A stretch of DNA of 64,000 bases. Origin: Cystobasidiopsis lactophilus. Its lineage: Eukaryota; Basidiomycota; Agaricostilbomycetes; Agaricostilbales; Chionosphaeraceae. The notes beneath the pieces were generated by a model that searched no databases, was not told the origin of the DNA, and saw only the letters and a list, made by a program, of their open reading frames with translations. A program made the translations under genes and the position numbers. Below are positions 1 through 64,000 of this stretch, one piece after another (positions within the stretch are counted from its first letter, which is position 1; every line of letters starts with the position of its first letter). The DNA lies in contig BCIO01000003.1 of assembly GCA_001599975.1 (NCBI GenBank), positions 2,164,677 to 2,228,676 on the forward strand. Reading direction: 5' to 3'.

Positions 1-381
1 TGAACCCTGGTTTGAAGAAGGAGGAAAACGAGCAGCCTGGTGGGCTCTGGGAGTTCAAGGCTGGTGAAGGGCTGCTGTTATGGCAGATCAGCAAGCTTTC
101 GTCCGGCGACCGGCCCATTGTCTTCCAAGGGACCTGGACTTCCTCGTACGCCCATTTCATGCGTTGGACGGAATCAACTGACGTGGCGATGCAGCTTGAC
201 ACCTTGCCCGATGCCGGCGTTAGCAATTCAAGCTAGCTTTGAGGCATCAGTCACCAACATCTCCGGCATCCAAGTCAGCTCGCTCAAGATCCAGTCAAGC
301 CCTGGAGCAGAGCCTGCTAAGCCGTACAAGGGCGTCCGCCCGATGCTCAAGTCGGGGAAGCTCGACTTCAGATGGCAATAA
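1..381 (+). CDS. APM3: AP-3 complex subunit mu, C-terminal end (partial at window start)
   Basis: Medium (mu) subunit of the AP-3 clathrin-adaptor complex, which sorts cargo from Golgi or endosome to the vacuole; the C-terminal mu-homology domain binds tyrosine signals. Only the last 109 residues lie in the window. Exons are 3..145 (frame starting at base 3) and 195..381, with a 49-nt intron at 146..194 carrying a CTGAC branch site. The visible protein has the mu pattern of a hydrophobic strand (GLLLWQISKL), a run ending in ISGIQVSSLKI, and the terminal YKGVRPMLKSGKLDFRW block. The K(G/P)YKGV..KSGK ending fits AP-3 mu better than AP-1/AP-2 mu, which end near YEALPWVRY; this assignment is from family memory. 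The gene converges on the C2-domain gene. Confidence 0.72.
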
Positions 382-531
382 GGGCAAGCCGGCGGAAACC
401 TATGCAATTCATTCTATACGGTAGCGTGAGAGATGCAGACTATGACACAAGGGACAGATTCGTCAATGACAGGGAGGCAGAAGCAAGAGTCCGTCGTTTT
501 TATGCTAGATGTAGAGAGAAGAGAGAAGATG

Positions 532-3072
532 CTAGTACGAGCTCTGCTGGAAAGAGTTTTGCTGCTGGAAGTGCTGATCGGCCTGCTGTTGCGACCAGCC
601 TGGTGGGACGTCAGGTAGTGGGCGGTTATAGCCTTGCATAGGAGCCGCGTTGTAGCCCTGGGCGGCCGGAGGATTAGGAAGAGGGTTGGAGTGCCGGTGG
701 ACCGGCGTGTAAGGTTGCTGAACGGGCGTGGAGTCATAAGGGCGAGCGGGAACTGGACGCGGCTTGGTGCCGTGATAGGTTGGAAAGAAGTGGGACGAAG
801 CCGGTTGCGCTGGCGGAGGGGAATACGGCTGGGCTGGGTAGAAAGGCTGCGCGTTCTGGTAGGGCGTAATCGGTGGCGGGCTCGTGGAAAGGTTTGCTGG
901 CTGCGGTGGATAATTGACAAAGCCGGAGTGTTGCGGCGTGTAGCCACCATTGTAGGAGAAAACCGAAGCAGGGCGAGAGTCGATCGGTGGCTGCGGCGGC
1001 TCGACCATTGCTGGCTGCTGCTGGTGATATCCTCCGTACTGCTGCTCGCCGTTGCTATACTGTTGTTCGCCGTTGCTGTAGTGTGTCTGCGGCTGATACA
1101 CTGGCGACGGGCTTGGCTGATAGGAGGGTTGAGCGAACTGCTCTTGGCCTTGCGGCACGGCTGGAGGCGGCCAAGATCCCGAATGAACGGGACCGTGGGG
1201 CTGGAAGTGGTGCTGCTCCGGCGGAGGAAGGTTGTGCATTGAGGCCGGCCGGCCATTGGGGACGAATTGGCTCTGGTCGTTCGGGAAGAACTGGCTCGCA
1301 GGTTGCTGGTGTTGGTACGCCTGGACAGGCCCGCTTCCAGGCGTCAGAGACGTGGGAACGCCGCCATTTGGCATCTGTTGATCAGCATAGATGGGCTGCT
1401 GCTGATGCACAAAAGGCTGGGGTGTTGGCGCCTGGTGCCCCTGGAAAGGCTGCGGCGTCTGCTGTTGGTAGACACCAACTTGGGAGCCGGACAGGTTGTA
1501 CGCCGAGGTGGACGAAGGTAGACCGGGAAGACTTTGTTGCAAGGCCGACAGGTTGTAAGCCGAGACAGAATTCCGGAGATGGGTGGGCAGAGGTGGCCGA
1601 GCGTCCCATGACTGCTGCTCCGGTTGCGGAGGCGGGGCATACGGCAGCAAAGGCGATGGAGGTAAAGGGTGGTTATAGCTGTTTGCTGATACCGGCCGTG
1701 CTGGCATCTCCTGGCCCATTGATTCTGGCCGGCCCACCCCATTGAAGGATGGGCGCCGGGATGGCGGCGGCAATGGAGGCCCGTTCAGGTTCTGGTAGCT
1801 GAGAGAATGCTGAGAGAAAGAGTATGCATCGCTCAGCACCGAAGTGAGCTCATGAGATTGGCCAGACCAACCTGGAGGGAGTTCGGCGGGGCCGGTGAGA
1901 TATAGGAGGCGCCCGAATTGATGCTGCCAACTACCGACGACGGGCGGCTGTTGGGCCCAACAGATCCGCGCCCAAAAGAGCCATCCTGTGGCCGCGGGGT
2001 GACGAGCCCAAACTCGGAGAGGTTGTCCGGTGCAGGGCCGGTCCACGAAAGTCGAGAGGAATGCCCGGCTGTGCTCGGACTGGGGAGGCGGCCGCCTGGC
2101 CTTAGATGAGCTGGAACGCTGTCCGGGTCTATGCGGGTGTTGATGGGCTTCTTTTGGGCGCTGCCTCCAGGGCTGTTGTTCTTGCTGGGAACAAAAGGCT
2201 CAAACTCGCCTGGCCCGACGTAGTTGACCGACACGGGCCGCCTTTGCCTTTTAGGTGGTTCTGGACCCTGTTGTTTCGGTACAGAGGGTGAGCTTTGCAA
2301 TGTTCAGGCCAGGTGTTCAATCGGAAGCCAAACTCACGGATGCGTAGAAGGTCATCTCCAGGTAAACCTCGCCTGTTGGCCGCCCTTTGTGAGATAGAGG
2401 CACCCAGTCTGTACGACGCTCTCATGAACAGTAAGCCTTGGCCGGAGGAGGCTTTGAGGAACAGGGGCTGCATTGAACGCACCGTCAAACTCGCCCTTGC
2501 GCAGCGTTTCCGTCAAGTCCACTGTCGCTTCGCCGACCAAGTCCGGGTCTCTGGGGTCATCTGCCCAGATGGCGACGCTGAGCAGCTTGGCGCCGGTGCC
2601 GGGGCCAGATTTGATGACCCTGGCGGTGGTGGCCTTGGTGTCCTCCTTAACGGGCCGGACGCCGCCCGTGGCGTCCACTTCAGCGCGCACCTCGTCCTCC
2701 ATCTGTTCCCACACCTCGAACCGGAGTTCGTCGTCCCATTCCGGCGTCTGGCCGCCCTTCTTGATCGTTTTGGTGCGTTGTTTGTCCGAGTTCAAAGCCA
2801 CCGTGCAGTAAGGGTCCTGCTTGCCAATGCGCTGTGTCCATCCCGCCGCGTGAGCTTTTGTTGAGGTGCACAGAAAGCAGAGTGCGGGAGGAACGGACCT
2901 GCTTGTTGACAAGGTTCTTCTGCATGAAAGAGTGAGCGAGAATCTATGCGTCGAGGGAGAGGCAATGCGCTGACCGCCCTGAACACGACCACAATGAGCG
3001 TGCCCAGCAGCTGCAACTGATGTTAATACGAGTGCCATAAGCAGTGACTTGAAGCCAACTCGCCTTGCCCAT
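532..3072 (-). CDS. C2-domain protein with long Pro/Gln-rich tail (Inn1/Fic1-like)
   Basis: 726 aa. Exons, 5' to 3': 3049..3072, 2975..3016, 2899..2919, 2483..2831, 2338..2408, 1872..2267, 532..1809. Start chosen at MGKASWLQ because it leads straight into a C2 strand (LGTLIVVVFRAKNLVNKQ) and leaves a 72-bp gap to DAD1; an upstream in-frame ATG at 3132 is less likely. The C2 domain covers about residues 1-169: Asp in RIGKQDPYC, then TPEWDDELRF, and a closing GEVYLEMTFY strand. It holds a ~30-residue insertion near residue 95. Residues 170-726 are low-complexity Pro/Gln/Ser with many PxxP motifs and two YSNGEQQ repeats. A single N-terminal C2 followed by PxxP motifs is the layout of yeast Inn1 and fission-yeast Fic1, which act in septum ingression. 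That role is an inference from architecture. Confidence 0.72.
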
Positions 3073-3144
3073 GTTGGCTGTTGCTCCTTGACCTGGAGCG
3101 ACCTCGCCTCCGCCGCCCGGCTTGAAGATCACGCACTATTCGTC

Positions 3145-3648
3145 ATGGCTCCTCCCGCGCCTCTCAAGCGCAAGCAGCAAGGCCAGGACCTGCCATCCTT
3201 GAGCGCCATTTGGGCCTCCTACACCGGCGCGACGCCGGCCAAGCTGCTGTTCATCGACGCTTTCATGGCCGCGCTCTGCCTCTTGGGCGTGCTCCAGTTC
3301 CTCTACTGCCTGCTGGTGTCCAACTTCCCCTTCAACGCCTTCCTCGGTGGCTTTGCGAGCACCGTCGGCCAGTTTGTGCTCCTCGCCGGCCTCAGGATCC
3401 AGGCGAACAAGGACAACGCCGGCCTGTTCAAGTCCATCTCCGAGGAGAGGTGCAGCTCCCAGCCCTTCTACCGCATCTGACTTGTGTGTCTGATATCTTG
3501 TGTCTTTTGACTTGCACAGGGCATTTGCAGAGTTCATCTTTGGGAGCTTGGTGCTCCACTTTTTCGTCTTCAACTTCTGTGGGTTCTTTCTAGGTTTTTT
3601 CTTTCCCTGTGTCCTTCGAACTGACTGCTCAATCTTCCAGTGGGGTAG
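3145..3648 (+). CDS. OST2: Oligosaccharyltransferase subunit DAD1/OST2
   Basis: Small ER-membrane subunit of the oligosaccharyltransferase complex that N-glycosylates nascent proteins. 123 aa in three exons: 3145..3449, 3520..3578 and 3641..3648. The protein shows the family hallmarks: an N-terminal cytosolic stretch, three hydrophobic segments (LLFIDAFMAALCLLGVLQF, FASTVGQFVLLAGL, IFGSLVLHFFVFNF), the PFNAFLGGF loop and the conserved (S/P)EERAFAEF motif rebuilt across intron 1. The last exon is only 8 nt. With donor T|GTGGGT it gives the terminus NFLG-stop, matching the NF(V/L)G ending of DAD1 proteins; reading through instead gives a long unrelated tail. It is divergent from the C2 gene with 72 bp between start codons. 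Confidence 0.93.
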
Positions 3649-4046
3649 CATGGGCGGAGAAATGCGGCAAGGACAAGAGCTCGAGAGTCCACCTGTACCA
3701 AAACGCGCAGTCAATGCGCGCCGTCCGCCTTCCACCTTCAACTGCTTCAATTGCCGCCCCCAAGTGCGAGATGGACGATCTGCGGGATCTGATCAGGGAA
3801 GACGGACAGGCGAGGCTCATGGGACGAAATTGTAACGAAAGGGTCAGAGAACGGCCTCAAGACGATAAGGCGATGCTCTGCGAGCGGAGATGCGGAGATA
3901 CAATGCAAGCAAACACACACTACACCCAGAGTGAAGAAAAAAGTAGATACAAGTCGTGGAGTGAGGAGCGAGACAGGCCGCTTGGAAGATGGAGGTCGAG
4001 AAGGGACTGGGCAAAGATCTACAAAGCCGGTGATGGCACACGGCCT
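3649..4046. other. Convergent 3' flanks of OST2 and the DUF1748 gene
   Basis: Non-coding stretch of about 400 bp between two convergent stop codons, presumably 3' UTRs. Open frames here lack homology and codon structure. No repeat or structured element was noticed. Confidence 0.6.
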
Positions 4047-4437
4047 TCAGCGCTTGCGCTCGAAGTAGCTGGACCGACCGAGGAACTGTGTGATTGCCTC
4101 GCCCGCTACGTCAAATGCTGCTCCATCGGCGTAAGAGGACGAAAGAACGCACCACGATGATTAGATCGAACGCCGTCTCCCCCAAGCCCAAATACGAGTA
4201 GATGAACGCCCTGATGTCCTTGCTCTTGACGCTCGTCGGGTTGAATCTGCATGGGGAGCCTGAGCGGCAGCGGAGGCCCAGAAGAGGTCCACGCACGACA
4301 ATCCGGTCGCCCGCTTCACGCCGGCCAGCGCGACAGAGACCAAGACCGCATCAACGCCCAAGTGGACCAGCTTAGCACCAATCGCATCAGATACAGCCGA
4401 AGCCAAAGCCGAGCAGACAACGCACAGTGCCCAACAT
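4047..4437 (-). CDS. DUF1748 family small protein
   Basis: 72 aa in four exons: 4426..4437, 4297..4370, 4153..4246, 4047..4085. The spliced protein starts MLGTLVHLGVDAVLVSVALAG, keeps the VKRATGLSFNP turn, then IYSYLGLGETAFD and ends SSYFERKR. This is the full pattern of the fungal DUF1748 family (M.GKL.H...D..LVS..LAG.+R.TG ... YL..GE...D ... YFER), of typical length. Function in the family is not established to my knowledge. The first exon encodes only four residues. In the last intron the acceptor at 4086 was preferred over one 32 nt closer to the donor, because only it preserves the YFER end in frame. Confidence 0.85.
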
Positions 4438-5485
4438 TTTCTCCCTCGCTGCTCGAAGAGAACCCCCCTCAACCTCCGTGCGTTCGGGTTGAACACGAGC
4501 GGCCGACTGTGGTTTGGTTTGCTTGCTTTAATACCTCAGATAAAGCAATGATGGCCAACGCGGACTGCTCCCTATGTGACTTGGCTGGCCGGCAACGCGC
4601 ATTGAAGCCGCTGTGTTTTGCATAATTGTCTCTCTGGCCCTTTGCCACCCTGCCCGAGTGATCACCCAATGTCCTGGCCAGCTTCTTGACCGATACACAA
4701 CTATCATGAAAGAGAGCAGAATTTGTTATCAGCAGCTGAATGCATGTGAAAACCAAAGCTTAAAGAGGGTCTCGAGTCGGGCCATCGTGGGCCTTCGTCT
4801 CTGCGGCAGCCACTTGCCCTTGTCACTTGCTGTATAGCACAGCCTTATGGTACTACTTCCTTGGACCTGATGAGATGATTGTCTCTGGTGGCAAACCTCA
4901 CGCTAAATGTACAGGTGGCGTCAAGCCTTCGCATAGTCGTCCGCTGATGTTGGCCTCTCTACTGGCTGGCAACACGTTGACAAGACTCTTGCTGCTCTTT
5001 ATGCCGCCGAAGCATTGCCCTCCGTCGGAGTGCTCCTCGGCCTGGATATCTCAAGTTGCTCAGCGCTGCATTTCCTCTTGGGAGCAATAGCCCAGCCGCG
5101 GATCTGCCGATTGCACACGTCACTGTGAGCTTTTCAATTTGTCTCTGTTGCACAGTGCGAGCCGTGAACAGCGCGGCGAGACCTCATCAGTTCGCAAAAA
5201 GGGCTTAACAACGAACGCTCCGATGGCCTCTCCCTTGATTCTCCTCGCCCTCGAGTCGTTTGTGAGACTCTTGACATGTAATAGCATCTCTGGCTATCCA
5301 TTACTAGCGACTTCGAGCCCACTTTCTTCACGCGACCAACCACGACTTGTAAATGAAGCGGCAGCCAGGGGACCCCAAAGCGCTTCCTGGGGCTTCTGCT
5401 GTTGCCCCGTTCGACGCTGTACACTGTAATCCAGGCCACCAGACACGCTCAAAGAGACAGCTAGCAGCTTCCGCGACGCTTTAAA
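4438..5485. other. Intergenic, ~1 kb, shared 5' flank
   Basis: Divergent gap between the DUF1748 gene and the AGC kinase. No supported coding exon, tRNA or repeat was seen. It is long for this genome and probably carries the kinase promoter and a long 5' leader. Confidence 0.55.
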
Positions 5486-7794
5486 ATGTCCTCCGAGACG
5501 GCGTCGTCTCGAAGCAATGGGGACGGCTCAGCTTCGCCAGAGAGTTTGACCAGTCACGACAGCTCGGTCAGCCAGCCGGTAACGCCTGGCAAATCTCCTT
5601 CCTCGTCCAAGGCGAACGGCAGCGGTGGCTACGGCGCCAGGAAGACGCTAAGGCGCATGCTGTCCCGTCTTAATGGGTCCGCGACCTCTCCCACCTCGTC
5701 TGGTTCCAAATCGGCCGACGTCTTTGGGTCACCGCCGCCGCCTCTACCTTTGGAGCATAGCGGCCGCCAACTGGACTCGCCGCTGCGCATCGTAGGGCTC
5801 GACGGGGGCAGCTCGAAGCACTCCCGCGCCCAGACGCAGGCCCAGCAGCTTTCGCCCACCAAAGGCTCGCCCGCGCTGTCTCAGTCGACAAACAGCTCGA
5901 GGCAACCAGGCGGAGGTGGAGGAGGTGTCGCTAGGTTGCTCAGGCGGGTTAGTTCAGCACCCAACACCAAGGCCTTGCTGCAAGGCAACCATCCGTTCTT
6001 TGGCTCGCCGCAATCGCCTTCGACCAGCTCCTCCAAGGCCTCCTCGCCCGCCATTCCCTTCCCAGCGTCGCCCACGACCACCACCAACGGCTTCCTGTCG
6101 CCCACTGGCATGTCAGCCTATAATGTCTCCACCCACACCTTGTCCTCGACAGACGAGCTCGCGTCCTCTACCTCGTCCTTCTCCGGCAGCCAGCACTCGC
6201 CCATTACCTCTTACTCGCCCTCTAAACTCTCTAAGTCGACCGGCTCGTCGCGGTATTCCCCCACACGGACCAAGAACTCGCCAGCAATGCTTGGCCGGTT
6301 GGATCCCAACTCGCCTTCCTTCCTCGCCACCTCACCCGCCACATCCCTGCTCTCGCCGCCAAGTCCATTTGGCTCGCCAAGAAGCGGCTTCCGGAGAACA
6401 TACTCGTCCAACTCCATCAAAATTCGATCCGTTGAGGTCGGCCCCTCATCGTTCTCCAAGATCAAGCTGCTGGGCAAGGGAGACGTCGGAAAGGTGTATT
6501 TGGTGCGGGAAAAGAAAACGGACAAGCTGTTTGCGATGAAAGGTGCGGCGCGATTTCACTTAAGCGAACAATAGCGCTAAGTAGCGTTTGCCTCCGGCGC
6601 ACAGTGCTCAGCAAGAAGGAGATGATTAAGCGCAATAAGATCAAGCGGGCACTGGCGGAGCAAGAGATCTTGGCGACCTCGAATCATCCGTTCATCGTCA
6701 CGCTTTACCATTCGTTCCAGTCCGAAGAATACCTCTACCTGTGCATGGAGTACTGCATGGGCGGCGAGTTCTTTCGGGCGCTGCAAACTCGACCTGGCAA
6801 GTGCTTGGCGGAAGAGGACGCGCGGTTCTATGCCGCCGAGGTCATCTCGGCGCTGGAATACCTCCACCTCATGGGCTTCATCTACCGCGACCTCAAGCCA
6901 GAAAGTTCGTCTTCTCCCCTCGTCCTGTTGTTCAATGATTGTAAAAACTGATGGCACGGTCGAACAGACATCCTGCTGCATGAATCTGGCCACATCCAGC
7001 TCTCCGACTTTGACCTCTCCATCCAATCCGACTCTAATCAGCCTGCTCTTATTCGGCATTACACTTCAAGAGGCATGCCGCTCATCGACACCAAGTCATG
7101 TGTGGCTGACTTCAGGACAAATGTGAGTTGCGGTGCCAACTCCGGTGGCAAGCTGCTTACAAAGCTGTCCAATGCCAGTCCTTCGTCGGAACCGAAGAGT
7201 ACATTGCGCCAGAGGTAATCAAAGGGTGCGGCCACTCGTCAGCGGTCGACTGGTGGACGACTGGCATCTTGATCTACGAGATGCTCTATGGCACGACCCC
7301 TTTTAAGGGCCCCTCTCGGCACGCCACCTTCTCCAACGTCCTTCGACAGGAACCTCAGTTCCCTGCTTACCCTGCCGTCTCCACCATGGGCAAGAGCTGC
7401 GTGCGGAAGCTGCTGTGCAAGAATGAGCACAAGCGGCTAGGGTGTCAGACGGGCGCCTCGGAGGTCAAGCACCACAAATGGTTCTCGACGGTGACCTGGG
7501 GCCTACTTCGACACTCCAAGCCGCCCATCGTGCCAGCCGCTTCGGTAGGTGTCACATTGTCCTCGGCGTTAACCTTTTATGCTAATTGCGCGGGATTCGC
7601 AGAACGGAGTCGATGCCATCAACTTTCGCAACATCCGGGACTCGAAGTCCTTTGACTTGGACAGCCAGATCCGAGCAGTGGCCGGCTCGCCCAGCGCGCT
7701 CACGCCCGGCGGCTCGGAAGCGGATGACCCGGATGCACCAAACCTGTTTGGCGACTTTTCTTCCATGACTCGCACTATGGATGGTGACTACTAA
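5486..7794 (+). CDS. AGC-family Ser/Thr protein kinase, Fpk1/Kin82/Nrc-2 type
   Basis: 689 aa. Exons 5486..6542, 6605..6904, 6968..7122, 7179..7544, 7603..7794. Residues 1-325 are a Ser/Pro-rich disordered arm. The catalytic domain begins near residue 326 with [13 protein letters not shown] and the VAIK-type Lys in FAMK, followed by [12 protein letters not shown] and the magnesium loop as DFDLS rather than DFG. Asp-Phe-Asp together with GKGDVGKV is typical of the Fpk1/Nrc-2 branch, which phosphorylates flippases or controls hyphal growth in other fungi. The activation segment holds a family-typical insert ([10 protein letters not shown]) before [16 protein letters not shown]. Substrate and regulation cannot be read from sequence. 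Confidence 0.9.
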
Positions 7795-8215
7795 TCGCCT
7801 CCGCGCATCATATCGTCATCTTTTCTCTCGTCCCGTTCGTTCAACTTGGTTCCAACCTGTACTTTTTCGCCACTTCATCCCTTCGCCTTGGCTGTTGATG
7901 TGCTTCCTTCGGCGACTTTACCCAGCAAACACGCTCTTTGATACCCTTTTCTGCACCCAAAAGGACACCGGAGAGGCGCCGGCCGTCTTCTCGTCGATTC
8001 TCCTCGTAACCATATCCGCCGCTCGCTTTCTCTCCGCCTGCACACAACCGCTCTCGGGCCATGTACATAGTCTTGCCTTGGAGGCAACGGTAATGGGGAA
8101 GACACCTTTCCTGGGTGTTCGGTAATGCCACAAACATTTCCTAAAACGCGTTCTATGATCACTCCGACGGGCCTATCGCAGCGCATGAGTACCCTGTGCG
8201 AACCCTCGAGTTTAT
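7795..8215. other. Convergent 3' flanks (kinase and reductase genes)
   Basis: About 420 bp between convergent stop codons. No coding exon, RNA gene or repeat was recognised. Confidence 0.6.
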
Positions 8216-9675
8216 CTAGCTTCTGAAGTGATCTGTGTTCTCCTTGACGGTCGACCGAAGGTCTCGGAAGCCCTGGACACCAAATTGCTCTTGCAGCCTG
8301 GATCGGTCAAGGCCCCAAGTAAGGCTCGGAGTTCAGTCTCGGCAAAACGAATAGAAACATACAGCTGTAGAGACCGTTTGTTGTGCACGGACGAGAGATC
8401 CTTTCCTACTTTTACATCGTCGATGAATTTGCGGTCGGGGAAGAGAGCCCTCAGATGCTCTAGCAGCGTGTTCCAGCTGTATAAACCCCAAAGTCCGCGT
8501 GATCAGCATGAGGATGCATCCTCAATCATGGACCGCCACCGACTTGTAAGGAGCCACTTGAGCGAACAGGCGCTCGTTTTGGCACGAGGGTGCGACCAGT
8601 CCCGCGAGATGAAGGAGTGCAGTATCTTGAACGTTACAGTAGTACTCTGGTGAGAGAACCTTCTGGATCAGACCCCATTCGAATGAGGCGGGAGCATGGC
8701 TCACGGGGCGGAGGTGCAAAGATGCGAGGGTTCAGCTCTGCCTCGGTCTGGTTGTAGAGCGCGTCGATCAAAAACGATGTTGACAGCTGGGTAGGATCAA
8801 TGCGAGGACCAATCTGGAGGCCCGGCAGCACCGTGTTCAACACGAATTTCGCCTACCAAAGACGAAAGCTTTGAGCTGGCGGACATTCGGCTCAATGAAG
8901 CACTCGAACCGACCTTTCCGTCACGGTACAGCTGCCATGCCAGTTTCTCTCCTTCGGCCTATTCAAGTATTATCAGCGAAAGGAACGGGGTTCGAGGCAT
9001 GCCACTTGCCTTGGAAGCCGCCTACGACCGAATTCAGTTAAGACTCTAGGTTGCTCATCAAAACGAAGAGACTCGCATAAACCTGCCATGGCATTGAAGG
9101 GTCGTCTAAAGGCAGCTCCTTGCTCTTCTGGATGCTATACTCATTCCACGTTTTGTCGTTGACCACCACGCCTTCGACGTCCGGGATGGGAAAGTGCGCT
9201 GCCCATGAGCTGGAGGTGTAGACAAAGCGCTTCAAAGAGGGTGTCGCCAAGGCAGACGCGAAGATGCTGCGGATGTTCTTTTGTACGATGTCGACGACCT
9301 CTTCCCGCTTGGGCGAAAAGGACAGGATGCTGGCTATGTGTGCAATGCCTTGCACGTCGCCCCGCGAGAGGGCTTCATCGTAGCAGCCAGGCTTGGTGAA
9401 GTCGGGCACGAAAGCGAGTTCGAACTTGTCGGCGCCGTACTTCTTCGTGAAATGGTCCAGGACGAAGGCTCCTTCCTTCTCGTCTCGGACAACACCGCGG
9501 ACAACAAAACCGCGCTGCAGCGCTTGCTCGACGAATTGCGACCCAATGTAACCGGAGCAGCCGGTCTGGACAGAAGGAGGTCTTCAAACAAAGTCCGGGG
9601 TAAAGCAATGCCAAAGGGGCTCGGTCTTCTTACCACAAGGATTCGGTCACCAGGTTTCAGCGCGGTTTCAGTCAT
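8216..9675 (-). CDS. NAD(P)H-dependent reductase of the extended SDR (DFR/aldehyde reductase) family
   Basis: 344 aa in eight exons: 9634..9675, 9077..9565, 9010..9021, 8914..8958, 8705..8852, 8544..8646, 8363..8476, 8216..8297. The Rossmann motif is rebuilt across intron 1 as ILVTGCSGYIGSQFVEQAL (the classic TGATGxIG site with Cys-Ser replacing Ala-Thr). FVYTSSSWA supplies the catalytic Ser region and WQVYAASKAEGEKLAW the YxxxK dyad. The C-terminus has PQYYCNVQDTALLHLAGL and PYNWNTLL, standard for fungal ketone/aldehyde reductases. The dyad depends on a 12-nt exon (9010..9021) flanked by two GC-AG introns; GT-AG alternatives lose the Tyr or the frame. Substrate unknown. Confidence 0.85.
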
Positions 9676-10290
9676 ATTGAAAATGGTGTGGATGACGGTC
9701 AAAACCAAGAGAAAGAAGGTGCGGCACAGCGAAAGAAGGAGCGCGGAGGTTTGGCTTCGGCGAAATAGGGATTCCACTTTTGCAGAGTGTGGAGCGATAG
9801 GCATATACCAGACTCATCGGCAAGTGGTGAAGAGACCAGAAGAGCGACTTAATGTCAAAGGGGGCAACATCGCGACAATGAAACAAGGATTTGGGGGTGT
9901 GGGCAGTCAGACTCCCGGGCGATTATGAACTCTATCATCCAGCCGCTGAGCTATTGCAAACGAATTACAACAGATGCCCAATGGCAGCTGTCCCGGTCCG
10001 CCAAACGCACTTGACAATCAGTCCGATTCGGCGCAACTTGGTGGCGGACAGCGCTTCCAAAGCAACCTTGAGTTGAGGTCAGTACCGGCTACGTCCATCT
10101 GGCGCGCTGAAAGACTCTTTGTAGAACGAGTGTCATGCTTCAAGCGGCCTGGGGAGACCAGTTCAGAAACCTTGATGTAGGGCCGGCGAAAAGAGATCCT
10201 CACCGGCTTGATCAGCTCAGAATGGCTGTCAATATCGAAGCAATGCTGGCGCGTGATTAGATCAAAGCCATTTGATCGCGATGCTGGTCA
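9676..10290. other. Intergenic, upstream of the reductase
   Basis: About 615 bp between the reductase start and the uL11m stop codon. I see no supported gene, tRNA or repeat. Confidence 0.55.
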
Positions 10291-10882
10291 TTAATGGACA
10301 ACGCGGATGCCTGGGTTGAATCGCAAAGCGGCATGTCAACATGGGCGAGGCAACAAGGGAGTCCAAATACACGCACCCAAGGACTTGCATGTCCCTATAA
10401 TGCTCTTGGCGATGCCTTCCAAAGGAACGCCTTGCAGAGCTTCGTCCTTGGACTTGACTTTGGCAATCTCGTAGATGTGCTTGACCGACAGAGTTGCGAT
10501 CGCCTCTTGCTCCGACACAAACTTGCCAGGTGATGGCTTTCCCGAGCCCTTTTCAATACCCGCAGCCTGCTTGAGGAGGTAGGAGACTGTGGGCGTCTTC
10601 ACCACGAAAGTGAAGGAGCGGTCCGGCTGGATGGTGATGACTACCGGCGTGGGCAGGCCAGGCTGGAGATGGGCCGTCCGGGCGTTGAACTCTTTGCAAA
10701 AATCCATCGACTTGACGCCACGAGCACCGAGCGCGGGCCCGACGGGAGGAGAAGGGGATGCTTTGCCAGCTGGCACAATGAGCCTGGAGGCGAGCGCCGG
10801 TTGTTGTAAGGACCAGCGATGGCCAGGGCACAGCGATCAAGACGTACCGGACAGCCTGAGCAGCAGCAGCTTTGGCAGCCAT
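10291..10882 (-). CDS. MRPL19: Mitochondrial large-subunit ribosomal protein uL11m
   Basis: 153 aa in three exons: 10848..10882, 10377..10783, 10291..10310. The protein reads [20 protein letters not shown], then [29 protein letters not shown] and a C-terminal [14 protein letters not shown]. These are the L11 signatures: a glycine/proline-rich N-domain that contacts the GTPase-associated centre and an rRNA-binding C-domain. The short Ala-rich start and overall length match mitochondrial L11. Both intron junctions restore conserved residues (VR|LIVP and SLG|IRVV). It is divergent from the SOD-fold mitoribosomal gene, with 114 bp between starts. Confidence 0.92.
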
Positions 10883-10996
10883 GATGAAAGGGCGAAGGCG
10901 GCTGATCAGAGGCAAAAAAAGTGCTGGCCAGCAACTTTTTTCAATCTCGTGCAGCCAACGAGTGCTCGTGCCTCCAAGCCAGCTACTCAGGCCAAC

Positions 10997-12143
10997 ATGC
11001 AGAACCGACTATTAGCTCCACTGCAGCGTTTGATGGCGCGGGAGCCGCGGAAACTGGCCAACTCGCGGCGATGGATCCACTCCAGACAAAATTTACCTTA
11101 CAACCTGGAGGATGGGCTGGCGCCATTTTTGAGCCCAGAGGCGTTGCGGACGGTGGCAGTCGAGTACCAAGATGGGCTGCTGGAGCGGTTGAACGACTTG
11201 GTCAGGGGCACGCCTTGGGAAACAGCCAGCTTGGTCCAGACGGTCGTGCAGACCGCCCGAGATCGCAACCACGTCCTGGCCTTCAATCTGGCCAGCGCTG
11301 CGCTCAACAATGCCTATTTCTTGTCCCGATTGGTGCGTCAATTCTACCCTCGGCTGAGGTTGCGCGAAGGACCGTCTCACTTAACACTTCGGTTTCCAGA
11401 CGCCGAGCAAACAGCGCAACTGTCTATCTGAGGATCGAGTCGAACTATCCCAGGCCATCGAGACCAGCTTTGGGTCCTTCACCTCCTTTCAGCACACTTT
11501 CACGTCGGCGGCACTGGGAATGAGCGGGTCTGGCTTTCTGTGGCTCGTGTTGGACTCGCCAAAGCCGTTTGGCCCTTCGCAAAGGAGGCAGCGTTTGGGT
11601 ATTGTGGGGACGTACGGAGCAGGGACGGTTTTGGTCCAGGACCGGCAGCAGCGGGGAGACATGGACGCCGTCGTGGTGGGCGAGCAGCAATCCGGGCCGG
11701 CGAGCCCAACGTCAGAGGCGACTCATGATTCGCCAGCGCCACCTCTAACAGAACAGCCAACACTTGGCAGCAGCACCAGTCCGCTGGCGCCCTCTGGCCC
11801 GTCGCCAGATCCTCTTTTCCCTTCCTCTCCCTCACCTTCTGGCTCGCACTCGCCGCTATCGCCAACTTCCGCCGCTTCTTCTGCGAAAGAGCAACAAGCA
11901 CTTCGCGAGCAAAAGACGCGCAGTCTCCTACAAGGCTCCTACGTCAGCCCAGATTCGCTCGCCAACCTGGACAACAAGAAGTCGGAGCTCAACCCTCTGT
12001 TCTGCTTGAACCTCCACGAGCACGCTTACATCAAGGACTACGGCGTCTGGGGCAAGGACGAATACGTCCGAAACTTCTTCAAGGCGTTGGACTGGGAGCG
12101 CGTGGAGCGGACCTTGCTCAGCTTGAAGAGCTTAACGCCGTGA
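10997..12143 (+). CDS. Mitochondrial small-subunit ribosomal protein with Fe/Mn-SOD fold (mS42/mS43 type)
   Basis: 359 aa. Exons 10997..11332 and 11400..12143; the 67-nt intron splits the first helical half. The N-terminus is basic (LMAREPRKLANSRRW), as expected for mitochondrial import. The body has SOD-like helices (ASAALNNAYFLSRL, SFGSFTSFQHTFTSAALGMSGSGFLWLV) and the C-terminal HEHAYIKDYGVWGKDEYVRNF, resembling the SOD metal-site segment. Fungal Mrp1 and Rsm26 are SOD-fold mitoribosomal proteins without dismutase activity. A ~120-residue Ser/Pro-rich insertion (about residues 195-310) separates the halves, which a real dismutase would lack. An active SOD is therefore unlikely, but sequence alone does not exclude it. 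Confidence 0.82.
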
Positions 12144-12508
12144 AGCGTCGTTTCTACTCAGGAGGTCCGCTGTACAAGGATGGGTAGACTATCATTGATT
12201 GATGAATGACCGATACGCACACCATTTTGCATTGTCCTCTTCTTGCCTCAAAGTCACCAAATCCTGGCACTAAGCGGCGGCGGTTTTCGTTGACCGTCTT
12301 TTCTCGCGGCTTCCTGACCGTCTTCTTTTTTAAAATCGTGGTGGCGTCGACGATGTGGCCCTCTCGGGCGGCTAAGCTTGCCGCCTCAATGGCCCGGCTC
12401 GGCTCCGTGTCTGCAATTCTCCTTCACCAACGGCCACTGTTTTCTTCTGTGTAGTCTTTGATAAGGTCCTGTAGTGTATACTTGTTGTTTCGTCCTCGCG
12501 CACACAGC
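12144..12508. other. Intergenic between tandem genes
   Basis: Some 365 bp holding the 3' flank of the mitoribosomal gene and the promoter of the MFS gene. No further feature was seen. Confidence 0.5.
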
Positions 12509-14002
12509 ATGGCGCCCTCGCGATTCGCTCTCAAAATAATCGGCTGCAACCTGACTCTCATGAGCTATGGCTGGCATGATGGCACTACTGGCGCTCTCCT
12601 GCCTTATATTCAAGCTCGTTTCAACGCCGACTACGCGCAAATCTCCCATATCTTCGTCGGCTCCTGCGTTGGTTATGTTCTCGCCAGTTTGCTCAACGTG
12701 ACATTCACCAACCGATGGGGGAACGGAAGAGTGAGCCCTTGTTGCTTCGCTTGACTGGTAGAATATTGACAACTGTACAACCAGGTAATTGCTGTGGGGC
12801 CAGTGATTCAAGGGACGGGCTGTGCTTTGATAGTGGCCAACATTTCTCTGCCCATCATGGTCTTGGCTTACGGTGAGAACGATGTGCTGTCGAGAGTCTA
12901 ATCTAAAACTGAGCAGACTCCACGCAGGGCTTTGTGGATTTGGGATCAGTTTGCAAGACGCTCAAGCCAACGCCTGGGCCGCCAAATTACCCAACGCCTC
13001 CAAGCACCTGGGCATCATGCATGGGCTGTACGGCGTCACAGGCTTCATTGCTCCTCTCCTCGCCACTTTCCTTATGAAGAACAGCGTCCCATACCAATAT
13101 TTCTACTTCGCTAACATGGCTTTCTCTGCGGCCAGCCTTGTGGTCTTATTGGCCGCCTTCCGGTTTAAGGAGGAGGAGGCACCCACTCTGATCGACCCAT
13201 CGACAGAAGAAAGCGCCCTGCTCCCTGCATCGAGCTCAGAGACAGCTCAACACGACTCGGTTGTGACAGTTTTGAAGCACCGGGCTGTACAAACCACCCT
13301 GTTGTTCATTATCTTCTACGTGGGAGCGGAGCTTGGCGAGGCTGGATGGATCACCTCGTACATGTTGGAAATGAAGAATGGTGGCAAAGACTCTAGCCTG
13401 GCATCTGCCGGTTTCTTCTTGGGTGAGTTTTGGTGCATGGCTGCTTTCCAAACCGAAGCTAAAGGAAGCATGAAGGTCTGACCCTGTCCCGCTTCGTGTT
13501 GGTTCCGGTCAATCTCTGGTTGGGGGAGCACCGCGCCGTCACCATCTACATGCTTTTGGCGGTGGCCACGCAACTGGGCATCACTTACATCCCCAATCCA
13601 ATCGTCTGCGGCCTCCTTGTGGTGTTCTTTGGATTCTTATGTGGACCCATGTACCCCATTGTGAGTTTGCAGCGCGGGTTTTCGAGTATTGCCATAACTG
13701 ACCGGGCGCAATGCGAAGGCCATCTCCCTCATGACCAAGGCCACCCCGGCATCAGTGCACACTGGTGCTCTCGGTCTGATGGCATGCTTAGGCCAGACTG
13801 GTTCCGCCATCTTCCCGTGGGTGGTCGGCACCTTGGCCGCCTCCTATGGCGTGCAAGTCTTGCAGCCCGTTCTCCTGGTCATTTTGGTGGCAATGGGAGC
13901 AGTAAGTCTCTTTGTGAATAGAGCCGTTTTGCAAGCTCATTGCGAGGACAGCTGTGGCTTGCTGTGCCGTCCAAGGGAGCCGAATCGGTCGAAGAAAAAT
14001 AG
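12509..14002 (+). CDS. Major facilitator superfamily transporter (BSC6-like)
   Basis: 407 aa in six exons: 12509..12730, 12785..12872, 12928..13422, 13476..13660, 13719..13901, 13952..14002. Many hydrophobic helices are visible; the N-half starts MSYGWHDGTTGALLPYIQ and has a GNGRVIAVGPVIQG loop in the position of the MFS A-motif. Helix 5 (CGFGISLQDAQANAWAAKL) and the HLGIMHGLYGVTGFIAPLL segment are typical of fungal MFS proteins related to yeast Bsc6. The second half has FYVGAELGEAGWITSYML and GALGLMACLGQTGSAIFPWVVG. Substrate unknown. About 12 helices are expected but were not counted rigorously. Confidence 0.87.
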
Positions 14003-14079
14003 AGGAGACCGACATCTAGAGTGAGCGAGGTAGAAGGAGTCAGAGGAGGGAGTTCATGGTATTGCATTGTCTGCATGTT

Positions 14080-14787
14080 CTACACGCGCTTCGCTTCATC
14101 AGCTTCGTAGGCGGCTCTCCACGCCCTGATCCTGTCTTCGGTTGGCAGCAACCCTTTCCCGGACAACTCGGCCATGGCCTTCTCCCGGATGGCGTTATCG
14201 TGCATGCGGTTGTGCTCTTCATATCTAAGCAGATACTTGTCTGGTCCAGTTGACGCGTCAGTTCAGAGCCTCGAGGAACATGGTGGCGAGGAACGAACCG
14301 GCTCTGAACCGGGCAGTAATGAGACAGACGTTCTGACAGTCGTCTCGAAAGAGGCTCACTGTGTCACCATCCCGAAGATGCCAAACCAGGAAGCCAAGAA
14401 CGCTTTACCCGCCAGCGTTTGTCGCCGCACGAGGGGAAACTGGATGTGTGCGAGCCACACCAATGTGCCGCCGATCGCCAGACCTTTCAACCCTCCTTCT
14501 ATTGCTCCTCGCACCTACTCACGGACATTGAAGTCAGCAAGAGTCCACAAAGCGGCGAGGGGTTCACAGCATTACCTGCAAGCCAAAATCAGCTCCGGTC
14601 TTGAATGAACAGGTCTGTAGTCAAGACCCACCTGCAACCTGTAGGCCTCCTTTTCGTGGGACATCTTCCGAGGGTCATACTTGTAATAGATGGGCGACCG
14701 AGAGGAGGTCGATGGCGCGGGGTCGGATGGCATCTCTTCTTCAGACGCTGGGAGGTTCGCATGTCGCTCTACAGGTTGTCCGGCCAT
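14080..14787 (-). CDS. Small two-TM protein, probably mitochondrial, with 5-nt microexon
   Basis: 158 aa in four exons: 14632..14787, 14360..14514, 14299..14303 (5 nt), 14080..14240. The N-terminal third is polar (SPIYYKYDPRKMSHEKEAYR). Two hydrophobic stretches follow: GLAIGGTLVWLAHIQFPL and AFLASWFGIFGMVT. A charged helical tail (ADKYLLRYEEHNRMHDNAIR) comes next. The family is not recognised. The 5-nt microexon AGCCG is inferred: joining the flanking exons directly hits a stop within five codons, whereas the microexon keeps the frame and sits between two normal-sized introns (56 and 58 nt). The first intron is unusually long (117 nt) and contains an internal CAG|GTAATG. Start codons of this gene and ATP7 are 169 bp apart. 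Confidence 0.65.
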
Positions 14788-14956
14788 TGGTGATGAAGTC
14801 CGAGTAAATTTGGTCTGTAAGAAGTGGCTGTTACGAAGAAAAAGAGAACAAAAGCCGACGCGGGCTTTGGCGGAGCTGGCTCGGTCGCACCACAAGCTGC
14901 ACTTCTTGAGGACCTGAGGCGTGGTCAGGGAGTTGGCAGGAGACAGCGGACCCAAG

Positions 14957-15779
14957 ATGAGCAAGGCAGCTGTGTGAGTGACCAGAGCGCAGAAAAAGAG
15001 TCTCCAAAGCTGAAGCCGGACGCGCAGCGACTTTGCGAGGATAACCTCCAAGCTGGGCCTGTCCAAACGTTTGCGCTCTTCCAAAGCCTTTGAGGGCACG
15101 CCCATGCTCATTCCATGTGGTGGTTGTCAACAGAGACGACTGCCTCCCTTAACGCCTTCCGCAAGCGCAATGAGGACGCCAAGAAGGCGGTCCACACGCT
15201 GAAGGAGCAAAAGACTGAAGTCCGGCCCTTTCCGCCTTGATGTTGTTGCACGGGCGGCTCGCTGAATTTGTTGGGAGCGCAGGTCGACTTTGCGCACTAC
15301 AAGCAAGTGCTCAAGAACACGGCCGTCGTCGACCAGCTCGAGAAGACCTTTGCCGGCTTCAAGCCAGTCGACTACGATGTTAGCTCGCAGATCAAGGCCA
15401 TCGACGCCTTCGAGCAAAAGGCCGTCTCCAGCGCCGAGGAGGCCTCCAAGAAGATCGACGAGGAGCTCAAGCAGCTCAACGCCACCCTCAGCAACATCGA
15501 GGACGCCAGGCCGTTCGAGGACCTCACCCTCCAGGATATCGCAAAGGCCCGCCCAGAGATCCCCAAGACGGTGGACGAGATGATCAAGAAGGGCTACTGG
15601 ACCGTCCCCGGATACAGCGAGAAGTTCGGAAAGTACGTGCCAGGCCTCGCTTTGTTTGGGGAACACGCAGACGCTAACAGGCCGCATCTGCGCGTGCAAC
15701 AGCCTTGGTAAGTCTTTCGGGCGACCCTCAATGACGCTGTTTGATACTCATGCTCTCGACTACTACAGCTGCCATCTAA
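14957..15779 (+). CDS. ATP7: ATP synthase subunit d, mitochondrial
   Basis: Peripheral-stalk subunit d of the mitochondrial F1Fo-ATP synthase. 169 aa in six exons: 14957..14973, 15028..15068, 15134..15219, 15283..15632, 15703..15707, 15769..15779. The spliced N-terminus MSKAAVDFARITSKLGLSKQ, then ASLNAFRKRNEDAKK, VDFAHYKQVLKNTAVVDQLE and KPVDYDVSSQIKAIDAFEQK follow subunit d closely, as does PEIPKTVDEMIKKGYWTVPG. The end is rebuilt through a 5-nt exon (CCTTG) as EKFGNLAAI-stop; other acceptors give unrelated tails. Length agrees with the yeast subunit (about 174 aa). Confidence 0.9.
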
Positions 15780-16014
15780 ACGCAATCGTCGCACGGCCGG
15801 ACGGGTGCGCGGAGGAGCGGGATCTAGACGCAAAAGTAACTGTGAAAGGACATCATCTTTCTATATTCTCACACAACCTCTGCTCTTGCATTCATCTGCA
15901 CCTGAGAGCTACTGCGGACACCCACTTGCGCGCCACAAGAGCACGCCATCATTGCCATTGAGCGATCTTGCCGCCTGCGGCCAACATGCGCATGAAATCT
16001 GCACTTGGCCGAAC

Positions 16015-19000
16015 ATGAGCAGCCCCCTTCTGAGGCTGGACACCAGCTTTGCAGCAAGTTCAGCTGCCCTACTGCCCACTCAAGACTCCTCCCCGTCGCC
16101 GTCGCCCACTTCCGCTCGCAAGACAAGTTTCGTGCCCAACCTCACACGAACCCCTTCCGCCGACTCTGTTCCCAAGAACAAGGACAAGGACATCAAGAAG
16201 AGCTCCAAGCTAGAGACTCGCAAGCTCTGCGCTTTCCTCCTCCGGCGCCTGCAAGACCTCGTCGACCAAGATTTGTTTGATGTGTCCGCCAAGGGAAAGC
16301 TGTCCAGCGCGGCGGAGGACTCGGAGGCGAACCCGGTTGGGAACCAAGTCTTGGAGCTCCTGGTGCAAGTGCGGGATGTGATGCTGTTCGCTCTGGAGAG
16401 GGGGTGGGATCTGTTCTTCGCCTCGGACGCGCTCTCGCCGGCCGCGCCTGCCAGCCCGATTGCGGCCAGAACAACCCCTACAGCACAGCCAGACCTTTCA
16501 GGGCTCCAGTTGTTTAATCTGTCGCTCCGCTTTCTCGGCCGGATGGCGATCTACGCCAGCCACCACACCATCCAAGACTTCAGCGTCAGCGCTCCGCCGC
16601 TTGGTCTGCAGAGCGTGACCCTCGACATTGCGTTGATTCTCCGGCAAGACCTGGTCACTCGGCTGGAAGAGAGCCTGCTGCTAGGTCAAGCTATGTTGCC
16701 GGCACTAGAGGGCTGGTCCTTTCAGCTGCGCAGCCGCCTGCTGCTTTTCTACACCGAGCTCGTTTCTCAGACCCTCCAGGAGCTGGACAACGCTCGCCAC
16801 TCTCCACCGCCAACTCAGGAGGAGTTCAGCTTTTCTCCGCAACATCCAGCTATCGTTATCGACCCGGCGGTTGATACCGCCACTGCGCACCCAATCTCAA
16901 GCGGAGGAAGCAGCGGCATCAAGGCAACCAAATCGAGTCAGCAGAACAAAACCGTCCACGACTTTGCCGCTTTAGTACCGCCTTTGCTTGCTGCCCTCTT
17001 CTCTGTCCACACTTCGGATTTCAACGCGGTCGTTTACCAACACCGGCTGAAGGGCATGGTATCCCAAATGGTGCAACTCAAGCCAGACCTACATCTGGAC
17101 TTGTTGGACGTGGCAGCCCACGGCGATCTCACCGCCAAGCGGAACGCTGTCGCCACCCTGCAAAAGTATTGGCCGCGACTCATTGGCCACTTGTCCATCA
17201 CGACCTCCTTTCAGCCTCACTATTGGTCTACCCACTTTTTTGGCGACCTGGAGCCTTGCTTCTTCTGCGGCAAGGCTGTCGAGGACTTCGGCCTCCTCTG
17301 CGCTTCTGGCCACCATGCTCCGGCGCACTTTTCGTGTCTGAACGAGGATGAAAACTGCGACGTCTTGCAGTTCGAGACGCAGCACGGGGCGCGCATAGGG
17401 GTCTGCCGACACTCAACGGTGCCCGTTTCTGCCCGGTCCTCACAACCACCCTTTGTCGACAAATTGGGCCACCGCTTGCGTCTGGTCAACCTTTTCTCCG
17501 CTACATTGTGCGCTCACTGTAAGGACGTTGTGGGTCGTATATCACTGTAAACCGACCGCCTGCCTCTCACACCGCCGCTTGGCAGCTCTGGGGGATCGCC
17601 GAGCAGGCCTACCGGTGCTCCGCTTGCGCCAAATTGTCTCATCCGGGGTGCTTGGACCGGCTTGAACCATGTATCAGAGCCCAGAGCACCGACGCAAGCG
17701 AAGTTGAGATCGACTGGATCTCCCTTCGGCGGTCTTTCTTGGGCCACTACAAATCCGTCTTGCGGACAGAGGACCAGCTGCGAAATTGCTCCTACGAGGA
17801 AGTTTCGTTGCTGTGGTGCTTTTTGGCAGCGCAATTAGCCCTACTGGAGCATGGCGTCGCCTCTGGCATGCTTGCTATCAGCCAGAGCGGCCCCACGAAA
17901 ACGTCGGCGCCGGTATTCGGCCAATTCGATGCGTTCGAACTCCACTTCTTTCAGCAACTCTATGACGCGTTCCTCGATCCGGGTCACTTGAAGCGATGGA
18001 TGGTGGATAGCCCGTCCAAGTGCTTACTTTTGTTTTCGCCCTCCGAGCTGGGATGGATGGTGGGCCAACTGCGGACTGCCGGCAATTCCACCAACGAAAC
18101 CTGGGAGATCATGACCCAATCAGCCCTCTTGCAAGAGTTCAAGTCCAGAGCTGGAGTGCCTGCCCCTCTGGCGACTATGACGGTACAGCACATCTCGCGC
18201 TTGGGCTTGCTGGTCGACACGGCCAGTGGACGGCCTCTGCCATCGGGAGACTCCCTCATCTTCCCTCTTCCCAGCTTGTTCCATTCTTCTTACTCGACCC
18301 TCCTGCACGTCATCGACGCCTGCTTTGTCGACTCCAATCCCGCCATGCAAGAGTCAGCTCTGCTCCTCATGACCAAATGCTGGCCCAACAACTACACTTC
18401 TCTTGATGTCCTCTACCACGTTGCACACAGCTTAGTCCACTGGATCCTCAACGAGAGCGTCGTTCTGCTACAAGCAGCTCGCACGGGCGGCAGCGCACAA
18501 GACGCTATGGCCCTTCACGGCCGGCTAGTCCAGCAGCTCGCCTACCCCTGGCTGGCTGCACTTTATCAGAACGACAGCGCTGAATACCAGTACGAGATGT
18601 TCGAGTTCATGCTTAGCCATGCGCGGGCTGGGAAAGATGCGAACGAGCCCCGGCACGCAGTTTCGGTGGCGGACACGCTGCTGAACGGAATGGAAAGGCT
18701 GAAGCAGCATCAACTGGATTTTGGGTCTTTTGATCTCTGGTTCAAGCGATGGCTGGATGAGATCTGTTTGCTGGCGGCCACCTCGGACGAGGCAGGTTCT
18801 GCCCTGAGCGGGACCGAGTGACCAATCTAACAACTCTTCACAGCCCATCATCTTTCGGTCGCTCCACCGCTTCTTTGCCTTGGAGTCATCAGCAGATGGC
18901 TCTCATTGGGACATCTTAACGAAACACGCGAAAACCGCGGATTCGGTTGACCAAGTGATCAAGTGGATGCGAGTGATCGCTTCCTCCGGGTAGGCGATGC

Positions 19001-22000
19001 CAGACTTGTCGGGAGGCATCACTTCTTAATTGTCTTGCAGGGTTGCGATCCCACCGACTGTCTTCGAGAAGATGCTTTCTCATGTCCACGAAAGACCTAC
19101 TTCCGTGGCGTGTGACTTTGCGGACGCCCTGTTCTTCACTGCCTTGCGGGTCCAGGATAGCTCACATGATGCGCTGGCTCTAATCATTGCCAAGTTCAAC
19201 GTGTCGCGTATCCCGAAAGTGAAAGAGCTGCTGTCCGAGGACTTTGTCCTCCCTGACATGTGAGTTCCCGCTGCTGCTCATGGATCGAAGAGATGTCTCA
19301 TCCGATGCTTCAGTATTCGGCTACTACAACGCTCTTTTACTGCATTTTTGTTGGTCTGCAACATTCAGCTCGACATTTTGGAAGAGCTAGCATTCCTTCG
19401 GTCCGAGGATTTGACGCCCTTGACCGGTCCTCGAGTCCGTCGCCCACGATCTCGGAGCTCGACTCACAGTCTTCACTCATACATGAAGATACCAATCGAA
19501 TTCATCAACGCAGTGACAGTGCTGGCGCAGACAGAGCTGCCGCAGACGAGAGTCATTTGCGCGAAATTTCTGTACGCTCTGCTGGTGTGCCAGAATCCGT
19601 TCTCCTCGGTGAGTGCCAGTCCTATCTGTCCAAATTCTGCTCTTGATCTTATTTGTCGTGCAGGTCGAGCAAACAGTTGTCATTCGGCAGTCAGATCAGG
19701 CCTTGATCACGTCAGCCTACCGCTTCTTCGACCCAGCGCTGGCACCTTACATTGGTTCCCTACGCATGCCTCTACTTCTGAAATTTGTCTCCGTCTCGCC
19801 AGACGTGCTGCCCAAGTTAATGGACGTCGTCCTCAAAGGCTCCAGCAAGCTTCGATGGCTCAACCTCGAACACCTCTTCCAAATCATCACCGCCGTCTTC
19901 TTGGATCCAAACTTGACCCGAAGCCTGCCAACTTCCCTTCAGCTTCGCTCGTATCTCGTCACGCCAGTCATCGAAGCCTTTTTCGACTCGATGTACGACA
20001 AAGACGAATTCGTGCGAGCCAAGCTGGACGTTTTGGTCAACAGCCTGAAGCAGCCGCACTTTGAAACGATGGGTAACGCCCTGTCCACCGCATTCCAGGC
20101 TGCTTCACAGCCCGAGCGCAACCGGTTGGCAGCTTTCTTCCTGCGGCTTCGCCGGCGTTGCCCAGCGTGGCAGATTCTTCCAGCACGAACGATCATAGAC
20201 GGCACCTTCGAGCTTCTGGAGGCTAAAACAGACCCACATGGTCTCGGTCTCCAGCTCCTTTTGCTAGGGCTGTCCCACATCTCTTCCATCTCGACAACCG
20301 ACTTGCTGCGCCTCAAATTGCCCCTCGTCAAGCACCTCGGCTTTCCTCGCTTCGTATTGGAGACGTCGAACGGCCAAAACGAAGTGCTGTATTCAGGTCT
20401 AGAGGCTCTCGACAAAGACGACGCGCTAGCAACGTTGGCAGCGTTGAAGCAAGTGCTGGACTGTGCAAGGCTTATCCCCGTGAAGCGGTCAACCAGCACC
20501 GAACAAAACGGTACATCTTCAAGGCTCGTGGGGCACGCTTTTGCAGATGTGCCCCTTCGGGTGTGCATTTCCTTGGAGTTGGAGGCGACTGATCCTGTGG
20601 CGCTCCGAAGCCTGCTCGACTGCGTCCTGATCGTGGTGTACAAGCACGATCTTGGCGACCCCAACTCGGAGCTCGCTCAGCTGGCGCTCAATGCCCTGGC
20701 CAAGTGCACGGAGCTGGCCACTGCCGACCACCTCTTCTTGGAGGCACGGCAAACTTTGATCGCAGCTTTCGTCGCTTTTCAAACGCGCGCCCCTTCGCTA
20801 GCTATCAACTTGTTCGGCAAACAAGTGTCGGCTTGCCTCATCATGATCAATTTCGACCAGGCCGCCTCCGAGGCTCGCGACTGTATCGAAATCATGATGC
20901 AGCGCCACTTGGAACTCAGGACAACCGGCCTCTGGATTCTCATCTTCCGCTTCTTGTCGACTTTTCGCACCGACCAAGCCGAGCTGCAGCAGCAAATGCG
21001 GGCCATGATGGAGATTGTGTCGGACAAATCGGACCAGGGTGCCGCGGAGCTGCTGGCCCTGCAGGATATGGCGTCCCTGTTCAGCATCTCAAGAGCAGAG
21101 ATTGTGCAAGTTGTGCTGCGTTCTTTCGGCATCTTTGTCTCTCTGATCGCCAAGAAGCCGCTGGAGGTCCGGCTTGCTTCCGGTGGGTTTGGTCTGCTCT
21201 GCTCTTGAAGGTGCGGCGCTGAGACAGGGACAATCACAGAGATGCACCTCTTCCTTTCCCGCCTGTTGCGTTATCTCACTGATGGCAAGCTATCGAGCAT
21301 CTACGGCACCTCCATGACTTCTATGGTCGAAGCTGTTTTCGAGCTCGCTGCCAATCCCGTGGTCAAAGAGGTATTGAAGCTCTGATTACCTCTACCCAAG
21401 ACAAGCTCTGATTTTCATCCTATCTAGCAACCTAAACTCGGCGAGACACTGAGCCAGCTGCTCAGGTTGCTACTGGAGAACTTTGCGTGCTCGCCCCTCG
21501 CACTCACCGACAGTATCGACAATAACAAGCCAGAGTCTCTTCATCTGGTGTTGTCCACTCTACAAGAAGGGCTTCAGCAGAGTCGAGTTCTGCCCACACC
21601 GACTCTTACTGCCCTCCTGAAGGCGAGTTCCACAAAGGTTGTTTTGCTGCGTCTTACTGTCTAACAAAACTTTCTAGATTGCTATTTCGAATCATTCGGA
21701 CTTGCCTAGATCATCGACGCTGGCGTCGCCTATCAAGGCCTCTCATCGGCTGTCGCAGCCACCCTCGGCGACGTCTTTTGCCCGAGACTGCGTCCACTAT
21801 GTCACCACGAGGACCTTCAATTCACGGTTCCTCCAAGAACACTTCGACACGCTGTCTTTGTGCACCAAGCTGGCTCTCAAGCTCGACTTTGCGCTCTTGG
21901 ACATCTTTCACCTCTCAGAGGCTATGGTCTCAGTCCGCCAATTCAACCTGTTCGCTTTGGTCGCCCTTGAAGAGAAGATCGCCCCACGGCTTATGCCCTT

Positions 22001-22579
22001 ACTTCCCAAGCTGCTAGACTGCACGCGTTCCATCTTTCGCCAGCATGCGGAGGCCCTCGAAGAAGGCCGGGGTGACTTACTCGGCCTCAGCGAGAACCTC
22101 TCGCAATTGTTCGCATCGGCAAAGTTGGTTGCGTTGCTGCTCATACAGGCCGAAGCGGAGGACGATGCTTTTTGGACGGTCTATTGGGCGTACTGCGCCT
22201 CTTGCCTCGAGGCCACTTTCCAAGGCCAAATGGTGGGCAGAATACACAGTTCCTAGGGTCACTTCGCCAGCTCACTCTTCGTTACATCGTACAGGCAGTC
22301 AACGCGATCATCTGGTCCTCCTTCGCCGACCTGGTTCTGTTCATCCACCAATCGAATTCGCCCTGGTCCAACGACCTGTACGACTGCACCTCGTTCCTCG
22401 AAGCCTTCCTCCAGGCTTCTCCTCGAGCGCCCCGAGTAGCCAAAGCGTACGAGGCGAGCTTGAACAGGGTGGAGGTGTTGCCGGCGGACGGGTTGCTGCA
22501 GATGGCCCGGCAGGATCTGTTCGCTTGCTTCAAGATGAAGCACCAGCTGGCGAGACAGGGCAGCGTCGAGTTCTCATAG
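16015..22579 (+). CDS. Very large helical-repeat-like protein with a C1 (DAG-type) zinc finger
   Basis: 2026 aa in ten exons: 16015..17529, 17586..18791, 18844..18989, 19041..19259, 19314..19608, 19664..21182, 21240..21370, 21428..21637, 21678..22232, 22295..22579. Near residues 485-530 lies a C1 finger: His in GHRLRLVNLF, then CAHCKDVLWG, YRCSACAKLSHPGCL. A second Cys/His cluster precedes it (CFFCGK...CASGHHAPAHFSCL). The rest is helix-rich with repeated Leu patterns and no TM signature, compatible with a HEAT/ARM-like scaffold. Intron 18792..18843 begins GC: only that junction keeps the frame (FRSLHRFFALES). The family is uncertain. UNC80-like channel-complex proteins are one possibility from size and mixed features, not a demonstrated match. 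Confidence 0.75.
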
Positions 22580-22620
22580 GGTGGTATTTGAGATTGTATG
22601 TCTTTGCCGAGTGGCCACAC

Positions 22621-23093
22621 TCAGTGGTAGACGCCCTTTTGTCGCACCTTGCCGTTCGGCAGGATCTCCTCGATGACTGGCGAGGCGGCAGGCCGGTACC
22701 GGTGCTCTGGCGAGTATCTGAGCAACGAATAGAGATATGAGCCTTGTTGCCTGAGGCAGACAGAGTAGACCGGATGAACGCACCTGCCCACTTTGCGCAG
22801 ATTGGGCCGAGCGCGATGGATCTTCTCCTCGTGTTCCGTCCACTCAAAGATCTCCTCTTCAATCTTGCTGCAGTGATTGTCAGCGTCTGTGAAACCGCAA
22901 CGAGCGATCAAGCGTACACCGTCAAGCCCCACACCAGCCAGGCCAATCCTAGCAGCATCACGGCCAGCGCGACCTTTCGCCATACACCCCTGGTCAATGC
23001 CGACTGGGAGTAGCGAGTGCGGCCTTGTAAAGACGAAGCTTGTGTGCCGAGTTTAGGAGCTGCATTGGGTCTTGGGAGCTCAGCGGTCGCCAT
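22621..23093 (-). CDS. Small single-pass membrane protein, function unknown
   Basis: 118 aa in three exons: 22918..23093, 22784..22867, 22621..22717. A basic N-terminus (RYSQSALTRGVWRK) precedes one hydrophobic helix (VALAVMLLGLAWLVWGL). A charged region follows (KIEEEIFEWTEHEEKIHRAR, then RYSPEHRYRPAASP) and ends PNGKVRQKGVYH. The topology resembles small mitochondrial inner-membrane assembly or respiratory accessory proteins, but I do not recognise the family. It converges on the C1-domain gene with 41 bp between stop codons. Codon usage and phase-consistent introns support a real gene. Confidence 0.7.
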
Positions 23094-23191
23094 TTGTTCT
23101 CAGCGGATTCGTGGCGAGGGGGCAAGAGGCGCGGAACACGCTCATTCTATTCGGAAACTTTACAATTTACGGTAACAACTCAGATACAAGA

Positions 23192-24874
23192 TTAACCCCA
23201 ATCGTAGCCTGGTCCCGGACTGGCGGGGTAGGGAGGGTTGCAAGGAAAGTTGGGCAGAACAGCGGGAGGCGGCGGCGCTTGACAAAGGGACAGATCCAAC
23301 GCTTGGTCCGGCGGACTGAAATGGTCTTGATAAGGTTCTGGTTGATACAGCGGCGGGAACAGGGCGGCAGAATCCAAGACAGGGTGACCATAGGCCGCTG
23401 ATGCGGGCGGTGGCGAACGTGAGAATGCCATCGGGTCTACCCAATCAGAAGGCTGAGCCAGAGATTCTGAAGGCAGTGGCAACTGTGTCGAGTAGGAGAA
23501 AGACGGGTAGAAAGCGGCTGGGGGTTGAAGGAAATCGGGAGGCGGTGGCGTGAAAAGCGGAGGAGCCGGAGACGACATCCTGCGTCGTTTTCGGCTGGAG
23601 GACACCATTGAAGGAACAGGAGAGTATTGGCTGGCTGAGAGCGCAGAAGGCGATGTAGGCGGCATCAATGACCATGCTGCAGGCGAATTTGGGTGGGGAG
23701 AATGGACTGAGTGCGAGGGTGCAAGGACGACATCGGGGGAGATTGGCGGAGCACTCATTGATACGTCAAGTTGCCGGTCCGGTGGTCGAGGACTTCGCCA
23801 GATGGGTGGCGGATGAAGCTGAGCCGTGAAGGGATGAAACTGGCCGCCATGCAGTCTCCTCTGTGCCTCGTCCAAAGATGCCACGTCGTACAGGTCTCTC
23901 AGAGGTGCCAAACGAGCTGGGGGTAAAGGCAGAGTGTATTCTGTGGTCGACTCTTCCAAGCTGCTGACCGCCTTCAGGTGAGCGAGAAGCAGGGTGGCCA
24001 TGAGGAACGCTCGTTCTGCCCAAGATGTTTTAGCAAAGGATTGCTTTATTTCTTTAAAGAGAAGAGCTCTACCTGTAGTAACGAGATGATCTGGACGCCC
24101 ATGTCGCAAACCGGGCGGCCACCAGGGAGGTTTCAAAGTGCTACCGTCCATGTAGGGGTAGTTGGTCTGCTTCTTGGGCTCAATAATCTTGATCCATTGC
24201 TTTACGACCCGGCGAGCCTGCCAAGGAAAGGACTTCAGCAGAAGGTCGTCGCTTCCAAGGAGGTTGGAACATACCAGCTCTTGATGCATGGTCGTGGCCC
24301 TTTGCAAGTAGAAGTTGGAAAGCGACTCTTCTGTCTCGAAGGAGACCTGCAGCCCAGCCACGCTGTCCGCAAGAGCTCCTGGCAACGCCGCGCCACCGGG
24401 AACGGGCGAGGCGTTGGGAGTTGAGCCAACAGTGTGGCTTGAGGTCGTCATCGTGGACTGGCTGGAAACCGACCGCTGCAGCTGGCTATTCAGAGCTTCT
24501 TCTGCGCAGGCGGAGATGGGTTGCGTGGAAGTCGACCTGTAGAGTTCGGCAGGTGGCGCATCCCCTTCCCGCTTGCGGCTTTTCCTCTTGGCCCTGATGG
24601 GTGGCATGTCCGATAACGTCCAGTTCACTCCTCGTGCCTCCATCGCCTGCATGGTCAAGTCCACTGCCGTTCTCTTGGTGTCGCCGGAAAACCATTCGAG
24701 CGTTTCTCCTTCCAGGGCCGGTGAGGCAGTCACCTCCACGAAACCCAGTGGCGAAATGCTTAACAGCACAAACTGGCTGCCATCGGAATTGCTGGCCTCC
24801 AGCAGGCTTCTGGTGCAGCGGTCGCGGATTTGCCGAAAGTGCTTGACCGCGTCCTGCGGAGTCGCCGCTTTCAT
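23192..24874 (-). CDS. YDR124W-like (DUF2841) helical-bundle protein
   Basis: 541 aa in two exons: 24073..24874 and 23192..24015. The intron (24016..24072) is 57 nt and open in frame, so it can be missed; removing it gives DHLVTTERAFLMATLLLAHL, the expected family helix. The diagnostic block is NYPYMDGSTLKPPWWPPGLR, matching the conserved PYxDG...KPPWWP of fungal YDR124W-like proteins. A basic patch (IRAKRKSRKRE) lies near residue 104. The C-terminal ~240 residues are Pro/Ser-rich with a second basic cluster (SSRKRRRMSS), suggesting a nuclear location. Molecular function unknown. Divergent from the NAPE-PLD-like gene, 263 bp apart. Confidence 0.82.
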   Translation of the reverse strand: MKAATPQDAVKHFRQIRDRCTRSLLEASNSDGSQFVLLSISPLGFVEVTASPALEGETLEWFSGDTKRTAVDLTMQAMEARGVNWTLSDMPPIRAKRKSRKREGDAPPAELYRSTSTQPISACAEEALNSQLQRSVSSQSTMTTSSHTVGSTPNASPVPGGAALPGALADSVAGLQVSFETEESLSNFYLQRATTMHQELVCSNLLGSDDLLLKSFPWQARRVVKQWIKIIEPKKQTNYPYMDGSTLKPPWWPPGLRHGRPDHLVTTGRALLFKEIKQSFAKTSWAERAFLMATLLLAHLKAVSSLEESTTEYTLPLPPARLAPLRDLYDVASLDEAQRRLHGGQFHPFTAQLHPPPIWRSPRPPDRQLDVSMSAPPISPDVVLAPSHSVHSPHPNSPAAWSLMPPTSPSALSASQYSPVPSMVSSSRKRRRMSSPAPPLFTPPPPDFLQPPAAFYPSFSYSTQLPLPSESLAQPSDWVDPMAFSRSPPPASAAYGHPVLDSAALFPPLYQPEPYQDHFSPPDQALDLSLCQAPPPPAVLPNFPCNPPYPASPGPGYDWG

Positions 24875-25137
24875 TCCGGTACAGCTGGCGTCTCTGTCCA
24901 ACCGTCCGTGAAATCAGTCGCAAGATCTCCCGTGACGCAGCACAGGCTCTAGAGAGCGTCACGGTGGACGTGAGATTCGAAGCTGCAGAGAAGTTCAAAC
25001 CAGCTTCCGCATTGGTTCCGCACGTGTAAAATGTCAAAACTGACCGAACCTGTCACAGAGGCATCACAATTTCGCCTGCTGCCCACCTCCGCCTTCTTTT
25101 CTAGTGCGCCCAACTGCTCGAGCGCACTTGAAGAATA

Positions 25138-26701
25138 ATGCAAAGAGAAGGACGCCAGCACAGCATCGATGCCATCCCGACCTACTTGCGGCCAAAACGG
25201 TCATCCAGTCTCGACATGGCGAAACGATTCATTAAGAAGCGCAAGTCGACGTTCTCCGAGGAGCCTCCTTTGAATGCCTCACCATCTAGTAGCCGCCCGG
25301 CGCACCACGCGAACGACTCCAAAACAGCTTTCGTAAACCCTTGGCCGTCGGCTGCAGCTCCGTCTTGGACAGAACTTGCGCTCTCGTGGCCCCTGCAGCT
25401 CGCAAACTCTTCTCTGTCCACTCACGAAAAGGCCAGACCTCTCAAGGTCGTGACGCCGTCTTGGAAGGACGACAACTGCGAGGCGCCGCCCGATCGGCGG
25501 ATGATTGCTTGCTGGTTGGGGCATGCAACTTGCTACGCGGTCCTACCCGGCCACGAGCCCGGCCAAGAAGTCCGCATCCTCTTTGATCCCATTTTCTCTG
25601 CCACCGCTGGCCCAACCCAGTATACCGGCGTCTCCCGTTTCCACAAGGCGCCATGTGCAGCGTCCGACCTTCCGGGCGTTGACATCGTCGCCATCTCCCA
25701 CGACCATTAGTCAGTACCTCTTTACATTCTTTCTGGTACAAGTCATTGCAACTTACGTCTCTTGTACCGCAGTGACCACGCCGACGTTGCCTCACTTATG
25801 GAAATCAAAAGCCTGTTCCCAGATGCTGTGTACTGTGTCCCTTTGGGCAACAAGACGTGGTTCGCTTCGATTGGCATCATGGAAAGTCAAATAATTGAAG
25901 CGGACTGGTGGGACGAGCTGTGCTTGGATATGAGCGAGTTCAGAGGTCACGGCAGCACCGGATCTCACGCCAGCGTTCGGGTGACGTGTGTGCCGGCTCA
26001 ACACAACAGCGGGCGGCGACTCAATGACAGAGGGACAACGTTGTGGTGTGGCTGGGTGGTGGAACAGTTCATCGAGGAGCGGAAAGAGAAGCGTTCGCGG
26101 TTGGTGCGCCGAGGCTCGATTTACTTCGCAGGGTAAATGGCTCTTTCTCGTTCTCTTTGTGCACTATTTGCTCATAGAGTGGAGTCCTCTCTAGGGACAC
26201 TGGGTATCGCCGTTATAGCAACTCGGATGTGGTCTGCCCTGCGTTTAAAGAAATTGGCCGGAGGCTTGGTAAGGCGCCCAGCCTCAGAATTCCCAAAGAT
26301 TCGCGCTAACGGCCAAGCTAGGTCCGTTTGACGTGTCCTTCATCCCCATTTGGCGAGGCGGATCGCTCAGCTTTGTTTCATGGTCTGGCTTGCGGGTATG
26401 TGTCGGGGTCAAACGGGCCTTTTCGAAGTCTGATGATGGTGGGTGCATCCAGCTGGCCCACGAATCGGTCTATTCGGCATATCATGGATCCCCAGCAGAC
26501 GCCATTGACATCCACAAAGACGTCCGATCTCGTCTCACCATACCCATCCACTTCGGCACGTTTGTCGGTTCTAATTTAGAAGTGCTTGAGGCGACGGTGG
26601 AGCTTGCAGAGGCATGTGAGGCAACTGGAGAAGAGAACGTGGTGATATTGGACATAGGCGAGTGCTTGGGAATTGAGGTCGAGGACATCCTGGAGCTGTA
26701 G
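25138..26701 (+). CDS. NAPE-PLD/Fmp30-like metallo-beta-lactamase-fold phospholipase D
   Basis: 442 aa in five exons: 25138..25709, 25773..26132, 26195..26268, 26322..26395, 26453..26701. Metal ligands of the family are visible: H188-D-H190-Y-D192-H193 rebuilt across intron 1 (AISHDHYDHADV), a later His in CVPAQHNSGR, Asp in FAGDTGY, and His in IPIHFGTF. The HGSPADAIDIHKDVRS block is characteristic of N-acyl-phosphatidylethanolamine-hydrolysing phospholipase D and of yeast Fmp30. The last intron (57 nt, open in frame) was removed because the family has no counterpart of its translation. Likely a membrane-associated, possibly mitochondrial, zinc hydrolase; that location is inferred from Fmp30. 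Confidence 0.88.
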
Positions 26702-26723
26702 AGTAAAGCTATGCATTTCAGCC

Positions 26724-28510
26724 CTATGGATCAGCCTCGTGCAAATCGCGCTTGTATCTCTCTACGGCCCCTGTGAACATACTTCATCAGCTAGGGCCAG
26801 ATTAAGAAAGCCGATACGCCACCTACTTTGCTTGCTCTCCGCGAAGTCGACATGCGGCTTGGGATAACCAAGCTTGGAGAGCTCGTCATCCGATAGATGC
26901 TCGTGTGGTGCGAAGATAGCTTTTCCTTCCAGCTTGGCAAGCTCCGGGACCCATTTGCGAATGTACTCCCCTTGCGGGTCACATTTTGCAGCTTGGACAA
27001 CCGGGTTAAACACGGTGTAAGAAGGCTCCCACCCTTGATGGTTGTTAGTCAAGTCGTAATCAACCAGATGCTCGGCGAAGTATCGTTCTCCCCGCCTAGA
27101 GTCGATAAGGAGGTTGGCACTGGGAAAGGCGCGAAGGCTTAGACCCTGTTGCTTGAGAAAAGACAGGCCTCCGCACCTCAAGTAGCTGCTGGTGTTCATT
27201 CGGAGTCGGTTGTGCATATAGCCGGTCTGGTTCAGCTCCCGCATGCCGGCGTCCACGAACGGCACCCCAGTCTTGCCATCACACCACTTTTGCCAGCCTT
27301 CTTCGTCGTCCTCCCACTGGACAAAGCTGAACTTCAAGTTGTGTTGCAAGTTCATGCTGTCATGGGGCGTGCCTTTGAGAGTTCAATATGAGTTGACATC
27401 GATGATACGAAGTAAAAGCACAAGGAGCTCACCAGCCAGCACACTTCGGTAGAACTCGCGGAACACCAGCTCGCGCACCCAAGCAGCGACTCCGACGTCT
27501 CCCGCATCAAAGTCGTCGAGCCCTTCGTTGTGCTCCTTGGCTTTGACAAGAATCTCGCGCACGCTGATGACGCCGCTGGATAGGTAGGCCGAAAGACGCG
27601 AGGTGCAGTCTAGAGCTGGTGTAGACCGATCCCGTTTGTATGTCGCCACCTTCTTCGTGAGAAAAGTGTCCAATCGGTCCAGGGCAGCTTGGTGGCCCGC
27701 GGGCCAGAGCTTCCGGATGCGCTTCTTTTCGTCGTCCGAGCCAAAGTTCTTGGTGGGCGGCAAAGTAGGGATCTTGGAGTTGAAAATCGCGTCGCTGAGG
27801 CTCCCCTTTTGATTGGCTGGTGGAGGGTCGACCAGCTCCAACAAGGACGGGTTCTCTTGGAGCTCAGCGAGCCAGGCCTTGTGGTACGGCGTGAAGACCT
27901 TGAGGGGCCCTCCGCCCTTTCCTTTGAGCACACCAGGCTCCACCGCCGTCTGGTCGTGGAGTATCGTGAAGGCAACAGACTCTTGCTCGAGAGCTTGAGC
28001 GAAATCCAAATCCCTCCTGAGCTCGTCGACCTCGTACTCGAAGTTGGCGAACACGTGCGAGATATCGTTGTTCTTGACAAACTCGAGGACAGTGGGCACC
28101 TTGTCCGCTCTGCTTGTCGCCTCCAAAATGACCAGCGGGATCTTCTTGTCCGCAAGCTGCTTTTGGAGGATTCTGAGGTTTTCGAGCAAAAAGTCGGATC
28201 GGGCTGGGGAAGTGCCATGCCATTCGAGATCTGAGGGCGAGTACAAGAAGACGGTCAGGAGGCTGCCGTTGCCTTCCTTGGCCTTTGCTGCCCCTGCCGC
28301 CAGACCACGGTTGTCCTCCTGCCGCACATCCTTGGACCTGAACCAGTGCAAGACATTTTTGACCTCTGCTGGCTCTTTCAAGCCATCGAGTGCCTCTTGG
28401 AGCTCGCTTAGAGGAGTGTGCGTGTCGATCTCTTTTGCTCGTTTGGTGGGCGGGTGCTGGAGCTTGTCTTCGGGAACGTCCTCGCGCTCGTGCTTCTCGC
28501 TTTTTGTCAT
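26724..28510 (-). CDS. PHR1: DNA photolyase (class I CPD type)
   Basis: Light-driven FAD enzyme that repairs cyclobutane pyrimidine dimers. 537 aa in four exons: 27433..28510, 27177..27372, 26827..27119, 26724..26770. An N-terminal basic tract (PPTKRAKEID) may be a nuclear signal. The photolyase alpha/beta domain starts VLHWFRSKDVRQEDNRGL. The FAD domain has YLSSGVISVREI, WVRELVFREFYRSVL, GVPFVDAGMRELNQTGYMHN, RLRMNTSSYL and RRGERYFAEHLVDYDLTNN. The stretch after it reads HQGWEPSYTVFNP, where many class I enzymes have GGWQWSASTG; this departs from the better-known enzymes and could affect the FAD pocket. Intron 27120..27176 removes an in-frame insert interrupting SSYLSANLLID. Light regulation is plausible but not shown. 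Confidence 0.9.
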
Positions 28511-28917
28511 AGTCGATCGTTGTCTTTTGTCAACCTACTTCAAAGCGAAAAAAGTGGTTGGTTCCGTCAAGCCAGGCCAAGCATGAATTCATCTCGACCC
28601 GATTTCCTTGACGTCAGGTCTCGATGCGGTGATCAGACCAGATCAGTCCAGATTTGAAGGCTATAGAGAGTGGCCATCGCAGCAGATTAAGCAATAGAAA
28701 TCGAGCAAAGAGCTAGGCAATGGCAGCGGCAAGACGGTGAGATGCGAGAACAGTCAACTGTTGGCGGCAGTCTCACTTCTGGGCTCCAGTGCGCCTTGCT
28801 TTGACAAGGATCCAAGAGCACAAGTATTCTTCAGCACTTTGCCCCGCTTGAGAGATGGGATGGAAGGGGAGAGGCGCAAAAAAGAGAAAGGGCTTCTCGT
28901 CGGAAGCAGCAAAAAAT
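28511..28917. other. Intergenic, upstream of photolyase
   Basis: About 400 bp between the photolyase start and the tRNA-like/repeat block. It probably contains the photolyase promoter. No coding sequence is supported. Confidence 0.5.
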
Positions 28918-29006
28918 GTGCGCGCTGCAGGATTCGAACCTGCGCCAGTAGAAACTGACTACGAGTTCACGAGCAAAAGCCTGAACGTAGCGCCTTGGAC
29001 CGCTCT
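28918..29006 (-). pseudogene. tRNA-Leu(CAG)-like sequence with a 15-nt intron, 5' end degraded
   Basis: On the minus strand I can fold a T-arm (GCAGG/TTCGAAT/CCTGC), a long class-II variable arm (CAGT...ACTG), and an anticodon stem CTACG/CGTAG. The last encloses a 22-nt loop that would be a 7-nt loop with CAG anticodon plus a ~15-nt intron. The D-loop side (GAGCGGTCCAAGG) is Leu-like. The 3' acceptor strand AGCGCGC is followed by A and then a T-run (pol III terminator). No matching 5' acceptor strand GCGCGCT lies upstream of the D-arm, so a functional gene is unlikely. The 5' part and body lie inside inverted repeat copy A; the final ~14 nt lie outside it. Confidence 0.5.
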
Positions 29007-29835
29007 GAGAAGGCAGAAGAGTTCAGATGACCGGCCGTCGAGAAGATGACAAAAGGCACAAACCGGCCAAACGCGCTGTTGATCCGTTGCTCCACTGGAG
29101 CACGAAGAACGGCGGCAACCTTAAATGGCTTGACCAGACATCCTTTATGCGCGGTTTTAAGCGGTTAACTAGTCGATTTCACATGCCATCTTACTCTTCT
29201 CTCCGTGCTTTTGGCGAAGACGGCCTGTAATGGACTGATCGCGGCAGCAAACGCGACCAGTGATCAAGTGTTGGCACAGACACTAACGGGTCAACAATGT
29301 GCAACTGTCTCCGATAGCAGCTCTGTCTCAAAATTCGGCGGACGCAAAGTGAGCAGAGAAGCAAAGTGATCATTGCAAGGGGGCCATCCTCCACCCCGAC
29401 CTTGCCAAGGATCGGTGACGCCTAGTCCTAGATTGCTTCTTTCATGCTTCCCAAGCCAGTGCTAGGATGCTGGCAGTGCTTGCTAAAGCCTTTGCCCCTG
29501 CCTCTATCTTGGCTCTGGTCTGGGCCTTGGCGTGAAAAGGGTTTCTTGATGGTTGACCGAATTCGGTGGGTCATGCGTCCTCTTTTCACAAGCCATGATT
29601 GACCCTAAAGAGGCGGCAGCTCGAGCAGGCTGGGGCAGAGGAGGGAATGCCGCTCGCCTCGAAGCCCCGGTAATTCGGCCAAACACCCAACGCTTCACCG
29701 TGTCAGCTGCCAGAGAACATCATATCATGCTCGCAGAAAGGTTAGATGCATCGTCAAGCGCGCGCCGACTTCCAGAACCCAGCCCGTCTTGCCTCAATCC
29801 TCTCACCACCAGGGTGACAGCTGCGTCTCAGCCGG
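28932..29835 (+). repeat. Dispersed inverted repeat, copy A (~0.9 kb)
   Basis: Nearly the same sequence as the reverse complement of 35605..36506. Homology starts at ATTCGAACC (28932), inside the tRNA-like T-loop, and stops abruptly after CAGCCGG (29835), beyond which the flanks are unrelated. The two copies look roughly 95% identical by eye, with scattered substitutions and small indels. Open frames exist but are short and non-conserved in phase, so I see no coding capacity. No terminal inverted repeats, TG...CA ends or target duplications were found. The class is unknown; a tRNA-related end makes a non-autonomous element possible. Confidence 0.75.
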
Positions 29836-30287
29836 TACACTGGAGCTCGCCAAAGTTCATGAAACTATATGCAGCCACAGTTCATTGAGAAGAAATATCT
29901 TGGGTTTTCACGAGGGAAAGCGATGGAAGGGATCTGAGAACGAAACTCGGAGGAAGCGTGGATCATCGCTTTGGCCAGTGGTTCGCGCCCTCATTGTTTG
30001 CGCATCCGTGCGTTTGTCAAGAGCGCGAAAGAGCGCTTCGGAGCTGTCAAAACGAAGTGACACATGCACGGCTTCGAAGTTCCATCTTGCAGATCGCTCC
30101 TTCCATGATTTCTGACAGGTGACAGCTCCGCATTTTTTGCAGGCTGGGATGGACAGGCAAGCAGCAGCAGGACCCAATCGCACCAGCATGTGATAAGCGA
30201 CAGTGATAAGGCCAAAAGAAAAAGTTTCGATCGCCCGTTGGCGCGGTCGACTTCTCCGCTGGGTTGAGCTCTTCTTAGCGAGCAACG
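29836..30287. other. Intergenic between repeat copy A and the JmjC-like gene
   Basis: Unique sequence of 452 bp, presumably the promoter of the gene at 30288. Nothing else was seen. Confidence 0.5.
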
Positions 30288-32692
30288 ATGACAGCCCGTC
30301 AAGTGTTCGAGCAGTGGGCTCTCCTGCCTGCCTGCGAGGTCTTTCTCCAAGGCGACAACCTCACCTCGAAGAACTTTAGCTGGGGTGTGCTCAGGCAAGA
30401 GCTGGAGCGCCTGCACCCGGCCGCCGACATTGTCGCCTCGTTCCACAGCTTTTTGGCCGACTTTGGCGAGAGCTGCCCTCGCTCAGACAAGCGAGTCTCA
30501 GACTTCCTCAGACTCGCCCCTGCGCACGCAGTCCCAAGGAAGGAATGGCGAGGCTACGCCCTTTTGCCAGACACCGACGAGGCCGAAGACGTTGAGCCGG
30601 TGGACGCAACCGTCTCTCCACAATTGGACAACTTGGTGTCGAGCCCACCAACAGAAGCCCTCGCCTCTCCCCGACGCCGCCCTCAAGCCGCCCGCGCCGT
30701 GGACAGCTCGGAAAGAGAGGAGGACGAGGAGGCCGCCGCCGCCTTGCTGTCGCCGCCGGGAGGGCAGACGTGGGCTTGGCAGCTGCCAGCGGAGGAGTTC
30801 TCTAAGCCAGGTTTTGTGCTGCGCCTGAAGCCCTCGAATGTCATCAAGGACTGGTATGAGCAGAAGAAGGGCGCCGATCGCGCCTTCAAGATTTGTGAGT
30901 CTGGCACCCTTGCCTCGCGCCTTCCGAAAGTCGACTGAAGCTCCAGCTCAGTCGTCATTGAACGTACGGATTGGCATGTCGCCAAGCTCCAAGGCAGGTC
31001 TTTGAATTTTTCACATTGTGACTCGCGAGTCTTAAGCCGATCTCGCAGGCGAAGTCGCCCACGTCTTTGTGGGGCCTGCCGTTGGCGACCCGTTCGCCAG
31101 CAACTCGCCGGTCACGCTCGAGCGCATGATCTCAATCGCCTACGCGGCCCTGAGCAGAACTAATGGCGCCGTCGTGTTCCACTTCCGACCCGGCACCCGC
31201 ATTCACCCAACCAAAGGCCAGCAGAACGGCTTGCCTATGCCCCTCTTGCTAGACCGCCAATCCCAAAAGGCCGGCGGCCTCACCACGCTTACGAGCGACG
31301 ACCACAATGAGACGTACTTTGTGGGCACAGAGACGCTTTCGCCTTCGTCCGCAGCTGCTCTGGGCGCATACAGCCGTAACACCGCGTTGGCATCGTCGCA
31401 GACCTTTTATCACCTATTGACGCCTACGACCGCCATCACCACAGACCCAGAGTGGCAGCGCGTTGCCCGGCTTAAGCTGCGGTCGATGGAAAATTTGCCA
31501 GACAGCGCTTGGATCTCGCGGGAGCTGGAACGCCTCCTCCTCGAAAGAGACGAGTGCTTCCGCAAACTCGAGGAAGACGAGATCGTTCGGGCAGCGGACG
31601 GCGACATTGAAGGCAAGAAGCGCCGCCTGGAAGCGGGTGGCAAACCTCGCAAGCCGTACACATATACGCGCGACTTTGATGGCGAGCCCGTCTTCTCTGA
31701 TTGTCTTTTGCTTCCGCTCATAGCCATTACAGGCTCGCATTCTTATTCGGCCTTCCCATCTCGGGCGAAAACTTCACGACTTGACACCGAAAGCCCGATG
31801 TCAATGGCCCGAGCTGGCTATGAGACATCAAATGTGCTGGATTTGGACCTTGAGGGTAGCACCTCGCCGTATCTCTACTTGCATCTGGCCCATCAGTCCG
31901 AGATCGGTTCGTCTCGCACTCTGTGCTGCAGCGAAGCGGAAACGCTTACGCGGTTTCCTTTAGCCTACTCGCCTTTGCACACCGAAGTCCTCGGCTGCCT
32001 CTCCGTCAACATTTTTACGAGGGGCACAGGCTGCAAGTTTTGGGACGTTCAGACAAACCCACCGCAACCACATTCGCACCTACCCATCGGCACCAAGGAT
32101 GCCTATGGCCATCGTGCAGCCATCAGAAGCCATGTTGCAGAGACGATCATCCGGGACGCCAAGATGCGCGGAGCCGGAGGAGCGTCACCGTTCAAAGGCT
32201 GGGAGAGGGAAGGACTCGGTGGCAAAGGTGAAGCTCATTCTCTCTTGGAGCACCGTCCGTTGCTGACATTGGAAGACAGCCATCCTCGAGTGCAAAGGTC
32301 AATGGCTGTTCAAAAGCAAGATCTACATGAGTCGGGCGGGCATCGCGTCTGGCGAGTTTGGCCACCACTGGCAGTCCGCCACTCAGACGGCCGGCACAAT
32401 GGTCGCAACGTTTCCAGATTGCTGGCATCAGGTGGCCAACTTTGGCGACAGCTTGGCAGAAGCAGTCAGCGTGGCCACGCCGGTCTACCGCCGACTTATC
32501 CTGCCAGAGCTCCTCATCGACACCTCATGCGGCGAGAGCAAGGTCAATCCGGACGGCGTTCTCGACTCAGAGCTCGAGGATGCTGCCTTGTACAAGAGGG
32601 CTACCTTCTGCGACTGCCCGCACTCCGGCCCTGTTGATCCATTGCCGGGCTCGAACAACTTTCGCGACCCCAAACACCTCTTTTACGAATGA
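30288..32692 (+). CDS. Putative JmjC-domain (Fe(II)/2-oxoglutarate) protein
   Basis: Exons 30288..30894, 31049..32227 and 32280..32692 give 732 aa. A further 57-nt in-frame segment, 31907..31963, has intron ends (GTTCGT...TTTAG) and probably is spliced, giving 713 aa. Two JmjC-like pieces are visible: YSPLHTEVLGCLSVN...GCKFWDV, resembling the PxHxD...SVN..G.K.W strand with HxE as metal pair, and GTMVATFPDCWHQVANFGDS followed by LAEAVSVA, resembling the distal-His strand (G...P..WWH.V.N...S.A.A). The N-terminal ~200 residues are unassigned. The assignment is by motif only; substrate, location and activity are unknown. The first intron is long (154 nt). Confidence 0.5.
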
Positions 32693-32901
32693 CGAAGCAC
32701 TTTACTCTCAGTCTGGGCGTGGAAACGAATTGCCTGCACCTCGTGAAGAGGAACGACTTTTTGCATGTTTATAATCCTTGGCGTGACTTGAAATCCCCAC
32801 AAACAGAACACAAAACAGAAGCACAAGGGAATGAATACTGGCTCAGAAGGTATCTTGCTCGACGAAAACTTGATGGCTACGTTCGATATCTGTGGCAGCC
32901 G

Positions 32902-34370
32902 TTAAACGAGGTCCTTCCTTCGGCAACGCGCGGACTCACAGACTCCGGTCGAGGTGGCTTTTCCATCTCTTTCGATCTGTCTCATCTTGTGATCAGATGC
33001 ATTTGAAAAGATCGGAAAGGTGAGGCTCACATCGCCTCCCAGGTCGGACACAACAAAGCGAGGGGCTTCCTTGTCGGAGTCGTCCATGGAAACGCTGAGG
33101 TGATTGACGGCGGTCTTTTGGCGCTTGTTGTAGGAAGAGAGAGCGTGCGAATTGGTGCTCTCTTGGCGCTGTGGGGTGCGCGAGATGAGCTGCAGGAGAA
33201 GGTTGAGAGCGTAGATTTGGGGCAGAGGCTGCAGAAAGCGGCCGCTATCAGTGCCGAGCACGCGGGAGGTAGCGATATTAGACTGTACGAACTGTATTGG
33301 TCAGGATATACCACGGTGAATTGGAGTCGTGCAATATCATAATCATAGTGGCAAGAGTCAAAGCGGAAGTGATGATGGCCGTGTTCACCGAGAAGAGGAA
33401 GATGCGGACGATGATGGAGGAGGAGCTGGGCGTTCGGGACTCTTTGCGCCACTTGTTGAGCTTAAAGCTAAGAATGGCGGAGGTCAGCAGGTCGAAAGCC
33501 TGGTCGTCAATCGATCAGCCCTAAGTTTGCGCAATTATAGCAAAATTGCTCACTGTGGCGGTAACCAGTCCCCTGAAGAAGCTCATCAGTCTTTGGCTCC
33601 AGAAGCATCTCTCAGGCGCCTACGTGATGAGAACGCCTTTCAATGGCTGCAAAGAAGCGAGTTTAGTGCTCAGTCGGCGTTCAAGCCAAGCTGGAACTCA
33701 CGTTGATGTTGAACTTGTCGAAGCCTACTTTGCCACTCAAAACGACGATGTTGAACGAGAAGGCACAAAAGTACGCAGTGGCGATCAAGGCGCCGTCGAA
33801 AATGGCGAACCAGAGCGAGCGGCCCAAGAGGATCCAGCAGGAGCGGGCAAAAAAGATTTGTACCAAGGCTTGCTGGGTCAAGTTACAGATGCTGGCGATG
33901 GTGAATGTTTGAGGCAGAGCTGTAACCATGGAGGGGTCTTGGAAGTGGATCACGCTGACAGGAGTTGTTTGAGCTAAGCCGCAAAGTCCGTAACTTCGAC
34001 CACTCACTGAACATCAAACAACACTTGACACAGTAGACCCATCTGTACGCTGCCGACAACTGCCACACCTGCCACGAGTGCCTGAAGCCAATGGGCATCG
34101 CGCCCGTCGCTGGTCCCTGTTTTCCGCCCTCCGCGCTGGACGAAGTACCTGCACGCGTCACAACCTCCTTAGTCAAAGCAAGTCCAGGGAGGGGAGGGTT
34201 CGCTAACACTCCAGTCAATCCCAGCATGCAACCTGCCGACATTTCAGCGAATAGCAACAACCCTTTTGAAACAAAAGCAACGGACCTTGTAAAATCATCG
34301 CCAGCGTCGACCCAATGAACTTCGAGCCGAGTGTCTCGACCAGAATATGGGTGGGAATGGTGGCTGACAT
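32902..34370 (-). CDS. DUF6534 family seven-TM membrane protein
   Basis: 358 aa in eight exons: 34286..34370, 34208..34232, 34008..34148, 33702..33954, 33624..33646, 33554..33572, 33312..33499, 32902..33244. Three exons are only 25, 23 and 19 nt; their reading phases join exactly. About seven hydrophobic helices are rebuilt, including LVAGVAVVGSVQMGLLCQVL, FDGALIATAYFCAFSFNIV and GLVTATAFDLLTSAILSFKL. The AFDLLTSAIL...L segment followed by NTAIITSALT and a final YALNLLLQL helix is the basidiomycete DUF6534 pattern. A cytosolic Ser-rich tail follows. The junction at 33245..33311 and a possible extra 45-nt in-frame intron near 33030 are least certain. Function unknown. Confidence 0.75.
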
Positions 34371-35604
34371 GTTGGGCGGCGAGAAGAAGAGACCAGCCAA
34401 ACAAGCGTTGGGACTAGTGAGAGTTGGAGCAAAGAGGAGATTATTGGTGGGCGGCGGCTGACAGGAGACACCAATCTATATGCACGGACTGCATCGTGGT
34501 CGCACCCCACTGTGAATTCAAGGGGAGCCTTCTTTTGTTGGTCGGCCAGAAGGAGGAGTGTGCACAACCGCGTTCTTTTTTCTTTCCCCCGCCGATCTCT
34601 GCAATGCTTATAGAGCACAGAGTAATAGGAATCGCCAGTAGTGGCCACACAAAAGGGATGGAGCCTCGGGAAACAACGACGCGGGACGCAAAACCTCCGA
34701 GTTCTGCAAACAATCACAAGCGGGGGTGTTGTTGGATCGCCATGCCGACGGCCGACCTCCGGTTAGCAGGTTCAGGGGCCCCTCGTTTTGTTCTGGAGAG
34801 TCGAGACTCGCTGCTGACACTGCGCGACCGAGAATCTGTTGTGGGCTGGCGACAGCGCTATAAGCCGACCCAGATCTGACGAGCTCGACCTCGCGAGCTC
34901 CACGATCATTTGAAAGGTCTCGATCCCGAGTGTCGCGCCACTTCGCTGGCCAGTACATATACATGGCCGGGCTTCTCTGTCACGACCATACAGGGGACGC
35001 ACACTTGGCGCCAGAAGGAATGCAATCGAATGGAGCCAGAAGGGCGGACAGCGAGGACCGCGCCGGGTGTGCCTGAGGCATCATATGGGACAGCGAGTAA
35101 TCTGTTGAGCGGCAAAACGAGACTCTGCGTAGGAGCACGCAAGGCGAACACGATGCAAGGCGGCACAGACGCGTGCGCTTTTTCCACAGGGGGCAATCTA
35201 GAACTCCGCTTTTTGGCCTGGGTTGGTATTCTTGGTGTTGCTCCATGCGGCTTTTGGTTCAGGCAGCACTTTGGGGAAGGAGAGGGAGCATGTGGCATCA
35301 TAGTCGAGCTTGACACTCCGCGCCGCGGTGGCGTTCTTCTGGCCACAGCCAAGCTTGGCCAGCTTGTGGGCTCGGCTCAAATTTCGTCCACATGAAGACA
35401 CGAAATTGATTCTTTGTGGCACCTGAAGTTTGCTAAGAATGAAATCGCTCGCCCCGAACGCACGCAAAGGCCAGCTGAGCCCCCTTGCCACCATCCCAGA
35501 GCAGAACTTCTTCCAGTAGGTCGTGCTGTGTGTAAGAGAATCAATAGTATGTACTGTATTAGAGATTTCGTATCAGTTAAGTGGATGGCATGCGTATCAA
35601 TCTG
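34371..35604. other. Intergenic, ~1.2 kb
   Basis: Lies between the DUF6534 gene start and repeat copy B. Open frames on both strands lack homology, splice logic or recognisable domains, so I annotate none. Confidence 0.5.
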
Positions 35605-36506
35605 CCGGCTGAGATGCAGCTGTCACCCTGGTGGTGAGAGGATCGATGCAAGACGGGCTGGGTTCTGGAAGTCGGCGCGCGCTTGACGGTGCATCTAGCC
35701 TTCTGCGAGCATGATATAATGTTCTCTGGCATCTGACACGGTAAGCGTTGGGTGTTTGGCCGAATTGCCGGGGCTTCGAGGCGAGCGGCATTCCCTCCTC
35801 TGCCCCAGCCTGCTCGAGCTGCGGCCTCTTTAGGGTCAATCATGGCTTGTGAAAAGAGGACGCATGACCCACCGAATTCGGTCGACCATCAAAAAACCCT
35901 TTTGACGCCAAGGCCCAGACCAGAGCCAAGATAGAGGCAGGGGCAAAGTCTTTAGCAAGCACAACCAGCATCCTAGCATTCGCTTGGGCAACATGAAAGA
36001 AACAATACAGGACTAGGCGTGACCGATCCTTGGCAAGGTCGGGATGGAGGATGGCCCCTTTGCAATGCTCACTGTGCTTCTCTGCTCACTTTGCGTCGGC
36101 CAAATTTTGAGACAGAGCTGCTATCGGAGACAGTTGCACACTGTTGAGCCGTCAGTGTCTGTGCCAACACTTTATCACTGGTCTCGTTTGCTGCCGCGAT
36201 CAGTCCATTACAGGCCGTCTTCGCCAAAAGCACGGAGAGAAGAGTAAGATGGCATGTGAAATCGACTAGTCCGCCGCTTAAAACCGCGCATAAGGGATGT
36301 CTGGTCAAGCCATTTAAGGTTGCCGCCGTTCTTCGTGCTCCAGTGGAGCAACGGATCAACAGCGCGTTTGGCCGGTTTGTGCCTTTTGTCATCTTCTCGA
36401 CGGCCGGTCATCTGAACTCTTCTGCCTTCTCAGAGCGGTCCAAGGCGCTACGTTCAGGCTTTTGCTCGTGAACTCGTAGTCAGTTTCTACTGGCGCAGGT
36501 TCGAAT
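35605..36506 (-). repeat. Dispersed inverted repeat, copy B (~0.9 kb)
   Basis: Reverse-complement counterpart of 28932..29835, about 5.8 kb away from it. The tRNA-like end is at the right: GAGCGGTCCAAGG, the CTACG/CGTAG anticodon stem and GGTTCGAAT are all present. Similarity ends at 36506, where copy A continues with the rest of the T-arm and acceptor and copy B has unrelated sequence. The left end is CCGGCTGAGATGCAGCTG. Insert and repeats together could form a hairpin or flip by recombination. Confidence 0.75.
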
Positions 36507-36860
36507 TCTGAACCACTTTGCCACTGGGGCCACAATCTTGGGCGCGAGTACGAGGACTGGGTCTCGAAGCAAGGCAATTGGAGCAGCATGCATATCGGAA
36601 ACCAACACGCCAGCGAACTGAGAGCAGCAGAAGAAGCAGCAGAAACCGGGCAGGCAGGGCAGGCCGATTTCTGTGGTGGAGCAGGACCTCGTTTGAGAGC
36701 CGAGCAGGGGCAGTGCAGTCTCTCAGCAGTCAAAATGCAAACTGTTGAGTCGTAAACACAGAGCGGAAGGCAAGCTCGTGGTCGAGCTCCAACCCAGCAC
36801 TGAGCTGGCAAGCGAGCAGCCGCCCTCGTGCCCGCGGCGCTCCCTGCGCTCCATCCATCA
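36507..36860. other. Intergenic, 5' flank of mago nashi
   Basis: About 350 bp between repeat copy B and the MAGO start. Likely promoter; no other feature was seen. Confidence 0.5.
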
Positions 36861-37837
36861 ATGGCGGACCCTTTTTACGTTAGGTGAGAGCTTTTGTGTG
36901 ACCCTGTGTGAGGCCCTCGACTGACACCGGAGCGCAGATACTACGGTAAGCGCTGGGCAGAGGGCGGCGGACAGAAATTGCAGGGCTCAACGAGGACACC
37001 TCGCAGTCGGGCACCAAGGGCGACACGGCCACGAGTTTGTGCGTTGCTACCTGGTCTCCTCAGTGGGCTGAGCACGGCTGAGGGCGCAAACAGCTCGAGT
37101 TTGAGCTGTCGAACGGGCGGCTTCGATATGCCAACAATTCCAAGTGCGGCCTTCTCAATCTCGTGCTTGGTCCGAGCAGCGCCTGATGCCGGTGTGACGC
37201 AGCTACCGCAATGATTCTCTGATCAGGAAAGAGCGTAGGTGGCCGCTTACTCGAGCCCAAAGTAGCAGAGAGCTCAAGCCTCAGCGCCAATTTACAGTCT
37301 GGCTCAGCCCACTCGCCATTTCGGAACTCAAGCGCATCATTAACGAGTCAGAGATTGTCAAGTTGGTCTCGCTCTGTCTGCTGTGGTACTTGTGCCAGAG
37401 CTGAGGGCATGCTTGGTCAACAGGGAAGACGACAACCACTGGCCGAAGAAGAATGTTGTGGGCAAGCAGGAGCTCGAAATTCGGACTGGCAGCGACCACA
37501 TTTCCTTCGAGGTGCGTTTTGCTATCTCGCATATGCATGAAGGGGACATGCGTGACGTGCGAGCCCACAGACCGCCAAAATTGGATCCTTGGTCGATGTC
37601 CAATCGTCCGACGACCCGGAAGGCCTTCGAGTGTTCTACTACCTCATCCAGGACTTGAGGGTGCGTCTGCTGTCTCCAGCTCTCGTGTCGGCACGTTTGT
37701 TCAGCACAGTTCGGACAGATTTTCGTCTTCTCGCTCATCGCCTTGCATTTCAAGATCAAGCCGGTTCGTTGCCTTGCGTTCCCGTCAAAGCGTTTTCCTT
37801 TTTAACATGCATCTTGCGTACAATACAGACTCATTAA
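36861..37837 (+). CDS. MAGO: Mago nashi (exon junction complex core)
   Basis: Binds Y14 in the exon junction complex deposited on spliced mRNA. 146 aa, the same length as human MAGOH, in ten exons: 36861..36883, 36938..36945, 37007..37038, 37094..37143, 37203..37234, 37298..37361, 37424..37511, 37571..37660, 37719..37763, 37829..37837. Spliced protein: [136 protein letters not shown]. All blocks align with the family; every junction falls in a conserved run. Exon 2 is 8 nt. The stop codon overlaps that of listerin on the other strand. Confidence 0.96.
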
Positions 37838-40800
37838 AATAGGGATCTGCACAGCGGGCAGCTGCTGCCGTGTCTGTTGGGTTTCGCGAAAGTTAGAACG
37901 CAGTTCTTGGAGCCACACCTTGTAAAAGCTTTTCGGACAACTCACGAAGTAGCGAACCACTGGATGGTGCAATTGTCATCGATCAGCTCGTTGCTTCCGA
38001 GAGAGACTCATTAGGGGAAGGACCGACCTTGAACATGCAGGCCGCGTGGAAGATGTTCTTGCAGGTCCGGCACTTCTTGGTGGGCAGGCGCCGGTCCTGG
38101 AGCGAGATAATGGAGTAGCAGATGGCACACGCTTCGACGCCCTCGAAGTGCAGGGACACGTTGCGCTTGAAGATCTCGAGAGCATCGGCAATGTGGGCGT
38201 TCTGCAAGGTGGTGAGCAAAAGGCTCTAGGCGGGCACAATAAAGCACTCACTCCACTGGTGATGATCTGCTGGATGCTGAGGATCCAGGCGCGCCATGTC
38301 GAGTCGCTCACGCCAACCTTCTTGAGGTCCTTGAGCTCGACGGGCAGCAGCGGGTATTCGGGTGGCAAGCGGATGGTGAGCTCCATCGGCTGCTCGTCCA
38401 CCACATACACCGCCTTGATCTCGTTGACGTGAGAAGCGATCTTGATGGTCATGGCGTCCTCCTCGGCCAGCGGGTCCTTCTTCTTGGCCGCCTTGATGCT
38501 GGCTTGCAGTGGCGCCATCTCCTGCGCGATGAGGATGGGCGAGAAGTGCCGGGAGGTCAAGGTGGAGATGGAAGAGGAGAGCTGGCGATCCTTCGTCTCT
38601 TCCCACCAAGCGCGAACCAGCGCTGGTATTAACGAAAGGGCTTGGTAGAATGTGAAGGCCGCCAGGAGCTGGATCGAAGTGGGCGAGTTGTCCAGTTCTG
38701 CTCGCGCTATGTCTCAGTCTTTGCAAGCTCTCGCCATGCATAAGAAGCCAACCTGTGAGATCTGGGTCATGCAGAGACCACAGGCCTAAGCTGGTGATCG
38801 AGTCCTTCTCGTTTAGCGTCGCAATCAACCAAGGAAGCAAATCGCGCGGCAGCAGATCTAGGCTTCTTAGATGATCGACGTATGCCGTTCGCACAAGAGC
38901 AGACTGTTCAAAAGTCAGTTTTTTGAGGGAACCGAAGCCGCGAAAGAAGCCCACCGAGTTCGACAGGTAGCTGAAGCAGACCTGCCAAGCCATCAACCAG
39001 CCCAGAAGTGAGTGCTTTCGTCCGTTCTGGAGCTGCTGTAAGAGTGCGGCGGGCAAGTGAAGCGTGACTTCATTGTCGACCGCCAGCTCGGCTTCGACCA
39101 CGATGGCTTGGACTTGCTTGGAGACGTGCTGCTGGGCAAAGCTGAGCGCTGAAGCCCTTAGAAGCCCTGAGGGGTGATGGAGGAGGCGAAGAATGGAAGG
39201 CAGGAAGTTCTCGTCCGAGTCGTAGTTGGCTGGGAGCTGGTTGCGCAGAAGGTCGATGATCTGTCGAACAATACGCTTGATGCTGGCCGAGGATTTCGAG
39301 TCTTTGGAAGTACCGTTGAGTTCAAGTAGTCTGGCTTGCAACAGGAGGGACATACTGGGCAGAGTGAGGAACAAGTTGAACAGAAGGCGCTTCGACTCTT
39401 GCAGCCGAACGCGACAGAGCTCTTTCAGGGAGCGGTTCGTGTCGCACAGCTCGTTCACCGTCAACAGAAAGCGAGAAGCTTGGAAGAGGCCTGGCAGGGT
39501 CTCCGGGTCCGTCCACGAAGCGTACTGTACACTCGCTCAAGGTTCTCAGCCTCCTCAAGGCTAAGGTGAACTCGGCAAACGCACCTCAATGTTGAGTTCG
39601 GCCACATCAAACATGAGGTCCCAGTGTGCTCCACTCATGTCTTGTAACAGTGGCGCTAAGAGCGAGCCGAGCTGAGCCAGGCTGGCGACGATCGAATCGC
39701 CCAACTCGGCATCTTCGTCTTGGACCCAAGCTTGGAAGGTCTGCAAAGCAAAGATCGACCTCTGCTGAGGTAGGAAGAGCTCCGAAGAGTCGTCCGGAGG
39801 GGCCAAGGCGAGCAACTGCCTGAGGAGGGCTTCTCCCTTCTCTTCCGCCTGGGCAGCAGGGATGCCAGAGAGCGTGCTCGCGAACCCGTTGCGTAGCCGG
39901 ACAACCTTGGGGTTCGAGGCCAGTTGAGGGCCGACGAGTCGCAAGAGGAGCACCGAAAGGTCGGGGTCGGACTTGAGGGCTCCTTGGGCCACGTCGAACC
40001 AATGCAGCAAGCTGGCTTCGGTGGTGTCGCTGTACCGGAAGATCGAGTTGGCGAGCTGGAAGAGGACGCGGTGGAGGTACATCGCGGAAGTAGGGGAGGC
40101 CGACTGGGCGTCGACGAAGAGGGTGGACACAATCTCTTGCAGCGTGTCGCCGGTGCTGAGGGCGGCTTGCTTGGAGACGGACTTCAAGAGGACCGAGTGC
40201 CAATCTTCGGCCATCGAAGAAGCGCAGACCGAAGTGGCAAAGGCTGTGAGCGCGTTGCACACCTCGATCAAGATGCGCAGCTCGGGCGGCGACAGGCCAA
40301 ACTCGGAGGAGGACGTCTGCGTGGGTTCCGCCAGCTCGTCTTCCGCCAAGATGCGCAGAAGGATGATGTGCGGTAGGATCCACATGCACTTGCGGTACTC
40401 GGTGCGGTCGTCAGTGAGCACTTTGACGACGGCGACGAGCGTACGGACGAAAGGCGAAGGGGAGGAGAAGCCGTGATTATTTTGTGAGGGGACGCATTTG
40501 GACGCGAGGACCAGAGGGTCGCGGACGGCCAGGGCGGGCGAGGGGCGGAGTTGGTCGAGCAGCGACTGGCGCATGGCCTGCACGTCGGCCGGGGAAGGGA
40601 TGAAGGCCAAGATGTCGGAAGTGTTGTCGACCAGTTTGGCCGCTGAAGAGATGGCTTTGACCACGTCCGATGGTCTGTGAGAGGCGCGAGCACACACGAC
40701 ATGAGAACTGTCAAACTCATAAGGGAGCGCAGGCCACTCACGCTGCCACACAAGACTCCTGCCCCAAATACCCTTGGAGGCGCTCCACGATGGTTTCCGA

Positions 40801-43578
40801 CAGTCTGGTCCGATCGCTCAGCTCGAGCTCGCCGATGCGCTGGCAGATGTTGGCGCAGCTCTGCCTCAGCGCGGGGTCGACGTCCGGCAAGAGGTGGTGG
40901 ACCTGGTACGCGGCCACAAAGGTGGTCGAAAACGTGGCGTCGATTTGGGACTGCCTGGAGGCGTAGGCCGAGAGCAGGGCGAACTCGTTGATGCAGGCCC
41001 GGGAGACGGAGGAGGCGGCGAGGAGGATGGAGTGGGCGCGCGCGTCGGCTTGGAGCTTGACCAGGCTGAGCACTTCGGCCGGCAGAGAAGCGTCCACAAA
41101 CGGTTCTGTGCGCGAGCCGAACTGAACATTTCCATCGGGAGGGAGGAAATGATAAAGGGGAAGTCTGCAACACACCTGGCTTGCTCAGCAACTTTGCATA
41201 ATCGTCCGCCCTTGCCGGGCTCAACAGCCCAGCTCCTTCTTGGAGCACGTTCTGGTTGATCTGCGCTCGAATGAAGTAGTCCAAATTCGCCGTGGGGAGC
41301 GTCAAAGGCAACTCGTCCTTCTCCCTCAGGTCGCAGAGGGCTACTAGGATCTGCCAGACCACTTCCACCTCGGCAGCGGGTAGCACACCGAACAGGGTGG
41401 TCCAAGCTTGGTTGACTTGGGGTTCCGAAGCGCGGTGGACGACGTAGCGCTGGAACAAGTTGGCGGCGGGGTGGATGAGGTCGGTTTGCTCCAATATGAA
41501 GCCGGGTACCAAGTCGACCAGCACTCTGTCGATTTCCTCCAGCGCAGAGGGGTCGAGAAAGGGGAGGGCTTTGAGCCAGTACGAGTCGAAGAAGTGCAAG
41601 CACACCGCGCGCGTTTTCATCGAGTCGGTCTGGGAGAGGAGGCCCAAGGTTTGGAGGGTCAAGTGGGAGAGGATGGCGCTGGACGCTGGGGAGGAGGGGG
41701 AGATGGTAGTTGCGAACCGAGCGAGCGAGTCGGTGGACCCATGCTCTAGATCCCCAATGCTGCTTGAGACCTGAGCCAAGACCAAGTCCATAGCTTGCGC
41801 TGCCAATCCTGTGAACCGCTTTTCAATTTCTCTACAGACAAACCTGTCTAGTGGGGGAGAGAGCTCACCAGGTTTGACAGTTTGCAACCTCCCCAAAAAC
41901 GTCACCACCACTCCGCCGTTCAACCTGACCTTCTTGTCCTCCTTCACAAACGCCTTGGCCAACCTTGGTACTTCCCCTTGCACCAACAACCGCGCGTCCT
42001 CGTCGCCCATCTTTTTCAAGCACAAAAGCAGGACTTCGGCCAGGCTCTCCAGCATCGCCCCGCTGACTGAGCCCTCCCAGTACGCGTGGAAAATAGATTG
42101 GGCGCGCGGTAAGTGCGCCAAGTCGAAGAGTGTAGAGGGCAGGGTGAGGAGGAGGAGGATGACTGCGGGAAAGTTGCGGGTAGGGTTCAAGTGGGCAGTG
42201 GTGGAGATGAAGTGCAGCAGGTCGTCGGTGACTTTTAACCGTGGTAGCATCGTTAAGTCTTCTGCTTCTGCTTCCTCAGAGGAGGAAGGGAGGGGGAGGT
42301 CAGCTAGAGTCCAAGCGTTTGGATGTCCTGTGGGTCTCTCGTCTACCTCAGCCAAAAGTCAAGTGTGGCTAAAGAAGGAGAAAACCCACGCTGTAGTAAC
42401 CCCAACAACCCATCCCACATCGCACCCTGAACGAGCGCGCTGTCCTCGTTGAAGGCGGCATGAAGCGCGCTGGGGCAGATCCACCTCAAGCCCTCGTCCT
42501 CCTGCTTGTGGGCCAGGACAGCAGAGAGGAAGGCCCAAGCTGATTTCCGAACGGCGGGCAGGCTGCTGGGTGTGTGAGGGGTGGAAGGCAGGAGGGACCA
42601 GATTAAGGTGGACGAGATGAAAGGCTTGAAGGCGTCTTCGTCTTCCGGGTCTTGGTCTGGCTCGTCGTCTTGGTCTTGCTCCTCGTTCTCTTGGTCTTGA
42701 TCAGAGGCAGTCTCCTCCGGTGTGGAAGTCGAGGCAGATGCCATTGTGGAAGAGGGAGAATGGTGGAGGTTGAAGAGGTAAGCCAAGGCGTCCAAAGCGG
42801 CGCTGACCATCCTAGCCGAGTCGGACAACGAGTCTGCCTCTTCCACATTCGCCGCCGCCGCCGTCGGGTTGGACAAAGCTGAAGTGTTAGCTTCGTCATT
42901 GCCCGACTCCGGATCGGGGGATAGGATGGCCGAGATGAAAGCCAATAAAACGGGCAACAGCATTTCCAATTCTGGTCCAGAGGTGGACCAAGAAGCCAAG
43001 GCGGACTTTCGAATGGCTCGATCGGCATCGTGCGCCAACAAAAGCCAGCTGCCCACGAACCCTTCGTTCTCCCTGTTCTCCAGCAACACACTTTTCACTT
43101 GCGGTTTGGAAACCAGGCCGGACTGAATGGAAGCTGTGGCCGCTCGGACCCGGCGGGATTGGTGGGATGCCAATTTATTGAAATGCCAAACCCAAACCGG
43201 TAACACTTGGACCACTTCTGCCTCGATTGAAGCCTCTAACCAAGCCTCCAGATCTTCCAAAGCTCGGAAGAGGGTCTTCTCATCTCGTTTGTTGAGGAGG
43301 CGAAGGACGACCAAGGTATGAGGGTCGACTGCGTCTTTCGCTAAAGAGTCGACGGGGTCTGAAGCGCCTTTGGGCTTGAAAGGAGCGACGTAGGCCTTCT
43401 TCCTTGGTTCTTGGCCTTTTTTGGGCTTCTTTTGCCCTCGTTGTCGGGCTTGACTTGGAATCGCCGAGTTGTGGCCAGGAGTGTCATCAGCAGGCTGCGA
43501 AGGGTCAAGGCCTTTCTTCTTCTCGGCTTTGCGAGCTGCTTTCTTTAAAGTGGCTTTGGAAGCGCTCGATTTGGGCAT
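37834..43578 (-). CDS. LTN1: Listerin, E3 ubiquitin ligase of ribosome quality control
   Basis: Ubiquitinates stalled nascent chains on 60S ribosomes. 1717 aa in eleven exons: 42390..43578, 41869..42342, 41176..41808, 40742..41105, 39585..40674, 38955..39524, 38753..38903, 38252..38706, 38028..38201, 37946..37959, 37834..37873. The N-terminus is basic, then long HEAT-like helices. The C-terminus has [20 protein letters not shown], an RWD-like part ([20 protein letters not shown]) and the listerin [14 protein letters not shown]...[24 protein letters not shown]...CPLC. The penultimate exon is 14 nt. Introns 42343..42389 and 41106..41175 have plausible alternative sites; the others rest on frame and conserved sequence. 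Starts of LTN1 and PET100 are 95 bp apart. Confidence 0.93.
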
Positions 43579-43673
43579 CTTCCCTGACACTATGACAGAA
43601 GAGAGTCGGGCAGAAGGTCGCTGAATGGTTCCAACGTTGCTTGTTCCGATTCAACCAACCCCCGCCCTACCCA

Positions 43674-44104
43674 ATGTCATTCTTAGGTCGCTTACTAGGA
43701 CGCTCTCGAGGCGCAGTACCAGACGCAGCTCGGTCCGCGGCGAACCCCAACTTGGAAGTGGTCAAGTTTGGGTTTTACGTGTGCTTCCCTCTCGCCATCA
43801 TGCTGTATATCCTCCCTTCCTCTTTGCCTCGGGTGTGGCTAATAGTGATGGGAATAAGGTTCTTTGGAGATCCAGAATGGTACCACCGCTATGTCCGACC
43901 TTATCGAGATGCGTTCTCCAAGCCGGGCTTAATCACCAATGTGCGTTCCTCTTCTTGTCTCGCGCGCCTTACGCTCATATATTGCGAGGTGTAAAGGTAC
44001 CGCCTAGAAGTCAGGAAGAAGCTAAGGAGAGATTGAGGGAGTATCAATTGGAGCGGGCCCAGAGGAAGCGGGCGCAGAAGGAGGAGCAGGAGAGGTTGGT
44101 TTGA
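43674..44104 (+). CDS. PET100: PET100-like cytochrome c oxidase assembly protein
   Basis: 106 aa in three exons: 43674..43804, 43859..43940, 43997..44104. The core reads NLEVVKFGFYVCFPLAIMLF then FGDPEWYHRYVRPYRDAF, the Pet100 pattern of a single inner-membrane helix followed by the (F)xxP(E/D)WY motif. The helix-motif junction is made by intron 43805..43858. A highly charged tail (EEAKERLREYQLERAQRKR...) follows and stops at TGA. Family members chaperone a COX assembly intermediate in the mitochondrial inner membrane. Immediately downstream begins an array of intron-like units whose spacers resemble this Arg/Glu-rich last exon. Confidence 0.85.
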
Positions 44105-44117
44105 AAGAGTTGCAGAG

Positions 44118-45029
44118 GTCCGTTCACGCCGTTTTACACTATCAGGATATGACTGATAACAATGACGGAAACGGACAGACTTAAAAGGTTGGGGGAAGGA
44201 AGTGGTAGCCATTAAAAGGCGGGAGGTGGACAGACGTGGCCAGGTCCGTTCCTTGACCTCACGGTATCAGACATCTCTGATTCGGGACGAATGATGTCGG
44301 ACAGACTTCAGAGCATTGGAGGAAGGGAAAGCACGAGCGAGGGACGAGCGGGCGAGGTTGGAAGGCATCTGGTCCGTTCTTTGCTTCCACACTATCAGAA
44401 CCATGCTGATATCTCAGAGGTTTGTTGGACAGACTTGGCAAGATCTTTGGTGGAGTAGAAGCGCGGCCAGAAACAGGGCCAACACCCAAGGTCGAAAAGG
44501 CGAAGAGAGGGAAGCCGAGCCAAGGTCCGTTCTGTCTCTGCTACATCATCAGACGTCGCTGATTTCGAGGGCATTGTATGCGGACAGACCTCAGAGCTCT
44601 GGAGGAAGGATTGCAGACACCGGCCAGAGGACGAGGGGCGAAGAGGGAAGGCTGAAGTTGGTGGCCTAGGTCCGTTTGTTGCCCTCACATTATCAGACAT
44701 CGCTGATTTTTTGCGACTGAATTCGGACAGACTTCAGAGCTATATAGGAGCGGAAGCACGACTACTAAGCAAACCGGAGAGGAGGGGCGAGTTCGCGGCG
44801 GCCTGGCCCGTTTGCGCCGGCTCCAATCTGATAGCCAGGTCCGGTCGTTGCCCTCACACAATCAGACGCTTGCTGATTCGTAATAGGTGCAACTGGACAG
44901 ACCTCAGACCTTTGGATGGTCGAAAGCGCAACCACGCGAGGGGCCGAAACTGGATTGATGGCTAGGTCCGTGTTGAGCGACATTTACACTATCAGACATT
45001 GCTGATCCAAAGGAGCGCTATAAGGACAG
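44118..45029 (+). repeat. Tandem array of seven intron-like units with nested hairpins
   Basis: Units: 44118..44178, 44244..44304, 44372..44432, 44525..44587, 44670..44730, 44839..44900, 44966..45029 (61, 61, 61, 63, 61, 62, 64 nt). Each begins GTCCG after AG or TG, holds ATCAG-(6 or 7 nt)-CTGAT near the centre, and ends GGACAG, usually followed by ACTTCAGAGC or ACCTCAGA. The ends pair (GTCCG with CGGAC in units 1, 2, 4 and 5; one wobble or mismatch in 3, 6 and 7) around the central hairpin. Boundaries are those of GT-AG introns and the size equals local introns. Spacers of 65, 67, 92, 82, 108 and 65 nt are less conserved, contain stops and change frame. I read the units as introner-like or as a repeated intron-exon cassette; no database match is claimed. 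Confidence 0.8.
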
Positions 45030-45830
45030 ACTTCAGAATTGAATTTGAAGCGGGGGCGTGGACGGCAAGCGATCTCCAATAAGAGAGGCACCAACCACCT
45101 GGCCTTGAACGCTCGGGTTGGAGGTGCGTTTTTGCGTCTACCTTAAAGATACGAAACAGTAGCTTTACTTCTGGTGTGAGCCGCACAGATCATCGCCAAG
45201 CAGGCGCAGGGATTACCACCACCACCCACCACTCTGCTCACCACTTTCAATTCTCTGACAAGCTTCCACCTGACCATCGGCTTTCTTGCGGGCAGAAGCA
45301 TCACAGCATCCAGCTATCACTATATCCCGCGCACCGGCCGCCTTTCACGCGCAGCCACCAGCGGAAACGACCACCTTCTGCCGCCATCGCCACTGCCAGC
45401 TCTCCGCCCTGATCAAACTCAAACCGCGCACCCCGGTATTCAGCTTGCTTTCATACTCTTTCTTATGTGATATCTCATGAAATGTTGCGCGCTGGGGAGA
45501 GCGGGTTCGGTCTGATAGGGGATTTGGCATTGCCAAACGAACGCGCTGTTCCCTCTTAAAACTCGCGCTTGTAGCTTTCCCTGTAGCACTCCAAGCACCT
45601 CGTATCACTCTTGAAAACTTGCAAAAGCATCTACCACTTTTAAAAATCGTCCGCCTCTCAGAGAGCAGATTTTCGCCACCGGCGCGTTGGGTTGCTCCTG
45701 CCCCATCCTCTCTCCTTTGGAAAGCCTCTCAAACCATTCGCATCAGCGTTGATATCTGTGAGACGCGGCGAAGATTCTCTCCCACCTAGCTCTCTCCCGC
45801 TCCCTCAAGCGCTCGCTGCAAATTTGCACC
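45030..45830. other. Intergenic, 5' flank of the DEAD-box gene
   Basis: About 800 bp with pyrimidine-rich and CA-rich tracts, probably promoter and leader of the helicase gene. No further copy of the intron-like unit and no coding exon were found. Confidence 0.5.
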
Positions 45831-47843
45831 ATGTCCGCCCCTAACCCTCCCCCAAGCTCCAACCGCGGCCAAAAGCGAAGGAGACCACCTCATGGTCCAC
45901 CTCGACCACCTCGCAAACTGGCGGCTGAGGAAGCCCCCGCTCCAGTGGGAGTGCCCGGTTTGCCTCAGGCCCCTTCGATGAGCGCTGGAAGAGGTCGAGG
46001 CCGCGGTGGTCAAGCATCGGTTCGACTGCCCAGGCCGACTTCCTTCCAGCAATCTCCTGCTGCGCAGAGGCAATTTTCATCCTTGACCTCGTCCATGCAA
46101 ACTTCCGCCGCTTCCTCCACCACCGACATCCTCCCTCCTCCCGTCGCCAGTGTGGCCGCGCCGCCGGCTGGAAGCTCGGAAGTGTTGATCAAGCATTTGT
46201 CAGGGACCACGTTCCAGTCTTTGGTCGATTCGGGCTTGTTGGATTCGAGGATCACGGTGCCTTTCCCGACTTGCACGGATGTGCAGGCTAAGACTTTGCC
46301 TATCATTCTCAAAGGTAACCCTTGCCCCTACCCTTTATTCCGCTTTTCACAGAAATTGAGTGTTGTCGGTGGCTTTGGTTACAGGTGGCGATGTGCTGGC
46401 TCAAGCGAAAACCGGCACTGGCAAGACTTTGGCCTTCCTCCTGCCCGTCATCCAAACCCTGCTCTCCAGCCCACCCGCTCGAGGTTCCATCTCCGCTTTG
46501 ATCCTCTCCCCTACCCGAGAGCTCGCCACCCAAATCGCCGACTCCGGCACCCCTCTGCTCTCCCAGCTCAAGATGCACATCCAAACCGCCACCGGAGGCA
46601 ACAACGCCAAGTCCGAGCTGAACCGAATCAAGAAGCAGCCCTGTGACATCCTTGTTGCCACACCTGGACGACTGTTGGACCACTTGGAGAATGGCGGGTT
46701 GGCGGGCATGATGGCCAACTTGAAGTTTTTGGTCCTTGATGAGGCGGATAGGTTGTTGGATGCGGGCTTCAAGAGGGAGTTGGATAAGATTGTGCAGTGG
46801 GTTTTCTCCCTTTTACCTTAGCACAAGAAATGTGCTGAAATGACTGCGCTGGCTGCAGATTCTTGCCTGACCGACAGCGAGTCAAGAGACAGTCGCTCTT
46901 GTTCAGCGCCACCATCTCGCCCGAGGTCAAGCAGGTGGCCAAGGCCACTTTGGCGCCCAACCACACCTTCGTTTCCACCTTGGCCGCGGACGAGGTCAAC
47001 ACGCACCAGCATGTGCCGCAGTTCCTGGCCACTGCTGAATTGCCCGACTTCTTCGCCGCCGTGGTCGCCATCCTCCGCCAGGAGATCCAGTCCAACCCGC
47101 TGTCCAAGATCATGCTGTTCCTCCCTACCGCACGCTCGACTGGATTGGCTTATTCCTTGTTGAACACGCTCAAGACCTCGGTCGCTGCCAACGTGTGGGA
47201 GATCCACTCTCGCATGTCTCAGAGCGCGAGGAACAAGTCGGCTGAGGCCTTCAAAGCCGCCTCCACTGGCATCCTCGTTTCTTCCGACGTCACCGCCCGA
47301 GGCATGGACTTCCCCGCTGTCACTTTGGTCCTCCAAGCTGGCCTACCCGCCAACGCCGAGCAATACGTCCATCGTCTCGGTCGAACGGCCCGAGCTGGCG
47401 CTGGAGGCCGAGGCGTCTTGCTCCTCTGCCCTTTTGAGAGCTTCTTCCGCGCCAAGCTCTCCGACTTGCCTATTCAGCCATATCAGCTCGACCAGTCTTA
47501 CTTCCTTGACCCCCAGCTCTTGCGCCGCGCCTTACTGCAGGTGCCTGACTCGGAGAAGACCCAGGCTTGGTCCGCCTTTCTCGGCTACTACAAAGGCAGC
47601 TTGAAGTCCATGCGCATGACCCCGCCCCAGCTCATCGAGCTCTGCAACGTGTTCGCCTTCCAGACCTGCCTCTATCAGGGCACCAACGTCAAGACCCCTC
47701 CGGTGCGTTTGCTTTTCGCTCTCTTTTGCCTCTCTGGACCTAAAACTTAATGAAATGGGCAGATTACCGCCAAGACAATAGGAAAGATGGGATTAAAAGA
47801 ATACCGTTCTTTGTTCAACATCGTCGCCGACGACCGCCGATAG
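45831..47843 (+). CDS. DEAD-box RNA helicase, MSS116-like (mitochondrial type)
   Basis: 606 aa in four exons: 45831..46314, 46385..46796, 46859..47702, 47763..47843. All helicase motifs are visible: AQAKTGTGKT (Walker A), SPTRELA, ATGG, TPGRLLDH, VLDEADRLLD (DEAD), SAT, FLPTARST, ARGMDFP and HRLGRTARAG. The order, the AKTGTGKT variant and the helical C-terminal extension (YYKGSLKSMRMTPPQLIELC) fit the Mss116/CYT-19 group, which remodels group I/II introns and mitochondrial RNAs. The N-terminal ~110 residues are Arg/Pro-rich and could hold an import signal. The MSS116 orthology is inferred from the C-terminal layout. Confidence 0.87.
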
Positions 47844-48420
47844 ATGCCAGGGGCCAAGGGGACGAACTCGGAGAAAACCAGAGATGGCGGCGTCCCTGCC
47901 AGAATCCATCAGTCCTTTCACCCATGGCTTGTACTAGACTCTTATTAGACACGAATTAGACTACATGTTAGACTTCTTTAGGACCACAGCTCGCCGAGCC
48001 CGCCTTTGCCACCGCAAGGCTCAATGCGACTTCGGCGCTGCTTGGTCCCGAACAATGCCCTGAGACTACTTTCGCGCCTTTTCCATTGAGTCTTGTTGCT
48101 CTCAGGCTCGCTTCAGACTGCGTCTATTGTCTCTTGTTGTGTATGTGCCTGCTTAGCGCCAACTTGCCTTGCTTTTGGGATTTCCCGCTCTCGTTCTCTC
48201 TTGCCCTGGCAAAATATGCCCGTTATGCGCTTTCCGCTGGAGCAATATAGGCAATAGAGACAGAGGCCACTGCGAGTGCTGCTGGGAGTGTTAGACCGAG
48301 GCTGTCCTCCTGACCTTGGGCCAGAACCTGTCAGAAGTGCTTCTGGGACGGGAAAGGGCCCTCTGCTGTCTCTTTCTCTTCACTACCAGCCTCTCTTCGG
48401 ACCCACCACACGACTACGCC
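47844..48420. other. Intergenic between tandem genes
   Basis: Nearly 580 bp, 3' flank of the helicase and promoter of the next gene. No coding exon, RNA gene or repeat was recognised. Confidence 0.5.
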
Positions 48421-49881
48421 ATGCAAAAAACTGCCGGTCCCACCGGCCAAAAGACGACCCGGCCTGCCTTTGCTCTTCCGTTTCAAGTTCGGAAGCAAGT
48501 TGGCGAACTGCTTAAAGCGCTCGAAAAGGAGCATGACGATGCTCATGCTCTGGACAATGCTCCAATCCAACCCGCTGCCCCTTGGCTGCGCTTTCTTGCG
48601 GCGTCTGAAGAGGCTTATCTGCAAACGTTTGGGGCCAGCCGTCCAGTGAGTATGACGTTAGGCATTGTAGCGTGAGATGAATTAGACAAATAGCTAGCGG
48701 AACTTATGGCAATCCACAAGCTGGTCGACGAGCTCCTAGTAAGGAACTAGAAAGCCTTGCCACGGCGAAACGTCAGGGCTAACCGAACAGCTGCAGGCAT
48801 ACTGGGACACCATAATGAACGAAGATTGCTCCTCGGATGAAGACAGAGAAGGTTATCGGCTCAAGGATGACCGCCCCGAAAAGCAGCGGCTGAAAGAGAA
48901 AGAGAGTGAAGCACGCGTCAAGGAGATAGCCGAATACGTCCGTCCCGCAGTCGTTTTCCACATCGTAACTTCTGAACCAACTTTCTCCGCCATAGTTGTA
49001 CAAAGAGGTCGAAAAGCGGTCGGACCAGGCAGCAATATTTCCGGCTTTCGTAGGTCACACTTGGATATGCTCATTGACGCATTGACGGACATTCACTTTC
49101 ACAAGTTCTACGTCCTATCTCAACAACCAGCACTGCTACAGAAGTATATCTTACAAAGCTTTCACCACGACATTGCCCTCTATCGCTTGCGCAAACTCGT
49201 CATGCGTAGCGCAGTTCACGAGGCGGCCAAAAGGGCGTATGAGAACAGTGACGGAGCCGATCTTATCCTGCTCAAACAAGCATTCGTTGGCCACGCTCTC
49301 CGCAAATTTGTATCTCCTGCTTCCTACCTGCTTGGTCTCTGCTATAGGTATCTGACCTGCAATTGAGCAGGACAAAACGGACAAAAACCAGAAACAGAAG
49401 GTTCAAGAGCTCCAAAAGACACAAGAACTTCATGAGTGCCTTGAGTGCCTTGAGGTCCGTCAGTTCATTTGTATAGCTCCGGACAAAACGTTGAAGTTTG
49501 GCTTTCAAAGCTTGTCCGAAACACGCACACTTGTTTCCGTGTGAGGCAAGCGGCAGTTGCTGTGAGATATCCATTGCGAAAGACCAGGTCGGCCCTCATC
49601 GCAGCGCAGTTGCAGCACATTTTGGCCAGCGATAAGGAAGCGTTCGGATTTGGAAATTTTGAGAATGCTTATGCATTCCTCGAGTTTGTAAGTGCTTATG
49701 CCTTTCAGCGTCCCGTCCACTCACATGTAGCGATTTGCAGCTTGTGCTGGTTTCCATTGATGCAGTCGAAAAGTCGCCAAGCCATCCTGAACTCGTCACC
49801 GCAACTGCTATCCAAGGCTATCTCGTAGTCGTGAGAAATGCAGAGAATGGCTACAAGGAGGTCAAGGGGATTGCCATTTAG
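48421..49881 (+). CDS. Hypothetical protein (orphan), six exons
   Basis: 398 aa: exons 48421..48645, 48694..48738, 48797..49309, 49371..49538, 49583..49687, 49741..49881. All junctions are phase 0 and the exon lengths are all multiples of three, which is unusual here. The middle (about residues 120-170) is charged and helical (RPEKQRLKEKESEARVKEIA), followed by VRPAVVFHIVTSEPTFSAIV and a Leu-rich helical region. Cys, Lys and Gln are common near residues 265-290. Codon choice is less GC-rich than in neighbouring housekeeping genes. I do not recognise the family and see no signal peptide or TM helix. The GTATCT donor at 49310 and the 44-nt intron at 49539 are least certain. Confidence 0.5.
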
Positions 49882-50085
49882 TCAACAAGTTCAAGTCTCA
49901 TTACAGCTCCTCTGCTGTACAGTTTCGCGATCCCATCTCTGATAATTCATTCCTCAATACACCGTCTGTTGTACTCTGAAATCCATAGCTTCCCATTTAG
50001 TGAATTTGCCACCGCCCACCACTTCGGGTGAGCTCCGCTGATCTTCCGCAAGCCGCGAACTCTTCGCTTGTCCCAGCAAGCAACC

Positions 50086-51000
50086 ATGGCAGTCAAGGGC
50101 TCTGACATTATCTTGATTCTGGTAAGGCCCTCTGGCAGCTAGGGGAGCCATCGCAGGCTAACGGGGAGCGTCACAGATCGCCATTCTCTGTACGTTTCCT
50201 CTTCAGGGCGCAAACCCGGCGCTCAAGCGTCTCTCCCAGTCCCTCCTGCGGCTGCAGCGTGAGTTCATCTTGCTCAAGTGATAGCTTAGCATCTAAAGAA
50301 GGGCTCAGCATCCTCACTGGCTGCTCCTGCGACTTGGTGAGGCGCAGAATTGTTGGAAGAAGGCAGCTTCTCATGACGTTGGTGGCTTGTTGATTGCAGC
50401 TCATCAGTGCGTTGGCTGTCTCCCGTTGCTCTCATCGAGCTGACTAGTTCTTCTCTCGCACAGATATCGGCTTGACCTTGTTGGGCTACATTCCCGGTTC
50501 GTTGCCCGCCGTCTGCCTTTGAAGTGGACGTGTCGGCTTATCATGAAGTCGACAGGCCACATCCATGCGTTCTAGTGCGTCCTGCTCCATCTTGTGACCT
50601 TGAGGCGTCTTGTTGAAAGGTGTGCGCACAGCCTGATCTACAAGAAGGTGCGTTTGCGTCTGCCAATGGTGTGCGACGAAGCCCAAGAGTCCGGACAGAT
50701 CCAAGCGGAAGAGCGCTACGGCCACCGCGGCTACCATGTGCGTCCCCTTCTTTTTCTTTCGAGCATTGTGTTGATGCTAATGTCGACCTGCGAGCGCACA
50801 GTACATTGGGTGAGAAGTGCAGCTCCAGAATGTGCTGGTTTCCATGCTCATCACAAGGGTATTGTTGTTCTCGCAGCAACGCCACCTGTGAGTCTCGCTC
50901 TCTTCTTCTGTCAGAAATGACTGAGGTTCGTGCCGTCTTCACAGTTGAGCCCATTGGCGCCCCTGCCGCCGCCCCAGCTGGCTACGGCACCGTCTCGTAA
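50086..51000 (+). CDS. PMP3: PMP3/UPF0057 plasma-membrane proteolipid in twelve exons
   Basis: 94 aa from twelve exons: 50086..50121, 50177..50189, 50239..50257, 50309..50336, 50400..50406, 50464..50496, 50556..50574, 50632..50647, 50699..50737, 50802..50809, 50877..50887, 50945..51000. Spliced protein: MAVKGSDIILILIAILFPP, AAAAILTGCSCDLLINIGLT, LLGYIPGHIHAFYLIYKKIQ, AEERYGHRGYHYIGNATFEP and a Pro/Ala tail. This is the PMP3/RCI2 family: two TM helices, the C-x-C-D-L-(L)-IN and GxxPGxIHA signatures, plus the fungal AEE(R/M)YG...YxYIGN extension. Family members affect membrane potential and salt tolerance. Exons of 7 and 8 nt occur, and intron sequence is more than twice coding sequence. Confidence 0.92.
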
Positions 51001-51228
51001 TCTAGCCTGCAGAAGATGTGTGATGGGGGGTAGCAAATGCAATGTGTGGAAAGGGTATTCGCACTGCCCTCCGTGATTACGGCGCAAGACGAGGAGGGTA
51101 AACCATAGAAAAGGGAATGGACTCTTAAAACAACCACCGGCGGCAAATTCTCTTGATGTTTGTACAATGAAAAAGACCCGTGTCTGCTTGTCGAAACTCT
51201 CTTGAGATACTGAAACAACCTTGGGGAG

Positions 51229-51925
51229 TTAGTTGCTGCTGCGAGGCGAACCAGCGTCGACGTCGTCACTCGGACTGCTCTTGACCTCCTCTCCCCCGTC
51301 CTCCGACTCCGAGCTCCCATCTGACTCTTCCTCCTGCTCCTCGTCATACACCAGCTTGGCCCCTTTGCCTTTCAGCGGCGACTCCCCAGGGATCCGACCG
51401 GCGGTTTGAGGCGACGCATTGGGCGAGGGGATGAAGCCTTTGCGTATCGGCGGCTTCCGCACAGGCGTCCGCTCTTGGTCCTGCTCTTCCTGCTCTTGTG
51501 AATCGTCTAGAGATAAGGATGTGATGTCTGGCGAGAGCGGTCGAAAGAGTGGAAAGTGCGCTGGGGACGTGGAAGGCGACGAGGAGAGGTCTCGGTCAGT
51601 CGAGTTGATCTGTAGGCACGCTCATCAACGACACGACATTGTGTCATGGTAGAGAAACGCTCACAAAGGTAGCCAGGTCAAGGGCCAAAGTGCCACGCTC
51701 GGCGACGAGTGACAGCACGGGCCTCCCTTTGGACACCTTTCGGCCTCTGAAGGTGCCAGGAGCCTCTATCGAGCCGCTCCCGTTCGATGGAATCCTCAGC
51801 CGAGACGAAGTGGAAGCTTGGTCGTCGTCGGGCCCCTCATCTTGCGAGAGGAAGGAGGACAAGGACGAGGACGATCCCCAGCTGGCAGGTCGAAGGCGCG
51901 GGCGGACATGGCCCAGCGACTCCAT
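51229..51925 (-). CDS. Hypothetical acidic, Ser-rich protein
   Basis: 213 aa as two exons, 51665..51925 and 51229..51609, from MESLGHVRPRLR. Upstream exons are possible (an in-frame-looking block around 51990-52057 starting MRDEAGRSVELLLVSEL), but I could not join it with convincing splice sites. The protein is disordered-looking: QDEGPDDDQASTSSRLRIP, then TSLSLDDSQEQEEQDQERT and EEQEEESDGSSESEDGGEE near the C-terminus. One hydrophobic block, GRPVLSLVAERGTLALDLAT, could be a folded strand pair. No family recognised. It is divergent from SMI1. Confidence 0.45.
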
Positions 51926-52259
51926 CTCTGGCAAGCACACACCACGCGATCACTGAGAATCAGTCCGATGAAAGCATTGGGCGTGGGAGGCGGTGTGCGT
52001 TGAGGTGAGCTCGGACACCAACAGCAGCTCGACGGATCGACCGGCTTCGTCGCGCATCTCCAAACCTGGTCCAAAGCCGCCAAGTTGTTTGCGACAGCGT
52101 TGTGCACTGTTGTGGGTCTAGTCACGCCAATAGCCAGCGCCGTAGACAAGCTCCAGAGCCCAGCACAGCGGTGAGCTCCCCAGGCCTGACCTCACCGAAA
52201 ACGCGTCGAGCTCATGTAGACCGAGCTTCAAGGTTCTTGGCTGGAGCAGCGGATCGTCA
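51926..52259. other. Short region upstream of SMI1/KNR4 and the acidic hypothetical gene
   Basis: About 330 bp that may include an unassigned 5' exon of the minus-strand gene (51990-52057) and the SMI1 promoter. Confidence 0.4.
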
Positions 52260-54101
52260 ATGGGCGGCTCCAACTCGAAGCCGAGTGCAGCAGCGGCAGC
52301 CACAGCAGGCGCACAAGGGCCGCACAAGGTCTACGAGCACACCAGGGGCAACAGCAGCTCGAGCATCCAATTCCCTCCCCAGTCCTCCTCCTCCGGCAAC
52401 CCGCGCCCGCCCGTCCTGCCTTATGCCCAGTCTCAGATCCCGGCCTCGCCAGGCTCGACCGTGCAGGACCTCACGCCCGCCCAGTTCCCCCAGCAGCAGC
52501 ACTCGGCCTACCAGCCGAACGCCTACCCGTCCGTCCAGGCCACCTTCAAGCGGCTGAACCGCCTGCTCAAGCCCGCCTACCCGGAGATGTGGGACACGCT
52601 GTCCTACGCCTTGCCCGCCCAGCAGTTCGCCCAGGTCCAAGCGGCCCTCTGCTGCTCGCTGCCCCAAGACGTCAAGGAATACCTCATGCTCCACGATGGC
52701 CAAGACCTGCTCTCGCTCTCCTCCAACGCCTCCTCCAACGCCATGGGCTTGTTCTGGGGCTTGTGGATGATGAACTCGGAGGAGATTGTGCAAGAGTGGC
52801 TCATGCTCCGCCAGCTCGAGCGGCGCTTGGCAAAGGGCGTCTCCCCCGTCAACGACCCCTTTTCGTCCAAGCACCTGCCCGGCCAGGTCAAAAGCCAGAT
52901 GAAGTCGTGCCCTGCTGGCTGGGTCAGGCCGGAGTACTCGAATCCGGCGTGGATCCCGCTCATTCGAGATGGGGCGGGCAACTACATCGGCATCGACCTC
53001 GACCCGCCGCCGCCCATCCCCTCGACTCCGAACTTGGACTCGCCGTCGACCTCCACAGGGGGCGGCGCGAAAAAGTACGACTGGTCGCGCGTCGCAGGCA
53101 GGCCGGGCCAGGTCATCGCTTTCGGCCGCGAGATCGACACCAAGACGGTGCTCTTCCCAGGCTGGGGGTCGGACCACCCTTCGGCGCCCGGCGGAGGCGG
53201 GTGGGCGCGCTTTCTGTCGTCGTTCGCGGACGACCTCGAGTCGGGAGAGTTTGGCACTTTGGGCGAGGACCCGGCGGGGGCGAAAGAAGAGTGGGCTTAC
53301 CGCACCACCTCTGACTTTGTCGACCCCGAAGAGGAAGAGGCGGACGAGGATGGGATCGGCGACCTGGACTACTTCGAGTCGGCCCAGTCTTCCTCCGGCC
53401 AAGACTTCATCTCACCCTCGTCACCCAAAAGCCGCAGGAAGCGGTCCAGCCTGTATGCCAACGGCAGTGGGACCAAGTGGAAGCTAAAGGGGCCCTACCG
53501 GAATATGGGAGTCGTGGAGGCGCTCTGCAAGAGGTCGAGGGGAAGGTGGCAAGAGGTCGGCGTGGTGCCGCTGGAAGAGGGTGACACGTTACCCTCCTTC
53601 CGAACTCGGCTCTCTTCCAATCCGACCCCGCCGCCGGTAGCGTCTTCTTCTTATGGCAACATCCCACCGCCCATCGCCGTCCCCTCAGTAAGCACGGAAG
53701 TGCTGGCCGTGGGCGGCGCGACGACTGATGAAATCCCACCGCCACTCCCGCCGTCGCCACACCTCACCTTCTCGCCGGCCTCGCCCCAGAAAAAGGCCCG
53801 CTTCTCCGACTCGCACCAGCACTCTAATCCCAGCTCCCCTAATCTGTCCTCCGCGCCGTTCACCGAGGAGGAAGGCTTCGAAGAGTCCAAGCTCATGGCC
53901 TCCCCTCGCGCCTCTGACGTCTCACTAAAAGATACCGCCACTTTGTCAGCCTCGACCAACTCCAAAGGCAAGAGGAGGCAAAGCGGTGGCGCCTCGAGGT
54001 TCCCGCCGCCGCCGGTGGCCATGCTAGACCTGCCCACTCTTAACGACCTGATCCAAGACGAGCTCGCCGCCGAATTGGCCTCCCCGCCGAATTCAGCTTG
54101 A
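52260..54101 (+). CDS. KNR4: SMI1/KNR4 cell-wall assembly regulator
   Basis: Single exon, 613 aa. An N-terminal Gly-Ser start (MGGSNSKPS) might be a myristoylation-type motif. The SMI1/KNR4 fold spans about residues 90-300: RLNRLLKPAYPEMWDTLSYA, LPQDVKEYLMLHDGQD, GLFWGLWMMNSEEIVQEW, PAWIPLIRDGAGNYIGIDLD and GQVIAFGREIDTKTVLF, all standard for fungal Knr4. The acidic stretch DPEEEEADEDG and a Ser/Pro-rich C-terminus follow. In yeast the protein links cell-wall integrity signalling to glucan synthesis. Absence of introns in a 1.8-kb gene is exceptional in this window. Confidence 0.93.
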   Translation: MGGSNSKPSAAAAATAGAQGPHKVYEHTRGNSSSSIQFPPQSSSSGNPRPPVLPYAQSQIPASPGSTVQDLTPAQFPQQQHSAYQPNAYPSVQATFKRLNRLLKPAYPEMWDTLSYALPAQQFAQVQAALCCSLPQDVKEYLMLHDGQDLLSLSSNASSNAMGLFWGLWMMNSEEIVQEWLMLRQLERRLAKGVSPVNDPFSSKHLPGQVKSQMKSCPAGWVRPEYSNPAWIPLIRDGAGNYIGIDLDPPPPIPSTPNLDSPSTSTGGGAKKYDWSRVAGRPGQVIAFGREIDTKTVLFPGWGSDHPSAPGGGGWARFLSSFADDLESGEFGTLGEDPAGAKEEWAYRTTSDFVDPEEEEADEDGIGDLDYFESAQSSSGQDFISPSSPKSRRKRSSLYANGSGTKWKLKGPYRNMGVVEALCKRSRGRWQEVGVVPLEEGDTLPSFRTRLSSNPTPPPVASSSYGNIPPPIAVPSVSTEVLAVGGATTDEIPPPLPPSPHLTFSPASPQKKARFSDSHQHSNPSSPNLSSAPFTEEEGFEESKLMASPRASDVSLKDTATLSASTNSKGKRRQSGGASRFPPPPVAMLDLPTLNDLIQDELAAELASPPNSA

Positions 54102-54821
54102 TGACACCTTTAGCCAGCATATAATCGCAGATTTCAGTGTTAACCATCGCGGCTGTTCAATTTACGAACGACCTTGGCATCCTTTTCTCCACCCAATCAT
54201 ATTGTGTAGCATGGACTCTAGCTCGCTTCTTCGCTTGTTCTGTCTTGGATACTTCTGGCCTTGGGAACACTGGGTGCGAAGGTGAGGAATCGCTCTTCCC
54301 GCAATTCTGTGGACTTGGGCTGATACAGGTGGTGTTCCCACAGATGCAGCTCAACGACAGCACCTACCAACTTTCCTTCCAGCCTCGATGAGGGTCAATG
54401 CTGGCAACCATGTCTCTCGTTTCGATGGCCATGCTGGCGGAAGTGGCGCTCGGATCCCTTCGCACGCTGCCTCTCTTTCGCCGGCACGCGGCGCCTACCC
54501 CGAACTGGGCTAGCCTTCAAAAGACGCAGACGAAACAGCGCTTTCCAAAAGGCTTTTTGTCCAGCTAGGCGGGCAATGGGCAAGAGGGAGCAGTGGGAGG
54601 GAAGGCGAAGCTTCATATCGTGTTCAGTCCGTGTTGCATCTTGGTCGCGCACGGCTTTCCTGCCAGGCACGCCTGCCCAACTGAGGGTCCGTGTTGCCAC
54701 TATCCACGTCGATCACCTCCCAAAAGGTGACGCGCCGGTCCGCCCGCCAAAAAATGGAAGTCTTCACCTCTTGCTCCCGTTCCTCCACACACCCTCTCTC
54801 CTCTCACATCTCAGCAATACA
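54102..54821. other. Intergenic, ~720 bp
   Basis: 3' flank of SMI1 and promoter of RIM1. No supported exon, tRNA or repeat. Confidence 0.5.
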
Positions 54822-55511
54822 ATGTCGCTCTTCAGGCAATCCGCCCGCCTCGCCCAACGAGTGAGCGCCGCTCATTTAAGCTTCCTACACGCGTCGTGCG
54901 CCTGTTTATGCGGATGTGTGCGTGCAAGCAGGGGTTCAGCAGCTCGAGCTCGGCCTCGTCCTTCGCCCGCCTGTCCGTGGCCGGCAACTTGGTCGACTCG
55001 CCCAAGAAGTCGGCGACCAAGACGGGCAAGCCGTTCTGGGTCTTCAAGGTCGCTACCTCCGACCCATCTGGCCCTCCCAATGCGGACGGCAGTGCGTTTT
55101 GGCCTCTCCCGCTCTAGCCTCCGCTGCTGTTAGGCTCATATCGAAGGTTTTGTGCACAGCCTACCCTGACAGGACGTCCACCTTCCACAGCATCATCAGC
55201 TACCAGGCCACCGACAAGGAGTCCATCGCCAACATCCCCAAGGGGTTAGGCCGCCCCTCTCCTACATCTGCCTTCCCAAGCTGATGATTTCGAAACGGCG
55301 TCTGACAGATCCCTGGTGCACATTGATGCCGCCTACCAGAGGAAGAGCGAGAAGACGGGGGAGGACACCTATTCCGAGACGACCTACCTTACCCTGCGTT
55401 CGTCCCTCCTACCCCACTTTATCATTTTTCACTAGAACTGATGAAGCTGCCTGGAACGGAACAGAAAAACTGGAGGTGCTCAAGCGCGCTCAGCCCGCTG
55501 CCACCGAGTAG
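54822..55511 (+). CDS. RIM1: Mitochondrial single-stranded DNA-binding protein (RIM1)
   Basis: 145 aa, exons 54822..54860, 54932..55091, 55160..55244, 55309..55397, 55447..55511. The N-terminus MSLFRQSARLAQRGF is a plausible mitochondrial presequence. The OB-fold follows: ARLSVAGNLVDSPKKSATKT, PFWVFKVATSD, RTSTFHSIISYQATDKESIA, KGSLVHIDAAYQRK and TYSETTYLTL. Strand order and the short length match mtSSB of yeast type. The last junction (55398..55446) is uncertain; alternatives change a few residues before WNGTEKLEVLKRA. Intron 55092..55159 was chosen because it restores the T-x-x-F-H strand. Confidence 0.82.
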
Positions 55512-55743
55512 ACCTTGGTCTCGCCGTTTAGAGCTCCTCTCAAACTACAATCCAACCCATAATTCTTCCGTACCCAGCACCAATCTTGAAAGGACTCTTT
55601 GGCCGTCCGTGTTCGTCTTTGACTCTTGTGTGTGTCTTGTAGCCTTGCTCGAAGCAAATTGCAAATGCAAAACCCCCTCCCCCCTCTCGCTCTAACTTTT
55701 GCGTTGACTCTATAAATCTTTGGCACTCCAGTGCAGAGAGAGA

Positions 55744-56907
55744 TCACGCCCAGTTAAGGCCCCACGACGACTTGGCCGAGCTGCCCTTGAGAGCCAGCTC
55801 CACCGCCGTCTCGCCCCATGTTCGACCTTCGGCTGGACCATCGACGAACTGGATGAGGGACGCGTTGGCTTCTGCAATGAACCTGTCGTTCTCTCGACCC
55901 TCAGTTGAAATCAACTGGAAAGGTAAGGAGAGAACCCACCCCGCTCGGACGGCGCCTTGGATGAAATCGCGCAGGGGGGAGTAGAAGCCGTTCACGTTCA
56001 AGCAAATGACAGCTGCCAGAAATGGTGGTATAGATGAGCTCGTTGTAGTGAGATTAAGAGAAGGGGAAGCAAAACTGACGCTTAGAGTGAATGCCTAGTT
56101 GGGTCCATCTGCCCAACGCCAATCCTGCTGTCAGTGCACAAAAGGACAGATGTGGAGGGTAGAAACGAACGTGGCAGCTTCAGTCAATTCTTCCAATGTG
56201 CTGTTGAGGCATTTCTGAGCTTCAGTGAAGCATGGGCGATGTAAATGGGCCTCACCCATAGCCGCCCGGCAAAGCAATAAAAGCTTCGGACAGGCTGGCC
56301 ATCTTCAGCTTGCGCTCTGTGGTGCAGTGAAATTTCCTTTAGAATGCCCGAAGAAGGCTATTCTAGGGTGGATTATAAGAACCCACCATGCATGGTAGAC
56401 ACGACTATCACTTGACTCCTAGCCTCCTCGCCCGCCGGGTCTTGCACCACTTTAGGCTCAATCAAAGCTTGCGGGATCTACACGCAGCTCATGAGGCTTA
56501 GAAGCTGTAGAGGGGAAGGACGGGACGAACAGTAACGAGAGAGTTGAAAGCGCTCTTGCGCTCTCGTCCGAGCAAAGCCTGGGGTATCACACCTATAACC
56601 GTTCCTCCTGCAGCGTACGTCGAGGCGGCTACGGCTCCCATGAGGCCTGTCCGCTTGCCACTTAAAATCGACGACATGGACGTAAAGTGAGAGACACACC
56701 GGAAGTTCCGCCTCCGAAGCATAGATCGACTTTAGAAGCGAGTGCCTGACCAACAGCTAATCTCTCTTTCAGGAAAAATGCGTCAAGCTAGCAGCAAGGG
56801 CGAGAATCACAAATTGCCACTTGGGAGAACTCGGGCGACGTCCCGTCTGATGAGCCACAGAAGACGCAAATGGCCTGGCGCTGCTGCTCGCTTCTCGAAG
56901 CAGTCAT
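55744..56907 (-). CDS. LOG-family protein (lysine-decarboxylase-like nucleotide phosphoribohydrolase)
   Basis: 228 aa in eight exons: 56821..56907, 56700..56763, 56591..56646, 56387..56477, 56256..56316, 56171..56200, 56080..56108, 55744..56012. The Rossmann start is QAICVFCGSSDGTSPEF; then DLCFGGGTSGLMGAVA, STMHERKLKMASLSEAFIAL and the catalytic PGGYGTLEELTEAATWTQLG. All are diagnostic of the LOG family, whose plant and bacterial members release free cytokinin from nucleotide precursors. Fungal physiological substrates are unclear. Intron 56478..56590 (113 nt) starts with a near-copy of the following exon, so an alternative acceptor or donor is possible. It converges on RIM1. Confidence 0.9.
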
Positions 56908-57312
56908 CACAACCTTAAAGAATCACAGAAACCCAAAGTCAAAGCAAGCGAAAGTCGACGACGCTCTCCAACCCGCACTTCTCCCACTCGGACGGTGACG
57001 GCGACAAGCTCGAAGGGCCACCAGGCGCCCAACTACCAACTAGCATCCCGATCAGAGCTGTACTGTGACCACGACATCTAGTAAAAGCCAAGACGCACGG
57101 AGCTGGGCAGAGGCGCACCAAAACGTTGACTCTTGAAGACCCTGCCAGTCTACCGAGAGTGGTCTCCACGCCGGCCCACACACTTCACAAAGCGAAGACG
57201 TTGAAGCCCTCGCATACTGGCAGACGTTGAAGCCCTCGGATACTGGCAGACGTTGAAGTTCTCGCATATTGGCAGACGTTGAAGTCTTGCTTTAGCCTCG
57301 CATACTGGCACA
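56908..57312. other. Promoter region between LOG gene and first glycosyltransferase
   Basis: About 400 bp, divergent. Its right end carries the 26-bp tandem repeat described separately. Confidence 0.5.
57196..57310 (+). repeat. 26-bp tandem repeat, four units, abutting a start codon
   Basis: Units start at 57196, 57222, 57248 and 57274, each opening AGACGTTGAAG and (in units 1 to 3) continuing (C/T)(C/T)CTCG(C/G)ATA(C/T)TGGC. The fourth is stretched by an insertion. The array ends 2 bp before the ATG of the first glycosyltransferase, so it lies in its leader or core promoter. No similar array precedes the second gene. Confidence 0.85.
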
Positions 57313-58761
57313 ATGTGCGGCCGCAGGGATGTTCGGCCTTACCTCATGAATTCTGTCGACTCGAAGCGGCCCATCGAAGAGATCTGGAGCGACATCGATC
57401 GGCATTTGATCGGCGAAAGGTCGAACGAGGACATATATGCGCACTTCCTGTTGCCGCCGCTTCAAGACGAAGACGGGCGGCGGCTGAAAGGCATCTTACT
57501 TTGCAACGGTGTCGACTTCCTCGCTCGCAAGATGCCCTTCGTGAAGGACTGGTACATCGTGATCGCCCACTCCATGTGGAGCAGCATACCGGAGTCGCGC
57601 GCAGCGCACGCCTTGGCGGTATGCTGGCACAATGCTGACCGGGAGGCGTGGTGGCGAAACCGAAACCCCCAGCGCGCCCATCAGCCCTGGCTCGATATTC
57701 AGGACGCTGACGTTTCTTGGGCGCCCGAAGTCAGCATTGGTTCGCCGAAAGAAATCGACGTGCTTTGCGTGTCCAGGCTCGACGCCGTCAAGAATCTCGA
57801 CGTCTTCACCAAGACATTGAAGGTTCTCAGGGAGAAGAGGCCTGAGCTCAAAGCCACTCTGGCGCCCGGTTTCCGCACTGGTTCGTGGAGTCAGCGTCTG
57901 CTCCTCCAGCAGGTCGAAAGCGAGGTCAAAGACATCCCGGGCTGCTTGACAATCCTCTCCGATAAGATCTCCGCCTTTCAATTGGGTGGTTTCTACCGCA
58001 AATCGCGCGTGGTTGTTCTGTGCAGGTGGCTATACTCCTTTGTTCCTGCGCGACCTCAGGCAGGACGCTGACGCAGTGCTCCAGTTTGATCGAAGGCAAA
58101 AATCGAAGCATATTTGAAGCCATGGCTTGCGATGTTCCGGTCGCCATCTTCGAAGCGCACAACCAATACGCTCGGGGTGGCTCTCCGGCTATTCCCCCAG
58201 GTTCCGGACTCACGGCTCCTGAATTCACCCCATCTTCCCTCGCCGACACAATCCTCAAGGTTTTAGAAGATCCCAGCGCCTTTTCGCCGCGCGAGGCGTA
58301 TCTTCGCGACCACGGCCCGATCCGGACCATCGAAAAAGTCATCCACGGCTTGGACTACTTCCGCGATCATTTGCCAGGTTTTGTGGACGGGCAGTCCATC
58401 CTCCACAATACTTGGCTTGCAAAGGCAATGGAGCAGCAGAACCGCGGCACGATCACCGAATACGCAACTCAGTCCGCATCGAAAGCTATCTGTTCTTTCA
58501 AAGATATTGAAGCGCGCGTCAAGACTGACATCGAAAAGGTTTTGGGGCGAAAGCTGCAAAGCCAAGACGTTGCCCTCGCTCGTTGGCCCTCTTTCCCTCT
58601 CCGTGGCGGGATCAGCTCTGACAGGGCGCTTTCCAGGTCGACTGTCTGTCTCGTCAGACCTTTTGCTCCCGTTGAAAGACATCCTCCGCATCCTGAAGAG
58701 GCGTGCGTCGAAGCGCGCCAAACCACCCAGCGCTCTACGAAACGTCGTCGTCCACGTTTGA
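57313..58761 (+). CDS. GT4-like (glycosyl transferase group 1) protein, paralog 1
   Basis: 444 aa in three exons: 57313..58025, 58085..58581, 58637..58761. The C-terminal Rossmann half shows EIDVLCVSRLDAVKNLDVF, then LIEGKNRSIFEAMACDVPVA, containing the EX7E motif (E-GKNRSIF-E) that binds the nucleotide-sugar in GT4 enzymes. The N-terminal half is divergent (VRPYLMNSVDSKRPIEEIW) and no signal peptide or TM helix is seen, so a cytosolic enzyme is likely. The donor and acceptor sugars are unknown. The last intron (55 nt) is supported by its paralog, which has an intron at the same codon position. Paralog 2 follows in tandem. Confidence 0.75.
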
Positions 58762-59346
58762 TATGGAAATGGTGGGATCCCCTCTCTACCCTTCCTCCTC
58801 TCATGTTGGAAACTCAAGCCTTGAAGTAGTGCTCGGTGGAAGAGACGTTTCAAGCAACTTAGATCTGTTTTTGCTTTTGCTTGCATTCCCGTCGTGAGGT
58901 GGCTATACCCCTCAGCCGTCTTGTTTGTGCATATCTTTGCATTTGATTCCATTCCGAGATACGGCAGCGGGAACCACGAGGGAATGTCGACGCTTTCATT
59001 TTCGAACGGTCCGAGTGAATCGTTCTGAACCGAAAGATGATTTTGAAGCGTCACTCCACCATCCGATCCCGTCTGAGCCATGCTGTGATCTCGACAACGA
59101 CGACTAGTGCGCAGGCAGACGCACCGAACAGTGCACAGGCGGGTGGCGCAGCGCTCAACAACGGCGCCGTCGCAATGACAAGCCGACACCAACGGCCCAA
59201 TGGTTCTTGACTCGGACTAGTCTTTGCCCCGCGTAACCGTTTCTACTGGTCCTCCCAGTTCGGAGTGGCCGTCGACGCCGGTTCAGCCAGACCACCAAGT
59301 CGAAGAGTCGTTCCACGCACGATCACTCAGAAGACAATCTCCCGCT
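58762..59346. other. Intergenic between the tandem glycosyltransferases
   Basis: About 585 bp. The first ~200 bp resemble the sequence after paralog 2 (shared TTAGATCTGTTT and GCATTTGATTCCATTCC-like blocks), so the duplication unit extends into the 3' flank. No other gene was seen. Confidence 0.6.
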
Positions 59347-60824
59347 ATGGTTCGCTACGACGTCCGCCCATACTTGATCAATACGGTGAACTCGAAAAGG
59401 CCCATCCAACAGATTTGGGCCGACATCGATCTGAACATGATTGGCGAACAACCAAGGGATGGTGTTGGCGCCAAAGCCGGATTCTACGCGCACTTCATGC
59501 TGCCGCCCCTCCAAGGACAAGATGGGCGACGGCTGAAAGGCATCTTGCTGACCAACGGCGCCGACGTCCTGGTCGACAAGATGCCTTTCGTGAAGGACTG
59601 GTACATCGTGATCGCGCACACTATGTGGAGCAGCATACCCGAGTCGCGAGAGGCGCATGCCTTGGCTACCTGCTGGAACAACAGCGCGCGAAAAGAATGG
59701 TGGGAACAGAAGCATCCTGACCGTGCTGGACAGCAGCCATGGCTCGACATTCAAGACGCAGACCTCTTTTGGACGCCTGAACCGCCAGTTCCGCCGCCCG
59801 CCAAAGAAATCGACGTCCTTTGCATCTCAAGGCTAAGCGAAGTCAAGAATCTCGACGTGTTTGCACAAATGTTAAATGTGCTCAAGGAGAAGCGGCCGGA
59901 GCTCAAAGCCACGCTGGCGACCGGCGCCTGTATCACCTTCCTGGAGTCCTATCAACGTGACGTGCTGAAACAGGTCAAGGACGGGACAAAAGGAATCCCC
60001 GGCTGTTTGACAATCTTGCCAAGCGGGCTGTCCACCGAGGAGCTTACCGAGGTCTATCAAAAGGCGCGCGTTTGTGTTCTGTGCAGGTGAGAGTTCTGCT
60101 CTGATTTCTTGCCGGCGCTCAAAGGATGGCCCTATGCAGCTTGGTCGAGGGCAAGAATCGCAGCATATTTGAAGCCATGGCCTGCGATGTTCCGGTTGCT
60201 CTCTTCGAAGCGCACAATAGATACGCTCGAGGTGACTCGCCGGTCATTCCTCCAGGCTCCGGTCTCACCGCTCCAGACTTCAGCGCCGCATCGCTCGCCG
60301 AAACCGTTCTCAAAATTCTGGACAACCCCGCCGCCTTCGCGCCTCGCCAAGCTTACTTACGCGACAACGGCCCGATCCGGACAATCGAGAAGGTCATTCA
60401 TAGCATGGACTACTTCCGTGATCATTTGCCAGGCTTCGTGGACGGGCAGTCCATCCTCGACAACACTTGGCTCGCAAAGGCAATGGAGCAGCACAACCGC
60501 GGCACGATTGCTCAGTATGCAACCGAATCGGCACCGGAGGGCGTGTCCGGGTTTGAAGCCATTGAAAAGCGCGTCAAGAGTGATATGGAGCTAGTCCTAG
60601 GGCGGAAGCTGCAGAGCCAAGACCTTGTTGCCGCTCGTAAGCCCCTTTATGCCCTCTCCGATGCGCACGCAGTCGAAGCTGACTTGTTGGTGTCAGGCCC
60701 CTCGTCCTTCTCGACCAATCTTTTCCTCCCGTTCAAAGGCATCTTCCGCATTCTCAAACAGCGAGCGCCAAGGCGCGCAACACCACCTAACGCCCTGCGA
60801 AACGTCGTCGTTGTCCACGCTTGA
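59347..60824 (+). CDS. GT4-like (glycosyl transferase group 1) protein, paralog 2
   Basis: 454 aa in three exons: 59347..60086, 60140..60636, 60697..60824, with introns at the same positions as in paralog 1. Same motifs: EIDVLCISRLSEVKNLDVF and LVEGKNRSIFEAMACDVPVA (EX7E). Shared blocks include GRRLKGILL, KMPFVKDWYIVIAH, MWSSIPESR, GPIRTIEKVIH and FVDGQSIL. The N-terminus carries an extra GVGAKAGF insertion. The two proteins look roughly 65-75% identical by eye, suggesting a fairly old tandem duplication with both copies intact. The ATG at 59347 aligns with the start region of paralog 1. Confidence 0.75.
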
Positions 60825-61136
60825 CATAGAATAGGTTCGTTATCCTCATTACCCGTTTCTGTGAGCCACGAACTCGAAGCTCAAGCCTTCGAGTAGCGAG
60901 CGGAAACGCCGTCTCCGAGCGTTTGAAGTTGTTAGATCTGTTTGCTGTCTCGGCCTCCATTCTAGACGTGAGGTGCCATACTCCTCAGCGCTCTTGCCGG
61001 TGCATATCCTTGCATTTGATCCCATTCCAAGTCTTTGGCCAGCGGCACACCACTTGTAGCTCGGTGGCAAGTGAGCCGGAGCCCCCACCGTGCGCCGCGC
61101 TGTTTTGTTCTCCTCCCATCTCCCACATCCCACAAA
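60825..61136. other. Intergenic, 3' flank of glycosyltransferase 2
   Basis: About 310 bp, its left part homologous to the region after paralog 1. The right part is the promoter of the next gene. Confidence 0.5.
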
Positions 61137-61767
61137 ATGGCTCGTGAGTGGTTCGGGAAGCTCCAAAGCGATGCTGACTTTGCGCCTCAGCCAAACGAAA
61201 GGCCGCAGAAGGTGCGCAAGTCTTTGTTTTCGGCCAGGAAGGCGACTGAGCCCTGACACCGCATTGTTGTTTGCAGCTGCATCCGCTTCCATCAAGGAGG
61301 AGGCCGGTCCTCAGACCACCAAAAAACGAGCCACTAGCAAGGTGAGGGTCGCTGTTTGAGCCACCTGGGAGGACGGTTCATGGAGCGTTGCCCTGCGTGC
61401 AGTTCAAGATCGCCCCCAAGAAGTTTTTGGAGAGGTTCGGCTGCCCTGATGTTTGTCCTGCTCACTCGCACGTTCTCACGTTCCTGTTTGGTTTGGCAGC
61501 GCCTCGACCCTCAAGGCTTCTATTGACGGCGGCGAGAGCACGGTCAAGATCGACCTCGCGCCCAAGAAGTTCGGCACTTCGTCGCTGGGATGGTCCGGCA
61601 CCGGACACGCCAAAGTCTCAGTCACGGTTGATGGCACTACCACCGTCCACGAGTGAGACTTCATTTTCTCCTTCGGGCTGGAGGTGTCTGACGTCGGCCT
61701 CAGTGTGCAAGTCACTATCAACGCCACCATCCCTGGTTCCAGAGAGGATATTGCCGCTGAGGAATAG
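61137..61767 (+). CDS. Small basic-headed protein, function unknown
   Basis: 113 aa in six exons: 61137..61143, 61191..61211, 61277..61341, 61403..61434, 61500..61652, 61704..61767. Spliced N-terminus MAPKRKAAEAASASIKEEAG looks like a nuclear-localisation head. A compact beta-rich domain follows: FKIAPKKFLE, STLKASIDGGESTVKIDLAP, SLGWSGTGHAKVSVTVDG and DVQVTINATIPGS. I recall similar short uncharacterised basidiomycete proteins but cannot name a family. The first exon is 7 nt (ATGGCTC). Reading without the first intron gives an unrelated start, and only this structure joins in frame. Confidence 0.65.
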
Positions 61768-61984
61768 GCTCAAAATGTGTGCTCTTCAAATAAAGAAGTT
61801 GCGGTGGTTCTTGTTGTAGCGGTGACTACTGTAACAGGGACGGTCCGACAATACTTTTCCCCTTTCATTGTAATGGCAATTTCAGATGGTCGGATGGGTC
61901 CGCCTTTCCCCTATCGTTGCCAGTACAACCTTGAAAACTAGGATGAGCTTCTTGTCTCCGCCCTCCTGGCCCCTTGCCCCCCGA

Positions 61985-63114
61985 TTACCTCCGTCCTGGG
62001 CGTTTTGGCTTTGAGAAGGACGCATTTGTCTTCTTCGTCGGTATCGAGGCCTGCTCTGGCTGAAGCTCGGCCGCCAGGTAAGCTTCCGTGATCTCAGACG
62101 GATCCGACGTTTCGATCTTTTTCGAGACGGCGACGCCCAAGTCGGCTACCCGAGTCAAGACGCCCTGGACGCTGCTGGAATACAGCAATCGCGCTCTGAC
62201 GGGGCTGCTGGATGGGCATGAATAGACAAAGAAGGCGCTGTTGTCAAGCATACAAAAATTGTATGAAGGCGCTGCAGCGGGGATATTGAGGTTGGAGCCA
62301 CTTGAGCCGAATACGACCGTTTCGGTTAGGATGTCAACGCTCTAGGATGCCAGAAGTTCAGTGCAAAATGAGATGTGATAGAGGTGCAGCCTCACCAAGC
62401 TGACGAATGTCTTGGCCCCAGCCTTCAACTCTTCCACTGCCTGCGCGCCCTTTCTGTCAGAGCTACCCACAGGCAAACAGACACACGAAAACACACTTCT
62501 TCGGCATCTTGTTCCCACGCCAGACCAAGGGAGCTCCCAGTGGACCATCCAGGGCCAAGTCGGCGGTCGCGGACTTCTGTTCCCTCCGCTTGCCTCACAC
62601 TTGCCGCTTCCTTTTCTGCATTTGACATCGGGGCCTCTGACGCTTTCGATAACAGGTGTTTGCCGTAAGCCTCAGGAGTCAGGTCTTGCAGAGTGGTGGC
62701 AAAGAAGTCATCTGTGAACGAGCTTTCGCCGAGCTGCTTGAGAAGGCCGGCCTTCGAGGACGCTGTAGTATTTTGAGTATTCAGACATTGTTGTGGAGGA
62801 GCAAACGTACAATAGAGCATCTTCGACCGCACCGGCGCTGCGTCTGGAACAAACGTAACCAGGCAGCAGCCCGCGTTGTCTCCATCGAGCTTGTACAGCA
62901 AATAGGCTGGCTCTTGCGGCTTCAGCTGGCCTTGCAAAAGACCGAAGTCGCTCTTCGCATCCCCGCCGCGAGCTATCGACCCGGATGCCTCCAGGCGCTC
63001 TTTGCCCGGTTCTTGGTTGATGAGCACGATAAGTGCTCGGTTTGATGAGCTTGTCGTGAGCTCATGAAACGCTTGGACCAGCTCGTCGGTAACGGAGATG
63101 CCACTGGCGGCCAT
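61985..63114 (-). CDS. TWF1: Twinfilin (two ADF-H domains)
   Basis: Actin-monomer sequestering and capping protein. 323 aa in four exons: 62811..63114, 62497..62762, 62396..62440, 61985..62341. ADF-H 1: ASGISVTDELVQAF, EPAYLLYKLDGDNAGCCLVT, FVPDAAPVRSKMLYSSSKAG. ADF-H 2: GLAWEQDAEEAVEELKAGAK, TFVSLSVDILTETVVFGS, FFVYSCPSSSPVRARLLYSS. The C-terminus is basic (SKPKRPGRR), where twinfilins bind capping protein and PIP2. The double-domain order and length (about 330-350 aa) fit the family. A 340-bp gap separates it from the divergent Pro/Gln-rich gene. Confidence 0.92.
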
Positions 63115-63454
63115 CTCGGTCGATGAGGCGGACTGAGAGGCGTTTCGCTCCTCTCCTCGCGACCACCGCCACTGAACCCTGCTTCTGGTCTGGTCCCAAA
63201 ATTGCTTGCTAAAATGCTTGAGAATCGGATTGCCCGCCCAAAAGTCTCTGCAAATGGGAGGCGGTGTTCGGACTGGCCTCCTCGAATCCAGGCTGCCCTT
63301 CCTGCCTCTTGCCTCTCCCTTGGCCCATATCAACGCTCGGGCTGGTTCCCTCCCCCTTCTCCTTTCTCTCAGGCTGGATCCTGCTGCCGTACTTTCTGCT
63401 GGTTCAGACTTGCTTCTGCCCTGGCATTTCGTCTCGTTCTGAAAGAGCAGGCGA
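63115..63454. other. Divergent promoter region
   Basis: 340 bp between the starts of twinfilin and the next gene. Pyrimidine-rich, with no further feature seen. Confidence 0.5.
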
Positions 63455-64000
63455 ATGTCCAGAGCCCCTTCGGGGAGGTCAAGATCCATGTTCAATGGAA
63501 ATCCTGGGGCTGCCGTAATGACGGCGCCTGCGTACCAAGGGCATTCGCAGGCGCCGCCGGCATATGCCTCGGTCCAGCAACCGCAACCGTCCTTCGCCAA
63601 CAACTGGAGCGCGCAGGCTCAGCCTCAAGCGTACTCGTACGCGGCACCCGCCCAGCCTTACCAAGTGAGTCCAGCCTGCCTTTCTCTATGACGCTCCCGA
63701 CTCACTTCCGCAGGTCGTCCAATCAATGCCAATGCCGATGCCACCGGCCTACGTTCAGCCGCAAGCTCCAGTTCAGTATGCCGCCTCGTACCCTCAACAG
63801 CGACAAGGCTCTGCCGACTCTACCTTTGGCTCCCTGAACTTTTCTCATCTGACGACCGCCGACACGAAGCTGCAGTTATCGACCTCGCTGGCTGCAGACC
63901 AGGGGTCGCAACAGTCGCAAATGACGGACCCTAACATGCCAAAAGAGATGCGCATGTTCATCAAAACGACGCAGGAGTTGGCCAAAATCGTAGAATGTCT
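63455..64000 (+). CDS. Pro/Gln/Tyr-rich protein, 5' part (truncated by window end)
   Basis: Exons 63455..63664 and 63714..>64000; the intron 63665..63713 is 49 nt. Start at MSRAPSGRSRSMFN; an internal ATG at 63488 or 63518 is also possible. The visible ~165 residues are low-complexity (AYQGHSQAPPAYASVQQPQP, SMPMPMPPAYVQPQAPVQYA) and then change to a helical segment (DPNMPKEMRMFIKTTQELAK) where a folded domain seems to begin. No family can be assigned without the rest. Confidence 0.6.

Follow-up and report, generated by a model that had tools for sequence, protein, structure and literature searches.

Seven tandem units downstream of a PET100-like gene probably represent self-pairing spliceosomal introns, which would be removed from a spliced non-coding 3′ tail of the PET100-like gene or from a small adjoining non-coding gene, and which would have arisen by tandem duplication. 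This reading draws on four computational observations, namely the anatomy of the units, their intron signature, the covariation of intron ends across the genome and the enrichment of a hairpin at the branch site. In the window, the whole stretch of 64,000 nucleotides that was analysed, the PET100-like gene occupies positions 43674..44104 of the forward strand (Pfam Pet100, E 2.5e-11 for exon 1 and 6.4e-14 for the joined protein). Frame reading places the borders of its exon 1 at 43674-43940 and those of its intron at 43941-43996, and exon 2 (43997-44104) ends at the stop codon TGA at 44102-44104; a search for relatives with the PET100 protein as query returned no match. The first unit begins 13 nucleotides past this stop codon, and a DEAD-box helicase gene, whose best named relatives are mostly from basidiomycete fungi, starts downstream of the array near position 45831. 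A listerin-like gene on the reverse strand (42343-43584; Ltn1 N-terminal domain E 4e-4, below the Pfam cut-off) is arranged divergently from the PET100-like gene. Moreover, a G+C-rich inverted repeat, GCACC..GGTGC, is located just past the array at 45088-45133, with TTTTT shortly after it.

The original prediction described seven units of 61-64 nucleotides with the order GTCCG...ATCAG-N6/7-CTGAT...GGACAG, and all seven are present. On the forward strand, the predicted introns are unit 1 at 44118..44178 (61 nucleotides, intron score 18.6), unit 2 at 44244..44304 (61 nucleotides, 23.4), unit 3 at 44372..44432 (61 nucleotides, 22.9), unit 4 at 44525..44587 (63 nucleotides, 26.5), unit 5 at 44670..44730 (61 nucleotides, 20.4), unit 6 at 44839..44900 (62 nucleotides, 15.1), which has the weakest 5′-end, GTCCGG, and unit 7 at 44966..45029 (64 nucleotides, 23.0). 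In the genome searched (22.1 Mb in 8 contigs), the pattern ATCAG-N6,7-CTGAT-N10-30-GGACAGAC matches exactly these seven units, with 0 matches in the reversed controls, and a DNA search of the genome for dispersed unit copies returned only units 5 and 2. Looser pieces of the unit also matched elsewhere, at 5/10 and 11/18 places, which is approximately the chance level. In the unit alignment 23/66 columns are invariant, forming the blocks GTCCG, AC ahead of the hairpin, ATCAG, CTGAT and GGACAG; pairwise identity averages 52% over the left linker, 48% over the loop and 32% over the right linker. The notion that the units are more alike than the spacers is thus to be qualified: conservation is confined to blocks, the linkers having drifted, and some spacers are homologous as well. 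An eighth GGACAGAC at 44228-44235 in spacer 1 lacks the remainder of a unit and may either be left over from one or serve as an alternative 3′-end.

An intron model derived from the same genome lends good support to the intron-like character of the units, though weaker support in the case of unit 6. The codon model used the window plus 200 kb from other places as training sequence, and the array was masked in the intron search. The strict design yielded 22 introns, whereas three decoy designs yielded 5, 3 and 9, and a looser design yielded 91 coding-supported introns. The latter define the intron signature of this genome, comprising GTNNGT at the 5′ splice site, pyrimidine-rich sequence, CTGAC or CTGAT as branch site, often ACAG at the end and a median length of 60 nucleotides. 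These two designs replaced earlier intron finders that used a poor codon model and returned none and 11, and a third one that returned a noisy set of 77. With profiles from the 22 introns, six units rank 3, 10, 11, 13, 36 and 59 among 1684 candidates in the window, and the score of unit 6 lies below those of all 22 training introns. The reversed window contained fewer candidates at every cut-off tried (at 22, 2 and 2 versus 11 and 6). All seven units start with GT and end with AG, and the 5′ splice site follows GTNNGT, being GTCCGT in 6/7 units. GTCCGT also opens 5/91 introns of the looser set; when motifs were scanned without regard to coding, its use as a 5′ splice site showed no enrichment over background (6/100 versus 5.3%). 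The branch site CTGAT is present in 7/7 units at a distance of 22-25 nucleotides from the end, i.e. at the long edge of the training range of 11-24. The unit lengths lie inside the 5th-95th percentile of the genome's introns (47-78.5 nucleotides), and the pyrimidine fraction of the left linker is 0.65-0.76 in six units and 0.47 in unit 7, the mean of ordinary introns being 0.67. Taken together, these features are consistent with splicing of the array, which we predict to occur.

The six spacers (65, 67, 92, 82, 108 and 65 nucleotides, within 44179..44965 of the forward strand) are read as non-coding exons. They are purine-rich (65.6% versus 47.6% in the units) and, as originally noted, carry stops and change frame: their lengths keep no frame, and stops occur in all three spliced frames. 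The candidate reading of the spacers as coding exons was rejected for reasons of frame and length. In addition, the sequence right after each unit is kept, both ACYT and some bases beyond it, and the stretch after unit 7 (45030..45119, forward strand) begins with ACTTCAGA like the other spacers and aligns with spacer 5 at z 3.1. Spacers 2 and 4 align at z 9.8 and three other pairs at 5.6, 5.3 and 5.0, and spacer 1 shows no detectable homology to the other spacers (z at most 1.1). The homology of some spacers points to tandem duplication of an intron and spacer module. As judged from the sequence, the copies of this module probably arose side by side, and their spacers then lost similarity more quickly than the units, so that the exon parts would by now be largely decayed. 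Introner-type elements, one of the three options originally offered, are disfavoured both by this inferred tandem origin and by the lack of dispersed unit copies in the pattern and DNA searches, whereas a spliced, intron-rich non-coding transcript fits best of the three.

Alternatively, the spacers could be decayed coding exons of a repetitive gene, the introns being merely left over. The resemblance of spacers 2 and 4 to the purine-rich last exon of the PET100-like gene (z 3.7 and 3.5 against mononucleotide shuffles) is in line with such an origin, as is a larger related hairpin array on contig C4 with a period of approximately 1 kb, which may be a repetitive gene. However, the remaining five spacer stretches do not resemble the PET100 exon (z −0.8 to 0.2 against mononucleotide shuffles), the frame is not kept and stops fill all three spliced frames, and decay leaves the retention of ATCAG and GG unexplained. 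We consider this origin very improbable. SnoRNA host genes are known to keep their introns and not their exons, and the array resembles them in that the intron parts are better kept than the exon parts. Unlike in these genes, no Rfam family, snoRNAs included, matched the units at its cut-off (one chance-level match, sR14, E 0.5, 15 bits versus 38 needed), which indicates that the units are not snoRNA host introns.

The prediction that the unit ends can pair was correct, and the pairing is wider than claimed, since positions +3 and +4 covary with −5 and −6 across the genome. This is apparent in the matching end pairs GTTCG..CGAACAG, GTGCG..CGCACAG, GTGAG..CTCACAG and GTCCG..CGGACAG. Whole-genome lists were compiled for the four 5′ splice sites GTTCGT, GTGAGT, GTCCGT and GTGCGT, from which duplicates, one incomplete row and sites in which two starts or two ends overlapped were left out. 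The samples comprised 97 sites for GTTCGT (from 100 among the matches listed, of 226), 95 for GTGAGT (from 100 among the matches listed, of 214), 44 for GTCCGT (of 53 matches) and 98 for GTGCGT (from 100 among the matches listed, of 420). One intron with overlapping starts, C1:4178043, was retained in two classes, and the 3′ endings were transcribed by hand. The listed sites are not all introns, as the reversed controls gave 46 (GTTCGT), 32 (GTGAGT), 19 (GTCCGT) and 14 (GTGCGT) sites. Among the matches listed, the cognate dinucleotide precedes ACAG in 38/97 GTTCGT sites versus 10/237 sites of the other classes (Fisher p 6e-15), in 16/95 GTGAGT sites versus 12/239 (p 8e-4), in 10/44 GTCCGT sites versus 13/290 (p 2e-4) and in 27/98 GTGCGT sites versus 18/236 (p 4e-6). 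For the 334 sites among the matches listed, +3/−5 and +4/−6 form Watson-Crick pairs in 319/668 cases versus 222 (sd 10) upon shuffling (z 9.9); the maximum in 10,000 shuffles was 259 pairs, so that none reached 319, and the swapped register gave a z of 1.5 only. Likewise, among the matches listed, C is found at −7 in 53/91 sites with paired −5/−6 versus 90/243 others. As every 5′ class has its own complement, a single trans-acting RNA is insufficient to account for this pattern, whereas either intra-intron pairing or descent from an inverted repeat suffices.

The independent set of coding-supported introns (n=91) shows the same tendency, with 38 Watson-Crick pairs at +4/−6 versus 24.7 with reshuffled 3′-ends (z 3.3), a weak effect at +3/−5 (31 versus 25.3, z 1.5) and no signal at +5/−7. 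In this set the joint pairing score exceeds that of shuffles in the helix register only (z 2.6; other offsets −1.3 to 0.5), and just one of 54 single cells off register, +3/−12, stands out with z 2.3. Moreover, the lowest-energy fold pairs the ends by at least 4 pairs in 32/91 introns versus 12.3 expected. Overall, ordinary introns fold only slightly better than their shuffles (mean z −0.24, SE 0.13; random 60-mers +0.20). The outer stem is hence a general tendency of the introns of this genome. Within the array, four pairs of this stem never vary, and the fifth is G-C in 4, G-U in 2 and broken in 1 of the units; a double change is seen once in each of its two outward extensions, which are broken in 3/7 and 2/7 units. 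Compensatory changes in the stems, as anticipated by the original prediction, are thus seen between introns genome-wide, but hardly between the seven copies.

The complementary ends could also be relics of an inverted-repeat element that was behind the gain of the introns, and would then play no part in splicing. Introner insertion could leave behind short, AG-flanked inverted ends like these, and related behaviour is described, in the excerpted account, for stwintrons of the Hypoxylaceae (PMC8469720), although their inverted repeats comprise 45-55 nucleotides and the ends of the array 5 bp. This origin is unlikely given that the complementarity stops before +6/−8 (z −1.1, n=91), that the introns among the matches listed are otherwise dissimilar by eye, and that +3, +4, −5 and −6 are identical in 7/7 copies of the array while the linkers drift. 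The four paired bases are fixed in the seven copies yet variable elsewhere, which favours selection.

The inner stem, ATCAG with CTGAT, is invariant within the array. ATCAG-N5-12-CTGAT-N8-26-ACAG was found at 392 genome sites versus 8 in reversed controls, which ruled out that the branch hairpin is unique to the array. The form ATCAA..TTGAT is similarly enriched (99 versus 3 reversed controls), 23 of these sites lying within 5.9 kb on contig C4. ATCAA..CTGAT, with a terminal A-C mismatch, occurred 73 times versus 4 in the controls, and opposite the C of CTGAT a G is 5.4 times as common as an A. Because the mismatched form is also enriched, the support for the last pair of the hairpin is partial. 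In the ordinary introns a general branch hairpin was not apparent, with a perfect one in 0/91 and 11/91 versus 8.1 expected. The branch-site hairpin is accordingly found in a minority subclass of introns. The dyad ATCAG..CTGAT, along with the ends CCG..CGG, would also suit double-stranded DNA sites for a dimeric protein. However, a rigid DNA dyad would not usually vary in spacing, and the two halves here are 6 nucleotides apart in four units but 7 in the other three; moreover, the genomic hairpin sites have ACAG at intron distance, which renders such a function extremely improbable.

The units could instead form an array of hairpins that stays unspliced and acts as structured RNA or binds protein, the intron signals being incidental. 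The two invariant stems would suit such an array, and unit 1 folds far better than its shuffles (z −3.9) and unit 6 somewhat better (z −2.1). In contrast, the other five units fold no better than shuffles (z 0.58 to −1.59), the intron signature and the lengths of the units suit the genome, and both stems occur in other introns here, one of which is confirmed by a protein alignment. We therefore regard an unspliced structured array as unlikely. A middle stem, indicated by several single folds and by RNAalifold, shows double changes in 3/4 pairs of the RNAalifold helix with an unfavourable overall covariation term (+0.33). It was rejected, as cognate arms fold no better than swapped ones (p 0.40), and a fold of the minus strand was dismissed on the same grounds (p 0.69).

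With the units taken as spliced introns, positions +1 to +5 would pair with −7 to −3 and thereby draw both splice sites close to each other, and CTGAT, the branch site, would sit in the inner hairpin with ATCAG. The outer pairing would use +3 and +4, the most variable positions of the 5′ splice site, so that the 5′ splice site could find its complement in the intron's own 3′-end, which would help to match both ends. This pairing is predicted to occur in vivo and to promote splicing, but splicing signals are buried in both stems, which could hinder U1 and U2. The tail introns would be kept because their removal is required. The tail is further predicted to be part of the PET100 transcript. Exon-junction surveillance can trigger decay of messages with junctions well after the stop codon; if the tail is in the PET100 mRNA, the later introns would leave such junctions, possibly resulting in decay. 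Extending this to the genome, we give an even chance to the idea that an intron carries its own 5′ splice-site complement (+3/+4 versus −5/−6), with the ends evolving as self-addressed pairs, and that the subclass with the branch hairpin accumulates in arrays of non-coding tails, where selection keeps the intron and not the exon.

Trans-acting snRNAs and proteins are the main explanation of how a 5′ splice site is matched with its 3′ partner. Base-for-base covariation of intron ends points to a cis-acting component in this matching, which is amenable to testing, and the array represents a case of fixed intron ends and a branch hairpin beside decaying exon-like stretches. In the literature searched, which was covered in part, we recognised no account of 5′ and 3′ splice sites covarying base by base. 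According to the excerpts of PMC5851062, Cryptococcus introns are of the GT-AG type, average 65 nucleotides, have degenerate signals and are in part located in 3′ UTRs or non-coding transcripts, and the array is alike in its small GT-AG introns; pairing of the ends and tandem intron arrays are, in contrast, not mentioned in these excerpts. In the zipper stems of S. cerevisiae, as described in parts of PMC12350175, a stem inside the intron likewise brings splicing signals together. These stems lie at least 10 nucleotides inside the 5′ splice site, whereas the outer stem of the array starts at +1 and the splice-site bases themselves pair. Euglenid nonconventional introns are described, in the sections consulted of PMC4770533, as having non-canonical borders that vary and being removed by an unknown mechanism, unlike the array with GT-AG in 7/7 units and a branch-site motif. 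Introner-like elements and Hypoxylaceae stwintrons, as far as the excerpts of PMC4457414 and PMC8469720 go, share with the array that they are multiplied fungal introns, some with complementary ends, but their copies are similar in sequence and dispersed, whereas the array is one tandem set and the introns are dissimilar.

As for copies elsewhere, the pattern and DNA searches of the genome revealed none of the unit sequence, but the architecture recurs in other arrays. At locus L022, the joined exons of a GYP1-like gene encode 496 residues with a Rab-GAP TBC domain (E 5e-42), and the joined protein aligns to yeast Gyp1 almost to its end (E 3e-102). This alignment spans a 13-nucleotide exon (L022:2201-2213) with an intron on either side; the upstream intron contains the ATCAG..CTGAT hairpin and is flanked by coding exons. 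Past the stop codon of this gene (L022:2296), three units score as introns (2368-2429, 2545-2607 and 2723-2791), and further intron-like stretches are visible by eye between them in the region 2296-2870. Another tandem array with four exact ATCAG..CTGAT..ACAG sites is found on the reverse strand of locus L046 (C1:3680501-3681800). On C4:333271-339139, reverse strand, 22 ATCAA..TTGAT..ACAG sites and one on the opposite strand extend over 5.9 kb with a period of about 1 kb, perhaps representing a repetitive gene with many branch-hairpin introns. Finally, identical or nearly identical pairs of intron-like matches were observed at C2:556187 and C2:578643 and at C3:42720 and C3:103638, which are probably duplicated or mobile DNA.
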